A stretch of DNA of 64,000 nt. Origin: Rickettsiales bacterium. Lineage in GTDB: Bacteria > Pseudomonadota > Alphaproteobacteria > Rickettsiales > UBA8987. The notes under the pieces are model-generated. The model had not been told where the DNA came from, made no database searches, and worked only from the letters and a program-made list of their open reading frames with translations. Made by a program: the position numbers and the translations under genes. Below, piece by piece: positions 1 to 64,000 of this stretch. Numbering within the stretch: position 1 is the stretch's first letter; each line of letters starts with the position of its first letter. The stretch is from NCBI GenBank assembly GCA_020630095.1, contig JAHDCD010000002.1:1-64000 (forward strand). The letters are read 5' to 3'.

Positions 1-163
1 CTATTAATAGACCTCAAATTAACCCTAAAACAACTTTATTAGGTGTCAGCCCCTATTTTTATCTATTCTAGTTAAACAAATATTATAATAACATTCATAC
101 GTTAAAAAAATACCCCCCTCATAACCTCTTGATCTCTTGCACCTCTTAAACTATTATAGCGCC

Positions 164-1363
164 ATGCTTCCTGCAGTTGAAACAAAAGGTGATGAGAAGA
201 TCAAGAATATGCTTCTCAATTTCGGGCCTCAACATCCCGCGGCTCATGGCGTATTACGCCTTATCTTAGAGCTTGATGGCGAGGTTGTAGAGCGTGCTGA
301 TCCTCATATTGGCTTACTACACCGCGGTACTGAAAAATTAATCGAACATAAAACATACCTGCAAGCCGTTCCATATTTTGATAGGCTAGACTATGTATCC
401 CCAATGTGTCAGGAACACGCTTACGCATTAGCAGTAGAAAATTTACTAGGCATTGAAGTGCCAAAACGTGCGCAATATATCCGCGTATTATTCTCCGAAG
501 TAACAAGAATATTAAACCATATAATGAACGTATGTACCTTCGCAATCGACGTGGGTGCAACAACTCCATTACTTTGGTTATTCGAGCAACGTGAAGTGCT
601 AATTGAATTTTATGAGCGCGTATCTGGTTCACGCATGCACGCGGCATACATTCGCCCGGGCGGTGTAGCACAAGATTTACCAGCAGGCTTACTAGAAGAC
701 ATTGCCGCATCTATGGCAGAATTTGAGAAAATCTTCAAAGATACTGACAAATTACTTACCAATAATCGCATCTTCAAACAACGTACGGTAGATATAGGCG
801 TTGTAACAAAGCAAGAAGCGCTAGACTGGGGCTTTTCAGGCGTAATGTTACGCGCATCTGGCGTACCATGGGATTTACGAAAATCTCAACCTTATGAAGT
901 TTACGACGAGCTAGAATTTAATATTCCAGTAGGCAAAAACGGCGACTGTTACGACCGTTATCTATGTCGCATGGAAGAAATGAAAGAATCAGTTAAGCTA
1001 ATCAAACAATGTATTGAAAAGCTACCTGAAGGTGAAGTTAAAACTAACGATGGCAAGGTTACACCGCCAAAACGTGAAGAAATGAAGCAAAGCATGGAAG
1101 CTATGATTCACCACTTCAAACTATATACTGAAGGCTATAAAGTACCAGAAGGCGAGATATACGCAGCAGTAGAAGCTCCAAAAGGCGAATTCGGCGTTTA
1201 CCTAGTGGCAGATGGCTCAAACAAGCCATACCGTTGCCGCCTACGCGCACCTGGTTTCTTCCACTTAGCCGCGTTAGACTTTATGACCAAAGGCCACATG
1301 ATAGCCGACGTAGTAGCTGTTCTAGGTTCACAAGATATCGTATTCGGGGAGGTAGATAGGTAA
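164..1363 (+). CDS. nuoD: NADH-quinone oxidoreductase subunit D
   Basis: This is the 49-kDa subunit of respiratory complex I, in the peripheral arm at the quinone-binding site. The family hallmark GPQHPAAHG lies near residue 22, followed by the conserved [12 protein letters not shown] block, and the C-terminus matches full-length NuoD (about 399 residues). I place the start at the ATG at 164; an in-frame TTG at 137 would add nine unconserved residues. No Shine-Dalgarno is visible. nuoC is not found in the 163 bases before it, although nuoC normally precedes nuoD, so the complex I genes may be scattered; the window edge limits this. nuoE follows after a GC-rich spacer. Identification is very secure. 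Confidence 0.97.
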
Positions 1364-1458
1364 CGGAGCGAAGGGCAGGAAAAGTGCATACTGCACCCGA
1401 AGGGTTGGGAGCGCAAGCGAACCAACTTTGCCAAGCCCGTGCGACCATCTAATAAATT
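1364..1458. repeat. GC-rich spacer with hairpins between nuoD and nuoE
   Basis: This 95-base spacer is much richer in G and C than the genes beside it. It contains a short hairpin (GTGCA/TGCAC, about 1384-1396) and a longer inverted pair around the GGTT...AACC segment (about 1405-1425). It has no open frame of note. It looks like a repeat module inserted in the nuoDE operon, but I see no second copy in the window, so the repeat call is tentative. Confidence 0.3.
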
Positions 1459-2034
1459 ATGGGAAAAAGAGAAGCATATTTAGATCAACCACAAGAGTTT
1501 TCGATTAATAAAGAAAACATTGCTGAAGCAAAAAAGATCATTGCTAAATACCCTGATGGTAAGCAACAATCTGCCGTTATGCCTGTGCTGGACATTGTAC
1601 AGCGCCAAGCAGGTAACTGGCTACCAGTAAAGGCTATGGAGGCTGTAGCTGAACTACTTGATATGCCTTATATCAGAGTATTCGAGGTAGCATCGTTCTA
1701 TACGATGTATAATTTAAAACCTGTTGGTAAAAACTTTATCCAAGTTTGCCGTACCACACCTTGCTGGTTACGCGGGTCTGATAAAATTACCAATACTTGT
1801 AAGGATAAATTAGATATCGGCTTGAGCGAAACAACTTCTGATGCTGAATTTACCCTTGTTGAAGTTGAATGCTTAGGTGCATGTGTTAACGCTCCTATGG
1901 TTCAAATTAATGACGATTTCTACGAAGATCTAAACCCAGAAATCATGAGTGAAATAATTGATGATTTAGCTGCGGGTAAACAACGCAAAATCGGTACACA
2001 AATCAACCGCGTAAACTCTAAAGCACAAAAATAA
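1459..2034 (+). CDS. nuoE: NADH-quinone oxidoreductase subunit E (24 kDa)
   Basis: NuoE is the thioredoxin-fold subunit of complex I that carries the N1a 2Fe-2S cluster beside NuoF. The four expected cluster ligands are present as C97, C102, C138 and C142 (CRTTPC and CLGAC contexts). Length (191 residues) is normal for alphaproteobacteria. The start is ATG with no clear ribosome-binding site. NuoF, its usual partner, does not follow; a SemiSWEET gene does, so the nuo genes appear split in this genome. Confidence 0.96.
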   Translation: MGKREAYLDQPQEFSINKENIAEAKKIIAKYPDGKQQSAVMPVLDIVQRQAGNWLPVKAMEAVAELLDMPYIRVFEVASFYTMYNLKPVGKNFIQVCRTTPCWLRGSDKITNTCKDKLDIGLSETTSDAEFTLVEVECLGACVNAPMVQINDDFYEDLNPEIMSEIIDDLAAGKQRKIGTQINRVNSKAQK

Positions 2035-2046
2035 GGTTAAAAGGTA

Positions 2047-2082
2047 AAAAAGCTTATAAGGTAAAAAGAAGCTTTTCTCCCC
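2047..2082 (+). terminator. Possible terminator after nuoE
   Basis: An inverted repeat AAAGCTT / AAGCTTT with a 13-base loop is followed by a pyrimidine-rich stretch. GGTAAAA-type words recur several times around it and their complements (TTTACC) occur just downstream, so a larger alternative fold is possible. The U-run is imperfect, hence modest confidence. Confidence 0.4.
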
Positions 2083-2110
2083 TTTACCCTTTTGATCTTT
2101 TACCCTCATT

Positions 2111-2368
2111 ATGACTTTTAATCCTGAAATAATTGGTTCACTCGCCGCCTTCCTAGGTGTAATCTCTTGGATACCTCAAGTTTACAAAGTTCATAAAACT
2201 AAGGATACACACTCCCTTTCTCTAAAAAGCCTAATAATGATATCTATCTGCATATCTTTATGGCTAGTATATGGAATTCTAATCAATTCCCCATCTTTAT
2301 ACGCCGGCAATATTTTGCTTCTACTACAATTATTATATCTAATTATCATGAAAGCCAGACATGGCTAA
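2111..2368 (+). CDS. SemiSWEET-type sugar transporter (PQ-loop)
   Basis: This 85-residue protein is predicted to have three membrane helices (about residues 6-24, 38-57 and 63-81). It carries the PQ-loop motif in WIPQVYKVHKTK near residue 20, followed by the typical segment with T-H-S-L-S. These are hallmarks of bacterial SemiSWEETs, which form dimers and move small sugars down their gradient. The substrate cannot be read from sequence. It stands alone between nuoE and sucA on the same strand. Confidence 0.85.
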   Translation: MTFNPEIIGSLAAFLGVISWIPQVYKVHKTKDTHSLSLKSLIMISICISLWLVYGILINSPSLYAGNILLLLQLLYLIIMKARHG

Positions 2369-2379
2369 TATGGAATCAC

Positions 2380-2413
2380 TTGCGACTTTTACTTTCGCTG
2401 ATATAATTCGCAC
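2380..2413 (+). promoter_or_regulatory. sucA promoter, probably giving a leaderless mRNA
   Basis: A -35-like TTGCGA (2380-2385), a 16-base spacer and a perfect TATAAT (2402-2407) stand only six bases before the sucA ATG at 2414. Normal spacing from the -10 box puts the transcription start at or next to the A of the ATG. No Shine-Dalgarno is present, consistent with leaderless translation. Confidence 0.6.
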
Positions 2414-5260
2414 ATGTCTAGTTTAAAGCAAGATACTCACAATTTTATCTACAACTCAACTTACATGGCGGAGCTTTATGAAAGCTACCTATTAAACCCA
2501 AGTAATGTAAGTGCAGATTGGCAAGAATACTTCGCACAAATTGGCGATAACCTTGCTGATGTTGCCAATGATTTCGGCAAAGAAGAATCAAAAGTTGTAG
2601 GCGCAAAATCTATAGAAGAAGACGCACCTAAAAAAGGCAAAGGTAAACCTGCCACAGCAGGTGGAGCAGTTAATGAAGGCGAGCTTTTATCAGTTCGTAC
2701 AAACATGTTAATTCGTGCATACCGAGTTCGTGGTCATTTACTTGCTAAGTTAGACCCTCTAGAAATGAAAGTTCTAGAAAGCCATCCAGAACTAGACCCT
2801 GCACATTACGGCATAGAAGTAGGCGATTACGACAAAGAAGTAACCCTTGGCGGCTGGTTAGAGCTAGATAAAGCTACTATCAAGCAAGTTCTAGCTATCT
2901 TGCAAGAAACTTACTGCTCGCATATCGGCGTAGAATATATCCATATCCAAAGCTTAAAGCGTAAGGAATGGTTGGAAAATAAAATGGAATCTACACGCTC
3001 AAAGCCTGTACTTTCTAAAGAACGCAAACAGCAGATATTGCAAAAGCTTGTTGAAGTTGTTGGCTTCGAAGAATTTTTACATAAAAAATACCCTGGTGCT
3101 AAAAGATTCTCTGCCGAAGGTGGTGAAAACTTAATGACAGCAATGGAAGCTGCGGTAGAAGTTGCCGCAAATACTGGTACAGTTGACGAAGTTGTAATTG
3201 GCATGCCTCACCGTGGTAGATTAAACGTACTAACTGCATTCATGGGCAAGCCTTACAAGGCAATGCTTTCTGAATTCCAAGGCAACCTAGCAATCCCTGA
3301 TGAAATAGAAGCTTCAGGTGACGTAAAATACCATTTAGGTATCTCATCTGATAAGAAATTTGGTGAAAAAGAAGTTCACCTTTCATTAACGCCAAACCCA
3401 TCGCATTTAGAAGCGGTAAACCCAGTAGTTCAGGGTAAAGTACGCGCAAAACAGGATAAAAAGAACGACCCCGCACGCGATAAAGTAATGGGAATTCTAT
3501 TACATGGTGACGCGGCATTCTGCGGTCAAGGTATCGTAGCTGAATCATTAGCATTAAACGATTTAGAGGCCTATAAAACAGGCGGTACATTCCACATTGT
3601 AGTTAACAACCAAATCGGCTTCACTACATTACCAGAATCTGGCCATACATCACCATACCCAACAGATGTTGCCTTCGGTATCCAAGCCCCTGTATTCCAC
3701 GTTAATGGGGATGACCCAGAAGCAGTATTCCACGCAGCATCTATTGCCGAAGAGTTTAGACACACGTTCAAGAAGGACGTTGTACTTGATATGTGGTGCT
3801 ACCGTAAATACGGCCACAATGAAGGCGATGAACCACGCTTCACTCAGCCTAAAATGTATGAGGTAATTTCTAAGAAAAAGAACCCTCGCGACATTTACGC
3901 TGAACAATTAATTGCCAACGGCACAGTTACTCAAAAAGAATTTGATGACATGAAAGATGCGTTCTATCAACGCATGGATGCAGCATACCAAGTTGCATCT
4001 GACTACGTTCCAGAAAAAGCTGATATGTTAGAGGGCGACTGGGAAGGCATGAGGCACCATTTAGGCGATGCCGAAATAATTGAAACCGGCGTTAAAAAAG
4101 CTACACTTAACAAACTTGGCGAGAAACTAGTTAACTACCCTGAAGACTTCAAACTTCACAAAGGCGTAGATAGAGTTGTTAAAGCTAAAACTGAAATGAT
4201 CAACAAAGGCGAAGGCTTAGACTGGGCAACTGGCGAAGCTCTAGCATTCGCATCATTACAAACTGAAGGCCATAAAGTAAGAATTACCGGTCAAGATGTT
4301 CTACGTGGAACATTCTCGCACCGTCATTCACAATTTACGGATCAAAATACGGAAGTAACCTTCCAGCCACTTAATAATTTAAGCGATGAGGCCGCTGAAT
4401 ATGAAGCGCATAACTCAAACCTTTCAGAATTCGCAGTTTTAGGTTTTGAATATGGCTATTCAACTTCTGCACCAAACGCACTTACAATTTGGGAAGCACA
4501 ATTTGGTGACTTCTATAACGGCGCACAAATTATCGTAGACCAATTCATTTCATCTGCCGAAACTAAATGGCTAAGAATGAGTGGCCTAGTAATGCTATTA
4601 CCACACGGCTATGAAGGCCAAGGCCCTGAACATTCATCTACTAGAATTGAACGTTTCTTACAAAGTTCCGCGGAAGATAACTGGGTTATCTGTAACTTAA
4701 CAACTCCAGCTAACTACTTCCACGCACTCCGCCGCCAGTTAAAACGTGATTTCAGAAAGCCATTAATTATCGCTTCTCCAAAATCGTTACTTCGTCATAA
4801 ATTAGCTACTTCTTCACTAGCTGAAATGGAAGAAGGTACACATTTCTGGAAAGTTATCGGCGAACAAGAAAAATTAGACGCTAAAAAGGTCGATAAAATT
4901 GTTCTATGTACTGGTAAAATCTACTACGATTTATTAGAGGAGCGCGAAACTCGTAAAGCACAAAATACTGCTTTAATCCGCGTTGAACAACTATACCCAT
5001 TCCCTGAACAATATTTAGCCGAAGAATGTGCTAAATTCCCTAACGCTACTAAAATTGTTTGGGCTCAAGAAGAGCCTGAAAACATGGGTGCTTGGAATTA
5101 TATTGATAGAAGAATCGAAGATTGCTTGGCTAATAATACCAAGCTTAAAAACCCTCGCCCGTCCGTTGCCGCCCGCCCTGCATCTGCATCTACAGCTGCC
5201 GGCTACATGAAAGTACACAAGAAAGAGCACGCAGAATTAATGAATAAAGTATTTAGTTAA
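2414..5260 (+). CDS. sucA: 2-oxoglutarate dehydrogenase E1 component
   Basis: SucA is the thiamine-diphosphate-dependent decarboxylase of the 2-oxoglutarate dehydrogenase complex (TCA cycle). The 948-residue length is standard. It starts with the N-terminal peptide containing the Y-x-x-x-L-Y-E-S-Y/W signature thought to bind the E2 core. MPHRGRLN lies near residue 265, HGDAAF near 364 and GQDV.RGTFSHRH near 626. sucB does not follow; the next gene is an unrelated phosphatase. A -10 box six bases before the ATG suggests its own leaderless promoter. Confidence 0.98.
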   Translation: MSSLKQDTHNFIYNSTYMAELYESYLLNPSNVSADWQEYFAQIGDNLADVANDFGKEESKVVGAKSIEEDAPKKGKGKPATAGGAVNEGELLSVRTNMLIRAYRVRGHLLAKLDPLEMKVLESHPELDPAHYGIEVGDYDKEVTLGGWLELDKATIKQVLAILQETYCSHIGVEYIHIQSLKRKEWLENKMESTRSKPVLSKERKQQILQKLVEVVGFEEFLHKKYPGAKRFSAEGGENLMTAMEAAVEVAANTGTVDEVVIGMPHRGRLNVLTAFMGKPYKAMLSEFQGNLAIPDEIEASGDVKYHLGISSDKKFGEKEVHLSLTPNPSHLEAVNPVVQGKVRAKQDKKNDPARDKVMGILLHGDAAFCGQGIVAESLALNDLEAYKTGGTFHIVVNNQIGFTTLPESGHTSPYPTDVAFGIQAPVFHVNGDDPEAVFHAASIAEEFRHTFKKDVVLDMWCYRKYGHNEGDEPRFTQPKMYEVISKKKNPRDIYAEQLIANGTVTQKEFDDMKDAFYQRMDAAYQVASDYVPEKADMLEGDWEGMRHHLGDAEIIETGVKKATLNKLGEKLVNYPEDFKLHKGVDRVVKAKTEMINKGEGLDWATGEALAFASLQTEGHKVRITGQDVLRGTFSHRHSQFTDQNTEVTFQPLNNLSDEAAEYEAHNSNLSEFAVLGFEYGYSTSAPNALTIWEAQFGDFYNGAQIIVDQFISSAETKWLRMSGLVMLLPHGYEGQGPEHSSTRIERFLQSSAEDNWVICNLTTPANYFHALRRQLKRDFRKPLIIASPKSLLRHKLATSSLAEMEEGTHFWKVIGEQEKLDAKKVDKIVLCTGKIYYDLLEERETRKAQNTALIRVEQLYPFPEQYLAEECAKFPNATKIVWAQEEPENMGAWNYIDRRIEDCLANNTKLKNPRPSVAARPASASTAAGYMKVHKKEHAELMNKVFS

Positions 5261-5285
5261 CCATTATTTAACACATTGCATTTAT

Positions 5286-5296
5286 TATAATATGCA
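5286..5296 (+). promoter_or_regulatory. -10 box close to the phosphatase start
   Basis: TATAAT at 5286-5291 is followed by five bases and then the ATG at 5297. I see no convincing -35 box at the right distance and no Shine-Dalgarno. The layout resembles the sucA promoter and suggests a leaderless or near-leaderless transcript. Confidence 0.4.
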
Positions 5297-5977
5297 ATGG
5301 CAGGTAAGCTTTACACAGTTAGGCATGCTCAATCTAGAGGCAATGTCGATTTTCAAGAATATATAAAGCACGGGTATGAACGCGTGCCATTAAGTAGCCT
5401 TGGCAATAACCAGGCACGCGATGCCGCCAAGGCCTTTGCTAAGCACGTTCTAGCTGAGGATATAGATAATATTGTTCTAATATCTTCACCAACAATACGC
5501 GCAAAAGAAACAGCCGGAGCATTTGGTACAGAATTTGAGAAAGAACTTATATCAAACAGAATAGGCTCACGAATTGTAAGTCATGATGCTACAGAAATAA
5601 AATTTCTAAGCGAAGATGAACAAATGACCCTAGATAAAGCACAAGCAGCTGGGTTAAACTTTGGCCCTGATTTTGAGCATGACGAATATGAAAGCTACCT
5701 ACAAATGCGAGAGCGAGCATCCAACCTTAGATCAGAAATTGAGAAATTATTAGAAGAAGGCAAGAACATTGTTGTGTTTTCCCATTCCATGATGCTAAAA
5801 ATGCTTCACTCTGAACTATTATTCGAAACCGAAGAAGAAAAAGGTGAAGCTGTAAAAAAATGGCGAGAAGATCATCAGCCAAGAAATTCACAAATTCAAG
5901 AGTTCGAATTTAATGATGGTAAATTCACAGAAGGCCAAATGATACATACTCAAGAAGCTTTGAGTTTCCAAATATAA
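5297..5977 (+). CDS. Histidine phosphatase family protein (phosphoglycerate-mutase-like)
   Basis: The N-terminal TVRHAQSRGN (R9-H10) is the catalytic RHG-type motif, with A in place of G. A second histidine stands in FSHSMM near residue 162, and an S-x-x-x-R-A-x-E-T segment lies around 70. These are features of the histidine phosphatase superfamily, in which the first histidine is phosphorylated. The substrate is unknown; length (226) fits both broad-specificity phosphatases and cofactor-dependent mutases. It is a single gene with its own -10 box and a strong terminator after it. Confidence 0.8.
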   Translation: MAGKLYTVRHAQSRGNVDFQEYIKHGYERVPLSSLGNNQARDAAKAFAKHVLAEDIDNIVLISSPTIRAKETAGAFGTEFEKELISNRIGSRIVSHDATEIKFLSEDEQMTLDKAQAAGLNFGPDFEHDEYESYLQMRERASNLRSEIEKLLEEGKNIVVFSHSMMLKMLHSELLFETEEEKGEAVKKWREDHQPRNSQIQEFEFNDGKFTEGQMIHTQEALSFQI

Positions 5978-5983
5978 AATAAA

Positions 5984-6013
5984 GGGAGAGTAACTAACTC
6001 TCCCCTCCTTTTT
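5984..6013 (+). terminator. Rho-independent terminator after the phosphatase gene
   Basis: The perfect 8-bp stem GGGAGAGT / ACTCTCCC with loop AACTA is followed within two bases by CTCCTTTTT. It lies seven bases after the phosphatase stop codon. Confidence 0.85.
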
Positions 6014-6464
6014 AACCACTTTAGAAAAATAAAACTTTTTTGAATTTCGTATACAGCCTCTAAAAGACTAACCTACCGCCCCTCAACCAAAGAAATATTT
6101 CTAAGATTGAGAGCTGCCACCCCCCAGTAAACAGCCCTCTTCTTGAGAGAAAGTATAACCTCCCTTGCCTAGCAAATCGCAAAGGATCTAATAAAAAACT
6201 TGGATAACTGCCTTTTCAATTATCCGATATCTAAACCTTGAAGATTGTTCTCTAACAACTATCAGCGTTCAGCTTCTGTAAAACTAGACTTAAGGATATT
6301 TCCCACTGTCGATAAATGTATTAATGTACCCAAAAGGTTAACAAAGTGTTAACAAATTCAAAAAACTTCATAAAAATATTATAACCCCCTTCCAGCATAG
6401 GCTTTGGTATAGTAAAAAGATTTTCATGAACCAAAAATTAAAAGGTAGGTAGTAGAAAATTGAT
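6014..6464. other. Long non-coding region upstream of atpD
   Basis: No gene is visible over about 450 bases. From about 6050 to 6330 the sequence is richer in G and C than the flanking spacer. It holds several possible stems: GGATAA/TTATCC (about 6202-6226) and, read on the minus strand, GAGGGCTG/CAGCTCTC (about 6110-6140, one G-U pair). This could be an unrecognised small RNA or a gene remnant. I could not match it to tmRNA, RNase P, SRP or 6S RNA by eye. Confidence 0.4.
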
Positions 6465-8128
<1,664 letters not shown>

Positions 8129-8134
8129 TATTAA

Positions 8135-8398
8135 ATGGTATTAAAAGTAGAAATAGTTACTCCAGAAAAATTAGTCGCAGAAGCTGAATGCCACATGGTG
8201 GTTATTCCTGCCGAGGCTGGTGAAATGGGTGTCCTTGAAAATCACGCTCCTGAAATTGCAAATCTTTCAAGTGGTGAGGTTAAACTTTTTAAGGCTGAGA
8301 ATGATAATACAGCTTCTCAAACTTTCAGAATTAAGGGCGGTTTCGTTGAAATTAATTCAAGCACTTGCCGTATCCTTGCTGATTCAGTAGAAGATTAA
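8135..8398 (+). CDS. atpC: F1Fo ATP synthase subunit epsilon, short form
   Basis: Epsilon belongs to the central stalk of F1. The protein has the N-terminal beta-sandwich (VEIVTPEKLVAEAEC, IPAEAGEMGVLENHAP) but stops at 87 residues, just after the ILADSVED-type strand. Typical family members have about 110-140 residues with a C-terminal helical hairpin that can inhibit ATP hydrolysis; that hairpin is missing. The stop codon is in clean sequence, with no sign of the missing part in the 38 bases before bamD. It starts seven bases after atpD. Confidence 0.93.
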   Translation: MVLKVEIVTPEKLVAEAECHMVVIPAEAGEMGVLENHAPEIANLSSGEVKLFKAENDNTASQTFRIKGGFVEINSSTCRILADSVED

Positions 8399-8436
8399 TA
8401 TTGATATCTTACTAATCACTCTCTAGCCTAGATTCC

Positions 8437-9213
8437 ATGAGAAATTGGAAGATATTAGCACTTATTATTTTATCATCATTTACCCTATCTGCCTGCGAAG
8501 ATGAAGCTAAGCGTAATACCGCTGAAGCCCTACTTGATGCAGACGTTCAGGAGCTTAGCAATACCGATGCAAAAGCCTTATTCGAAAAAGGTAACGCCGA
8601 ACTACAAGATAAAGACTATACCGACGCTATTGAAATCTACTCAGAAGTTGAACGTTTATACCCATTCACAGACTACGCAATTCTAGCTTCTCAGAACACG
8701 GCATACGCACAATTCGCCGATGACGATTATGATAAAGCGCTAGCAACCATTGAGAATTTCTTAACTCTCCACCCTGGTTCTGAGCACGTACCTTATATGA
8801 TGTATTTAAAAGGCATGAGCTACTTCGACCAAATGTCCGATATTAAGCGTGACAATAAATTTGCCGCACTCGCTAAAGATAATTTTAAAAAGCTTATCAC
8901 TCGTTACCCAAATCATAAATATTCCCAACTAGCTAAAGAAAAACTTCAGCAATCACATGATAATATTGCGGGTAAAGAAATGGAAGTTGGCCGTTACTAT
9001 TTAAAACAAAAGAACTTTGTAGCCGCACAAAATCGCTTCAAAGAGGTTATAGAAGAGCATCCTAACACAGGCCATTACGGTGAAGCCCTATACAGAATGA
9101 TAGAAGCTAATATAGCCCTTGGCCTAACTGACAGAGTACAAAAATACTACTCACTTCTATCTTCCTACCCTGATTCAAGCTGGTTCAACAAAGCTACTAG
9201 AATAGTTAAATAA
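8437..9213 (+). CDS. bamD: Outer membrane assembly lipoprotein BamD
   Basis: BamD is the essential lipoprotein of the BAM complex that inserts beta-barrel proteins in the outer membrane. A lipoprotein signal ends in L-S-A-C with the lipidated cysteine at C20. TPR-type repeats follow, including the A.LFEKGNAELQDKDY and PYMMYLKGMSYF segments typical of the family. Length (258) is normal. In many alphaproteobacteria bamD lies near recN or lpxC; here it lies 38 bases after atpC on the same strand, with a DinB-like gene one base after it. Confidence 0.93.
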   Translation: MRNWKILALIILSSFTLSACEDEAKRNTAEALLDADVQELSNTDAKALFEKGNAELQDKDYTDAIEIYSEVERLYPFTDYAILASQNTAYAQFADDDYDKALATIENFLTLHPGSEHVPYMMYLKGMSYFDQMSDIKRDNKFAALAKDNFKKLITRYPNHKYSQLAKEKLQQSHDNIAGKEMEVGRYYLKQKNFVAAQNRFKEVIEEHPNTGHYGEALYRMIEANIALGLTDRVQKYYSLLSSYPDSSWFNKATRIVK

Positions 9214-9214
9214 T

Positions 9215-9790
9215 ATGGCTCGCCCTATATTAGATAAGGCAGGTGCCGGTCTTCCAATAAAGGAACATAAACAAAGCTATCTTTTTGTTCGCAATAAAAT
9301 GGATAATGCAACTATTACACAATGCTCAAAGGATATAGAAACTCATAGCAATGAAATATTAGAGCTAATTAATAATAAGAAGCCTGAAGACTTATCAAAG
9401 CTTACATTAATAGAGCGCTTAATTGGTTTAGAAGATAATAGCAGGTATTGGTCTGTTTATATGGTATTAGAACATATAAGAATCGTAAATGAGCTTGTAG
9501 CTAATATTTTAGAAAATCTATGCAACGATAAACTTCCTAACGATGAAAGCACTATTGAAGCAACAAAGCCGGCTGAGAATATTGGCAAAGAAATTGTAGA
9601 ACAATTTATTGAAAGCAAAGAAAACGTTATTAAATTAGCCAATAGCTATACAGACTTAGAAACAGAAGTTACTTTTTCTCACCCGTGGTATGGTTCCATG
9701 AACGCGCTAGACTGGTACTGCATGTGCGCCCTTCATATCAAGCTCCACAAATTACAAATTGAAAAAATCCTAACTACTTTATCGGAATAA
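9215..9790 (+). CDS. DinB-like four-helix protein, function unknown
   Basis: This 191-residue protein has the look of the DinB/YfiT fold. An EHI segment supplies H87 in a long helix, and the last helix carries H174 and H178 (H-x-x-x-H), a plausible metal-binding triad. H156 in a SHPWYG turn may also contribute. DinB-like proteins include thiol-dependent transferases, but no specific activity can be read here. It starts one base after bamD, so it is probably co-transcribed with it. Its end overlaps the convergent gene at 9774 by 17 bases. Confidence 0.55.
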   Translation: MARPILDKAGAGLPIKEHKQSYLFVRNKMDNATITQCSKDIETHSNEILELINNKKPEDLSKLTLIERLIGLEDNSRYWSVYMVLEHIRIVNELVANILENLCNDKLPNDESTIEATKPAENIGKEIVEQFIESKENVIKLANSYTDLETEVTFSHPWYGSMNALDWYCMCALHIKLHKLQIEKILTTLSE

Positions 9791-10475
9791 AGGTTTTGTA
9801 ATGGTCCGGCGTGTACATTGCCGTAGAAGAGTTAAGATCTATAACAATTCTATGAGTTCCTCTATCTTCACTCTGATTCGTTAACTTATACAAATCATAT
9901 TCAAAATAATTACCATTACGCGGCAATAAACCTTCACGATTAAAGAATTTACGCCCAACAATATTATTACTTAATATATAATCAGCTGCACGCTTTGAAT
10001 CTGAGAACCCTTGCTTCAAAGCATAATTTCTGTCATTATCATTGTACAACTCATAACCTAAACTATCTGATATCTCATATTTATCGCCAGATAACTTATT
10101 ATAATAATCTACAACATTACCAGTAAAATTAGCGGGAGGTGCTTGCTTATATTTAACTTCAGCCTGCTTTCTTTCCTGATAATTATAAGCTGGTGCTACA
10201 TTATTACCTGAACTATTAACTTGTTTAGCAATCTTCTGCTCAGAAGTTTCATCCGAGAAATCATAAGCTTTCTCACCGCGCGCAACCTGATTAACAACCC
10301 CACCAATACTCTCTGGCAGCTGGTTAGTAATAGAACGAATTATAGACTTCCGCCCATCTGTAGATTCATCTACTAAATACTCACCACCGTAAATGATTAA
10401 ACAAATCATAAATAATGGACGTATTAACCCCGCACCAAAGCTGCTCACAACAAATATTAATAAACTTCTTAACAT
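9774..10475 (-). CDS. Membrane-anchored protein of unknown function
   Basis: I do not recognise this 233-residue protein. The N-terminus is hydrophobic (about residues 3-33), suggesting one or two membrane segments. A charged, low-complexity middle and a folded C-terminal part (about 130-233) follow, rich in Tyr, Asn and Asp. It has a convergent overlap with the DinB-like gene and is divergent from dnaK, whose RpoH-like promoter lies just upstream of its start on the other strand. Confidence 0.6.
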   Translation of the reverse strand: MLRSLLIFVVSSFGAGLIRPLFMICLIIYGGEYLVDESTDGRKSIIRSITNQLPESIGGVVNQVARGEKAYDFSDETSEQKIAKQVNSSGNNVAPAYNYQERKQAEVKYKQAPPANFTGNVVDYYNKLSGDKYEISDSLGYELYNDNDRNYALKQGFSDSKRAADYILSNNIVGRKFFNREGLLPRNGNYFEYDLYKLTNQSEDRGTHRIVIDLNSSTAMYTPDHYKTFIPIK

Positions 10476-10499
10476 ATTCTCCTTTTTTTATTTCCTTCC

Positions 10500-10530
10500 C
10501 TTGAAACCTATAGCCTACTTGACTATATAC
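10500..10530 (+). promoter_or_regulatory. RpoH (sigma-32)-type heat-shock promoter of dnaK
   Basis: CTTGAA (10500-10505), a 17-base spacer and CTATATAC (10523-10530) closely match the alphaproteobacterial RpoH consensus CTTGAA-N17/18-CYTATNT. A transcript from it would have a leader of about 50 bases before the dnaK ATG. Confidence 0.7.
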
Positions 10531-10589
10531 CTTCTACACAAGCAAACCGTAAGTTTGCAAATAAAATTTAACTAAAACACATAATTAAA

Positions 10590-12506
10590 ATGGGAAAAGT
10601 AATAGGAATAGATTTAGGTACAACAAATTCATGCGTTGCAGTAATGGACGGTAAAGAAGCTAGAGTTATCGAAAACTCTGAAGGTCGCCGCACAACTCCA
10701 TCTGTAGTGGCATTTGCTAACGGCGAAACTTTAGTAGGTGACCCTGCAAAACGTCAGTCCGTAACTAACCCACTTAACACATTCTTCGGTGTTAAGCGTT
10801 TAATTGGCCGCGCATTCGATAGTGAAACAACTAAGAAAGATATGGACCTAGTGCCATATAAAATCGTTAAGGCTAAATCTGGCGACGCTTGGGTTGCCGA
10901 TGAAGCTGGCAAAGAATATAGCCCATCTGAAATTTCAGCTAAAACGCTAACAAAAATGAAGGAAACTGCTGAAAGTTTCTTAGGCGAAACAATTACCGAA
11001 GCCGTTATTACCGTTCCTGCATATTTCTCTGATGCGCAACGTCAAGCAACTAAAGATGCTGGTAAAATCGCCGGCCTAGAAGTTAAACGTATCATCAACG
11101 AGCCTACAGCAGCAGCACTTGCTTACGGGCTTGATAAAACTCAAGATGCAACCATTGCCGTATATGATTTAGGTGGCGGTACATTCGACGTATCAGTTCT
11201 AGAAATATCTGATGGCGTATTTGAAGTAAAATCTACCAATGGCGATACTTTCCTTGGCGGTGAAGACTTCGATATGACCTTACTAGACTTCCTTGCTACT
11301 GAATTTAAAAACGAACAAGGTGTTGATTTAAAGAAAGATCCTTTAGCTTTAACTAGACTTAAAGAAGCGGCTGAAAAAGCTAAAATCGAATTATCATCTT
11401 CTTTAGAAACGGAAGTTAACTTACCATACATAACGGCAGATGCTTCAGGTCCTAAACACTTAAACGTAAAAGTAACACGCGCTAAATTTGAAAGCCTAGT
11501 AGCAGACCTTATTAAACGCACCATCGAACCTTGTAAGAAAGCCCTAGCAGATGCTGAACTTTCCGCTTCTGATATCGACGAAGTAGTTCTTGTAGGTGGT
11601 ATGACTCGTATGCCGAAGGTACAAGAAGAAGTTAAAGCATTCTTCGGTAAAGAACCTCATAAAGGTGTAAACCCTGATGAAGTTGTAGCTATCGGCGCAG
11701 CAGTACAAGGCGGTATTTTCCAAGGTGACGTTAACGATGTATTATTACTAGACGTAACGCCGTTATCGCTAGGTATTGAAACTGAAGGCGGCATTATGAC
11801 TGCATTAATCGAGCGTAACACTACTATCCCTACTAAGAAGTCACAAACCTTCTCAACCGCGGCGGACAGCCAAACAGCGGTAACTATCGCCGTATTCCAA
11901 GGTGAACGTTCAATGGCTCGTGAAAATAAACAGCTAGGACAATTCAACCTAGAGGAAATCCCACCGGCACCGCGCGGTACACCTCAAATCGAAGTAACTT
12001 TCGATATTGATGCTAACGGTATCGTAAACGTTTCCGCTAAAGACCAAGGCACTGGTAAAGAGCAGAAAGTAACTATTCAATCTTCTGGTGGCTTATCTGA
12101 CGAGGAAATTGAAAACATGGTTAAAGATGCTGAAGCAAATGCAGATGCAGACGCTAAGAAGAAAGAATTAATTGAGGCTCGCAACCAAGCGGAACAATTA
12201 ATCTACTCTACTGAAAAATCATTAGAAGAATATGCTGACCAATTAGGTGCAGATGCAGCAGCAATTAAAGATGCTGTTGAAGAGCTTAAAAAGGTTAAAG
12301 ATTCTGAAAACAAAGACGAAATCGACAATGCCGCTAAGGAAGTTGCCGAGAAATCTCAAAAAATCTATGAAATCCTAGCTGCCGCTAATGGTCAAGCTGA
12401 TTCTCCACAAGGTGGCGAACAAGCCGCTGAAAGCAAAGCCGCGGACGATAACGTTGTAGATGCAGAATTTGAAGACGTATCCGACGAAGATAAAAAAGCT
12501 AGCTAA
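10590..12506 (+). CDS. dnaK: Chaperone DnaK (Hsp70)
   Basis: DnaK is the ATP-dependent Hsp70 chaperone working with DnaJ and GrpE. The N-terminal [11 protein letters not shown], the phosphate-2 region [10 protein letters not shown], the interdomain linker [11 protein letters not shown] (about 387-397) and the acidic tail [15 protein letters not shown] are all present. Length (638) is standard. No Shine-Dalgarno precedes the ATG. dnaJ is not adjacent but lies 46 kb away at 58835-59956; in many alphaproteobacteria the two are neighbours. A strong terminator follows. Confidence 0.99.
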
Positions 12507-12525
12507 TTAAGTTAACTTTTTCTCT

Positions 12526-12559
12526 AAAAGGGCTAATATATTTATATTAGCCCTTTTTT
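12526..12559 (+). terminator. Rho-independent terminator after dnaK
   Basis: An AAAGGGCTAATATA arm pairs with TATATTAGCCCTTT, overlapping at a short AT-rich loop, and runs into TTTTTT. The U-run ends directly at the ATG of the next gene (12560). Confidence 0.9.
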
Positions 12560-13840
12560 ATGCTCTTATCTAAAAAATTTATACCGTTGTTCATTACTCA
12601 ATTTTTGGGAGCGTTTAACGATAATCTATTAAAAAACTCGCTTATAGTTCTAGTTACCTACTCACTAGCACAAAAAATAGGTTTAGAGCTAGAACCCACA
12701 TTATCAAAGATCGGTATAATATTTATATGCCCTTATATTTTCTTCTCAGACATTGCAGGAAGGCTGGCAGATAGATACAATAAAGTTGCTTTAGTAATAT
12801 ACATTAAAATAGCCGAAATATTAATTATGGCACTTGGCGCATATGGATATTTCATCGAGAGTTTGAACCTGCTATACTTCACATTATTCCTAATGGGTAC
12901 GCAATCTACCTTCTTCTCACCAATAAAATACTCACTCCTTCCAGACCATTTACCAAAAGAAAAGTTAATACTTGCCAACGGCGTAATATCGCTCGGCACA
13001 TTTATCGCAGTACTTACGGGCACGCTGATCGGTACAGTTTCAATATTAACCGATAACGGCATCGAATTAGTTAGCACCCTAATTCTAGTGATCGCCGCTA
13101 TGGGGCTGATTTCAGGTCTTTTTATACCATCAACCCCCGCAAAAGATAAAACAAGTAAGATACTAAAACTAAATTTCTTATCTGTAATTTCTTACCTAGT
13201 TAAAGATAAACGGATATTAAAAACCTCCCTACTAATAACATGGTTCTGGTACTTAGGTGCATTAATATTAACCATTTTACCCGTATATGCAAAAGAAGTA
13301 CTAAACGTAAAAGAAGATATACTTGTTCTTTTATTCGGTATCTTTGTTCTAGGAATCGGCTCAGGGTCAATATTCGTAAACTTAATACTGAAAAATAAAA
13401 TATCTAAACTTACCCTCATTCCATCGCAAATAGGTATTTTAATTTCTACAATAGCTTTATTCTTAATTGATTTCCCCTCTGTCCAAGAGGTGCTAGGAAT
13501 AGGCGATCCAAGATTTGCAAAACACGGCAGTAAAACAAAATTATACTCCAACGATTTTCTAGGCTTAAAAGAAAGCTACTATATCTGCCTGAGCTTCTTC
13601 TTTATAACCTTCTTCTCAGGACTTTATATTGTCCCACTAAACGCGATGTTACAAAACCTAACCATACCTGCCACACGCGCTAAGGTAATCGCAGCATCGG
13701 GGCTTATAAACGCGATTATGATGGTAATTGCCTCAATTTCGATTATAACATTGTCGAAACTTGGACTAAACTCCATTGAGATATTACTAGCCAACAGCGC
13801 ATTATGTCTGCCATTGATATTCTACATACGGAAGCTCTAG
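12560..13840 (+). CDS. MFS transporter, lysophospholipid transporter (LplT)-like
   Basis: A 426-residue protein with about 12 hydrophobic segments. The N-terminal F.TQFLGAFNDNLLKNSL motif is typical of the LplT / Aas-associated branch of the major facilitator family, which flips lysophospholipids across the inner membrane. The acyltransferase/ligase part found fused or adjacent in some bacteria is absent. The ATG touches the U-run of the dnaK terminator, leaving no room for a leader or Shine-Dalgarno within a new transcript; it may depend on read-through or an internal start. It overlaps hemA by 37 bases. Confidence 0.8.
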   Translation: MLLSKKFIPLFITQFLGAFNDNLLKNSLIVLVTYSLAQKIGLELEPTLSKIGIIFICPYIFFSDIAGRLADRYNKVALVIYIKIAEILIMALGAYGYFIESLNLLYFTLFLMGTQSTFFSPIKYSLLPDHLPKEKLILANGVISLGTFIAVLTGTLIGTVSILTDNGIELVSTLILVIAAMGLISGLFIPSTPAKDKTSKILKLNFLSVISYLVKDKRILKTSLLITWFWYLGALILTILPVYAKEVLNVKEDILVLLFGIFVLGIGSGSIFVNLILKNKISKLTLIPSQIGILISTIALFLIDFPSVQEVLGIGDPRFAKHGSKTKLYSNDFLGLKESYYICLSFFFITFFSGLYIVPLNAMLQNLTIPATRAKVIAASGLINAIMMVIASISIITLSKLGLNSIEILLANSALCLPLIFYIRKL

Positions 13841-15015
13841 TCGATTATGATAATATTTTTGACTCAAAGCTAGATAAGCTCAAGCAAGGCGGGAATTACC
13901 GAGAATTCAGTCCGCTTGAGCGCAATGTTTCACGTGGAACAACTGCCGAGAATGCCGGAAAACCTCTAACTATCTGGTGCAACAATGACTATCTAGGCAT
14001 GAGCCAACATGAAGCGGTTATTAATGCCCTTGTAGAAACCGCACAAAAATCTGGCGCTGGCGCTGGCGGTACAAGAAACATCGCAGGCACATCAAAAGAA
14101 ATAGACTTACTAGAGCAAAGCCTAGCTGAAATTCATAATAAAGAAGCCGCTCTTGTTTTCTCATCTGGCTATGCGGCAAACTCTACCATATTAAATACAA
14201 TCGCATCTAATCTACCGGATTGCGTAATATTCTCCGACGAAAAGAACCACGCTTCAATGATTGAAGGTATACGCTATGCGAAAGCAGAAAAAATAATATT
14301 TAAGCATAATAACATTGCCGACCTAAGAACGAAATTATTAGCAACACCAGCAAATAAATCTAAATTAATTGCCTTCGAATCTGTATACTCAATGGATGGC
14401 GACTTCGGCAGAATTAAAGAAATTGTAAAACTTGCAAAAGAGTTCAATGCCCTAACTTACTTAGATGAAGTGCATGCTGTTGGCCTATATGGAAACAGCG
14501 GTCAAGGCGTTGCCGAACAATTAGGGCTAGCCGACCAAGTAGACATCATCCAAGGCACATTTGGTAAGGCATACGGCGTAATTGGCGGCTTTATAGTAGG
14601 CAAAAATAACCTTATAGATTTCACCCGCTCATACGCCCCTGGGTTAATATTCACAACTGCCATGCCACCTTCAACGGCGGCAGCTTGTAGAGCCTCACTA
14701 GAATATGTGGCAAAAACCCCTGAATTGCAGGCTCAATTCCATAATAGAGTTAACCATATTAAGGCCAAATTACAGGAATTAAATATCCCGCTAATGCCAT
14801 CATGTGAGAGTCATATTCTACCAATTTTTGTAGGCTCAGCCGATAAAGCTAAAGAAATATCTAACAGACTCCGCAACGAGTTCGGCTTATTCTTACAGCA
14901 TATTAATTCACCAACTGTACCTGTTGGCACTGAACGTTTACGTTTAACACCAACACCTCTACACACAGAGGAACAAATTGATTATCTTTTTAATTGTTTA
15001 AAGAAAGTATTCTAA
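13804..15015 (+). CDS. hemA: 5-aminolevulinate synthase
   Basis: This PLP enzyme condenses glycine with succinyl-CoA to 5-aminolevulinate, the first step of heme synthesis by the C4 route characteristic of alphaproteobacteria. CNNDYLGMSQH, GAGGTRNIAGT, the LDEVHAVGLYG segment and the PLP lysine K255 in GTFGKAYGV are present. Length is 403. The start overlaps the transporter gene by 37 bases. A parS-like site (13926-13941) lies in the N-terminal part and is read as VSRGT. hemE lies near the origin in this window. Confidence 0.97.
   Translation: MSAIDILHTEALVDYDNIFDSKLDKLKQGGNYREFSPLERNVSRGTTAENAGKPLTIWCNNDYLGMSQHEAVINALVETAQKSGAGAGGTRNIAGTSKEIDLLEQSLAEIHNKEAALVFSSGYAANSTILNTIASNLPDCVIFSDEKNHASMIEGIRYAKAEKIIFKHNNIADLRTKLLATPANKSKLIAFESVYSMDGDFGRIKEIVKLAKEFNALTYLDEVHAVGLYGNSGQGVAEQLGLADQVDIIQGTFGKAYGVIGGFIVGKNNLIDFTRSYAPGLIFTTAMPPSTAAACRASLEYVAKTPELQAQFHNRVNHIKAKLQELNIPLMPSCESHILPIFVGSADKAKEISNRLRNEFGLFLQHINSPTVPVGTERLRLTPTPLHTEEQIDYLFNCLKKVF
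13926..13941. promoter_or_regulatory. parS-like site 1 (in hemA)
   Basis: TGTTTCACGTGGAACA matches the widely conserved ParB site TGTTTCACGTGAAACA with one change. It is read in frame as part of VSRGT. Confidence 0.75.
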
Positions 15016-15031
15016 CTCGGAAGGGTGTTTC

Positions 15032-15388
15032 TTAAGAATTAGGATTCCAAGAAGAATAAGTGCCCTTAGGCTCAGTTTTAGACTCCGTATTAACTGGAGT
15101 GTAATTTTTACCCGTACCAGTTAGGTTTGGTAAATGTTCTTTTTGCCATTCAAAACCTTCTTGCTCTGTTGGCAACTCATCACTCATATAATGTAACCAA
15201 GCATGCCACATTGGCGGCACTTTAGATGGCTCAACCTTGCCGTTATACTTAACCCAACGCCTAGCCTTATCACGTCTACCAATATGCGCACCCGCCTTTT
15301 TAGTAGATGTATAATAACGATTACCATAAACATCTTCGCCAACCTTCTTGCCACGAATAAGAGTAAATATGAAATTTTGAATAGACAT
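15032..15388 (-). CDS. Complex I accessory subunit NDUFA12 (B17.2) homologue
   Basis: A 118-residue protein with the family features DVYGNRYY near residue 19, GRRDKARRWVKYNG, and VPPMWHAWLHY..DELPT. NDUFA12-like proteins are accessory subunits or assembly factors of complex I, shared by mitochondria and alphaproteobacteria, so the gene is also a lineage marker. It ends 16 bases from the hemA stop on the opposite strand. It lies two bases after purU, probably in one operon. Confidence 0.9.
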   Translation of the reverse strand: MSIQNFIFTLIRGKKVGEDVYGNRYYTSTKKAGAHIGRRDKARRWVKYNGKVEPSKVPPMWHAWLHYMSDELPTEQEGFEWQKEHLPNLTGTGKNYTPVNTESKTEPKGTYSSWNPNS

Positions 15389-15390
15389 TT

Positions 15391-16215
15391 TTAAAATACA
15401 ACAGTCTTATTACCATTAAGTAAAACCTTGTGTTCTATATGCTTTTTCACCGCTGAAGTCAATACCACGCTTTCTACATCTTTACCAACTTGCTTCAGCT
15501 CCTTAACTGTAAGCGAGTGGTCAACCCGATGAATATTCTGTGAAATAATAGGCCCTTCATCAAGGTCTTTAGTAATATAATGCGCTGTAGCGCCAATAAT
15601 TTTAACACCACGCTGAAACGCTTGTTTATAGGGGTTAGCCCCTTTAAATGAAGGCAAGAATGAGTGATGAATATTAATTGCCTTAGCCGAGAATTTATCA
15701 CAAAACTTGTCCGATAATATCTGCATATAACGCGCCAACACCAATAAATCGATATTATACTTACCCATCAGCCCTTCAATCTCCGCCTCAGACTTCGCCT
15801 TATCATCCGCCGAAATATGATAAAACGGAATATCATACCATGCCGCCATATCTTCTAAATCTTTATGATTTGAAGCGATAGCTGAAATATTGCACTCTAG
15901 CGCACCTTCGCGCCATCTGTTCAAAATATGACTTAAACAATGCCCTTCCTTAGATGCCATAACCAGAAGATTCGACTTCTTATCCGCCTCAGAAATATTA
16001 TAATCCATATCGAAACGTTGTGCTATTTCTTCAAAACCATCAGAAAGTTCACCCTCAAATTCAACACGCATAAAGAATGTACCCGTTGAACTATCCGAGA
16101 ACTGGTCAGAACGCACAATAAACGCATTATTATTATTCAAACAATTAGATACCGCGGCTACAATACCGTGGCTATCAGTACATATAATGTTTAATATTTT
16201 TTTCATTTTCGTCAT
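15391..16215 (-). CDS. purU: Formyltetrahydrofolate deformylase
   Basis: PurU hydrolyses 10-formyl-THF to formate and THF, balancing one-carbon pools. An ACT-type domain covers about residues 5-85. The formyltransferase-fold catalytic domain follows, with INIHHSFLPSFKGANPY (catalytic Asn and His) and the Asp-containing AHYITKDLDEGPII. Length (274) is a little below the usual 280-290. The ATG at 16206 is an alternative start. A palindromic repeat fills the spacer upstream. Confidence 0.93.
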   Translation of the reverse strand: MTKMKKILNIICTDSHGIVAAVSNCLNNNNAFIVRSDQFSDSSTGTFFMRVEFEGELSDGFEEIAQRFDMDYNISEADKKSNLLVMASKEGHCLSHILNRWREGALECNISAIASNHKDLEDMAAWYDIPFYHISADDKAKSEAEIEGLMGKYNIDLLVLARYMQILSDKFCDKFSAKAINIHHSFLPSFKGANPYKQAFQRGVKIIGATAHYITKDLDEGPIISQNIHRVDHSLTVKELKQVGKDVESVVLTSAVKKHIEHKVLLNGNKTVVF

Positions 16216-16231
16216 TACAAATAAATGTTAC

Positions 16232-16369
16232 TTGTCATCCCCACGACAATACGCTTAGCGAGTTTACGAGCTTAGCATTTGCAACGCAGCAAGGCGCAGC
16301 CGCAGCAAGCCAAGGCGGGGATCTCATAACGAGATCTTAAAAAGATTCCCGCCTTCGCGGGAATGACAA
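16232..16369. repeat. Composite palindromic repeat, family 1, intergenic copy
   Basis: The ends are inverted (TTGTCATCCCC... and ...GGGAATGACAA). The right half is the GATTCCCGCCTTCGCGGGAATGAC hairpin. The left arm GTCATCCCC pairs with GGGGATCTC, but its loop is expanded by about 70 bases holding further GC-rich repeats (CAACGCAGCAAGGCGCAGCC region). It is related to the copies inside era, rsmG and mnmE. Confidence 0.85.
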
Positions 16370-16405
16370 GACTAAGTTATTTCAATTATAGCCTCTGCCA
16401 TCCTT

Positions 16406-17200
16406 CTATACCTCCAATCTTCTCTCCTTCACGATACGAAGTATCGCTTCAGCCATTCCTACACAGGCTTGCGGATTTTGTCCAGTTATGAGATTTTGAT
16501 CAATAACCAAATTTTCAGCCCAATTATCTTTAGCTATAAACTCTGCACCCAAACGCTTAAATTCTGATTCAATTAAGAAAGGCATCGCATCAGACAATTC
16601 AATTTCCTCCTCCTCCGCATTAGTAAAAGAAGTAACCTTATGACCCTTAACTAATGCCTCACCATTTGGCTTCTTAGCATTAACCAATGCACATGGCCCA
16701 TGACACACCGAAGCAACAATTTTACCCTTAGCATAATAATCTTCAATTACTTCTATAAACCCCTGATTCTCTGGGTAATCCCACATAGTACCATGACCAC
16801 CAGGAAGATACAAAACATCATATGAATCTATCAAATCGTCGTCATCACGAGCGTAAGCGAAGTGATCCATCACATGCTCCTCACTCTTGGAAAAATCTCT
16901 TGATAGATTGCTTCGTTGCTTAGGCTCCTCGCAATGACGTATTAAAGAAATAGTATTTCTAAAAACTTTCTGCAATTCATCATCAGCAAAATACCGCCTC
17001 GTAAACTCAGATTCATACTCTTTAGTTAAAGAAATAGGGTCTAAAGGTATTTCACCACCCTTTATTGAAACAATATCAATCTCCGCACCGGCATCCTGTA
17101 GAACGTAAAACGGGGCTACAGCTTCTTCCAACCATAAGCCTGTTAGCTTGCCAGTATTACCTAGTTTATTATGCGATGTTGTAACAATTAATACCTTCAT
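16406..17200 (-). CDS. DJ-1/PfpI family protein with an in-frame repeat insert
   Basis: This is a class I glutamine-amidotransferase-like protein of the DJ-1/PfpI (HchA-like) group. The nucleophile elbow AS-V-C-H-G-P places the reactive cysteine at C166, after YLPGGHGTMWDYPEN (131-145). Such proteins act as stress-linked glyoxalases, deglycases or peptidase-like enzymes; which applies here is not clear. Residues about 88-120 (RHCEE...ARDDD) are encoded by a family 2 palindromic repeat and would form an extra loop before the catalytic half. The upstream region carries the block shared with atpD and dnaJ, close to the start codon. Confidence 0.85.
   Translation of the reverse strand: MKVLIVTTSHNKLGNTGKLTGLWLEEAVAPFYVLQDAGAEIDIVSIKGGEIPLDPISLTKEYESEFTRRYFADDELQKVFRNTISLIRHCEEPKQRSNLSRDFSKSEEHVMDHFAYARDDDDLIDSYDVLYLPGGHGTMWDYPENQGFIEVIEDYYAKGKIVASVCHGPCALVNAKKPNGEALVKGHKVTSFTNAEEEEIELSDAMPFLIESEFKRLGAEFIAKDNWAENLVIDQNLITGQNPQACVGMAEAILRIVKERRLEV
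16840..16939. repeat. Palindromic repeat, family 2, inside the PfpI-like gene
   Basis: The ends are inverted: CGTCATCACGAGCG... and ...CTCCTCGCAATGACG. The segment is about 100 bases and stays in frame on the minus strand, adding about 33 residues (RHCEEPKQRSNL...FAYARDDD). The copy inside mnmG gives a similar peptide. Confidence 0.9.
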
Positions 17201-17210
17201 ATTCCTTATT

Positions 17211-17395
17211 TTCTCAAATATAGAAAATTTCTTTTTCTATAAAATTCTAGAAAAATAATATTTCTTATCCCCAAAAAACAAAAAATACTTATATTTCAAC
17301 ACCCACTAGGGAAAATTCGTTAGAATTTAGCTTAAAAAACAGCAAAAAAGTATCATTTTTTGGCATTTTTTTAACGTTTTTTGTGCATTTTCTTA
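17211..17395 (-). promoter_or_regulatory. Shared upstream block, copy B (PfpI-like gene)
   Basis: On the plus strand this block shows TTCTCAAATATAGAA (17211-17225), ATATTTCTTA (about 17258), AAATACTTATATTTCAA (17283-17299) and then A/T-rich words such as AACAGCAAAAAAGTATCATT. Read toward the gene (minus strand) the order matches the blocks before atpD and dnaJ. It starts only ten bases from the gene's ATG, so it must cover the promoter and leader. Confidence 0.6.
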
Positions 17396-17407
17396 TCATA
17401 AAACTAT

Positions 17408-17510
17408 AATAAATTCTAATTTACAGCGTACTAGCGCTGAAAATTAAATTTGCTATCAACAAAAGCTTTAGCTTTTTTTGCACCGCGTAGCCAGCGTATC
17501 TAATTTACAA
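17408..17510. repeat. Consecutive-hairpin repeat, copy 1
   Basis: The spacer before the PfpI-like gene continues with CTAATTTA, a CAGCG/CGCTG hairpin (17424-17439), AAATTTGCTATCAA, the palindrome AAAAGCTTTAGCTTTT (17461-17476), a TTTGCACCGCGTAGC stretch and a second CTAATTTAC. The same order of elements recurs at 22139-22240 and 29807-29919. No open frame is visible; with block B this fills the 387-base gap to the DUF4139 gene. Confidence 0.6.
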
Positions 17511-17587
17511 AACAACATTCTTCTAAAGTAGAAAAGGCTATACTACACAGCCTTATTTATCGCGGAAGAGCAATTCTAATAGCCCTA

Positions 17588-19093
17588 CTAATACCTATAA
17601 CGCACTGAATATTCTATTATAGTTTCACCATCAGCTGGCACAGTTACAGGGAACTTAATTAAGTTAGCATTAATCTTCTCATAATCATGCGTACGCGAAG
17701 TAATTAACCAATTAGAGCTTCTATACATATTCTCTAACACAGATACCGTAACGTCTTTGTCTTTATGGTTCTTCAATGTAATACTATAATCCTCATTAAT
17801 CTCTTTATAGTACTTATCATGCTTAAAGTTCACCTGCTTACGCTCACCCTTAATATCAAAAGCTTTACCCAGCTTTAGCACCACACGCTCATCTTTAGGA
17901 GTATGGTTAATTTTATCTTCACCAATAAACTCAATAGAACCATCATTAGTCGCCTGATTAACCCTAATGCGCCCCTTTGGTAATGGCACACCTAGACCAC
18001 TCTCCTTATCGTTCTGAATAATGATGTTAATATTAACATCAGCATTCACATTCGAACCATAATACTGATCCATAACTGTAGAACCGTAATACCTATACGC
18101 TGAAGAACCATGATATATAAACTCCTTCTTAACTGGGATATCCGTAATTGCTGGCATAAGCTCAATTTGCTTGGTTGAATTATTAGCTAAATCTACCTTG
18201 CGCCCTAGCTTATAAGAATGATATTCAAATAATTTCTCACCTTCAAAACCTGGAGGTGCTGAATCAAAAGAAGCCTCCGCCATCATAACATTCTTTGCAT
18301 ATCGTCTAGGCGCACGAGATGGCTGAACCTTATTCACATCACCCGCAACTAAGCGCAAATTAGATTCCTCATAGCCCGTACCAGATTTATTAACGATAGT
18401 AACCCATGAGGCAAAATCTAAGTAACCACTATTCTCATCTGCACCTTCACGGAAAATAGCATTATAATCTGCCCACCAAGTTAAACCTTTAGTTTCATAG
18501 GCAAATTCAAACTCTTGTTCACCTTTAATGTCCGTAAATATATCCCAAACTAAAGTTGGCTTAGTATAAAAATTATCCGGCAATGAAGGGTAAATAATAT
18601 CTTTTGCTTCCAAAGTTAAAATCTCTTTTGTTCTACCATCTTGGAATAACGCAGTTTCACCATACATAGAAAGTAAAGTACCTTCCTTGCCACCATCTTT
18701 TAGCTTAACCTTAGAACCTAAATATTTCTCGGCTAACTTCTCTAAAGATACTAAATCAAACCTAAAATCTTGCTCTAATATCTTAGTATCCTTCGGCGCT
18801 GTTTTACTCTTAACAAGCACGGTAGTAGGCTCAATAAATTGCGCTACATCAATAATAGATAACTTCGAACGTCCACGTTCTAAATCCGCTTCAATAACCT
18901 GCTTAACAATACCATAACCCGGTACAGAACGCGGATTAAAATAATTCTTCGAAGGCAAATAACTCTCAGGGTTCATATACCCACCTGCCGATGAATATAT
19001 CGTAATACTCGTTTCCTTAGCATCATCTGCACTCACTGGGCTAGATAAAGTTAATAATGAAGCTACAGCTATTGTTTTAATTATATTTTTCAT
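17588..19093 (-). CDS. Secreted DUF4139 domain protein
   Basis: A 501-residue protein with a Sec signal peptide (cleavage likely after SPVSA near residue 22). The long C-terminal region resembles DUF4139: a FDIKGERKQVNF segment and the closing TVPADGETIIEYSVRYRY. These proteins are predicted exported beta-rich proteins of unknown function, often with an N-terminal coiled-coil partner domain that I do not see here. It stands alone, with repeats on its 3' side. Confidence 0.75.
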   Translation of the reverse strand: MKNIIKTIAVASLLTLSSPVSADDAKETSITIYSSAGGYMNPESYLPSKNYFNPRSVPGYGIVKQVIEADLERGRSKLSIIDVAQFIEPTTVLVKSKTAPKDTKILEQDFRFDLVSLEKLAEKYLGSKVKLKDGGKEGTLLSMYGETALFQDGRTKEILTLEAKDIIYPSLPDNFYTKPTLVWDIFTDIKGEQEFEFAYETKGLTWWADYNAIFREGADENSGYLDFASWVTIVNKSGTGYEESNLRLVAGDVNKVQPSRAPRRYAKNVMMAEASFDSAPPGFEGEKLFEYHSYKLGRKVDLANNSTKQIELMPAITDIPVKKEFIYHGSSAYRYYGSTVMDQYYGSNVNADVNINIIIQNDKESGLGVPLPKGRIRVNQATNDGSIEFIGEDKINHTPKDERVVLKLGKAFDIKGERKQVNFKHDKYYKEINEDYSITLKNHKDKDVTVSVLENMYRSSNWLITSRTHDYEKINANLIKFPVTVPADGETIIEYSVRYRY

Positions 19094-19171
19094 AACAAAA
19101 AAGGCATAAGTGTTTAGGCATAAGGCAATAGTGAGTTGAAATACTTATGCCTTATGCCTAACCCCTAATGC

Positions 19172-19528
19172 CTAGAACCCCTTCAGGGGTTCGCCACCTA
19201 ATAGATGAACATGGAAATGAGGTACTGTTTGATTACCATCATTACCATGATTAGTTATTAATCTATAGCCAGATTCATTTATACCTAACTTATCGGCAAC
19301 TTCCTTCACTGTTTGGAAAAATCTTTTTACCGTATTTGAATGCGCCTTATTAATATAATCATCAAAAGATACATATTCCCCCTTCGGCACTACAAGCACA
19401 TGCTCCTTCGCCGCAGGATTAATATCCTTAAACGCTATCGCATAGTCATTCTCATGAATTAAATCCGCAGATAATTCCCCGCGCAAAATTTTAGCAAAAA
19501 TATTCTCTTTATCGTACTTTATCGTCAT
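19172..19528 (-). CDS. HIT family protein (HINT-like nucleotide hydrolase)
   Basis: The histidine triad H104-F-H-V-H108 near the C-terminus and the N-terminal DKENIFAKILRGE block identify a HINT-branch HIT protein. These act as nucleoside phosphoramidase-like hydrolases. I place the start at the ATG at 19528 (118 residues, MTIKYDKENIF...). This ATG lies in the conserved end of a palindromic repeat (19523-19592), so the repeat supplies the start codon. An upstream in-frame start would only translate repeat sequence. Confidence 0.93.
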   Translation of the reverse strand: MTIKYDKENIFAKILRGELSADLIHENDYAIAFKDINPAAKEHVLVVPKGEYVSFDDYINKAHSNTVKRFFQTVKEVADKLGINESGYRLITNHGNDGNQTVPHFHVHLLGGEPLKGF

Positions 19529-19592
19529 TGCGAGCCGCAGGCGAAGCAATCCATCACTGGATCGCCACGTTGCTTTGCTCCTCGCGATGACG
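19523..19592. repeat. Palindromic repeat, family 2, between HIT and purH
   Basis: CGTCATTGCGAGC... at one end and ...CTCCTCGCGATGACG at the other form an inverted pair of about 15 bases. The middle carries GAAGCAATCC and TTGCTTTGCTCC. The left end overlaps the first two codons of the HIT gene. Confidence 0.9.
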
Positions 19593-19632
19593 CTATTGAC
19601 CTATTTCCCCTATTAGCCTATTAACCTTGCTC

Positions 19633-21108
19633 ATGAAAGCATTAATTTCAGTATCTAATAAAGAAAACATTGTAGCTCTTGGCGAGTTTCTAGCCTCTAA
19701 AGGAGTAGAAATACTATCTACGGGCGGTACAGCAAAAGCATTACAAGAAGCAGGTGTAGACATCGTAAAAGTATCCGACTTCACAGGTTTCCCAGAAATA
19801 TTAGATGGACGCGTTAAGACCCTACAACCAAAAATCCACGGCGGTATATTAGCTAAAAACACTAAAGATCATAATGCCCAATTAGAACAACACGGCATTG
19901 AACGTATTGATATCGTAGTTGTTAACCTATACCCGTTTGAACAAACATTACAAAGCGGTGCAGATTTTGACACATGCATCGAAAATATTGATATCGGCGG
20001 CCCTGCTATGGTTCGCGCATCAGCTAAAAACCACGAAAATGTAATCATTCTAACTAACCCTAACCAGTATGATGAATTCATAGCTAATTTTGATAATGTA
20101 AGCGCAGAATTCAGAAAAAACCTAGCGCAGGCGGCATTTAAACATACATCTGAGTATGACTGGGCAATATCGCACTTCCTTGCAGGTGGTATTAAATCAC
20201 TAAGATATGGCGAAAACCCACACCAACCAGCTAGCCTAATAATTACCGACCCCAAAATGCCAAGCGTAGTAAACGCTAAACAAACGCAAGGTAAAGAATT
20301 ATCTTATAATAACATTGCCGATGCGGATGCCGCATTCGAACTAGCATCAGAGTTCGATGAGCCATGCGTTGCAATTATTAAACACGCTAACCCGTGCGGA
20401 ATCGCAATAGGCACAAACCTTGCAGAAGCTTACGATAAAGCCTTAGCTTGTGACTCAACATCTGCCTTCGGTGGCATATTCGCCTTTAATAAAGAAGTAA
20501 CGGCGGATGTAGCCGAAAAAATGGCTAAAATGTTCGCCGAAGTAGTTATTGCCCCTTCAGTATCAAATGAAGCTAAAGAATTATTCGCCAAGAAAAAGAA
20601 CTTACGCGTTTTAGAAACTGGCGAACTTCTACCACGCACCCACGATGGCAAAATATATAAAACCGTTAACGGCGGCCTACTAGTTCAAGAGCGTGATAAT
20701 CAACTATTTGAAAAACTAGAAACAGCAACAAAGCGTGAACCAACGGCAACTGAATTAACCGACCTTAAATTCGCCTTCGCAGTATGCAAACACGTTAAGT
20801 CAAACGCTATCGTTTACGTTAAAGATGGCGCAACTATCGGCATAGGCGCAGGACAAATGAGCCGCGTAGATTCCGCTGAATTCGGCGCATTAAAAGCCAA
20901 AAAATTAGAAAACGTAAGCCTTGAAGGCGCGGTTATGGCATCAGATGCATTCTTACCATTCTCCGACGGCCTAGAAAAAGCCGTTGAACTTGGCGTTAAA
21001 GCCGTAATTCAACCGGGTGGCTCAATGCGAGATAATGAAGTAATAGATTGCGCTAACGAAAACAACGTTGCCATGATATTCACCGGCACCCGCCACTTCA
21101 GGCACTAG
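19633..21108 (+). CDS. purH: Bifunctional AICAR formyltransferase / IMP cyclohydrolase
   Basis: PurH performs the last two steps of IMP synthesis. The N-terminal cyclohydrolase domain shows ALISVSNKE, LSTGGTA and FPEILDGRVKTLQPKIHGG. The formyltransferase domain carries the catalytic KHANPCG segment and ends with MIFTGTRHFRH. I choose the ATG at 19633 (492 residues) over an in-frame TTG six bases earlier. The protein is slightly shorter than the E. coli enzyme (529). purB lies at 42.5 kb, so the purine genes are scattered. Confidence 0.97.
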   Translation: MKALISVSNKENIVALGEFLASKGVEILSTGGTAKALQEAGVDIVKVSDFTGFPEILDGRVKTLQPKIHGGILAKNTKDHNAQLEQHGIERIDIVVVNLYPFEQTLQSGADFDTCIENIDIGGPAMVRASAKNHENVIILTNPNQYDEFIANFDNVSAEFRKNLAQAAFKHTSEYDWAISHFLAGGIKSLRYGENPHQPASLIITDPKMPSVVNAKQTQGKELSYNNIADADAAFELASEFDEPCVAIIKHANPCGIAIGTNLAEAYDKALACDSTSAFGGIFAFNKEVTADVAEKMAKMFAEVVIAPSVSNEAKELFAKKKNLRVLETGELLPRTHDGKIYKTVNGGLLVQERDNQLFEKLETATKREPTATELTDLKFAFAVCKHVKSNAIVYVKDGATIGIGAGQMSRVDSAEFGALKAKKLENVSLEGAVMASDAFLPFSDGLEKAVELGVKAVIQPGGSMRDNEVIDCANENNVAMIFTGTRHFRH

Positions 21109-21112
21109 TAAA

Positions 21113-22078
21113 TTAGATATTGTCTAGGAACTCGCGTTTTTCCATACATTTCTTATCTACCTTTACATGTAGATAAAGGTGGATTTTCTTGCCTAACAGC
21201 CTTTCCATGTCACGGCGAGCTTGCTCATTAACCTTTTTAATACGGGTGGCATTATCGCCAATAACTATCTTTTTCAATGTTTCACGTGAAACATAAATAA
21301 CCTGCTTAATAATAATATTTTTATCACCCTCGTCCCACTGCTCCGCCTCTACCATTATTTCATACGGAAGCTCTCGATCCAGATTCATCATCAATTTCTC
21401 GCGTGTAATCTCACGCGCTAAATCTTTAGGGTTCATATCTGTCATTTGCTCTGGTGGAAATAAATAATTCGGGAAATCCGCTTTTTTAGCAATTCCTTTA
21501 AGCATAGAATCAACACCATCTCCTGTTGTTGCAGATATAAAAAATATTTCCACAGGCTCAGGCGTGGTTTTGTCATTCCCGCGAAGGCGGGAATCTCCCT
21601 TAGGTCGACCCCCGAGATCCCCGCTTTCGCGGGGATGACACATCTTTTGCACTTGCTCAGCTAACTTGAGTAACTCAGTCTTATCAGATAATTTATCAAC
21701 CTTATTGAGCACAATTATATAATCTGAATCACGCTCCTGCACTCTTCTTAGAATAAAGTCTAAGAACTCTTCTTTACCTTTTAGCAACTTAATTACATCA
21801 ACTAGAACTATAACTAAATCAATGTCCTTAACTGAGGCCCAAGCGTGCTTCATCATCTCTTGGTCTATAGTTTTCTGTGGCTTAAATATCCCCGGAGTAT
21901 CAACAAATACACACTGGGTATCACCTACCATTTTAACGCCCATAATACGCCTACGCGTAGTTTGCAATTTCGGTGTAGTTATAGCTATTTTTGCGCCCAC
22001 AATTTGGTTCAGCAAAGTAGACTTACCTGCATTAGAACTGCCCAAAATAGTGCATATTATTGACTTCTCATTACTCAT
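21113..22078 (-). CDS. era: GTPase Era with an in-frame repeat insert
   Basis: Era is an essential GTPase that binds 16S rRNA during 30S maturation. G1 is GSSNAGKS (residues 13-20), and DTPG, NKVD and the C-terminal KH domain (YVSRETLKKIVIGDNATRIKK) follow. Residues about 147-169 (CHPRESGD...RLRGND) come from a family 1 palindromic repeat placed between the NKVD motif and the SAT segment of the G domain, so a surface loop should be longer than normal. A parS-like site lies in the KH domain. I place the start at the ATG at 22078. Confidence 0.96.
   Translation of the reverse strand: MSNEKSIICTILGSSNAGKSTLLNQIVGAKIAITTPKLQTTRRRIMGVKMVGDTQCVFVDTPGIFKPQKTIDQEMMKHAWASVKDIDLVIVLVDVIKLLKGKEEFLDFILRRVQERDSDYIIVLNKVDKLSDKTELLKLAEQVQKMCHPRESGDLGGRPKGDSRLRGNDKTTPEPVEIFFISATTGDGVDSMLKGIAKKADFPNYLFPPEQMTDMNPKDLAREITREKLMMNLDRELPYEIMVEAEQWDEGDKNIIIKQVIYVSRETLKKIVIGDNATRIKKVNEQARRDMERLLGKKIHLYLHVKVDKKCMEKREFLDNI
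21278..21293. promoter_or_regulatory. parS-like site 2 (in era)
   Basis: A perfect 16-base palindrome, TGTTTCACGTGAAACA, identical to the canonical bacterial parS. It is read as VSRET in the KH domain. Confidence 0.85.
21571..21641. repeat. Palindromic repeat, family 1, inside era
   Basis: Two hairpins in tandem, GTCATTCCCGCG...CGGGAATCTC and GAGATCCCCGC...GCGGGGATGAC, with GTCAT/ATGAC inverted ends. It is in frame and encodes about 23 extra residues. Confidence 0.92.
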
Positions 22079-22134
22079 AAAGCTTAACGCTTGACACACT
22101 AGCCCTAAATAATGTATAAAGCACGCTCTAAATT

Positions 22135-22242
22135 ATTGTGGTTGCCGCGAGGCAAGCACCAAAACAAGCTTGAGCTTGTTTTGCACGCATGAGCTTTAGC
22201 GAGTGCAGTGAATAGTAAAAGTTCTAATTAGAACTTTTACAA
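22135..22242. repeat. Consecutive-hairpin repeat, copy 2
   Basis: Four elements lie in a row: TTGCC-GCGA-GGCAA (22142-22155), ACAAGC-TTGA-GCTTGT (22164-22179), a GCAC...GTGC pair (about 22183-22206), and a perfect 26-base palindrome (22215-22240) built on GTAAAAGTTC. It lies in the leader region of rpmJ and upstream of era on the other strand. Confidence 0.6.
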
Positions 22243-22261
22243 CAAACTAAAGGTAACTAAA

Positions 22262-22387
22262 ATGAAAGTATTAAGCTCATTAAAATCTGCAAAAAACCGC
22301 GATAAGAACTGCAAAATCGTTAAACGTAAAGGCAGAATCTACGTTATCAATAAATTAAAGCCCCGTATGAAGGCTCGCCAAGGGTAG
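22262..22387 (+). CDS. rpmJ: 50S ribosomal protein L36 (RpmJ), zinc-free type
   Basis: A 41-residue basic protein starting [20 protein letters not shown] and ending RMKARQG. This is the proteobacterial YkgO-like form of L36. It keeps only one cysteine (C17), so it lacks the zinc ribbon of the C+ form and should work without zinc. An AAAGGT purine stretch lies ten bases before the ATG. It is a single gene divergent from era. The region from its stop to pccB (199 bases) has AT-rich promoter-like sequence but no gene. Confidence 0.93.
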
Positions 22388-22586
22388 TACCTTTTTTATT
22401 GGCATAAATTAATATAGTTGTATAAAGTTTCAGTGGCTTGATTGTGTCGTAATATAATATGTTTATGTTATTTCTAGGCATTTTCGAGCGAAAAAATTAT
22501 ATAAAATTTTGGTACATGTGGTGCATATTCCCCAATTTTTATGATTTTTGTAGCCGGAAAGGGCAGAAATAACAAAACTTTATTAT

Positions 22587-24125
22587 ATGACGACACAATC
22601 TAAATCTATTGTTCAAAGAATTGAAGAAAAACGTCAATCAGCACGCTTAGGTGGTGGTGAAAAACGTATTGATGCTCAACACGAGCGTGGCAAACTAACT
22701 GCACGTGAACGTATTGATGTACTTCTAGACCCTAACTCATTCGAAGAATATGGCATGTTTGTAGAACACCGTAACACGGAGTTCGGCATGGCTGACAAGA
22801 AAACACCAGGTGATGGCGTTGTAACTGGCTCAGGTACAATCAACGGCAGACTAGTTTTCGTTTATTCACAAGATTTCACAGTACTTGGTGGATCGATGAG
22901 TGAAGCTAACGCTAAAAAAATATGTTCAATAATGGACAAAGCCGTACAAGTTGGCGCACCAGTAATTGGCATAAATGATTCCGGCGGCGCAAGAATCCAA
23001 GAAGGTGTAGACTCATTAGGTGGCTACGGCGAAATTTTTCAACGCAATGTTTGGGCATCTGGCGTTGTACCACAAATTTCTTTAATCATGGGGCCATGTG
23101 CAGGTGGCGCGGTATACTCACCGGCATTAACTGACTTCACATTCATGGTTAAGAACAACTCATACATGTTCGTAACCGGCCCCGACGTTGTAGAAACAGT
23201 AACTCACGAAAAATTAACTCAGGAAGAATTAGGTGGTGCAAAATTGCATACATCAAAAACTGGTGTAGCGGATCAAGCCTTTGAAAATGACATCGACGCT
23301 TTATACGAAATCCGCAGACTAGTTAATTTCCTGCCACTTTCTAACCGCTCTGGCTCACCAAAGCGCGAAACAGAAGATTACGCAGACCGCTTAGAATTAT
23401 CCCTAAACACCCTGATTCCAGACAATCCTAATAAGCCGTACAACATGATGGAACTTATTGAAAAGATTGTCGATGAAGGCGATTTTTTCGAAATCCAACC
23501 AGATTACGCACGTAACATTATTTGTGGTTTCGGCCGCATGAACGGCAAAACTGTCGGCTTCGTAGCTAACCAGCCAATGGTACTTGCCGGCTGTTTAGAT
23601 ATCGACTCATCACGTAAAGCAGCCCGCTTCATACGTTTCTGCGACTCAATGGAAATCCCATTAGTAACATTGGTAGACGTTCCAGGTTTCCTACCCGGCA
23701 GATACCAAGAGCATAACGGTATTATCAAGCACGGCGCAAAATTATTATACGCATACGCGGAAGCTACTGTTCCAAAAATAACTATCATTACTCGTAAAGC
23801 CTATGGCGGTGCATATATCGTAATGAACTCTAAGCACTTACGCGGCGACCTTAACTACGCATGGGCAGATGCCGAAATTGCTGTAATGGGCGCAGAAGGC
23901 GCAGTAAAAGTACTACATCGTAAAGCATCTGAAACAGAAATTAAGGAGCTGAAAGAAGATTACGAAGAGAAATTCTCTAACCCATTCTACGCAGCATCTC
24001 GTGGCTTTATTGACGATGTAATTACCCCGCAAAATACACGTTCTCGCATCATTAAAGGTCTGAACTTCTTGGCTAATAAGAAAGTAGACGTGCCATACAA
24101 AAAGCACGACAACTTACCACTATAA
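22587..24125 (+). CDS. pccB: Propionyl-CoA carboxylase beta chain
   Basis: This is the carboxyltransferase subunit of a biotin-dependent acyl-CoA carboxylase, most like propionyl-CoA carboxylase (512 residues). Family blocks present include the N-terminal [10 protein letters not shown]-like segment, [11 protein letters not shown], the oxyanion-hole region [12 protein letters not shown] and the C-terminal [11 protein letters not shown]. It would convert propionyl-CoA to methylmalonyl-CoA with PccA, which is not in this window. A family 2 repeat begins three bases after its stop codon. Confidence 0.94.
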
Positions 24126-24127
24126 TT

Positions 24128-24227
24128 CGTCATCGCGAGGAACGTAGTGACGCGGCGATCCATCAAGAGATTTATACTCTTGGAAAGATCTGTTGATAGA
24201 TTGCTTCGCCTAAAGGCTCGCAATGAC
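24128..24227. repeat. Palindromic repeat, family 2, between pccB and a SnoaL-like gene
   Basis: Ends CGTCATCGCGAGG and GGCTCGCAATGAC form the inverted pair. The middle holds GATCCATCAAGAG and GATAGATTGCTTCG, as in the copy within the PfpI-like gene. It fills the convergent gap exactly, ending two bases before the next stop codon. Confidence 0.9.
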
Positions 24228-24229
24228 AA

Positions 24230-24625
24230 CTAACCTTCCCTATGAAGTGATGAATGGTGCAAAGCAATCTTGCCATCAATAATTGTCATAGTAAAATCAG
24301 CGGTAACTGACTCACCTGCATTATCGGTAAATGTAGGATTAACAGTAATAACCGTTACATTACCATGCTCAACTGAGGTATAATTACTATACTCAACCTT
24401 CACCCACGGACGCAACGCAAAGCCACCATCAGTAGTTATTTTACCTTTAATAAAGTACGAAAGTATATCCTCATGCCCTTTTCTAAAAGATGTCTCACCT
24501 AGGGCCAGAGTCGGCTTCATCAACGCATCTTCATGGTATAAGCTTTCTACAAAATCCTTACCCTGCAGCTCACCTTTACCAACCTTTATTAACCCCTCCG
24601 CCCATTTATTTAAAATATTATTCAT
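24230..24625 (-). CDS. SnoaL/DUF4440-like small protein
   Basis: I choose the ATG at 24625 (131 residues, MNNILNKWAEGL...); a longer start at 24670 touches the divergent gene. The helix-strand layout, with NILNKWAEGLIKVGKGE at the N-terminus, the YHEDALMKPTLA segment and the closing IIDGKIALHHSS, resembles the SnoaL/NTF2-like fold of the SgcJ type. Proteins of this fold bind or isomerise small hydrophobic molecules, but no function can be assigned. Confidence 0.65.
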   Translation of the reverse strand: MNNILNKWAEGLIKVGKGELQGKDFVESLYHEDALMKPTLALGETSFRKGHEDILSYFIKGKITTDGGFALRPWVKVEYSNYTSVEHGNVTVITVNPTFTDNAGESVTADFTMTIIDGKIALHHSSLHREG

Positions 24626-24670
24626 ACAATTATATTGACTTAGTGAAACTTTAGAAACTATTAGAGCCAT

Positions 24671-25078
24671 ATGAAAGAATGGTCTAGAATAATATTAGAG
24701 TGGCTTCAAATTATATTCTGTATAGTTGGATGTATTTTCTTATTTGTTGTAATAGCTAATGAATTCTCATCAGGGGAAATACACAATACAAACACTTCCG
24801 ACTATTCACTGGCATTGTTAGAAACATTTCTTGTAGGGGTTGGTATCCTGCTTGCAGTACTTGGAATTTTTGGTTATACTCAGATTCAAACCATGGCAGA
24901 GAATAAAGCCAAGAAAGCCGCTGAGAACAGAGTAGACGAATTATTCATTGAATTAAAACTTAGTGAAAAGATAGAAAAAATAGTAAAAAACAGCATACCT
25001 AATGCTGATTTCATTAAACATCCAGAAATAGGTCAAAAAGATCTTGAAGAACTAGAAGCTGAGCCTGAGGATAAATAA
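24671..25078 (+). CDS. Two-helix membrane protein paired with an ImmA/IrrE gene
   Basis: I do not recognise this 135-residue protein. It has two hydrophobic helices (about residues 8-30 and 48-70) and then a charged, coiled-coil-like tail (MAENKAKKAAENRVDEL...) ending in an acidic stretch (LEELEAEPEDK). It ends one base before an ImmA/IrrE-like peptidase gene and the two should be co-transcribed. A role as membrane sensor or substrate of the peptidase is a guess from the pairing. Confidence 0.6.
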   Translation: MKEWSRIILEWLQIIFCIVGCIFLFVVIANEFSSGEIHNTNTSDYSLALLETFLVGVGILLAVLGIFGYTQIQTMAENKAKKAAENRVDELFIELKLSEKIEKIVKNSIPNADFIKHPEIGQKDLEELEAEPEDK

Positions 25079-25079
25079 A

Positions 25080-28265
<3,186 letters not shown>

Positions 28266-28266
<1 letters not shown>

Positions 28267-29063
28267 TACGCCACTTCCTCTTTTGTGTTAGAATAACCTT
28301 CCCTATCTAAAAACTCGCGTGCAAACTCAATATAAGCAACACTACCCGCACAATTCACATCATATAAAAGCACTGGTTTACCAAAACTTGGCGCCTCAGG
28401 TAATTTAACGTTACGCGGAATATGCGTTTTATATACCAAATTCCCCAAATTATCGCGCACATCACGCTCTACCTCATATGTAAGCTTATTTCGTCTATCA
28501 TACATAGTTAGCAAAATACCTGAAATCTTAAGCCTATTATTTAAACTCTCTTTAACAAGCTTAACTGTATTCAATAAATGCGCTAAACCTTCCAGCGCAA
28601 AAAACTCACATTGCAATGGAATTAAAACCGATTCCGACGCCGCCAAAGCATTAACTGTAAGTAAATTCAACGAAGGCGGCGTATCGAATATAATATAATC
28701 GTAATTATCCAATTCTTGAAATTTCTGTAGAGCCTTTTTAATCAAAAACTCACGTCCATTAAATTGCGATAATTCAATATCAATCGCTGATAAGTCCAAT
28801 GTTGCAGGAATTATATCTAACCCCTGCACTTCCGTGCTATAAATTAGTTCAATTAGGTTTTTGCGCGAAGTAAAAATATCATAAGATGAATTAGCACGCG
28901 CACCTTGCTCAATGCCAAAACCAGTAGATGCATTGCCTTGAGAATCAAGGTCGATAACCAACACCTTCAAACCAGATGCAGCAATAGCAGTAGACAAATT
29001 AACCGCTGTAGTAGTTTTACCCACACCACCCTTTTGATTCGCTATTGTAATAATTTTAGGCAT
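28266..29063 (-). CDS. parA: Chromosome partitioning ATPase ParA
   Basis: ParA is the Walker-type ATPase that moves ParB-parS complexes along the nucleoid. The deviant Walker A KGGVGKTT lies at residues 10-17, followed by DLDSQGNAS and the FDTPPSLN Walker B region. Length is 265. It lies between rsmG and parB with overlaps of 8 bases and 1 base, giving the classic rsmG-parA-parB order near the origin. Confidence 0.98.
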
Positions 29064-29718
29064 TTTTAACTTCCGAAATTTCCGCTATTAAGGTCCCATT
29101 TTCAGGGCGTTTCGTATTATTAACGCTGTAAGTATTTATATCAAATGAATAATTCACTTTTGCCTCTTCCATTTCACTTGACAAATTATTACCCTTTAAA
29201 AGCAAGTACTTATTTGGGCTGAATTTTTGACTTAAATCGAAAATATTTTTTAAACTAGCAAAGAACCGCGCCGTGATTACTAAGTTAGCAACATCATTTG
29301 CGGTATTGTCATTCCCGCGCAGGCGGGAATCTCCTGTTAAGGCTTCTAAAAGATCCCCACTTTCGTGGGGATGACAAAACATAAATTTATCAACATCTTC
29401 TATTCTGCTACAATGAATATGAAAATTATCTAAAGAAAGCTCTCGTTTCACCTCTTCTAAGAACATGCATCTTTTCATTCTAGACTCTACCGCATGCACC
29501 TCAATATCATCTCTAACAATTGCCAAAACAACTGCAGGCAATCCAGCGCCAGATCCCAAATCTACCACAACCGCATTAGCAGGAATCTTTTCTGCTAAAG
29601 CTAAACAATCTATAAAATGATACCCATGCACATCATGCAGAGTATCTCGCGATATCATATTATGTCGCTGACTCCATCTGATAAGCAAATCTTTATATTT
29701 ATTTAGTTTACTCTGCAT
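29056..29718 (-). CDS. rsmG: 16S rRNA m7G527 methyltransferase with an in-frame repeat insert
   Basis: RsmG (GidB) methylates G527 of 16S rRNA using SAM. The SAM-binding loop VVDLGSGAGLPAVVLA (about residues 50-65) and HFIDCLALAEKIP are typical. Residues about 115-137 (CHPHESGD...RLRGND) come from a family 1 palindromic repeat in the C-terminal half of the Rossmann domain, before VITARFFASL. I choose the ATG at 29718; an upstream in-frame GTG at 29733 is possible. It overlaps parA by 8 bases. Confidence 0.93.
   Translation of the reverse strand: MQSKLNKYKDLLIRWSQRHNMISRDTLHDVHGYHFIDCLALAEKIPANAVVVDLGSGAGLPAVVLAIVRDDIEVHAVESRMKRCMFLEEVKRELSLDNFHIHCSRIEDVDKFMFCHPHESGDLLEALTGDSRLRGNDNTANDVANLVITARFFASLKNIFDLSQKFSPNKYLLLKGNNLSSEMEEAKVNYSFDINTYSVNNTKRPENGTLIAEISEVKNA
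29307..29376. repeat. Palindromic repeat, family 1, inside rsmG
   Basis: GTCATTCCCGCGC...GCGGGAATCTCC and GATCCCCAC...GTGGGGATGAC form two hairpins with GTCAT/ATGAC ends. The second hairpin has compensating changes compared with the era copy (CCCCAC/GTGGGG). It encodes about 23 residues in frame. Confidence 0.92.
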
Positions 29719-29778
29719 TTTTAATTGTCGCACGCGCCAGCAAAACCGGTTCCCACTTTTGCGGCGCTTCGCTCCTTA

Positions 29779-29794
29779 TGTTTCACGTGAAACC
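29779..29794. promoter_or_regulatory. parS-like site 4 (upstream of rsmG)
   Basis: TGTTTCACGTGAAACC, one mismatch at the last base. It is the only one of the ten sites outside a coding sequence, 61 bases upstream of the rsmG-parA-parB operon start. Confidence 0.8.
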
Positions 29795-29806
29795 ATATTA
29801 TATAGT

Positions 29807-29919
29807 AAATTCCAATTTATAATGCGTTAGCATTTAAATTTGGATTTACTATCAAACCAAGCTTGAGCTTGGTTTGCATTGCAAAGCAATGAACCTAATT
29901 TACACATAGTGTAAATTAG
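29807..29919. repeat. Consecutive-hairpin repeat, copy 3
   Basis: Elements in order: an inverted pair AAATTCCAATTTA/TAAATTTGGATTT enclosing ATGC/GCAT, CCAAGC-TTGA-GCTTGG (29857-29872), CATTGC-AAA-GCAATG (29877-29891), and a perfect 25-base hairpin with 11-bp arms starting CTAATTTACAC (29895-29919). This is the best preserved copy. It fills most of the gap between mnmG and rsmG. Confidence 0.65.
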
Positions 29920-29967
29920 AATAGAATATAACTCTTACTCCACTTAATTATAAGCTTCTCGTATTTA

Positions 29968-31929
29968 TTAAGCTTTTCTTGCATTCTTCCCCTGATGCCT
30001 TCTCTGAATATGAACCATTATTGCTGTAACCGCCGCAGGTGTAACACCGGATATACGCGATGCTCCGCCAATAGTAGCCGGCGCAATTCGCTTTAACTTC
30101 TCCTTAACTTCATTAGATAAACTATCTAACTCGTCATAGTTTATATCTGTAGGAATACGCACATTCTCTTCCTTTTTAAACGCTAGAATATCTGCTTGCT
30201 GTCTTTTTATATAAGGCTCATACATTGACTGTATTTCTACCTGTTGCCAAATTTTATTTAAAAGCGCATCGTCATTGCGAGCGCTAGCGAAGCAATCCAG
30301 TGATCTCTGTTCTTGGCTAGATTTCTGGATTGCTTCGTCGCTTTGCTCCTCGCAATGACGTAAGATATCTATCACCTTTTCACGTGTAACATTATTTGCA
30401 CTTATTAACTCATATAATGAACGTTTAATACCATCTTGATTAATCTTTATACCATAATCAGCCAGCTGATTCGGCGAGAACTTCTTAGCTTGTAATAAAC
30501 CTTTTAACTCATCAAATTTAGCTAATTTATTAGTAAAATAATCTATACGCTCTTGCCCACAAATATCAGCATCAATAGCCTTCTGCGTTAAGCGTAAATC
30601 AGCATTATCCGAACGTAAAAACAGCCTATATTCCGCACGAGATGTAAACATTCTATAAGGCTCTTTTGTACCAAGCGTAATTAAATCATCAATTAATACG
30701 CCAATATACGCATCTGCCCTATCTAAGGTAAATTCTTGCGCCTTCAATTTCAGCCCTGCATTTAAACCTGCAATTAAACCTTGAGCGCCAGCTTCTTCAT
30801 AGCCAGTTGTACCATTAATCTGCCCAGCCAAATATAAACCATCAACTTTCTTAACCTCTAACGTGCGCCTTAACTCACGCGGGTCAACAAAGTCATATTC
30901 AATCGCATACCCATATTCAGTAATTACCGCATTCTCAAACCCATCAATATTCTTAACAATATCATCTTGAACATCTGTAGGTAACGAAGTGGAAATACCA
31001 TTAGGGTACACCAAATCAGAGTCCAACCCTTCAGGCTCAATAAACACCCTATGTCTATCATGGTGCGCAAAACGCACCACCTTATCCTCAATTGAAGGGC
31101 AATAGCGCGGCCCAGTAGATTCAATCTGTCCATTATACATAGGCGAACGCTCTAGATTATCCGTTATCGCCTTATGTGAAGCCTCAGTAGTATAAGTTAC
31201 CCAACATTTTATCTGAGGCACCTCAACGCGCTCAGTTAATTCAGAAAATGGCACAGGAATTTCATCCCCACCCTGCTCTTCAACTTTGGAATAATCTATT
31301 GAATCTATTCTAATTCTCGCAGGTGTACCCGTCTTAAGCCTATCCATATCCAACCCAAGTGAATATAACGTATCAGATAATCCAATGGCTGGTGCCTCTC
31401 CTACTCTGCCCGCAGGAATTCTATCTTCCCCGCGATGAATCATACCCTTCAAGAAAGTGCCCGTTGTAAGCACCACAGCCTTACATTTTATCTCCTCACC
31501 ACTCTTTAAAATAACCCCTTCTACTCTTCCACCCTTCTTTCCTTCTAACTTTAAATCCTCTACCTCACCTTCAATAACCTTTAAATTCGGATAGTCTAAA
31601 ATAATATCCTGCATCGCCTGCTTATATAATTTCCTATCCGCTTGCGCTCTAGGTCCCCAAACCGCTGGCCCTTTAGATGAATTAAGCATTTTGTAATGAA
31701 TCCCCGCTTTATCAATAACACGTGCCATTACACCATCTAAAGCATCAATCTCACGCACTAACGTACCCTTAGCAATCCCACCTATTGCAGGGTTACAGCT
31801 CATTTCACCTATCGTAGCAATTTTATGAGTCACTAACGCAGTTTTAGCACCAGTACGCGCTGCAGCACACGCCGCCTCACAACCCGCATGTCCGCCACCA
31901 ATTATTATAACATCAAAATTCATTGCCAT
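29968..31929 (-). CDS. mnmG: tRNA uridine-5-carboxymethylaminomethyl synthesis enzyme MnmG with repeat insert
   Basis: MnmG (GidA) uses FAD and, with MnmE, modifies U34 of certain tRNAs. The dinucleotide-binding motif [10 protein letters not shown] lies near residue 12, and the family blocks [14 protein letters not shown] and [17 protein letters not shown] are present. Residues about 524-553 ([11 protein letters not shown]...ASARNDD) come from a family 2 palindromic repeat in the C-terminal region, making it longer (653) than usual (about 620). Its partner mnmE lies 2 kb away on the same strand. Confidence 0.97.
30270..30360. repeat. Palindromic repeat, family 2, inside mnmG
   Basis: CGTCATTGCGAGCGCTAGCG...GCTCCTCGCAATGACG gives inverted ends, with GAAGCAATCCAG and CTGGATTGCTTCG as a second inverted pair inside. 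It is about 91 bases, in frame, and adds about 30 residues. Confidence 0.92.
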
Positions 31930-32026
31930 ACTTATACCATCCCTACAATTTAAAGTCCATAAAAGGGCTTGCGTTGGTTAAAAATACTGCTAACGCTTAT
32001 CTACTAACAAATTCAAGGAGATTAAA

Positions 32027-32536
32027 ATGGACTTAATGGCATTATTACAACAAGGCGGAAACGGAAACTTAATCGGCAATCTAGCTAAACAATTTGGCGT
32101 TAGCGAAAGCCAAGTAAATCAACTAGTAGGACAAGCTGCACCAAAGCTTGCACGCGGTATTGGTCAAGAAATCAATCGCAATAATGGTGATGACAGCATT
32201 CTTAATGCAATCCAAAACGGCGATTTAGTAAAATATACTGATACAACAGATGAAGATCCATCTATCGGTAACAACTTACTAGGCAAAGTTTTCTCAGGCT
32301 CACAACAAAACAGAATGGCTAACCAACTTTCAAGAAAGTCTGGTATTGGTTCTAACGTTGTTCAACAAATGCTTCCAACTTTACTTACATCTTTATTAGG
32401 TAATGCAGGTAATCAAGCACAATCACAAGGCCTAAGCTCTGCAGGTTCTATCGCTGGTTTATTAGGTGGCGGACGCTCAGGCAATAAGCTAGGCGGCATA
32501 ATGAAGCTAGTTGGTGGCCTACTTGGTAAAAGATAA
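32027..32536 (+). CDS. DUF937 domain protein
   Basis: A 169-residue protein with an N-terminal helix pair (LAKQFGVSESQVNQLVGQAAPKL), a second similar unit (MANQLSRKSGIGSNVVQQMLPTLL) and a Gly-rich end (LLGGGRSGNKLGG). This matches DUF937, a YidB-like family of unknown function. It is one of few genes here with a clear Shine-Dalgarno (AAGGAG, eight bases before the ATG). It is convergent with mnmE, with two bases between the stops. Confidence 0.85.
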   Translation: MDLMALLQQGGNGNLIGNLAKQFGVSESQVNQLVGQAAPKLARGIGQEINRNNGDDSILNAIQNGDLVKYTDTTDEDPSIGNNLLGKVFSGSQQNRMANQLSRKSGIGSNVVQQMLPTLLTSLLGNAGNQAQSQGLSSAGSIAGLLGGGRSGNKLGGIMKLVGGLLGKR

Positions 32537-32538
32537 TT

Positions 32539-33903
32539 TTACTTACCGATACAAAAGCTAGAGAATATATTATCTAGTATTTCTTCAACATCTATTTTGC
32601 CCGTAATGCTACCCAGCGCACGGGCAGATAGGCGCAGATCTTCACATAATAACTCAAGCGGTAAATTATCTTTATTCTGCTTATAGTTATTTAAACTAAA
32701 TACCGCTGAATTTAAGGCATTCCTGTGCCTTTCACGCGTAAATACAGGTTCTTCCTTAGGCTGAATTTTCTCCTTAATTCTCTTCTGAATCTCAACTAAT
32801 AACTCCTCAATACCTGCACCCGTTTCAACCGATATCCCACTAGCACAATCACTTTTATCTACTTTTGTTCTAACTTGAATTTCTTGATTATTCGCAACTT
32901 TATCAAATTCATTATTATCTGATAGATTAAGCACCAAATCCGCATCCTCAATAGATGCCAATGAGCGCTTAACACCCTCTTTCTCAACTATATCATCAGT
33001 ATCCCTTATACCCGCCGTATCAACAAGTGTTACAGGGTAACCGGCAATATCTAACTTAACTTCAATTCTATCGCGCGTAGTACCTTCTATATCTGAAACT
33101 ATTGCCACTTCCCGCTTAGCTAAATAATTGATTAAACTAGATTTACCCACGTTAGGCTTACCAACAATAGCAATGTTATATCCACGCCTTAATATCTCAC
33201 CTCTATTATCAGATAAATGATTGCCAATACTATCTATTAAACCATCAACTAATTCGGAGGTATCATTAAGAACTTCTTCAGGAATTTCCTCTTCTGGAAA
33301 ATCAATATAAGCTTCTAGCAATGCTAAACTTCTTACTAAGCCTTCACGCCATTTTTCATATAACCCCTCTAAAACGCCACTCATCTGCTTTAATGCCTGA
33401 GCCTGTTGCATAGAGGTCTCAGAATCAATTAAATCTGCCAAACCCTCCATTTGGGTTAAATCCATTTTACCATTATAAAACGCACGCCTAGAAAACTCGC
33501 CTGCTTCTGCCGGTCTAATGCCAAAATCAGAAAGCGCCTTAGACAAAGAATCTATAACCGCGTATGAGCCATGAACATGGAACTCTACAACATCTTCACC
33601 TGTAAATGAGTTCGGATTATCAAAGAAAATAACCAACCCATGATCAATCTGGGTTCCGTCATTCCCGCGAAGGCGGGAATCTCCTAAAGTCGATTCCCGA
33701 GATCCCCGATCAAGTCGGGGATGACAAATTTCTATATTTGGATTGTATATCTTAGCCAAATATGTTTCACGTGGAACATACTTCTCTAAACTAGTAAAAT
33801 TAGAAATAACCTCCCTAACTCTAGCGCCAGAAACGCGCACAACAGCAACACCACTTTTACCAGTGGCCGATGCAAGGGCGTATATAGTGTCAGACTGACT
33901 CAT
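32539..33903 (-). CDS. mnmE: tRNA modification GTPase MnmE with an in-frame repeat insert
   Basis: MnmE is the folate- and GTP-binding partner of MnmG. The N-terminal TrmE domain starts DTIYALASATGKSGVAVVRVSG, the G domain has GKPNVGKSS, DTAG and TKVD, and the protein ends with the invariant C-I-G-K. Residues about 60-82 (CHPRLDRG...RLRGND) come from a family 1 repeat in the TrmE domain, just before the GLVIFFDNPNSFTGED block. A parS-like site just N-terminal of the insert is read as VPRET. I choose the ATG at 33903; an in-frame TTG lies 12 bases earlier. Confidence 0.97.
   Translation of the reverse strand: MSQSDTIYALASATGKSGVAVVRVSGARVREVISNFTSLEKYVPRETYLAKIYNPNIEICHPRLDRGSRESTLGDSRLRGNDGTQIDHGLVIFFDNPNSFTGEDVVEFHVHGSYAVIDSLSKALSDFGIRPAEAGEFSRRAFYNGKMDLTQMEGLADLIDSETSMQQAQALKQMSGVLEGLYEKWREGLVRSLALLEAYIDFPEEEIPEEVLNDTSELVDGLIDSIGNHLSDNRGEILRRGYNIAIVGKPNVGKSSLINYLAKREVAIVSDIEGTTRDRIEVKLDIAGYPVTLVDTAGIRDTDDIVEKEGVKRSLASIEDADLVLNLSDNNEFDKVANNQEIQVRTKVDKSDCASGISVETGAGIEELLVEIQKRIKEKIQPKEEPVFTRERHRNALNSAVFSLNNYKQNKDNLPLELLCEDLRLSARALGSITGKIDVEEILDNIFSSFCIGK
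33657..33726. repeat. Palindromic repeat, family 1, inside mnmE
   Basis: GTCATTCCCGCG...CGGGAATCTCC and GAGATCCCCGA...TCGGGGATGAC make two hairpins with the GTCAT/ATGAC ends. The second hairpin differs from the era and rsmG copies in paired positions. It is in frame (about 23 residues) and lies 37 bases from parS site 5. Confidence 0.92.
33763..33778. promoter_or_regulatory. parS-like site 5 (in mnmE)
   Basis: TGTTTCACGTGGAACA, the same variant as in hemA and ribD. It is read as VPRET on the minus strand. Confidence 0.78.
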
Positions 33904-33988
33904 ATTACGAGTCAATCTAACAAAAATTAATATTTAAGCAAGATAAGCTAATTAACTTATTTTTAGATATTTTTGTACTAAAATATTA

Positions 33989-34252
33989 TTAGTGAATCAT
34001 TTCATCACCCATGTGATCAAGTAAGAAACGTGATGACCCAGATTTCTCCTCGCCTTCAATATTTCTACTCATCGCCGCAAAGCTGCGCATAAATACATAT
34101 GGTACAATAAATGCTACAGATATTATAACTGGTATAGTAAGTAGCGGATAGTTAATCGCAATTGCCGCCGCAACAATAGAACCTACTATTACTGCTACTG
34201 GGCCCAATACAAATAACATATATTTGGGGAACATTTTAACGTATTTTTCCAT
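33989..34252 (-). CDS. Small membrane protein of unknown function
   Basis: An 87-residue protein with two hydrophobic helices (about residues 11-32 and 36-54) and a polar tail ending HMGDEMIH. I do not recognise a family. A GGAG Shine-Dalgarno lies eight bases before the ATG at 34252. It is divergent from gatB, with a 201-base spacer that holds four copies of an 8-9 base ATCCCGAA-type tandem repeat (about 34385-34412) and no gene. Confidence 0.6.
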   Translation of the reverse strand: MEKYVKMFPKYMLFVLGPVAVIVGSIVAAAIAINYPLLTIPVIISVAFIVPYVFMRSFAAMSRNIEGEEKSGSSRFLLDHMGDEMIH

Positions 34253-34453
34253 AATTTTGTCTCCGATAGTTTAGAAGTGGTTAATTTAGAATAGCCTAGA
34301 ATGAATTAACATTGCAAGTATTTTTTCTATATTTAGTATTATTCATACATTTAGCCAATAAAGTTACACTATATATAGACATTAATCCCGAAATCCCGAA
34401 ATCCCGAAATCCCAGCCCTTGCATAAGCGAGCACTATAACTATAAATAGCATC

Positions 34454-35905
34454 ATGGTTGATAATTTACTTAAAGGCAAAACTGGGAAGTGGGAAATCGT
34501 TATAGGACTTGAAGTTCATGCACAAATAGCATCTCAAAGTAAGCTATTTAGCCGTTCAAAAATCGGCTTCGGTGCGGAACCTAATACACAAGTATCTTTA
34601 ATTGATGCCGCAATGCCCGGTATGTTACCTGTTATTAACAAAAAATGCGTTGAACAAGCAATCAAAACTGGACTTGGTATTAATGCCCAAATCAACACAC
34701 GCAGCGTATTTGATCGTAAAAATTATTTCTACGCAGATTTACCGCAAGGTTATCAAATCAGCCAATTTAAAGACCCTATAGTCGGCGAAGGCAATATTGA
34801 TATAGAAACTAAAGAATATGATAAAAACATCCGCATTGAGCGTATCCACCTAGAGCAAGATGCCGGCAAATCAATGCACGACCAATCCCCTGAACATTCA
34901 ATGATAGACCTGAATCGCTCAGGCGTAGCATTAATGGAATTAGTAACATTCCCTGATATGCGTTCCGCTGAAGAGGCTGGCGCTTTCATGAAAAAGTTCC
35001 GCTCAATCGTGCGTTACTTAGGCACTTCGGATGGCGACATGGAAAAAGGTAATATGCGTTGCGATGCTAACGTTTCAGTTCGCCGTGAAGGAGTAGAAAC
35101 TCTAGGAACGCGTAACGAGATTAAGAATTTAAACTCTATTAAAAACATTATCGCCGCAATTAACTACGAAGCTAAGCGCCAAATCGAAGTACTTGAAGAT
35201 GGTGGCACAATTGAACAAGCAACTAGGCTTTTCAATGTTGAAGAAGGTGTAACAAAAGTTATGCGCTCTAAAGAAGATGCACACGATTATAGATACTTCC
35301 CAGACCCCGATTTATATCCGCTAGAATTTGAACAATCTTGGGTAGATGAACTAGCTTCTCAATTACCAGAATTACCAGATGCTAAGAAAGAGCGTTATAT
35401 CAAAGACTTTGGACTAACTAAATACGATGCTGGCGTAATTGTTGAAGATAAAAAAGTTGCTGGCTACTACGAACAAGTTGCTGAAATTGACCCTAAACTT
35501 GCTTGCGTATGGATAACGGGCGAATTATTCAGCCGCCTAAACAAAGCATCAATTAACTTCGATAATAATCCAATTTCTGCTGAAAATATTGGTGAGCTTA
35601 TTAGTTTAATAAAAGATAATACCATTTCAGGTAAAATCGCTAAGGATGTTCTAGACTTTATGATGGAAGAACCATCTAAAAAGCCTTCCGAGATTGTTGA
35701 AGAAAAAGGCTTAAAACAAGTTACTGATACTGGCGCAATTGAAAAGGTTATTGATGAAGTTATTGCAAATAACCAAAAACAATATGAACAATATAAGGGC
35801 GGTGCAGAAAAACTATTCGGCTTCTTTGTTGGTCAAGTAATGAAGGCCACTCAAGGTAAGGCCAACCCAGCCGCCGTTAACGAGCTACTTAAAAAGAAAC
35901 TATAG
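34454..35905 (+). CDS. gatB: Aspartyl/glutamyl-tRNA amidotransferase subunit B
   Basis: GatB binds misacylated tRNA and the activated intermediate in the GatCAB amidotransferase. The [13 protein letters not shown] start, [16 protein letters not shown] and the DLNRSG.ALMELVT block are typical, and the C-terminal YqeY-like domain is complete. Length is 483. gatC and gatA are not nearby. Its stop codon shares one base with the GTG start of parC. Confidence 0.97.
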
Positions 35906-38124
35906 TGCCTAATATAAAGAACATATCATTTACTGAGGCTATATCTGAAAGGTATCTAGCCTATGCCCTTTCTACAATTACAGGGCGAAGCCTACCAGAT
36001 GTTCGCGATGGCTTAAAGCCAGTACACAGGCGCTTGCTTTACGCAATGTTACAACTGAAGCTAGACCCTAAGAACGGCTTCAAAAAATGTGCCAGAGTTG
36101 TAGGCGATGTTATTGGTAAATATCACCCGCATGGTGATGTTGCCGTTTACGATACTATGGTGCGTATGGCACAAAGCTTCTCACTAAGGTATCCTTTAGT
36201 TGATGGTCAAGGTAACTTCGGCTCGCAGGATGGCGATAACCCTGCCGCAATGCGTTATACTGAAGCACGCTTAACTGATATTGCTACACATTTATTAGCA
36301 GGTATTGAAGCTGAAACCGTTGATTTCAGGGAAACATACGACAACCAAGACGAAGAGCCAGTAATTCTTCCAGCAGGTATTCCTAATCTACTTGCCAATG
36401 GTTCAGAAGGGATTGCCGTTGGGATGGCAACTTCTATTCCACCGCATAATTTAGAAGAAATTATTGATGCTTGCTTAAAAGTTATAACTAAGAAAACTGT
36501 TAAAACTGAGGAGCTAGTAGAACTTCTACCTGCGCCAGACTTCCCAACGGGTGGCACAATAATTGCTACCCCGAAGGAACTATTAAACATTTATGAAACT
36601 GGTAAAGGCGGCTTTAAACTTCGTGCTAAATGGGAAGTTGAGGAACAAGCCCGCGGTGTATATCAAATAGTTATTACCGAAATTCCATATCAAGTTAATA
36701 AATCAAAATTACTTGAAAAGCTTGGCGAACTTTACCGCGCCAAGAAACTACCTTTACTGGCAGACTTCAACGATGAATCTGATGAAAATATCAGATTAAT
36801 ATTTGAACCTAAAAACCGCAATGTCCCTGCTGAAGCGCTTATGGAGAGTTTATTCAAACTTTCTGACCTTGAGATTCGCTTCTCAGTTAACATGAACGTA
36901 TTGGATAAACATGGCGCACCACGCGTTATGGGTTTACGTGAAATTCTAGACTCCTATTTAGAGCATAGAATGGAAGTTCTAACACGTAGAACTCAGTTCC
37001 GTTTAAATAAAGTTAACGCGCGCTTACATATTCTTGAAGGGTTAAAAATTGCCTATCTGAATATTGATGAAGTTATAAAAATCATCCGCGAAGAAGACGA
37101 AGCTAAACAAATAATGATGGAACGCTTTAACCTATCTGAAATTCAGGTAGAGGCGATTCTTAACATGCGCTTACGTAGCCTTCGTAAGCTTGAAGAATTC
37201 GAAATCAATAAAGAAATTGATGAACTTACTAAAGAAAAGAATGAACTTGAGGCTCTACTAGGCGATGAAAAAATTGCATGGAACAGCATTAAAGGTGAAC
37301 TTAAAGAATTAAAGAAAAAATATGGTAAAGGTACCGAACTAGGCGCTCGTCGCTCAACTATTGAGAAACCAAGCACCGCCGAAATTGTTTCTATTGAAGC
37401 ATTTGTTCAAAAAGAACCTATAACTGTAATGCTAACCAAACTTGGTTGGTTGCGCGCATTTAAAGGCCATAAAGAGTTTGAATCTGCCTCTGAATTTAAC
37501 CTAAAAGAAGGCGATGAACCAATAAAAACCATCCATATGCAAAATGTGGATAAGCTAATTCTCGCGGCCAATAATGGTAAATTCTATACTATCTCAGGCA
37601 CAGATATTCCAGTAACTACCCCTAAATCTGGCTTCGGTGAATCTATCCGCATTATGGTAGATATTGATACTGCGGCGGACATTTTCGACTGCTTCAAATA
37701 TAATGAAGATGCTAAATATCTACTAGCAGCAGATATCGGCAAAGGCTTTGTAGCAAGTGCCCCACAGCTTATTTCATCTACGCGTAAAGGTAAGCAAGTT
37801 ATGAACGTTGCCAAAGGTTCAAGCTTCAGCCATTTACTTCAAGTTTCTGGCGATATGTTAGCAATTATCGGTAATCACCGCAAATTACTTGTATTCCCAA
37901 CTGCTGAATTACCTGAAATGGCACGCGGTCAAGGCGTACGTTTACAACGCTATGTAGATGCTAAAATTTCAGATATAAAATTCTTCGAAAAGCAAGATGG
38001 TCTATCTTGGAGCTTAGGTTCAAAAACCCGTACTGAACCAGATGTAACTGAATGGCTAGGCAAACGCGGACACACCGGCCGTATGGTTCCCACCGGCTTC
38101 CCAAGAAATAATAAATTTAGTTAA
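35905..38124 (+). CDS. parC: DNA topoisomerase IV subunit A
   Basis: ParC is the cleavage subunit of topoisomerase IV, which decatenates daughter chromosomes. The active tyrosine is Y118 in [11 protein letters not shown], preceded by [12 protein letters not shown]. The C-terminal beta-pinwheel is present but short, as in alphaproteobacteria. The start is GTG. It is convergent with hemE with a four-base overlap. Its position about 1 kb from the origin fits the chromosome-segregation theme of the region. Confidence 0.95.
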
Positions 38125-39098
38125 GAATTTCTGATAATAGAAATCATCTTTTCAACATTCTCTACAGGAGTGTTAGGCAAAATACCGTGCCCTAAGTTAA
38201 AGATAAACTTTCCGCCAGCCAAGGCATCTAATATATTATTAACTTCCTGCTCTAAGCCCTGCCCTGATGCAAGCACCGTAGGATCCAAATTACCCTGTAT
38301 ACAGCCATTCTTTTGTAATTCCTTAGCTTGACTAAGCGGTAAGGTATAATCTACCGCTAAAACATCCGGATTAATCGCTTCCTGATACTGTGCATAATAA
38401 TAACCTGCCCCCTTAGGGAAACAAATTATTGGCACATCAACTTCAGCACGCACCTTGTTAACAATCTCTTTTGTTGGCGCAATTACCCAATCATTAAATT
38501 GCTTTTCATTTAAAATACCTGAATGAGAATCAAATATCTTTAACACATTAGCACCGGCCCTAGCCTGCTTCACTAAATGCTCAGATATCTCATCTATCAT
38601 AGTTGGTAATATCTTATCATATTCACCATTATTTGCCCTCTGCCTAGCATCTGCAAATTCCTTCCTAGATGATCCACCTTCTAACATATAAGCAGATACT
38701 GTCCACGGTGCGCCTGAGAATCCAATTAAAGCTGTCTCTGCTGGCAATTTCTCCCTTGTGATGCGTAACGCATCATAAACCTTATCAATGCGGCTAGAAT
38801 CAGCTGTATTCTCATTCTTAGATATATGAATACCATTATCAAAAATAATCTCATAACCCAACTTTTCAGGAATTGTAAGAATATCAGAAAATATAATAGC
38901 AGCATCAAAACCAAACCTATCTATCGGTTGTAAAGTAACTTCACATGCTGCATCAGGATTATAACAAAACTCCAAGAAATCAGGGAATCCTGAACGAACC
39001 TTCCTATACTCCGCCAAATACCTACCTGCTTGTCTCATTAGCCAAATAGGAGGAACTTTGCCTATATTCTTACCATGTATTGTATCTAGAAATTTCAT
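38121..39098 (-). CDS. hemE: Uroporphyrinogen decarboxylase
   Basis: HemE turns uroporphyrinogen III into coproporphyrinogen III in heme synthesis. The diagnostic [17 protein letters not shown] lies near residue 19, with [17 protein letters not shown] and [15 protein letters not shown] following. Length (325) is slightly short but complete. It flanks the probable oriC, as hemE does in Caulobacter and Rickettsia, and is transcribed away from it. Confidence 0.97.
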
Positions 39099-39396
39099 TT
39101 TAATATAACCCTTAATTCACAAACAATATTATATAATAAATATTATATATATATAATTATAGATGTTATTGATTCGTGGATATGTTAATTATTTTTTATC
39201 CACACAGTTTTCCACATTAACTTTTATATTAACTTTGAATGGTAATTCATTAAATTACATAGAAAATTACCTCACCTTCAAAACTTAAACTAACTTAATG
39301 TGAATATTTAAATCTTTTATTCTATACATGTTAATATTCACGTTATAGATTCTTCACAAAAGATAATAACAATATTATCCACACAGTTTTCCACAT
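39099..39396. other. Probable chromosomal replication origin (oriC)
   Basis: The 298-base spacer between hemE and the DUF299 kinase gene has no gene. It holds two perfect DnaA boxes TTATCCACA (39196-39204 and 39375-39383). Each is followed at the same distance by a one-mismatch box TTTTCCACA (39208-39216 and 39387-39395), so a 23-base unit is directly repeated 179 bases apart. An almost pure A/T stretch (39121-39165) is a good unwinding element. Several TTAA pairs resemble CtrA half-sites, but spacing is not the consensus seven. Gene context matches the known alphaproteobacterial origin. Confidence 0.85.
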
Positions 39397-40227
39397 TTGT
39401 CAGATCAAAATAAATATCATCTTCATTTAGTTTCCGATTCTACGGGTGAAACTTTATCATCTATTTCACGCTCTGTTTTAGCGCAGTTTGATGTTATGGA
39501 TATTGACGAGCATATCTGGTCTTTAGTTAGAACTGAAGGACAAATGGATAGAGTAATCGAGAATATTGAACAGAACCCAGGGTTAGTAATTTATACTGTT
39601 GTTGATGGTGTACTAAAAGAAAAGCTAGAAAGGAAATGCCAAGAGCTTGATCTTCCCATTGTTCCTGTTTTATCAAAAGTTATCCGCGAAATGAGCCGTT
39701 ACTTTGGCGTTAAGCCTAACAAGCTTGTTGGCCGTCAGTATGACCTAGACGAAGAATATTTTGAACGCATAGATGCAATTAATTATACTTTAATGCATGA
39801 TGACGGACAAATGCCTGAAGATTTAGACAAGGCAGATATTGTTCTAGTTGGCGTATCCAGAACATCTAAAACGCCTACTTCGGTTTATCTTTCATATCGT
39901 GGTTTAAAAGTTGCTAACGTTCCATTCGTTAAAGATGTCCACTTGGCTGAACAATTATTTAATTTACCGGAAAGAGTATTTGTTATCGGTCTAGTAATTT
40001 CTCCAGAACGTTTATTACAAATTCGTAGAAGCCGTTTAGATGGCCTAAATGAGGATAGAGAAACTACATATACAAACCCCGAATACGTAAAAGAAGAAAT
40101 TAAGGAAGCGCGCCTTCTGTTCAATAAACAGAACTGGCAAGTTATTGATGTAACAAGGAAATCAGTAGAAGAGGCTTCAGCCCAGATTTTAAATCTATAT
40201 AGTAAATTTAAGAACGAGAGTAAGTAA
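39397..40227 (+). CDS. Pyruvate, phosphate dikinase regulatory protein-type kinase (DUF299)
   Basis: Members of this family are bifunctional kinase/pyrophosphorylases that switch PEP synthase or PPDK on and off. The YHLHLVSDSTGETL start, the P-loop-like GVSRTSKTPTSVYLS (about 152-166) and the DLDEEYFERIDAINY block identify it. The protein is the 'RP001' homologue that marks the origin in Rickettsia. It starts with TTG at 39397, directly against the last DnaA box, with no room for a Shine-Dalgarno. It shares one base with aroE. No ppdK or ppsA is in the window. Confidence 0.93.
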   Translation: MSDQNKYHLHLVSDSTGETLSSISRSVLAQFDVMDIDEHIWSLVRTEGQMDRVIENIEQNPGLVIYTVVDGVLKEKLERKCQELDLPIVPVLSKVIREMSRYFGVKPNKLVGRQYDLDEEYFERIDAINYTLMHDDGQMPEDLDKADIVLVGVSRTSKTPTSVYLSYRGLKVANVPFVKDVHLAEQLFNLPERVFVIGLVISPERLLQIRRSRLDGLNEDRETTYTNPEYVKEEIKEARLLFNKQNWQVIDVTRKSVEEASAQILNLYSKFKNESK

Positions 40228-41063
40228 TGAAAGCTTGTGTTGCAGGATACCCAATAGGTCATACATTATCACCCATTATCCACGGGTTTTGGATAGAAAA
40301 ATATGGTATAGATAATGCTTCATACAATGCTTATGAGGTTAAGCCTGATGATTTAAAATCATTCTTAAACGCTTTACCTAAGCGTGGCTATTATGGATGT
40401 AATCTAACAATTCCCCTTAAAGAGCAGGCAGTTAACATACTTGCTAACATAGATCCTTTCGCCAAATTTATTGGTGCAGTAAATACTGTAATAATTTCTA
40501 ATGGTCATTTTCTAGGAACAAATACAGATTTTATTGGCTTCGCTAGAAACATAATTGAACAAGAGCCAGAATTTAATTTTTCAAAAGGTAAAGCTGTAGT
40601 TCTTGGCGCAGGCGGTGCCGCGCGCGGTGTATGTTTTGCTATAATGTCTGCCAACTGCCCTGAACTTGTTATTGTGAATCGTTCAATTGATAAAGCTCAA
40701 GCCATTGCTGATGATTTTAAGAATCAATTTGAAACAAGTAATGTCCGTGCAGTTGCATGGGACGAAATGGAAAACGAATTAGAAGATGCTAATTTATTAG
40801 TAAATACTACCTCACTTGGCATGATAGGTTCGCCTGAATTAAAGATAGATCTATCTAACCTTCCACAAGATGCTCTTGTTAACGATATTGTCTATAACCC
40901 CCTGAAAACTGGGCTTCTAGAGCAAGCTGAACAGCGCGGTAATAAAGTGGTTGATGGTATTGGCATGTTACTTCATCAAGCCGCCCCAGGCTTTGAAGCA
41001 TGGTTTGGCATTAAACCAGAAGTAACTAAAGAACTTCGCGATCTAGTTTTATCTAAATTATAG
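40227..41063 (+). CDS. aroE: Shikimate dehydrogenase
   Basis: AroE reduces 3-dehydroshikimate with NADPH. The substrate site SPIIHGFW, NLTIPLKEQA with the catalytic lysine, the GTNTDFIGF block and the nucleotide-binding GAGGAARGV are all present. Length is 278. It follows the DUF299 kinase with a one-base stop/start overlap. aroA lies 15 kb away. It converges on traX with an 11-base overlap. Confidence 0.96.
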   Translation: MKACVAGYPIGHTLSPIIHGFWIEKYGIDNASYNAYEVKPDDLKSFLNALPKRGYYGCNLTIPLKEQAVNILANIDPFAKFIGAVNTVIISNGHFLGTNTDFIGFARNIIEQEPEFNFSKGKAVVLGAGGAARGVCFAIMSANCPELVIVNRSIDKAQAIADDFKNQFETSNVRAVAWDEMENELEDANLLVNTTSLGMIGSPELKIDLSNLPQDALVNDIVYNPLKTGLLEQAEQRGNKVVDGIGMLLHQAAPGFEAWFGIKPEVTKELRDLVLSKL

Positions 41064-41793
41064 AAGCTACTATATAAAATATCGTTAAATGGGCGGTGTA
41101 ATAATATAATGTATTTCGCCCTAAGAATCTAATAAGCCGAGAATTTGTAATATTATATTTTCTATGTTCAAAATTCTTTAATTTATAAGAAATTAATAAA
41201 ACGCCCAATGTCATTATAATGATATTCAGAATATCAAATTCAAAAAACACTTGTTGCATAATTAGGAAATAAATTATGGTTAGGCCAAGAAAGTACGGGT
41301 ATAAATTCTGCTTAATATTCTTTCTTCTTAAATATCCGCACACTGCAAACATCATAGCCATAGTGCCATATTCAGCAATTAATTCAGATGGTAAATAAAA
41401 TATAGTTAAGAGAATAAATAATAAGTATATATTAAAATCATCAGACTTATCTATCTGATATAAAACAAACTTAGCAATAATAATAGTAAGCAGTACATTG
41501 ACCGGTAGAAAGAAACCATCCTTAAATATAAGCTGTATTAGGAATACAAATGCACAGCAAATTATCAGCTCTTTATTAGGCAAACTAACTTTACCATAAC
41601 CAACTAAAAAGAACCAAATTGGAATGCATATTCTTCCAAACGCTCGGTAAGTATCATTATCCGTAAAGAAGATCATCCCTAAATGATCAATTGTCATAAA
41701 AAGAATCGCAATAAACTTATATAAATCAAAAGAGTTTAGCTCTTTGCCATATTTTGCATAATTATTAGTAAGCTTGGACAGCATAACGAGCAT
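41053..41793 (-). CDS. TraX family membrane protein
   Basis: A 246-residue protein with about eight hydrophobic segments. It begins FDLYKFIAILFMTIDHLGMIF and continues AFGRICIPIWFFLVGYG, the pattern of TraX, a family related to acyltransferase-3 membrane proteins. The F-plasmid member acetylates pilin, but no conjugation genes are nearby, so the chromosomal role is open. An alternative ATG lies at 41784. The start overlaps the upstream chaN gene by 29 bases. Confidence 0.85.
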   Translation of the reverse strand: MLVMLSKLTNNYAKYGKELNSFDLYKFIAILFMTIDHLGMIFFTDNDTYRAFGRICIPIWFFLVGYGKVSLPNKELIICCAFVFLIQLIFKDGFFLPVNVLLTIIIAKFVLYQIDKSDDFNIYLLFILLTIFYLPSELIAEYGTMAMMFAVCGYLRRKNIKQNLYPYFLGLTIIYFLIMQQVFFEFDILNIIIMTLGVLLISYKLKNFEHRKYNITNSRLIRFLGRNTLYYYTAHLTIFYIVASII

Positions 41794-42499
41794 TAAGAAC
41801 CTTCTTAGATCTTCTAGTTAATTCAGGAGAACCTTGCGTATTAGCCAGTAACTTCTGTGGACTAACTGTATTAATATTAAGGGTGTTTATACCAAGTGCT
41901 CGTAAATTCTCAGATATTTTCTCTAAATGGTAAACGCCCATAGATACAACAACCTTGCCACGTTTATTAAGACCATTTAACAATGCACGAGTCATTAAAC
42001 CTTCACGTTCCTTACCAATTAAAACCTTTAACGGCTTTTTCTTGCCATATTTCTTATTCATCGCTTCATTATATAAATCAAAACCATATACATTCATGCC
42101 AGAATAGTTTGCCAGCCTAACGTACTTAGCAACGTTTAAGCTAATCTTTTGGTAGAACTGCTTAGGATACTTCGCAATCAGTGCCATTTCTCTATTATCA
42201 ACTTCAATCGCTAGGTTCTTAAAGCCAGCATATTTTTGTGCCACATCAATCGCATGTAGCGTAAGCTCTAATGAGGTAATATCTTCATGAAATTCACCAA
42301 CTAAAATTATTGGTGCTTTAGTTTTTGCAATAGCATAAGCAACATTGTCATAAGGATCATCAGCTGATGGTCTATATTGACGCACCTGCTTTGGCTTAAT
42401 TACGTCACCTAGCTGATTCACAAATTGTGGGCTAATTGTAATCTTACCATTACAACCCGCTAAAGCTAAAATAAGGAATATTGAGAGTATTTTCTTCAT
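41765..42499 (-). CDS. ChaN-like lipoprotein
   Basis: A lipoprotein signal ends in L-A-G-C with the lipidated cysteine at C16. The mature part has PIILVGEFHEDITSLELTLH, typical of ChaN/EreA-like proteins; Campylobacter ChaN binds heme. The 244-residue protein is slightly shorter than usual. Linkage to heme uptake is not visible here. It lies six bases after purB and before traX in one operon. Confidence 0.75.
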   Translation of the reverse strand: MKKILSIFLILALAGCNGKITISPQFVNQLGDVIKPKQVRQYRPSADDPYDNVAYAIAKTKAPIILVGEFHEDITSLELTLHAIDVAQKYAGFKNLAIEVDNREMALIAKYPKQFYQKISLNVAKYVRLANYSGMNVYGFDLYNEAMNKKYGKKKPLKVLIGKEREGLMTRALLNGLNKRGKVVVSMGVYHLEKISENLRALGINTLNINTVSPQKLLANTQGSPELTRRSKKVLNARYAVQAY

Positions 42500-42505
42500 T
42501 ACATA

Positions 42506-43849
42506 CTAACTAAAGACACGTTTGAAGATAGTATCAATATTTTTTGTATGATATTCTAAATCAAATATTCCATCTAGCTCATCTTCAGAAAGTTTTTCAG
42601 TAACATCTGAATCTTGCTTTAATAAAGTTAAGAATAAAACTTCACCAGAATCGTTCACAACATTTACACCTTTTTGAGCTTCATCCCAAACCTTCATAGC
42701 GTTGCGCTGTACAAGAGAATAAGATGTTTCACGTGAAACACCTGCCTGTGTTAACGCAAGTAGAACACGTTGTGAGAATATTAAACCACCTAAAGAGTTC
42801 ATATTCTTCAGCATGTTATCAGGATAGACTTGCAAACCATCAACTAAACCAATCAGCCTGTGAATGGCAAAGTCTAAAGTAACATTTGCATCTGGTCCTA
42901 TATAACGTTCAACTGATGAATGTGAAATATCACGCTCATGCCATAACGCTACATTCTCCATAGCTGGCACAGTTGCCGCACGTACAATACGTGCTAAACC
43001 TGTTAAGTTCTCAGAAAGTACAGGGTTACGCTTATGAGGCATAGCCGAAGAACCTTTCTGCCCTTTGGAGAAGAATTCTTCAGCTTCAAGCACTTCCGTA
43101 CGTTGTAAATGACGAACCTCAACCGCTATATTTTCAATAGAAGAAGCAATAATACCAAGCGTAGCAAAGTAATTTGCATGTCTATCACGTGGAATAACCT
43201 GCGTTGAAATTGGCTCAGGTGTTAAACCTAGTTGCTCAGCTACATATTCCTCAACATCAGGGTTAATATTTGCAAAAGTTCCAACCGCGCCAGATATAGC
43301 ACAAGTAGCAATATCATCACGAGCCGCCGCTAGACGCTTACGATTACGTTCAAATTCGGCATAAAAACGTGCAAACTTTAGGCCCATAGTTACCGGCTCC
43401 GCATGTATACCATGCGAACGGCCAATACAAACCATATCTTTAGTTTCCTCAGCACGTTTCTTTAATGAAACTAATAATTTATCCAGACCTTCTAATAATA
43501 AATCAGCCGATTGTTTCAGCTGAACTGAAAGCGTAGTATCCAAAACATCAGAAGATGTCATTCCTTGATGCACAAAGCGTGAGTCTTCACCAATAAATTC
43601 AGCTAAATGCGTTAAGAAAGCAATTACATCATGCTTAGTAGTACGCTCAATTTCGTTAATCTTATCAATATCAAATTTAACACCTGCGCCCTGAACATTA
43701 TCCCAGATAGCTTGCGCAGATTCTTTAGGAATAACTCCTAGGTCTGCCATTTTTGTACATGCGTGCGCTTCGATTAAGTACCAAATATTGTACTTATTTT
43801 CATCCGACCAAATTTGCGCCATTTCTTCTCTTTTATATCTAGGAATCAT
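42506..43849 (-). CDS. purB: Adenylosuccinate lyase
   Basis: PurB catalyses two fumarate-releasing steps of purine synthesis. The superfamily signature [11 protein letters not shown] lies near residue 262, preceded by [16 protein letters not shown] and [10 protein letters not shown]. Length (447) is typical. A perfect parS-like site is read as VSRET in the C-terminal third. It is divergent from tgt, with 27 bases between start codons. Confidence 0.97.
42725..42740. promoter_or_regulatory. parS-like site 6 (in purB)
   Basis: A perfect palindrome, TGTTTCACGTGAAACA, read as GVSRETS on the minus strand. It is the first site to the right of the origin, 3.3 kb away. Confidence 0.85.
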
Positions 43850-43876
43850 AATTTTTTGCCTTTATTGTGTACGCGT

Positions 43877-44980
43877 ATGTCTACCAAATTTACCCTACAT
43901 AACAAGAGTAAAGATGCCCGCCGTGGTGTAGTTTCTACAGCACATGGGGATATTCAAACACCAGCCTTTATGCCTGTAGGTACATCTGCCACAGTTAAGG
44001 CGCTTACTAATGAAATGGTAGATGAAAGCGGGGCAGACATTATTTTAGGTAATACTTATCACCTTATGCTTCAGCCCACAGCAGAGCTTATAGCTGAGCA
44101 GGGTGGCTTACATAAATTTATGAACTGGAATAAACCAATCCTTACGGATTCAGGGGGTTTTCAGGTAATGAGCCTAGGCGCAATGCGGACAATAACTGAA
44201 GAAGGTGCAGAGTTTAAATCTCATAAAGATGGCTCAAAACATATGCTTTCGCCGGAGCGCTCAATGGAAATTCAGCATTTACTAGGTTCGGATATCACCA
44301 TGATATTCGACGAATGCCCACCATACCCAATTGAAAAGAATGATTTACGCAAGTCAATGGAACTTTCATTGCGCTGGGCTAAACGCTCAAAAGAAGCATT
44401 CGTACAACGTGAAGGTTATGGCTTATTTGGAATAGTGCAGGGCGGCGTTTATGAAGACCTACGTTTATTATCTGCCACTGGCTTAAAAGCTATCGGCTTT
44501 GATGGCTATGCAATAGGTGGCCTAGCAGTAGGCGAGGGTCAGGAATTAATGCTTTCCACCCTTGATTTCACCACACCAATGCTACCAGAGGATAAGCCAC
44601 GCTATTTAATGGGAGTAGGCTACCCAGATGACATTATTGAAGCAGTGCGCCGTGGCGTTGACATGTTTGACTGCGTAATCCCAACGCGTTCAGGTCGTAA
44701 CGGACTAGCTTTAACATGGGAAGGTAGAGTTAATATTAGGAACGCAAAACACAAAACCTCAAGTGCGCCGTTAAGTAAATCATGTGATTGTTATGTATGT
44801 AAAAATTACAGTACTGCATATTTGCATCATTTAGTTAAGTCTAAGGAAATGCTTGGTGCAATTTTAATGACATATCACAATATTCATTTCTATCAGAAAC
44901 TAATGCAAACTATCAGAGAACAGATAGAACTAGATAATTACGACAACTGGGCTAACTCGTTAACAGTTAAGTGGAGATAA
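43877..44980 (+). CDS. tgt: tRNA-guanine transglycosylase
   Basis: Tgt exchanges G34 of target tRNAs for the queuine precursor preQ1. The active-site region [13 protein letters not shown], the nucleophile region ([26 protein letters not shown]) and the zinc site C-x-C-x2-C plus histidine ([16 protein letters not shown]) are all present. I choose the ATG at 43877 (367 residues); an earlier start would reach into the purB start. It ends one base before the flavodoxin gene. Confidence 0.97.
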
Positions 44981-44981
44981 A

Positions 44982-45542
44982 ATGGTAAAAGTAGCAATAA
45001 TATACTCATCAGGCTTTGGCCACACAGAAATGCAAGCCAAATATGTAGCTAAGGGTGCAGAACAAGCTGGTGCAACTACCAAGCTTTTTAAAACGGAAGA
45101 CTGGGCCGATGATTACTTAAAAGAATTAGAAGAATATGATGCCATTATTTTCGGCTCACCTACCTACATGGGTACAGTTTCAGCCAGTTTCAAAGCATTT
45201 ATGGACGCTTCATCATCTGCATGGTTTGAACAAAAATGGAAAAATAAAATAGCTGGCGGCTTCTCTAACTCAGGCTCAGCCGCGGGTGATAAATTAAACA
45301 CGCTAACTACCTTAGCCATTTTCGCCGCACAACATTGCATGATATGGGTTGGTAACGACCTTGTAGGAACTTCAACTGAAGGCGAGGAATCACTTAACCG
45401 CCATGGCTATTATTTAGGTGCTGCGGCGCAGTCAGCCAATTCAGAAGCGCAGGATGGTGTTAACCCACCACAAAGCGACCTTGATTCAGCTAGCTATTAT
45501 GGCAAAAGAGTTGCTGAAATTACTACAAAATTTGCTAGTTAA
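44982..45542 (+). CDS. Flavodoxin-fold NAD(P)H:quinone oxidoreductase, WrbA-like
   Basis: A 186-residue flavoprotein. The FMN phosphate loop is YSSGFGHTEMQA (residues 8-19) and the second flavin loop FGSPTYMGTVSASFKAFMD (about 59-77). These match the WrbA group, which reduces quinones by two electrons and protects against redox cycling. It could also be a related flavodoxin-family protein, so no symbol is given. It is in the forward run after tgt. Confidence 0.85.
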   Translation: MVKVAIIYSSGFGHTEMQAKYVAKGAEQAGATTKLFKTEDWADDYLKELEEYDAIIFGSPTYMGTVSASFKAFMDASSSAWFEQKWKNKIAGGFSNSGSAAGDKLNTLTTLAIFAAQHCMIWVGNDLVGTSTEGEESLNRHGYYLGAAAQSANSEAQDGVNPPQSDLDSASYYGKRVAEITTKFAS

Positions 45543-45548
45543 TAATGC

Positions 45549-46430
45549 GTGCAACTAATACGTTCATATAAATATTTCCCTAAAAACGCGCCATCTATAG
45601 TGGCGCTAGGTAATTTTGATGGCGTACATAAGGGGCATCAGAAAATAATTAAAGAAGCTACAGCGGGCGATAACCTATCTTCGGTAATTTATACTTTCCA
45701 CCCGCACCCGCGTGAAGTTTTTAGTAATAAAGAGATATTTAAACTCACCAACTTTAGGCAGAAATATGAGATAATTAAACAGCTTGGCGCAGACTATTTG
45801 ATCTGTGAGAATTTTAATGAAAAGTTCCGTGCCTTAGACGCTGAAAGCTTCTTTTATAGGGTTCTAATTGGCAATCTTGATGCTCGTCATATAGTAATTG
45901 GCGACGATTTCATATTCGGTAAAGGCAGAAGTGGTAATGCCGAGTTCTTAAAAGAACATTGTGCTAAGAATGGCATTAAATTTACTCAAATTAAACAAAT
46001 TGAGTCGGATAAACAAATTATTTCATCTTCACGCATTAGGAGTTGCTTAAGAGAGGGCAATATAAAGCAAGCTAATCAATTACTAGGCAGAGAATATGAG
46101 ATTGAGGGCAAAATAGTGCAGGGTAGAAAGCTTGCCCGTCAGCTTGGCTACCCAACTGCTAATATAATTTTACCGCAATCTAATGAAATCAAGCGCGGTG
46201 TATACAAAGCCACCTACAATGGTAAAAATGCCATAATAAATATTGGTATTAAACCTACTGTAACAGAAGATAATAAACTAATCTGCGAGGCCCATATATT
46301 AAACTTCAACGAAGATTTATATGGTAAAAGAATAACATTAAAGCTAACTAATTTTATTCGAGAAGAGCAGAAATTTAACTCAATCGAAGAGCTAAAGGCT
46401 CAAATTAAAAAGGATGTCGAAACAATATAA
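45549..46430 (+). CDS. ribF: Bifunctional riboflavin kinase / FAD synthetase
   Basis: RibF makes FMN and FAD. The nucleotidyltransferase domain has ALGNFDGVHKGHQKI near residue 18 and the kinase domain has GRKLARQLGYPTANI near 200. Length (293) is slightly below average. The start is GTG, six bases after the WrbA-like gene. It overlaps lspA by 17 bases; ribF-lspA linkage is common in proteobacteria. Confidence 0.96.
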   Translation: MQLIRSYKYFPKNAPSIVALGNFDGVHKGHQKIIKEATAGDNLSSVIYTFHPHPREVFSNKEIFKLTNFRQKYEIIKQLGADYLICENFNEKFRALDAESFFYRVLIGNLDARHIVIGDDFIFGKGRSGNAEFLKEHCAKNGIKFTQIKQIESDKQIISSSRIRSCLREGNIKQANQLLGREYEIEGKIVQGRKLARQLGYPTANIILPQSNEIKRGVYKATYNGKNAIINIGIKPTVTEDNKLICEAHILNFNEDLYGKRITLKLTNFIREEQKFNSIEELKAQIKKDVETI

Positions 46431-46926
46431 AACAGGGTTAATTACCGCACTAATTGTACTTATAATAGATCAAGTGCAAAAGAACCTAATGGTACACGGA
46501 TTTTGCGGTAACGGCATTGAGTATTTACCCCAATGCGTAGGCCTAATATCTAGCGTAACTAGCTTCTTTAATTTAGTTCTAGTTTGGAACTATGGCATAA
46601 GCTTCGGAATGTTCCAAGGCGCATACTCAATTTATATTATATCCGCCTTAGGACTAGTTATAGTTGGCTTCTTACTCTGGTGGCTCTCAAAGCCTCAAAA
46701 GCCCCTGATTTGCTTGTCTATAGGCTTTATTATCGGCGGTGCATTAGGTAATATTATAGATAGGTTCAACTTCGGTGCAGTAGCAGATTTCTTTGACTTT
46801 TATATCACATACAGTAACAAACAATATCATTACCCTGCCTTTAATATTGCAGATAGTTTCATCTTTATCGGCGCGGGGTTAATAATAATAGACAGTTTAT
46901 TTTATGGCGAAAAAGGAAAAGAATAA
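46414..46926 (+). CDS. lspA: Lipoprotein signal peptidase
   Basis: LspA removes signal peptides from prolipoproteins such as BamD in this window. Four membrane helices are visible. Conserved blocks are LVWNYGISFGMF, GGALGNIIDRF, the first catalytic Asp in VADFFDF and the second in FNIADSFI. Length is 170. It overlaps both ribF (17 bases) and lepB (23 bases). Confidence 0.96.
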   Translation: MSKQYKTGLITALIVLIIDQVQKNLMVHGFCGNGIEYLPQCVGLISSVTSFFNLVLVWNYGISFGMFQGAYSIYIISALGLVIVGFLLWWLSKPQKPLICLSIGFIIGGALGNIIDRFNFGAVADFFDFYITYSNKQYHYPAFNIADSFIFIGAGLIIIDSLFYGEKGKE

Positions 46927-47668
46927 TTCAGCTAAAAAGAGCATTTATAATTCATGGTGGTTCATAATATTAGTGTTCGTAATGTTACCATTATGCTTCC
47001 GCTTTTTAATCTATAGCCCATACCATATTCCTTCAGGCTCAATGAAGCCTACATTAAAAGTAGGCGACTTTATATTCGTATCAAAAACATCATATGGCTA
47101 TGGCGCATATTCATTACCATTCGGCTGGTGGCCATATCAGGACAGGGAAGAGGGCGAAATATGGGGTAAATTACAACATGTAGAACCGAAACGTGGCGAT
47201 ATAGTGGTATTTAGACCAATGGGCTATCGTGAAGATTATATTAAGCGCGTTATTGGCTTACCTAACGATACTATCCAAGTTAAAAACGGCGCAGTTTACT
47301 TAAACGAGGAACAAGTTCCACGTGAAACATTGGGTGAAGAACCTATAAAACATGGCGGTAAGGAAAAAACTGCTACAGTATACAAAGAAACCCTTCCAAA
47401 CGGCGTTTCGTACAAAACTTACGACATCATACCTGATGGTGACGGCGACAACACAATGGAATATATAGTTCCAGCAGGTCACTACTTCATGATGGGTGAT
47501 AATCGTGATGATTCAACTGATTCTCGTTTTCAAACAATAAGTTATATACCAGCAGAGAACCTTGTCGGCCGTGCGGATATTATATTTATTTCATCTAAAC
47601 AGCCACTATGGAAAGTTTGGACATGGTTTACTTCAATAAGACTTGAAAGGTTCTTAAAATTACTGTAA
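46904..47668 (+). CDS. lepB: Signal peptidase I
   Basis: LepB cleaves Sec and Tat signal peptides. One N-terminal membrane helix precedes the catalytic serine in PSGSMKPTL, the general-base lysine in YIKRVIGLP, and the conserved GDNRDDSTDSR box. Length is 254. The parS-like site at 47314 is read as VPRETLGEEP in the variable middle of the protein. It is followed by rnc, as in E. coli. Confidence 0.97.
   Translation: MAKKEKNNSAKKSIYNSWWFIILVFVMLPLCFRFLIYSPYHIPSGSMKPTLKVGDFIFVSKTSYGYGAYSLPFGWWPYQDREEGEIWGKLQHVEPKRGDIVVFRPMGYREDYIKRVIGLPNDTIQVKNGAVYLNEEQVPRETLGEEPIKHGGKEKTATVYKETLPNGVSYKTYDIIPDGDGDNTMEYIVPAGHYFMMGDNRDDSTDSRFQTISYIPAENLVGRADIIFISSKQPLWKVWTWFTSIRLERFLKLL
47314..47329. promoter_or_regulatory. 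parS-like site 7 (in lepB)
   Basis: AGTTCCACGTGAAACA, two differences from the canonical palindrome (positions 1 and 5). It is read as VPRET. Confidence 0.65.
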
Positions 47669-47700
47669 GTTGTTCTCTATAATTAATTATTGTCATAATA

Positions 47701-48408
47701 ATGCTAGTTAAGCATCATTATGACGTTGCCTATATTAATATGGAAAACGTTATAAAATATAAATTCAAGAATCCTGATTTACTCAGAACGGCCCTTTCTC
47801 ACTCATCATATACAAAAGATGCCCATGGTAAGCATAACTATGAACGCATGGAATTCTTAGGGGATGCCGCATTACAGCTTGTAGTATCTGAATATTTGTT
47901 CGAACGCTTTACTAAAGAGCGTGAAGGTTTTCTAGCAAAGCGCCGCTCTCAAATTGTATGTGGTAGGTCGTTAGCAATCATCGCGCGTTCTTTAAACTTA
48001 GGTAAATACTTATTAATGAGTGATGCCGAAGAGCAAAATGGTGGCCGTGAGAACGATACTATTTTAGAAGATGCCATGGAGGCCTTAATCGGCGCAATAT
48101 ATTTAGATGCTGGCTTTGACGTAACTAAATTATTTATATTACGTTACTTTGAGGAAATGCTAATTGCAGACTTTGATGATATGGCAGACCCTAAAAGTTT
48201 CTTACAAGAATGGTGTCAGAAATATAAGAAACCTTTACCAGAATATGAGGTTACTAACACTGAGGGCGCAGATCATTCGCCATTATTTGAAATTACGGTT
48301 CATGTTGAAGGTAAAGAATCTGTTATCTCAACTGGTACATCTAAAAAGAAGGCGGAGCGTGAAGCGGCGGCAAAGTTTATCAAAGAGCATAATCTAAAGA
48401 AGAGGTGA
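47701..48408 (+). CDS. rnc: Ribonuclease III
   Basis: RNase III cleaves double-stranded RNA in rRNA and mRNA processing. The signature ERMEFLGDAAL with its metal-binding acidic residues, DTILEDAMEALIGAIY, and the C-terminal dsRNA-binding domain (GTSKKKAEREAAAKFIKE) are complete. Start choice is open between 47701 (235 residues) and the in-frame ATG at 47740 (222 residues, nearer to family length). It shares four bases with ribD. The usual partner era is elsewhere. Confidence 0.96.
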   Translation: MLVKHHYDVAYINMENVIKYKFKNPDLLRTALSHSSYTKDAHGKHNYERMEFLGDAALQLVVSEYLFERFTKEREGFLAKRRSQIVCGRSLAIIARSLNLGKYLLMSDAEEQNGGRENDTILEDAMEALIGAIYLDAGFDVTKLFILRYFEEMLIADFDDMADPKSFLQEWCQKYKKPLPEYEVTNTEGADHSPLFEITVHVEGKESVISTGTSKKKAEREAAAKFIKEHNLKKR

Positions 48409-49322
48409 ATAATAAGTTCTTCCAAATAGCCCATAATCTTAGCGCTAGGAATATAGGTAAAACGTCTGATAACCCATCGGTTGGCGCAGTAATAGTTAAA
48501 AATAATCAAATTATTGGTTATGGCATAACTGCTATTGGTGGCAGACCCCACGCAGAACACATTGCCCTTGAGATGGCTGGTGCAAGAGCCAAGGGGGCAG
48601 ACATATACGTTACCCTTAAACCATGCACTTCAGAAGGTAGAAGTGGCGCGTGCTCTAGAAAACTACAAGAAGCAGATATTAAGAATATCTATGTACTTCA
48701 GGATGATCCAACACAAATGGGGCAATTAGATTCTAAAGAAATAACAGTTGAGGGTAACGTGGCATTCTTAAAGAAAGCACAAACTGGGTTGCCGTATGTG
48801 ACTGTAAAAATTGCCACCTCGCTAGACGGCAAAATTGCACTAGCCAATGGGCAGAGTAAATGGATAACAGGTGAAGTTGCGAGAAACTATGCCCATAAAT
48901 TACGTGCTAAACATGATGCTATATTGGTTGGCTCAAATACTTGGGTAGAAGATAATCCTAAACTAGATTGTCGTTTACAGGGTTTAGAAGATTTTAGCCC
49001 TAAAATATACGTTGTTTCACGTGGAACAATTACAGGAAGCAATGTTCTAAGCACTTCTTCTATGAAAGAAAATCTAAAGCAGATCGCTAAAGAAAGCTGT
49101 AATTCAGTTCTAATAGAAGGCGGTGGTAAGGTAATAGCTTCGTTAATTAAAAATGGTTTGGTTGATAGGCTAGAATGGCTAAAAGCACCAATAATACTAG
49201 GTGCAGATTCACGAGATGCTGTTGCAGAATTGGGTCTAGAGTCTATGGAAGATAAAATAAAACTTAAACCTATTCATAAGCGCAGATTAGGTGATGATAC
49301 CTTAGAGGTTTATCAATTATAA
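48405..49322 (+). CDS. ribD: Bifunctional riboflavin deaminase/reductase
   Basis: RibD performs the second and third steps of riboflavin synthesis. The deaminase domain has the zinc ligands in G-R-P-H-A-E and in LKPCTSEGRSGAC; the reductase domain has VKIATSLDGKIAL and GS.TWVEDNP. It is short (305 against about 360), mainly because the C-terminal domain is trimmed. The start is GTG and overlaps the rnc stop. A parS-like site is read as VSRGT. No other rib synthesis genes except ribF are near. Confidence 0.93.
   Translation: MNNKFFQIAHNLSARNIGKTSDNPSVGAVIVKNNQIIGYGITAIGGRPHAEHIALEMAGARAKGADIYVTLKPCTSEGRSGACSRKLQEADIKNIYVLQDDPTQMGQLDSKEITVEGNVAFLKKAQTGLPYVTVKIATSLDGKIALANGQSKWITGEVARNYAHKLRAKHDAILVGSNTWVEDNPKLDCRLQGLEDFSPKIYVVSRGTITGSNVLSTSSMKENLKQIAKESCNSVLIEGGGKVIASLIKNGLVDRLEWLKAPIILGADSRDAVAELGLESMEDKIKLKPIHKRRLGDDTLEVYQL
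49013..49028. promoter_or_regulatory. parS-like site 8 (in ribD)
   Basis: TGTTTCACGTGGAACA, one mismatch, the same variant as in hemA and mnmE. It is read as VSRGT. Confidence 0.78.
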
Positions 49323-50179
49323 TGGACGCATTTGCCCTAACATTCGGTTTAATAATTACTATAGGCACCATAACTCGTAACTGGATTGGTAAGGAGTGTG
49401 CAGATAAATATCACCATAGAACAGTAACAGGCGCATTGGTTATAAGCGCCATAATCACAGCTATAAGTATCTATGTAATTAAACCTTCTATGCTTAACTC
49501 AGTTCTGCAGAAGGATAATCCTGAATATTTAGCAATCGGTATAAGCTTCTTTAAAGGCTTTCTTTTATACAATGCCATTCAGCAAATGCAGATTATGAAG
49601 AAGCAGAGCCTTTCTTCGGCTGTCTTTATGCCTGTAGTTGCAATGGGCTTTGGATCTTTAGCTAATAGCTTTTTAGGCGAACAACTAACTCTTATACAAT
49701 ATTATGCTTTAGTTGGTTTAGCATTCATATCATTGATATTCATGTATTTAGGCCATTTCCGTGAACTTAATAGGGAAGGGCATATAGCCTTCATTCTGTC
49801 TATTATCATTGGCGTATCTATGATGGCATCTGACCAATATTCTATCCCAAGAACAAACTGGTTCAGTCATATATTTTTTACGTCACTTTGCTTCCTTCTT
49901 TGCTTCTTATTTAATAGAAATCTTAAAAAAGACATAAAGATCATATTCGGCTCAAAACTACTCTTAATCGGCGCAGTGGTTTGGGCAATAAGAGAATATA
50001 CCATAATCTATGCCATGATAGAAATCATGCCGGTCTCAATAGCGGTGTTCTTTATTAATCTATCTATTCCTTTTATGATGTTACTTTCCGCAATAAAATA
50101 TAAAGAAGCTAGCTGGAAAGAGCAAATTTCATTCGGAATTTTAATGACAATTTTTGCTGTTATGATAGTGCTAGGTTAG
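49322..50179 (+). CDS. EamA/DMT-type membrane transporter, substrate unknown
   Basis: A 285-residue protein with about nine or ten hydrophobic helices in two similar halves. A late IEIMPVSIAVFFINLSIP segment recalls the second EamA unit of drug/metabolite transporters. Conservation is weak and I cannot name a subfamily. It is joined to ribD and xseA by one-base overlaps, so it is an operon member; its neighbours give no clear substrate. Confidence 0.65.
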   Translation: MDAFALTFGLIITIGTITRNWIGKECADKYHHRTVTGALVISAIITAISIYVIKPSMLNSVLQKDNPEYLAIGISFFKGFLLYNAIQQMQIMKKQSLSSAVFMPVVAMGFGSLANSFLGEQLTLIQYYALVGLAFISLIFMYLGHFRELNREGHIAFILSIIIGVSMMASDQYSIPRTNWFSHIFFTSLCFLLCFLFNRNLKKDIKIIFGSKLLLIGAVVWAIREYTIIYAMIEIMPVSIAVFFINLSIPFMMLLSAIKYKEASWKEQISFGILMTIFAVMIVLG

Positions 50180-51588
50180 TGGAAGTTAACCAATCACATA
50201 ATACCCCAGAATACAGCGTTTCAGAGCTTTCTAAGGCATTAAAACGCAATATTGAGGATGCCTTCTCTTACGTTCGCATATCTGGCGAGGTAAGTGGTTT
50301 TAAGCGCCACACATCTGGGCATTTATATTTTACTTTAAAGGACAATAATGCCGTAATTTCGGCCGTATGCTGGCGCGGTATAGCATCTAGAATAGACTTC
50401 GCCTTAGAAGATGGGCTTGAAGTAGTGGCCACAGGTAAAATCACGATTTACGAAGGGCGCAGTAACTATCAAATAGTATGCGAGCGTATAGAATTAGCGG
50501 GCCAAGGTGCGCTAATGGCGCTATTAGAAAAGCGCAAGAAGCAATATATTGCCGAAGGTCTATTTGCTGAACAGCATAAAAAGCCACTTCCATTCATGCC
50601 ACAAACTATCGGTGTAATTACATCCGAAACTGGTGCCGTTATCCGCGATATTATGCATCGTATATCGGACAGATTCCCCGTACGCGTTTTATTAAAAGCC
50701 GTTGCAGTTCAGGGTGATACTGCCAAGAACCAAGTGGCTAGCGCAATTAATGAATTTAATTCCTTACAAGGTGTTAGCCGTCCTGAAATTATAATAGTAG
50801 CACGCGGTGGTGGCTCAGTTGAAGATTTATGGGCATTCAATGAGGATGAAGTAGTTCGCGCCACATTTAATTCTGAAATCCCAATAATATCTGCAGTTGG
50901 CCATGAAACTGACACTACTTTAATTGATTTCGTTTCGGATAAGCGCGCTCCAACACCAACCGCTGCAGCAGAAATTGCTATTCCAAATAGAATGGAGCTT
51001 CTAGCCTATGTAAGCGGGCAGGGCAGTAGGCTTACTAATCTTCTGAATAATGTTCTATCTCAGGCAGATAGATTGCTACAGGTTAATAAATCTAACCTTC
51101 GTCCACCTCGTATTGAGGAAAAGGAACAGAAGATAGATGATTTATTTAACCGCTTAAAAATGAACGCATTACGCTCTATCGAGAATAAAGAGCAAATCCT
51201 TACTCGTTTAGGCGGTAAGTTAATTACACCAACCCAACGAGTTGATTCCTTAATAGATAGACTAAATAATAACGTCGGAAGGTTAAACTTTGCATTTAAA
51301 AGCAAAATATCAAACACTGAAAATAGGCTGAGTTCAAGCCTGAAGATGATGTCCAGCCTAAGCTATCAGAACGTTTTAAAGCGTGGCTTTGCTATTGTTA
51401 AGAATGAAGATGGCAAATTACTCAGCACAGCAAAACTAGCTAAGGAAGCTCAAGTTCTTTCTCTTGAGTTTTCAGATGGCGAGCTTAAGGTTGGTTCATC
51501 ATCTGGTATAGTAAGTAAGCCAAAGAAACAACCTGCAAAGCAAGCTAAAGTTAAAGGTAAAAAGGACCAGTTTAATTTATTCGGGTAA
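50179..51588 (+). CDS. xseA: Exodeoxyribonuclease VII large subunit
   Basis: XseA with XseB forms exonuclease VII, which degrades single-stranded DNA. The OB-fold start (YSVSELSKALKRNIEDAFSYV), IGVITSETGAVIRDI, ARGGGSVEDLWAFN and SAVGHETDTTLIDF are family hallmarks, and a long coiled-coil region follows. Length is 469. The start is GTG, overlapping the transporter stop by one base. xseB is not in the window. Confidence 0.96.
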   Translation: MEVNQSHNTPEYSVSELSKALKRNIEDAFSYVRISGEVSGFKRHTSGHLYFTLKDNNAVISAVCWRGIASRIDFALEDGLEVVATGKITIYEGRSNYQIVCERIELAGQGALMALLEKRKKQYIAEGLFAEQHKKPLPFMPQTIGVITSETGAVIRDIMHRISDRFPVRVLLKAVAVQGDTAKNQVASAINEFNSLQGVSRPEIIIVARGGGSVEDLWAFNEDEVVRATFNSEIPIISAVGHETDTTLIDFVSDKRAPTPTAAAEIAIPNRMELLAYVSGQGSRLTNLLNNVLSQADRLLQVNKSNLRPPRIEEKEQKIDDLFNRLKMNALRSIENKEQILTRLGGKLITPTQRVDSLIDRLNNNVGRLNFAFKSKISNTENRLSSSLKMMSSLSYQNVLKRGFAIVKNEDGKLLSTAKLAKEAQVLSLEFSDGELKVGSSSGIVSKPKKQPAKQAKVKGKKDQFNLFG

Positions 51589-51986
51589 TGCTAAGATATT
51601 TAATCTACATATTAATCTTGGGTAACATAATTCTATTTGTGTACTCTGCCATGCACCGTGAGAAGCAGTATATTAAAGTAGATATAACCAAGGAAGCAAA
51701 AGAGCCGAAGCCAATGATTAATGAGGTTCCATTTCCTGTTTCAATTATTTCACACCATAATACAGAAAATAAGAACACAGAAATACTACGCGCCTTTATT
51801 GAAGAAAATGATGTTGATGGTTTTATAATGCCAAAACAAGAAAATCTAACATCACGTTTTGTAACAATTATGCCTATTCTTGTATTTTTAGAAATTGAAG
51901 GCATAAATATTAAGTATCATGAACGTATGGATAACCGCTACTTACGCAATGTTTCACATGAAACATTAAGCAGAATAACTAAATAA
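51588..51986 (+). CDS. Small membrane-anchored protein of unknown function
   Basis: A 132-residue protein with one N-terminal membrane helix (about residues 3-20) and a soluble part with no motif I recognise. It sits exactly between xseA (one-base overlap) and rppH (adjacent). In some alphaproteobacteria a divergent polysaccharide deacetylase precedes rppH; the PFPVSIIS and IMPILVFLEIEGI segments might be a remnant, but that is speculative. A parS-like site lies at its 3' end, read as VSHET. Confidence 0.5.
   Translation: MLRYLIYILILGNIILFVYSAMHREKQYIKVDITKEAKEPKPMINEVPFPVSIISHHNTENKNTEILRAFIEENDVDGFIMPKQENLTSRFVTIMPILVFLEIEGINIKYHERMDNRYLRNVSHETLSRITK
51950..51965. promoter_or_regulatory. 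parS-like site 9 (end of the 132-residue gene)
   Basis: TGTTTCACATGAAACA, one central mismatch (CACATG for CACGTG). It is read as VSHET, close to the stop codon. Confidence 0.6.
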
Positions 51987-52466
51987 ATGACTGAGCAACC
52001 TACTAAATATCGCCCATGTGCAGGCATAATGTTATATAACCAAGAAGGAAAAATCTTCGTAGGTCAACGCGCCGATTCAAAATATTCTCCTAACGCTACA
52101 GCGTGGCAAATGCCACAGGGCGGAATAGATGAAGGCGAGATTGCCTTAACCGCGGCATTTAGAGAGCTAGAAGAAGAAACTGGAATAACAGAGGCGACTT
52201 TCAAGGCCAAAACAGATACATGGTTATACTATGACTTACCAGATGAATTAATAGGTAAGATTTGGAAAGGAAAATATAGAGGGCAGAAACAAAAATGGTT
52301 CTTAATGGAATATATTGGTGACGGCTCAGATATTAACGTAGAAACGGAGCATCAAGAATTCTCTGAATACAAATGGGTAGACATAGATGAGCTGCCAGAC
52401 TTAGTTGTTCCATTTAAGAAAGAGCTTTACGAACAAGTTATCGAAGAATTTAAAAGCAAGCTATGA
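51987..52466 (+). CDS. rppH: RNA pyrophosphohydrolase
   Basis: RppH is the Nudix enzyme that removes pyrophosphate from 5' triphosphate RNA and starts mRNA decay. The Nudix box runs from G-G-I-D-E-G-E to REL-EEETG (about residues 47-69), preceded by WQMPQGG. The YRPCAGIMLYN start and the late FKKELYEQVIEEF helix are typical of the alphaproteobacterial RppH/IalA group. Length is 159. A four-base overlap joins it to folB. Confidence 0.92.
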   Translation: MTEQPTKYRPCAGIMLYNQEGKIFVGQRADSKYSPNATAWQMPQGGIDEGEIALTAAFRELEEETGITEATFKAKTDTWLYYDLPDELIGKIWKGKYRGQKQKWFLMEYIGDGSDINVETEHQEFSEYKWVDIDELPDLVVPFKKELYEQVIEEFKSKL

Positions 52467-52813
52467 TTATAAATATCAAACAATTACCTCTAACAACAAT
52501 TATTGGAGTATGGGAATTCGAGAAAGAGATTGAACAAACTCTATACCTAGACGCATCAATAAAAATTGATCCAGAAAGATTAATAAAGTCGGATGATGTT
52601 GAAGACACTTTAAACTATTTCGATCTAGCTAATAAAATACAGAAAGTATTTTCTGCCAAACGTTTCGATTTATTAGAGTCAGGAGCAAATTTCATCCATG
52701 AATTAATTATGGAAGAAGAAATTGCGGAGTCTGCTTTAATAGAATTGCATAAGCCATTAGCACTTTCAAACCATGGTGCAAAAGTAAGTGTTACTGTGGG
52801 GAGTTTAGACTAA
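52463..52813 (+). CDS. folB: Dihydroneopterin aldolase
   Basis: FolB acts in tetrahydrofolate synthesis, splitting dihydroneopterin to the 6-hydroxymethyl pterin. The 116-residue protein has the T-fold pattern: I-G-V-W-E-F-E near residue 18 (the family has IGV..wE), DTLNYFDLANKI, LLESGANFIHEL and a final strand AKVSVTVG. It overlaps rppH by four bases and touches yaaA. Other folate genes are not nearby. Confidence 0.85.
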   Translation: MIINIKQLPLTTIIGVWEFEKEIEQTLYLDASIKIDPERLIKSDDVEDTLNYFDLANKIQKVFSAKRFDLLESGANFIHELIMEEEIAESALIELHKPLALSNHGAKVSVTVGSLD

Positions 52814-53569
52814 ATGCTTGCGATAATATCACCGGCAAAGAAGTTATTAGAGGAATATGTTCCACGTGAAACATTGAAAACTACGCAACCGCAATTTACA
52901 CAAGAAATAGATAGCCTTGTAGATGAATTAAAATCTTATTCTAAATCAGACGTATCTGATCTAATGAAGCTTTCAGATAAATTATCTGAACTAAATCACA
53001 GTCGTTACCAAAATTATGAAGCACTAGATTCTATACCTGCCGCATTCTGTTTCAGAGGCGATGTTTACACCGGCCTAGATATTGATACGATACCCGAAAA
53101 TACTCTGGGAGGGGTTAATTCACATTTAGCAATTTTATCTGGGCTTTATGGGTTACTTCGTCCATTCGATAATATGAAGCCTTACCGCCTAGAAATGGGG
53201 ACATCTTTAAAAATCGGTAATTATAAGAATCTCTATGAATTCTGGGGTGATAAGATAACAAATGCTATTAATGAAAGGACAAGTGAAGTAGGTGCATCAA
53301 ATGTTATTAACCTAGCGAGTGGTGAATATTTTAAAGCGGTAAAACCTAAACTTCTAAATAAACCACTAATTACTGTAGATTTTAAAGAGAATAAAGATGG
53401 TAACTTCAAAACTATAGGCATTCATGCTAAGCGCGCGCGCGGTTTATTCGCAAGGTATATTATTGATAATGACCTCAACAACCCAGCGGACTTGAAATCA
53501 TTTAATACAGATGGCTATGAGTTTAATAAGAGCCTTTCAGAGCCAGAAAAACTAGTATTTACCAGATGA
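52814..53569 (+). CDS. yaaA: YaaA family protein (peroxide stress, DUF328)
   Basis: YaaA limits free iron and DNA damage during peroxide stress in E. coli and binds DNA. Family blocks: ISPAKKL at the start, FRGDVYTGLDIDTI, ILSGLYGLLRPFD..KPYRLEMGT, NLASGEYFKAV and the late IHAKRARGLFARYII. Length is 251. A parS-like site near the N-terminus is read as VPRET. It overlaps recF by four bases, which fits a DNA-protection role. Confidence 0.95.
   Translation: MLAIISPAKKLLEEYVPRETLKTTQPQFTQEIDSLVDELKSYSKSDVSDLMKLSDKLSELNHSRYQNYEALDSIPAAFCFRGDVYTGLDIDTIPENTLGGVNSHLAILSGLYGLLRPFDNMKPYRLEMGTSLKIGNYKNLYEFWGDKITNAINERTSEVGASNVINLASGEYFKAVKPKLLNKPLITVDFKENKDGNFKTIGIHAKRARGLFARYIIDNDLNNPADLKSFNTDGYEFNKSLSEPEKLVFTR
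52858..52873. promoter_or_regulatory. parS-like site 10 (in yaaA)
   Basis: TGTTCCACGTGAAACA, one difference from the canonical palindrome and a form known from alphaproteobacterial parS. It is read as VPRET. Confidence 0.78.
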
Positions 53570-54636
53570 GTAATTACTTATGTAAATTCAACCAGTTAGT
53601 TCTAGATAACTTTCGTAATTTCACGAACCTGAGCCTTAATTTAGACTCAACTAATATTAAAGTAATTGTTGGCAAGAACGGGTTAGGCAAAACTAATTTA
53701 CTTGAGGCCATTTCTTTATTCGCCGCAGGGCGTGGTTTGCGCAGTGCAAAATTATCTGAAATTCAGAATATAAATAACCCTAAAAGGGACTGGGTTCTTT
53801 TTGCCCAAATTAATTCCCGCCAAGGCGAGGTTAAAATTGGTACATCGCATATTAAAGGCAAAGATAAGCGCATTATCAGGATAGATAGCACTGACCTTAA
53901 AACAAACTCACAGCTACAAGAGTATCTCTCTATCTTTTACATTACGCCTGCGTTGGATATGGTATTCCATAGCTCTACCGCAAGGCGCGAACTGCTGGAT
54001 AATCTGGTTTCTAATTACTATCCAAACCACTCAGAGCTATTAAGTAATTTTGATAAGTTAAAGTCTGAACGCCGTGTGCTACTTTATAAAAGTGCAGATG
54101 AAATATGGTTAAAGAATATTGAATCTCAGATGGCCAATATTGCCCTAGATATTACCGCTAATAGAGTAGGACTTATTGACCATTTAAATGCACTTAATTT
54201 AGATAATTTACCTAAAGCTAATTATAAACTTTCCGGCTGGCTGGAAGATAATCTAACAATAGAGCAATATACCCTAAAACTAGCTGAAAGCAGGGACTCT
54301 GACAAGCAAACAGGGCGCACAAACTATGGCCCGCATAGGAGCGCTTTTGAAGTTATACACGAGGCAAAGAATGCCCAAGCACAACAATGTAGTACTGGCG
54401 AACAAAAAAGTCTCCTATTGGCACTAATAATCGCCGCTGTAAAGATATATCAGGATATCTACGAAGCCTCACCAATTTTACTTTTAGATGAGGTAATTGC
54501 ACATATAGATGAAACCAAACGCGAGCAGTTATTCAAAGATTTAATAGCATTAAACTGCCAGTGTTTCTTAACTGGAGTAGATGAAGAATTCTTTACACCG
54601 CTAAAAGAGAATGCTGAATTTATAAGACTAGGTTAA
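53566..54636 (+). CDS. recF: DNA replication and repair protein RecF
   Basis: RecF is an SMC-like ATPase acting with RecO and RecR at gapped DNA. Walker A is VGKNGLGKTNLLEAI (about residues 35-49), the ABC signature is STGEQKSLLLAL, and Walker B is ILLLDEVIAHID. Length is 356. It is usually linked to dnaN and gyrB; here it follows yaaA, and neither dnaA nor dnaN is in the window. Its stop overlaps the convergent lipoprotein gene by four bases. Confidence 0.95.
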   Translation: MSNYLCKFNQLVLDNFRNFTNLSLNLDSTNIKVIVGKNGLGKTNLLEAISLFAAGRGLRSAKLSEIQNINNPKRDWVLFAQINSRQGEVKIGTSHIKGKDKRIIRIDSTDLKTNSQLQEYLSIFYITPALDMVFHSSTARRELLDNLVSNYYPNHSELLSNFDKLKSERRVLLYKSADEIWLKNIESQMANIALDITANRVGLIDHLNALNLDNLPKANYKLSGWLEDNLTIEQYTLKLAESRDSDKQTGRTNYGPHRSAFEVIHEAKNAQAQQCSTGEQKSLLLALIIAAVKIYQDIYEASPILLLDEVIAHIDETKREQLFKDLIALNCQCFLTGVDEEFFTPLKENAEFIRLG

Positions 54637-54860
54637 TCATTATCATCATCTTCTTCTCTACCCAACTGTCTTTCTAACTCTTCTACCCTATCTTCTAGGC
54701 GCTCTTCATAAGCTTCCCAATATTCTTCAAAATATGGGCTTTCCTCTTTTTTACTGCATTTTGGATTGTCAGTAATACATGCGGCCCCTAAAAGCGAGCC
54801 AATAACTATGCAAGATTGTAGTGATAAACACACAAATAATATGGACAAAAGTTTTATCAT
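54633..54860 (-). CDS. Small acidic lipoprotein
   Basis: A 75-residue protein whose signal ends L-Q-S-C, with the lipidated cysteine near C17. A strongly charged coiled-coil-like tail (EERLEDRVEELERQLGREE) with a final acidic run follows. I do not recognise a family. It is divergent from the 262-residue gene by 18 bases. Confidence 0.6.
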   Translation of the reverse strand: MIKLLSILFVCLSLQSCIVIGSLLGAACITDNPKCSKKEESPYFEEYWEAYEERLEDRVEELERQLGREEDDDND

Positions 54861-54878
54861 ATTTAAGTCTAGTTATAG

Positions 54879-55667
54879 ATGAGTTTAACTCCTAAAACAA
54901 AATTTGAAATAATTATTGATAGTAATATGGGCGGCGATTCTATGTTCGACCTTATTTCTCGTTTATTCGCTAAATATCAGCAGAAGTTCAAGACATTTGA
55001 ATTAGTGCTACCTATGCAATTAATTCTGGAGCGTGGTTATATTGACCCAATTCTTTTCTTCAGAAAATCATTAGAAAACTCTTATTCGGCACTTGCACGC
55101 TTCTATCGTGAGCATCCTTCATGCCTAAGAGTTGCTGAAACAGATATTTCGGATGATTTTATTGAAAGATTTTATCTAAAAGCAATCGAGATAGCTACAG
55201 ACAGATCAGAGCAATTCTGGAAGGACCTAAAAGCATATGTTGATAACATGATAGAAATGTATGGCCACGGTTATGAAGGTAAGCCATTCGAAGATTTAGA
55301 GAATCTAAATTGTTACGAACTTCAGGCATTATACGATTTTCACGAGATTAAGAAACGCCTTAAAGAAGATGAAGAATTCCAAGAGCTTCGTCGTGACTCT
55401 GGCGAGCGCGCAATTCGCTCATATCTCTCTGAAAACCTAGATCCTGAGCGTGCAATGCTTATTCTATCTGACGATAAATTGGCACGTGATTATATACGCG
55501 ATCTACGCCGTAAAACAGGGCATACTATCTTTATACTAGGTTCAGATGGTTTTAATGCGACTTGTAAGAAATTAGAGCTTATACAGCTCTCTAATGGCGA
55601 GATTAGTAAGGTTGAAAGCAAGTGGTCGGACAGGTTAGTAAACGTACTTAATTACGGCTATTGGTAG
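54879..55667 (+). CDS. Protein of unknown function, possibly PIN-like
   Basis: I do not recognise this 262-residue protein. The N-terminal strand FEIIIDSN offers an Asp, the middle is helical and highly charged, and the C-terminal part (ILSDDKLARDYIRDLRRKTGHTIFILGSDGF) has paired acidic residues followed by a strand. This order resembles PIN-like nucleases, but the spacing is unusual. No signal peptide or membrane helix is present. It is alone between a lipoprotein gene and the convergent aroA, whose stop directly abuts its own. Confidence 0.5.
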   Translation: MSLTPKTKFEIIIDSNMGGDSMFDLISRLFAKYQQKFKTFELVLPMQLILERGYIDPILFFRKSLENSYSALARFYREHPSCLRVAETDISDDFIERFYLKAIEIATDRSEQFWKDLKAYVDNMIEMYGHGYEGKPFEDLENLNCYELQALYDFHEIKKRLKEDEEFQELRRDSGERAIRSYLSENLDPERAMLILSDDKLARDYIRDLRRKTGHTIFILGSDGFNATCKKLELIQLSNGEISKVESKWSDRLVNVLNYGYW

Positions 55668-56966
55668 TTAGCTAATATTAGCACCAATTCTATTCATTAA
55701 TCCTACGAAATCAGGGAAAGATGTATTAATATACTGTGCATTATTAACAGTAATCGGCTTCTCAGATTTCAGCCCAGCAATTAAGAAACTCATCGCAATT
55801 CTATGGTCATGATGCGTTTCAATCTCGCATCCACCTGCAACAGATCCACCACCTTGAATGATTAAGTAATCATCACCCATTTCCGCTTCAACGCCAATAG
55901 CAATTATACCATCATATACGGCTTGCAGGCGGTTAGATTCCTTAACTTTTAGCTCTTCAATGCCATTAAATTTACTTGTTCCCGAAGCATATGAACAGGC
56001 AACAGAAAGAATAGGATACTCATCAATCATTGAGGGCGCGCGTTCCGCGGGTACAGAAATACCTTTCAAAGCAGATGATTTAACTAAAATATCAGCTACA
56101 TTTTCGCCGCATTGTTTACGTTCATTTAAGAAGGTAATATCACCCCCCATTTCTTGTAAGGTAATGTAAAGCCCAACGCGATGCTTATTAATGCAAATAT
56201 CTTTTAATAAAACCTCAGAACCCTCTGAAATTAAGGCTGCAACGGCTAAAAATGCTGCAGATGAAGGATCTGCGGGTACGTCAAATTCTTGAGCCTCCAA
56301 ATGTTGATAGCCCTTTATAGATATTTTATTCCCTTCCGTTTTAATATCCGCGCCCATGCTTTGTAACATAAGTTCCGTATGGTCACGCGTTGGCTTAGGT
56401 TCAATAACACTCGTTATGCCATCAGTATTTAAACCGGCCAATAGAATCGCAGATTTCACCTGAGCGGATGCCACGGGTAATTCATACTCAATCGGCATAA
56501 TATCTTTAAAACCCTTGGCAGTAAGTGGTAAACGACCACCTTCTTGGGCTTCAAAATTAACTCCCATTTTCTCTAGCGGAGTCATAACGCGGCGCATAGG
56601 GCGCGAACGCAATGAATCATCGCCAGTAAATATAGTATCAAACTCGTATGAAGATACTAAGCCCATCAACAAGCGCACACCAGTGCCCGAATTACCACAA
56701 TCAATAATATTTGTAGGAGCCTGCAAGCCACCTACACCAAGCCCATTAATTGTGTATGAACCTTTGTCAGTATTTTCAATTTCAACACCAAGCGTTTGCA
56801 ATGCTTTACCTGTGTTAAGTACATCTTCGCCCTCCAAAAGCCCTGAAATTCTAGATTTACCCATTCCTTGTGAGCCTAGAATTAATGCCCTGTGCGAGAT
56901 AGATTTATCCGAAGGTACTCTAACTTCACCCTTCAATGCACCTGTTTTATTTGCTGTTAGCTTCAT
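55668..56966 (-). CDS. aroA: 3-phosphoshikimate 1-carboxyvinyltransferase (EPSP synthase)
   Basis: AroA adds PEP to shikimate-3-phosphate. The VPSDKSISHRALILGS start, the PEP-site region NCGNSGTGVRLLMG (N-G-x-G-T form), LRSRPMRRVMTPLEKMG and VKESNRL are all present. Length is 432. It overlaps the small membrane gene upstream by 20 bases. With aroE it shows a working shikimate pathway. Confidence 0.97.
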   Translation of the reverse strand: MKLTANKTGALKGEVRVPSDKSISHRALILGSQGMGKSRISGLLEGEDVLNTGKALQTLGVEIENTDKGSYTINGLGVGGLQAPTNIIDCGNSGTGVRLLMGLVSSYEFDTIFTGDDSLRSRPMRRVMTPLEKMGVNFEAQEGGRLPLTAKGFKDIMPIEYELPVASAQVKSAILLAGLNTDGITSVIEPKPTRDHTELMLQSMGADIKTEGNKISIKGYQHLEAQEFDVPADPSSAAFLAVAALISEGSEVLLKDICINKHRVGLYITLQEMGGDITFLNERKQCGENVADILVKSSALKGISVPAERAPSMIDEYPILSVACSYASGTSKFNGIEELKVKESNRLQAVYDGIIAIGVEAEMGDDYLIIQGGGSVAGGCEIETHHDHRIAMSFLIAGLKSEKPITVNNAQYINTSFPDFVGLMNRIGANIS

Positions 56967-57219
56967 CTTCTTTTAATAAATTAACGCCTAAACCATAGAG
57001 TGAAATTGATATCCACACAACCTCAATAATGAATGAAGACAGGTTAAAATTATACATTAACGACACCATTATTAACCCTGGGCCTATTATGTTGTATAAC
57101 TGGTACTTTATAGAGCGCCCTCGCAATTTACCACGTTGTAACAGGAAATAAGAGTAAACAATAAGAGCCACTCCAACATTTCCAACTAAGTCATACCATT
57201 CATATGTAAAATTTTCCAT
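56947..57219 (-). CDS. CBU_0592-like small membrane protein
   Basis: A 90-residue protein with three hydrophobic helices (about 12-28, 42-60 and 64-82). The GVALIVYSYFLLQRGKL segment, an N-x-x-G-P turn and FIIEVVWISISLYGL match the CBU_0592-type family of unknown function. It lies upstream of aroA and overlaps it by 20 bases. It is divergent from the gapR-like gene. Confidence 0.75.
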   Translation of the reverse strand: MENFTYEWYDLVGNVGVALIVYSYFLLQRGKLRGRSIKYQLYNIIGPGLIMVSLMYNFNLSSFIIEVVWISISLYGLGVNLLKEDEANSK

Positions 57220-57284
57220 CTTCCGCTTGAATAATTATGGTGGAAGCTATATTGCTATTTAGCTAATAACAAGGAATTAAAATT

Positions 57285-57560
57285 ATGGTAGAATTTGCAC
57301 AGAAAGAAGAAAACTATTCAGATAATTATGGTGGCGTATCAGGTGATAAGTTACGTCAGTTCATTGACAAAATTGAGCATTTAGAGAATCAAAAGGCAGA
57401 TATCGCTGAAGAAGTGCGTGAAATATATAAGCATGCTAAACACGAAGGTTTTGATCCTAAAATTGTTCGTAAAGTAGTATCACTTCGTAAGAAAGAAACT
57501 TCTGAGCGTGAAGAAGAACAGATACTTCTAGATATCTACTTAAAAGCCTTAGGTATGTAG
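57285..57560 (+). CDS. gapR: GapR-type DUF2312 nucleoid protein
   Basis: A 91-residue coiled-coil protein with the DUF2312/UPF0335 core: SGDKLRQFIDKIEHLENQK, then KHAKHEGFDPKIVRKVVSLRKK and a C-terminal LDIYLKALGM. In Caulobacter, GapR is an essential nucleoid protein that clamps overtwisted AT-rich DNA near the origin and ahead of forks. An AAGGA ribosome-binding motif stands about 11 bases before the ATG. Its position 18 kb from the probable oriC is consistent with, but does not prove, that role. Confidence 0.9.
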   Translation: MVEFAQKEENYSDNYGGVSGDKLRQFIDKIEHLENQKADIAEEVREIYKHAKHEGFDPKIVRKVVSLRKKETSEREEEQILLDIYLKALGM

Positions 57561-57569
57561 TTCATCCAA

Positions 57570-57735
57570 TAAAAAAGGGTGACCGAAATCACCCTTGGAG
57601 AATTATGGAAACAACTAAACTTTTACCTTAAATTAAGCTCGGCTACTTAACCAACAAGCCAAGTGTAGAACCACTTCTACCCAAACCCAATTAATGTTTA
57701 TAGTTTCACTATACCACAATTTTAAGTTCCAATAA
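57570..57735 (-). ncRNA. Candidate small RNA on the minus strand
   Basis: At 57575-57596 a perfect AAGGGTGA/TCACCCTT hairpin has its U-run only on the minus strand (plus-strand A-run 57571-57576), so it terminates minus-strand transcription. The upstream minus-strand gene already has its own terminator at 57780-57808. Between the two, minus-strand sequence holds GTAGAA-GTGG-TTCTAC and GGCT...AGCC hairpins and a TATAGT-like -10 near 57710. A transcript of about 130-140 bases is plausible. Alternatively, the hairpin simply serves gapR. Confidence 0.35.
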
Positions 57736-57779
57736 AGAGAAAAGTTTACAAATAATAGAAAAAACTTTCCACATATAAG

Positions 57780-57808
57780 AAAAAAGGGGCTTGAAGCCCC
57801 TTTTTTTT
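57780..57808 (-). terminator. Terminator of the response regulator gene
   Basis: AAAAAAGGGGC-TTGAA-GCCCCTTTTTT is symmetrical and can act on both strands. It lies 18 bases after the response regulator stop codon on the minus strand. Confidence 0.9.
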
Positions 57809-57825
57809 AAATATTATTGGATTAA

Positions 57826-58683
57826 TTAGAACTTATACATTTTACAGCGGATTGTTTTACCACTTGCATCAAATTCGATATCATCGAACTTAGTAAAATA
57901 TTTTGGGCTTTCAGTTTCCGTATAATCACGCCAGTTAAACTTGCGTCCTTCGTGAGTTACAGAAATCTCATCATATCTATTAGTGCGGATTAAATTAATA
58001 CTAACAGACCTATGCCTACGCTCACTGGAACGTGCGCGGTCATTAATCTCTTCTTCCCATTTGCCTTGCTCTAACAAAATTTCGCGTTCTGCCTTTGTAA
58101 GACCAACATTACCATATTGAATAGCATCAACTAGAAGCTCGCCAATGGCGCCCTCTTTACTTTCAGATAAGCCAAAATATTCTACAATAGAATGCTTAAC
58201 CTGTAATGCCTTAGAGATTGTTTTAAGCTTTAAATTAATTGAGCCATAAGTTTCATTAGGCTTCTTACGAGTAACAATTACATCAGCTTCTTTAACTCGC
58301 GCATTAAGTACAGACTCTATCGCAGCCACTAAATCTTTCTTAGTAAATGGTTTTGTAATATAGCTCGCAGCACCAAGCTCTAACGAAGATTGAATATCTT
58401 CTTCACCAATAGATGCTGTTTGCATAATAACTGGAATACCAGCTAATGAACCGCATTTTTTAATACGACTTAAGCACTCATCACCATCCATTACTGGCAT
58501 CATTTTATCTAATAGAACAAGGTCGTACCTTGAAGGTCTATCATTAAGTGCAAGTAGCGCATCGCCGCCATTGGTAACGCAATCTACCATATGACCTTCA
58601 CGCGTAAGTGATGTTGCTAGAATTTCTAAATTAAGTGGATCGTCGTCCACTGCAAGAATTGATAAATTATTATCTGTGTTCAT
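57826..58683 (-). CDS. Response regulator with a degenerate RsbW/HATPase-like output domain
   Basis: Residues about 8-125 form a receiver domain with the acidic pair in VDDDP, the phospho-acceptor Asp in LLDKMMPVMDG and the lysine in YITKPF. The C-terminal part has a recognisable N-box (GAIGELLVDAIQYGN) and later EGRKFNWRDY, the position where RsbW-like kinases have a D-x-G-x-GF-W-R box. The D and second G are changed and the G-R-G-I lid is missing, so ATP binding is doubtful. I choose the ATG at 58683 because a strong GGAGG lies six bases upstream. No histidine kinase is adjacent. Confidence 0.8.
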   Translation of the reverse strand: MNTDNNLSILAVDDDPLNLEILATSLTREGHMVDCVTNGGDALLALNDRPSRYDLVLLDKMMPVMDGDECLSRIKKCGSLAGIPVIMQTASIGEEDIQSSLELGAASYITKPFTKKDLVAAIESVLNARVKEADVIVTRKKPNETYGSINLKLKTISKALQVKHSIVEYFGLSESKEGAIGELLVDAIQYGNVGLTKAEREILLEQGKWEEEINDRARSSERRHRSVSINLIRTNRYDEISVTHEGRKFNWRDYTETESPKYFTKFDDIEFDASGKTIRCKMYKF

Positions 58684-58834
58684 TTTAACCTCCAAAATGA
58701 TATACCCCTTTTAAATATGTTTAACCAAAAAACATATCTCCACTAACTAATGTAACATAAAATGGTTAACAAAGTGTTAACAAACCGCAAGGAATAACGC
58801 ACAAAACCAACAAAATTTAGTTAATAAAATTAAC

Positions 58835-59956
58835 CTATTTAAACAGATTACTTATCTTGTCCATCCATGAATCAGATTCAGGATTAGTCTTAGTACCAGA
58901 TATGTCGGCGAACTGTTTTAATAAATCTTTCTGTTCACCATTTAAATTTTGAGGCGTCTCAAGCTTAACCTGTACATACATATCACCAAAATTAGATGAT
59001 TGCATAATCGGCATGCCTTTACCTTTAAGTCTAAACTGCGTAGAGGTTTGTGTACCCTTAGGAATAGTAACTTTTGCCTTACCACCATCAATAGTGGGTA
59101 CTTCAATGTCTCCACCCAAAGCCGCTGTAGCAAACGGTAACGGCACCTCACAGGCGATATCCTTCCCTTCGCGTTCAAATATTTGATGCGGCCTAACGCG
59201 GATAAATAAATATAAATCCCCCGCATTTCCACCACGAATGCCAGCCTCACCTTTATCAGAGAGCCTCATGCGTGTACCATCTTCAACGCCCGAAGGTATA
59301 GTAACGTCAAGGCTAGACTCTTTATACGTTCTGCCTGAACCGCCACATGAATTACATTTTTCTTTAATAATTTGCCCTGCACCAGAGCATGAAGTACATG
59401 CACGCTCAACTGCAAAGAAACCTTGTTGCATACGTACTGCGCCAGCACCGCCACAAGTACCACAAGTTTCAACATCTTTGCCACCTTTACCATCGCATGG
59501 TGAGCAAGATGAATAAGTTTTATATTTTATATTTTGTTTCTTACCATCATAAGCTTCTTCTAGGCTCATCGCTATATCATAACGAATATCCGAACCTGCT
59601 TGTCCCATAGACTGCCTAGAGCGTCCACCGCCACGGCCTCCACCTTGTGAGCCACCAAATAGTTCATCAAAAATATCACCGAAACCGCCAGCTCCACCAC
59701 CGCCAAATCCGCCGAAGCCACCAGCTCCGCCACCACCATTTAAACCATCAGCACCAAACTGATCATAACGCGAACGTTTTTCATCATCTTTTAAAACGTC
59801 ATACGCGGCATTAATTTCTTTAAATTTCTCTTCCGATTTAGAGTCGCCCTTATTCTTATCGGGGTGATGTTTAATCGCTAACTTCTTATAGGCCTTCTTA
59901 AGCTCATCTTTTGAAGCTCCTTTATTAACGCCCAATATTTCATATAAATCTTTCAT
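58835..59956 (-). CDS. dnaJ: Chaperone DnaJ (Hsp40)
   Basis: DnaJ is the co-chaperone that stimulates DnaK. The J domain has the HPD motif in [10 protein letters not shown] (about residues 30-39). A Gly/Phe-rich linker follows, then four C-x-x-C-x-G-x-G zinc repeats (about 150-210) and the C-terminal substrate domains. Length is 373. It is far from dnaK (46 kb). The upstream region holds the block shared with atpD and the PfpI-like gene; I see no clear RpoH promoter there, unlike dnaK. Confidence 0.98.
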
Positions 59957-60022
59957 AAGTTCAAAACCAGATGGCTTACTATATAGTTAATAATGGCTTT
60001 TTATTCAACTAATTAACCAAGA

Positions 60023-60196
60023 TTCTCAAATATAGAATCATCAAAATCGCTCAAAAAATAATATTTTCTAGCCTGTTATGTTAAAAATCCTTATATTTCA
60101 ATGGTAGATGGGATGAATCCTACAAAAAACAGCCATAAAAACATTAAAAAACTAACAAAAAACAGCAAAAAACGTCAATTTTTGAACATTTTTTAC
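60023..60196 (-). promoter_or_regulatory. Shared upstream block, copy C (dnaJ)
   Basis: On the plus strand: TTCTCAAATATAGAA (60023-60037), then ATATTTTCTA (60061-60070), AAATCCTTATATTTCAA (60085-60101), and A-rich words with AACAGCAAAAAACGTCAATT (about 60156-60180). Read toward dnaJ (minus strand), order and spacing follow copies A and B. The block lies about 65-240 bases upstream of the dnaJ ATG. Confidence 0.6.
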
Positions 60197-60204
60197 TAGA
60201 AATT

Positions 60205-60315
60205 CGTCATTGCGAGCCTTCGTAAGAGGGCGCGGCAATCTATCTATTACTGAATGTTCCAGAATTATTCTTTAAGAATTGATGGATTGCTTCGTCGCTT
60301 CACTCCTCACAATTA
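60205..60315. repeat. Palindromic repeat, family 2, upstream of dnaJ
   Basis: CGTCATTGCGAGCC at the left end and CGCTTCACTCCTCACAATTA at the right end form a decayed inverted pair. Inside are CGGCAATCTATC and GATGGATTGCTTCG. The right end has lost the usual GACG, so this copy is older or partly deleted. It abuts copy C of the shared upstream block. Confidence 0.85.
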
Positions 60316-60380
60316 CTATAAACTTACAATATAATCATTCTTTCGGAAGGTGGTAAATAGTAACTAAAAAAGGAACAATC

Positions 60381-60410
60381 TTAAACATTTCTTAACCATC
60401 TTTCTATAAT
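60381..60410 (+). promoter_or_regulatory. Promoter of the 383-residue gene
   Basis: TTAAAC (60381-60386), an 18-base spacer and a perfect TATAAT (60405-60410) stand nine bases before the GTG at 60420. The leader would be only about two bases, so the mRNA is probably leaderless or nearly so. Confidence 0.55.
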
Positions 60411-60419
60411 ATAGGGCTA

Positions 60420-61571
60420 GTGACTAAACCATCAAAAATAAACCCTGAAGATTACTTCATTGTACGAGCAAAAGAAGGTGAGCCTAATCCTTACACTCAA
60501 CATGAGGGTTACGGATATTTCTTAGCACATGTACTAGATCAGTTAGCTACAGAACATATAGAAAACGCTGAAGATCTTGTTAGAGCAGTAGCCTTTTATA
60601 TGAGTAATGTCGCTGAGCAACCAAGAAAGATGTCTGGTAATGAGCAGAATGGTGACTACTTATTGGAAAGTCTTCCAGAAGAAATTAAACAGAGGTGGGA
60701 AACAAATTATTCTAACTTAGAATCAGATGGATTTGCAATGAGTAGGCTGTTTGGTTCTGCGTATGACATTGACTTTGGCTATTTAGGGGTTGAGCATATT
60801 GCATTAACAGAATCTCATGATGCGCATAGAGATTTTACTTACTGCCAAAAGAACTTTGTAACAGGGATCTGCAAGAAAAAGGCTAATTCTCATGGATACA
60901 GAGGCTATAAAGCCATAGTTGATAGAAACATTGGAGATAAAGTCGATCTTGAGAAAGAGTCCATAACTTTCTCATATAAAGTGCCAAATAAAGATACAGA
61001 ATTAGAACTTATGACTATAGGCGATTCTGATAATTTAGAGGATAAAATAGCAGATGGTTATATATTTTACTATACTTCCGGTGATACTTTTAGACCTAGT
61101 GAAGTAATAAAAAAGCATGAGGCATTCATCTTTTTACATCCAGTTTGTGACAAGCAATTTATGCATAATCTATACACATGTATAGATCCTTTATTAAAAG
61201 TAGTTCTTGATGAAAACAATAATCATTCATTAGAAGAAAAAACCGAAGCATTAGCAGATATTTTTTGGCTTGATGCACAAGCAACACCAGTTATGCGAGG
61301 TGGTACTGCCCATGCTCATCTTGTTCTTCGTCTCCTTGAACTAATAATAAAACAGCAAGGCTATGATTTTGAGATACCTTTATGCAAAGCGGGAACAGAT
61401 TTATGGGCGGAGGCAGCAACAACTAATGTGGAAACCTTCCGTACGCGCTTTGTTGAAGGCAAATATTTTGAACCAAAAACTCCAACTCAAGCGCCAGCAA
61501 AGCCAAGCGCATTAGAAAAAGTGGCAGATAATAATTTAACTAGAGTAAATAAGGGTTACGTTATTCAATAA
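60420..61571 (+). CDS. Protein of unknown function, possible effector-like C-terminal motif
   Basis: I do not recognise this 383-residue soluble protein as a whole. It has no signal peptide or membrane helix. The region IFWLDAQATPVMRGGTAHAHLVLRLLELIIKQQG is split here as IFWLDAQATPVMRGG then TAHAHLVLRLLEL (about residues 279-307); it recalls a P-x-x-R-G-x-A helix motif I remember from some secreted effectors and toxins, but this is from memory only. The C-terminal 45 residues are Pro/Ala/Lys-rich and look disordered. The start is GTG with a -10 box nine bases upstream. It stands alone before an outer membrane protein gene. Confidence 0.55.
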   Translation: MTKPSKINPEDYFIVRAKEGEPNPYTQHEGYGYFLAHVLDQLATEHIENAEDLVRAVAFYMSNVAEQPRKMSGNEQNGDYLLESLPEEIKQRWETNYSNLESDGFAMSRLFGSAYDIDFGYLGVEHIALTESHDAHRDFTYCQKNFVTGICKKKANSHGYRGYKAIVDRNIGDKVDLEKESITFSYKVPNKDTELELMTIGDSDNLEDKIADGYIFYYTSGDTFRPSEVIKKHEAFIFLHPVCDKQFMHNLYTCIDPLLKVVLDENNNHSLEEKTEALADIFWLDAQATPVMRGGTAHAHLVLRLLELIIKQQGYDFEIPLCKAGTDLWAEAATTNVETFRTRFVEGKYFEPKTPTQAPAKPSALEKVADNNLTRVNKGYVIQ

Positions 61572-61616
61572 TAATCAGTTAACTCTTTTTTAACCTTTAT
61601 CAGGTAATATTTAAGC

Positions 61617-62639
61617 ATGAGTAGACTATTGGTAACTATTTTTATGCTATTTGGTATAGCATCTTCTATTAATGCCCAGCAGAGGCAAGCAATAAACAGT
61701 GGCTATAATCCTTACGCTTTCGCAAACATTCCGCAAAGTCCAAACGCATACGCTAATCAACAGAATTCAGGGCAACAATATCAGGGTCAACAAGTTCCTC
61801 AATATAATCCTTATGCTCAAGCACAAGCGCAGTATGGCGGTTCACCGCAAGCTCCAACTCCACCAACTCCACCTACAGCACCAAATTCATTTAATATTCC
61901 ACAAATTCCTCAAATCCCTGGTTTTGGTGGCAACGCGGGCGCAGGCTTTCCGCAAGCTCCAACGGCACCACAAGCTCCTTCTTTCCCTGGTTTCGGGGCA
62001 TCGGCAGGTGCTAATCCTTTTGGAGGACTAGGTGCAAACCCATCACCTCCTTCAGCGGGTGGTACATCATTTCTACCATCTAATAATCGTTCACAATTAG
62101 GTGACAAACAAATTAGAACATATGTAAGAGCAAGCTTTGGACTGTTAAGCCTATCGGACGCAAAAGTAGAAACAGATTTCATTTCAAGCCAAGAAGTATC
62201 TTTTGATGCTGGCACAGCAATAGCCGTTGCTTATGGCGTGGATGAAGGCAAGTTTGGCGGTGAAGTAGAGTTCGTATCTAAAGCGAATGGCGCAGGAGAT
62301 TCTGGCCTAAAAGATGTAAAATTATTATCCCTTAACTTTAACGCATTATACTACGTTCCTATAGTAAATGGTATAAGGGCATACGGTACAGGCGGTATTG
62401 GCTTAGCTGGTAATAATAGTAATGGTGGCTTTTCAGATATTACTGTCGGCTATAAAGCCGAAGCAGGTGGCATTCTTGACCTTGAAGAATATACCGGCCT
62501 TCCATTCGATGTTTATGGCGGTTACGAGTATTATGGCATCTTGGGTGATATAACACTTTCATCAACGGGTGTTACTCAAAGAGAATCTACTAATTATAAG
62601 ACCTCAGGATTAAACTTTGGTTTAAGATATAAATTCTAA
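61617..62639 (+). CDS. Outer membrane beta-barrel protein with a Pro/Gln-rich linker
   Basis: A signal peptide ends near SINAQQ (residue 21). Residues about 22-155 are rich in Pro, Gln, Ala, Asn and Gly with repeats such as PQAPT and N-P-Y-A, and look unstructured. Residues about 160-340 form an eight-strand-type barrel (YVRASFGLLSLSD, GYKAEAGGILDL), closing with LNFGLRYKF and a terminal Phe that BAM recognises. TAATAT six bases before the ATG may be a -10 box. It overlaps the convergent ppx gene by four bases. Confidence 0.8.
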   Translation: MSRLLVTIFMLFGIASSINAQQRQAINSGYNPYAFANIPQSPNAYANQQNSGQQYQGQQVPQYNPYAQAQAQYGGSPQAPTPPTPPTAPNSFNIPQIPQIPGFGGNAGAGFPQAPTAPQAPSFPGFGASAGANPFGGLGANPSPPSAGGTSFLPSNNRSQLGDKQIRTYVRASFGLLSLSDAKVETDFISSQEVSFDAGTAIAVAYGVDEGKFGGEVEFVSKANGAGDSGLKDVKLLSLNFNALYYVPIVNGIRAYGTGGIGLAGNNSNGGFSDITVGYKAEAGGILDLEEYTGLPFDVYGGYEYYGILGDITLSSTGVTQRESTNYKTSGLNFGLRYKF

Positions 62640-64000
62640 TTTAACTCCAATCTTAGGCTCATCAATTTAGCTAATTTATTAGCTGAAGATATAAAGTCTT
62701 CAGAGATCATAACCCTATCATTAGGGTGGAAGTTAAAGCTTAATACCTGTTTATCTTTATCAACTGTTGCATGAGTTCTTGGTAGAACTCCAAGCACACC
62801 ACCAGAAAGTTTATAACCCGTTCGCATTACGCGCCCAACTAGCTGACAAGTCTCAAAATCTGCCTTGCCGAGCATACGTTTTAAATCTCGTTGTGCAGTT
62901 TTAGCTGAGGGTTTAATATACCTATAAAACACACTGCCAGCAATAACTACACGCTCTTTATGGGTAAGCTCAGTTAGTGGTGAATTTAATATTAACCTAT
63001 ATGCAGTTTCCGCCCTGTATGGTCTAACTTCGTGCCACCCAATGCGCGATAATATACAAGCTACATCCAGCACCTTCTTATCAAATACATTACCTAAAAT
63101 AGAACTTAAGAAGTGCGATAACTCAAACCCAAAGCGCACCCATTCATCTTGCATTTCTTGAGTTAATGTTGACGGCGTTAACTGACGAGCCATATCAATT
63201 GCCCCTGAAATTAAGGCAGAAAGCTTCTTAGTTTGCCTATCTAGCAAATCAAATAAAACACCTTCACGTACACCATAAGTAGAAAATGCAATGGTAGATG
63301 GCTTACCTTTTTCGATCAGTAATTTCATTAATTTGGCGGCAAAAGGAATACTAATCTTACGTTCTTCTGCTACACCATAAGCATCTACAGAGTCAGGCTT
63401 TTTAATAATATATTCACAAGTTTCTAATAAATCTTTCGCATCACATTCGTAACATTGCACAATATCTATCGGATACTTAATCCGCGCCATATGTACCTTT
63501 GCTAAGTTACGGAACGAGCCACCAATGGCATATAATATTTTATCCTCTAATAGCTTGCCTACATTTGCTTGGACTAAGTATTTATCAGCTTCATCCTTAT
63601 CTAACTTAGTTGCCCTAATAGTGCCCAAAGGTAAAGAAATCAGGCGCTTTATCATATCACGTGCGTTAGTTGGTTCTTCATCAAAATTAAGCTCGCCTAA
63701 TTCTAATGACCCACCACCCAGATCCGCCACAATACCATTCTTTTTAAAGCCAGCAGATATAATACTTAAGCAACCAAGTCTACTTTCTTCTTCGCCTGAA
63801 AGTAGCTGAATATCTATATTATAGCGTCTTTTAACCTCGCGCATAAACTCTGCGCCATCCTCTGCATCGCGCACGGCAGATGTTGCGATACAATGCACAT
63901 TCGAAACTCGTGACTTATCAATAATGTGCGAAAATCTACCAAGCGTATCGAGTGCTAATAATTTACCTTCTTTATTTAATCGGCCTGTGGCTTCCAAACC
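62636..64000 (-). CDS. Ppx/GppA family phosphatase, N-terminus outside the window
   Basis: Exopolyphosphatase/guanosine pentaphosphate phosphatases degrade polyphosphate or pppGpp. The second phosphate-binding region GIVADLGGGSLELGEL and the upstream IATSAVRDAEDG and GEEESRLG blocks are present, and an HD-like C-terminal domain follows. The family N-terminal D-x-G-S-N/H-S motif is missing; translation is open to the window edge, so the gene continues beyond 64000 and the first visible ATG (63997) is probably internal. Ppx and GppA cannot be separated here. Confidence 0.93.
   Translation of the reverse strand, partial: GLEATGRLNKEGKLLALDTLGRFSHIIDKSRVSNVHCIATSAVRDAEDGAEFMREVKRRYNIDIQLLSGEEESRLGCLSIISAGFKKNGIVADLGGGSLELGELNFDEEPTNARDMIKRLISLPLGTIRATKLDKDEADKYLVQANVGKLLEDKILYAIGGSFRNLAKVHMARIKYPIDIVQCYECDAKDLLETCEYIIKKPDSVDAYGVAEERKISIPFAAKLMKLLIEKGKPSTIAFSTYGVREGVLFDLLDRQTKKLSALISGAIDMARQLTPSTLTQEMQDEWVRFGFELSHFLSSILGNVFDKKVLDVACILSRIGWHEVRPYRAETAYRLILNSPLTELTHKERVVIAGSVFYRYIKPSAKTAQRDLKRMLGKADFETCQLVGRVMRTGYKLSGGVLGVLPRTHATVDKDKQVLSFNFHPNDRVMISEDFISSANKLAKLMSLRLELN

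Follow-up and report, generated by a model that had tools for sequence, protein, structure and literature searches.

A probable chromosomal replication origin between hemE and ppsR, marked by a step in strand asymmetry, in a Rickettsiales bacterium

The intergenic region between hemE and a ppsR-type gene on contig C2 of this Rickettsiales genome is very probably its chromosomal replication origin (oriC), as a reading of the sequence alone had proposed. Five lines of evidence that do not derive from the DnaA boxes of the gap itself agree on this assignment: a cluster of parS-like sites, a change point in GC3 skew (GC skew at third codon positions), the corresponding boundary in a relative (G005), the conservation of the locus across the order, and a dif candidate roughly opposite the gap. 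There is also a published precedent (PMC1914354). The gap belongs to a well-known kind of origin and is positioned as it is in relatives, and an origin is now placed for the genome of a poorly studied lineage. Coordinates without a contig name refer to the window, i.e., the entire 64,000-nucleotide stretch of contig C2 presented here.

RESULTS AND DISCUSSION

The gap and its flanking genes

The candidate origin (39099..39396, no strand assigned) is the 298-bp intergenic region between two divergent genes, hemE and a COG1806 (PF03618) gene, a feature of its class. Its A+T content is 79%, as opposed to about 62% for contig C2 and similar values for the other contigs. On its left, hemE, which encodes uroporphyrinogen decarboxylase (PF01208, 5e-92), occupies 38121..39098 on the minus strand; on its right, a ppsR-type Kinase-PPPase gene (DUF299, COG1806; PF03618, 2.8e-91) occupies 39397..40227 on the plus strand. 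With hemE ending at 39098 and the TTG start of ppsR at 39397, the gene-free length of 298 bases reported earlier is exact. The location of dnaA, which lies far from the gap on contig C9, counts against the assignment, but dnaA is likewise situated away from oriC in related groups.

A probable DNA unwinding element is present as a run of A and T only, spanning 37 bp (39125..39161, no strand assigned); this is the longest such run, and the 45 bases previously claimed for it were an overestimate. No CtrA consensus (TTAAN7TTAA) was recovered in a scan of the gap, and the gap contains no IHF site by strict consensus. CtrA sites are relatively scarce in several obligate intracellular relatives (PMC1914354); such sites are not required of every hemE-COG1806 oriC, and an IHF site, of which a degenerate form may be present, is accessory and is taken here as not defining alone. 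Motifs of the GANTC type (CcrM-type methylation) occur inside the gap at 39171 and 39348.

Paired DnaA boxes within repeated units

Two direct copies of an exact 23-bp unit, TTATCCACAcagTTTTCCACAtt, occur in the gap on the plus strand (39196..39218 and 39375..39397). Within each unit, a perfect DnaA box (TTATCCACA) is followed 12 bp on, on the same strand, by a box with one mismatch (TTTTCCACA), such that the boxes begin at 39196 and 39208 in the first unit and at 39375 and 39387 in the second. This is the arrangement that had been described from the sequence alone, and the two copies are identical. Written as TTATCCACACAGTTTTCCACATT, the two exact copies, each with its pair of boxes, lie 179 bp apart. 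Across the whole 1,598,447-bp genome, exact matches to the 21-bp core of the unit are confined to these two sites, and the next best match, on contig C13, contains 2 mismatches. Three weaker boxes, each with one mismatch, may be present by chance: TAATTCACA (39113..39121, plus strand), ATATTCACA (39299..39307, minus strand), and TTCTTCACA (39350..39358, plus strand).

When DnaA boxes were scored in 300-bp windows (3 for each perfect TTATCCACA box and 1 for each with one mismatch), the gap was the top cluster genome-wide, with a score of 8 against 4 for the runner-up; by this score, the genome has no better cluster elsewhere, which had been raised earlier as an outcome that would speak against an origin here. 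Lone TTATNCACA boxes are not significantly enriched in the window (6 observed versus 3.2 expected, with 12 of 100 shuffles reaching 6), and what stands out in the window is the clustering and pairing of boxes rather than single boxes. Pairs of the TTATACACA type with 12-bp spacing also occur at C8:201, C8:10810, C10:54992, and C10:59630, in stretches that look like inserted islands. These pairs were considered as rival clusters and rejected, as they adjoin integrase-like genes and lie within low-skew stretches.

The last base of the second 23-bp unit is also the first base of ppsR, the initial T of its TTG start, which confirms that the last box pair touches the start of the kinase gene. Of the 21 genomes with this layout, 17 have a plus-strand DnaA box no more than 45 bp from the ppsR start (about 1 expected from shuffles), and the terminal pair is therefore a conserved trait of this type of origin. 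The pair could also couple ppsR expression to DnaA, for instance through the block by DnaA that was suggested earlier; the box may regulate ppsR or may just serve the initiation complex, both of which are compatible with the sequence.

A location between divergent genes and the conservation of a box where ppsR starts would be expected as well if the gap were a mere promoter region for hemE and ppsR, with its boxes regulating transcription and the origin situated elsewhere, and the gap may well hold promoters. However, the change point in skew, the parS cluster, and the step seen throughout the order all coincide with the gap, and the genome has no comparable box cluster elsewhere. We regard a purely promoter role as very improbable and retain the gap as the probable oriC.

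parS sites, a dif candidate, and a possible course of initiation

Contig C2 has ten parS-like sites (TGTTTCACGTGAAACA, allowing up to 2 mismatches) in the interval from 13.9 to 52.9 kb. They flank the gap in two groups of five, all within 26 kb of it, and 9 of the 10 have at most one mismatch. Those on the hemE side comprise a perfect site (21278..21293, no strand assigned) and four with one mismatch each (13926, 27350, 29779, and 33763); those on the ppsR side comprise a perfect site (42725..42740, no strand assigned), three with one mismatch each (49013, 51950, and 52858), and one with two mismatches (47314). Outside this cluster, the readable genome, in which C13:1-72000 (72 kb) is masked as N, contains no parS site with one or fewer mismatches and only two parS-like sites, both with two mismatches.

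Scored against a proteobacterial consensus, a dif candidate (ACATTGTATAATATATATTATGTTAAAT at C13:163059) matches at 24 of 28 positions, with the next best site in the genome scoring 21. By the inferred contig order, this candidate lies about 710 kb from the gap, some 44% of the way round the circle and thus roughly opposite.

From the features established here (the position of the gap, its repeats, the box and parS clusters, the boundary in strand asymmetry, and the conservation of the locus), we infer a binding mode for DnaA, a melting site, and an order of steps. DnaA would bind both of the 12-bp-phased box pairs, along with the weaker boxes, and the resulting oligomer would grow toward the A/T-only stretch at 39125-39161. 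Melting of that stretch by the oligomer would then allow the helicase to be loaded there, after which ParB-parS complexes on both flanks would segregate the origin.

A step in GC3 skew at the gap

Raw GC skew was too noisy, and without sign change, and was therefore replaced by GC3 skew, calculated per open frame or gene. A blind one-break fit of GC3 skew, made on 756 genes along a 904-kb chain of ordered contigs, places the break exactly between hemE and ppsR, with a rough 95% interval of 39.4 to 43.8 kb, and none of 200 permutations gave as good a fit. The arms of this chain, which is independent of contigs C9 and C3, have values of -0.393 and -0.101, and are thus of one sign. In the GC-skew check suggested by the sequence-only reading, there is a positive step at 39.1 to 39.4 kb, but the negative sign is kept across the gap and no sign change occurs there in this genome. 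Because the chromosome seems to carry an extra, one-signed strand bias, that check is not simply readable here, and under the usual GC-skew test the origin would nearly have escaped notice on account of this unusual skew.

Contigs were ordered from the 8-bp target duplications of the insertion sequence found at contig ends (six joins, of which five are exact and the other matches at 7 of 8 positions) and from contig ends that split the 16S and 23S rRNA genes; there were no exact end overlaps between contigs. The placement and orientation of C9 and C3 come from shared end repeats and from the sign of the skew itself, and are less certain. A single insertion sequence (end GGGGCTGACACC) breaks contigs at the ends of C1, C2, C4, C5, C7, C8, C10, and C13.

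Relatives display the same boundary. In G005, from another genus of the same family, the blind break on a 373-kb contig again falls between ppsR and hemE, and the sign of the skew switches there from -0.12 to +0.16. The divergent hemE-gap-ppsR layout is common across the order, and a positive skew step was present in all 14 of the order genomes with this layout that were sampled for about 10 kb on each side (less at contig ends), with z above 2 in 13 of them. Where hemE was not found beside ppsR and both sides were measurable, a clear step occurred in 1 of 5 order genomes. Among alphaproteobacteria with the layout, 38 of 48 have a positive step. Upstream of ppsR, 35 loci together contain 164 boxes that are perfect or have a single mismatch, as opposed to about 30 in shuffles, and the most common spacing between boxes on the same strand is 12 bp (12 occurrences versus 0.04 expected). 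Origins of the hemE-gap-COG1806 form, in which box pairs are phased at 12 bp and the start of ppsR retains a box, are thus found repeatedly in the order.

Two arms with skew of one sign

At a normal origin, the two arms have skews of opposite sign. In this genome, two near-equal parts have GC3 skew of the same sign, one strong and one weak. The hemE-side arm comprises C2 left of 39.1 kb, C1, C8, C9, C10, and C13, and the ppsR-side arm comprises the part of C2 beyond 39.4 kb together with C3, C4, C5, C7, C11, and C12. In the frame of the window, their means are -0.408 (95% interval, -0.428 to -0.389) and -0.114 (95% interval, -0.132 to -0.095), respectively, with C9 and C3 included. Both arms are flat, the slope of GC3 skew being significant in neither. 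Round the ordered contigs there is a single sign at two levels, with the step at oriC, although the orientation of C9 and C3 is less secure; starting at the origin, the skew stays strong over some 710 kb until the dif candidate is reached, and beyond it the skew is mixed to weak. The raw skew of the whole chromosome, in the inferred contig order, is +0.071.

The size of the step, about 0.29, is close to the value of about 0.28 in G005, and the pattern looks as if a constant bias were added to that of a normal origin. Given a step without a change of sign, it seems that a strand bias of one sign has been laid over the normal origin step in this chromosome. This asymmetry is a real feature, for which ordinary two-way copying does not account. 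A weak arm composed of a mosaic of small flipped pieces was rejected, as its gene values are unimodal; a gradient produced by a delayed right fork and one-way replication with a time-dependent bias were both rejected because the arms are flat.

One possible source of the asymmetry is a recent large inversion, or a relocation of the origin, that cost the ppsR-side arm its sign, with the arm now drifting back; such an event would also leave a boundary at the origin and a weak far arm. But the order hemE-gap-ppsR-aroE is seen in many relatives, so an inversion would need to begin beyond aroE, and both ppsR (0.00) and aroE (-0.22) are already without positive skew. Moreover, classes of sites that change at differing speeds agree in sign and have similar ratios of weak to strong arm (0.24 at fourfold sites, 0.25 in intergenic regions, 0.30 at position 1, and 0.41 at position 2), and the weak-arm gene values show no mosaic. 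With ppsR and aroE in place but lacking positive skew, and with the ratios similar among site classes, a recent inversion beside oriC is disfavored, and we consider a history of this kind unlikely.

Somewhat less likely again is that two-way rounds of replication are mixed with many rounds that leave oriC leftward only and proceed round the whole circle. If forks leave equal bias, about 60% of one-way rounds would give both arm values, and such a mixture would also yield the constant sign, the two flat levels, the sharp boundary at oriC, and the lack of a gradient that are seen in the ordered contigs. One strand would then be persistently biased, and Chargaff's second rule would fail chromosome-wide, an outcome that we hold to be doubtful. 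Two-way replication would favor highly expressed genes that point away from oriC, and most of those checked on the ppsR side, namely rpsL, tuf, rplK, and infB, as well as rpoC past dif, are oriented in this manner; atpA is an exception. Also at odds with such a mixture are the normal pattern of G005, the location of the dif candidate, which is roughly opposite the origin, unlike that of unidirectional chromids (PMC7858055), and the lack of a main-chromosome precedent in the literature compared.

If confirmed by a closed genome and read depth, a one-signed bias of this kind would make chromosomes with asymmetric skew directly testable, the alternatives then being unequal use of forks or a strand bias that arises without replication direction.

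Comparison with known origins and asymmetric chromosomes

The hemE-COG1806 locus is the origin of Caulobacter and the predicted origin of Rickettsia (PMC1914354), in keeping with the earlier statement that hemE and an RP001-type gene flank oriC in these genera. The origins of Caulobacter crescentus (CC_3763/CC_0001) and Rickettsia prowazekii (RP_885/RP_001) have the same flanking genes as the gap described here and are likewise intergenic, high in A+T, and provided with a cluster of DnaA boxes, with lengths (383 to 404 bp) similar to its 298 bp (PMC1914354). Unlike that type, the present origin is without consensus CtrA and IHF sites, and it carries a 23-bp double-box unit in two exact copies, one of which, the second, abuts the ppsR start. 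The origins of Wolbachia, Ehrlichia, and Anaplasma, in which hemE is next to COG1253, have in common with it the hemE flank, the A+T richness, and the DnaA boxes, but COG1806 is no longer beside hemE in those genera, whereas the hemE-COG1806 pair is intact here (PMC1914354).

SkewDB records about 250 chromosomes whose two arms differ strongly in skew and gives no explanation for them (PMC8941118). As in those chromosomes, the skew of one arm is several times stronger than that of the other. In the present case, both arms agree in sign along one strand, as may be so for some of the SkewDB chromosomes, and their boundary is pinned to oriC gene by gene. The unidirectional chromids of Pseudoalteromonas likewise have GC skew without the sign switch of a normal origin, but they are plasmid derived and RepA driven, with dif beside the origin (PMC7858055). 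By comparison, the replicon described here is a main chromosome, its oriC is of the DnaA-box kind, its skew has a clear step, and its dif candidate is distant from the origin.
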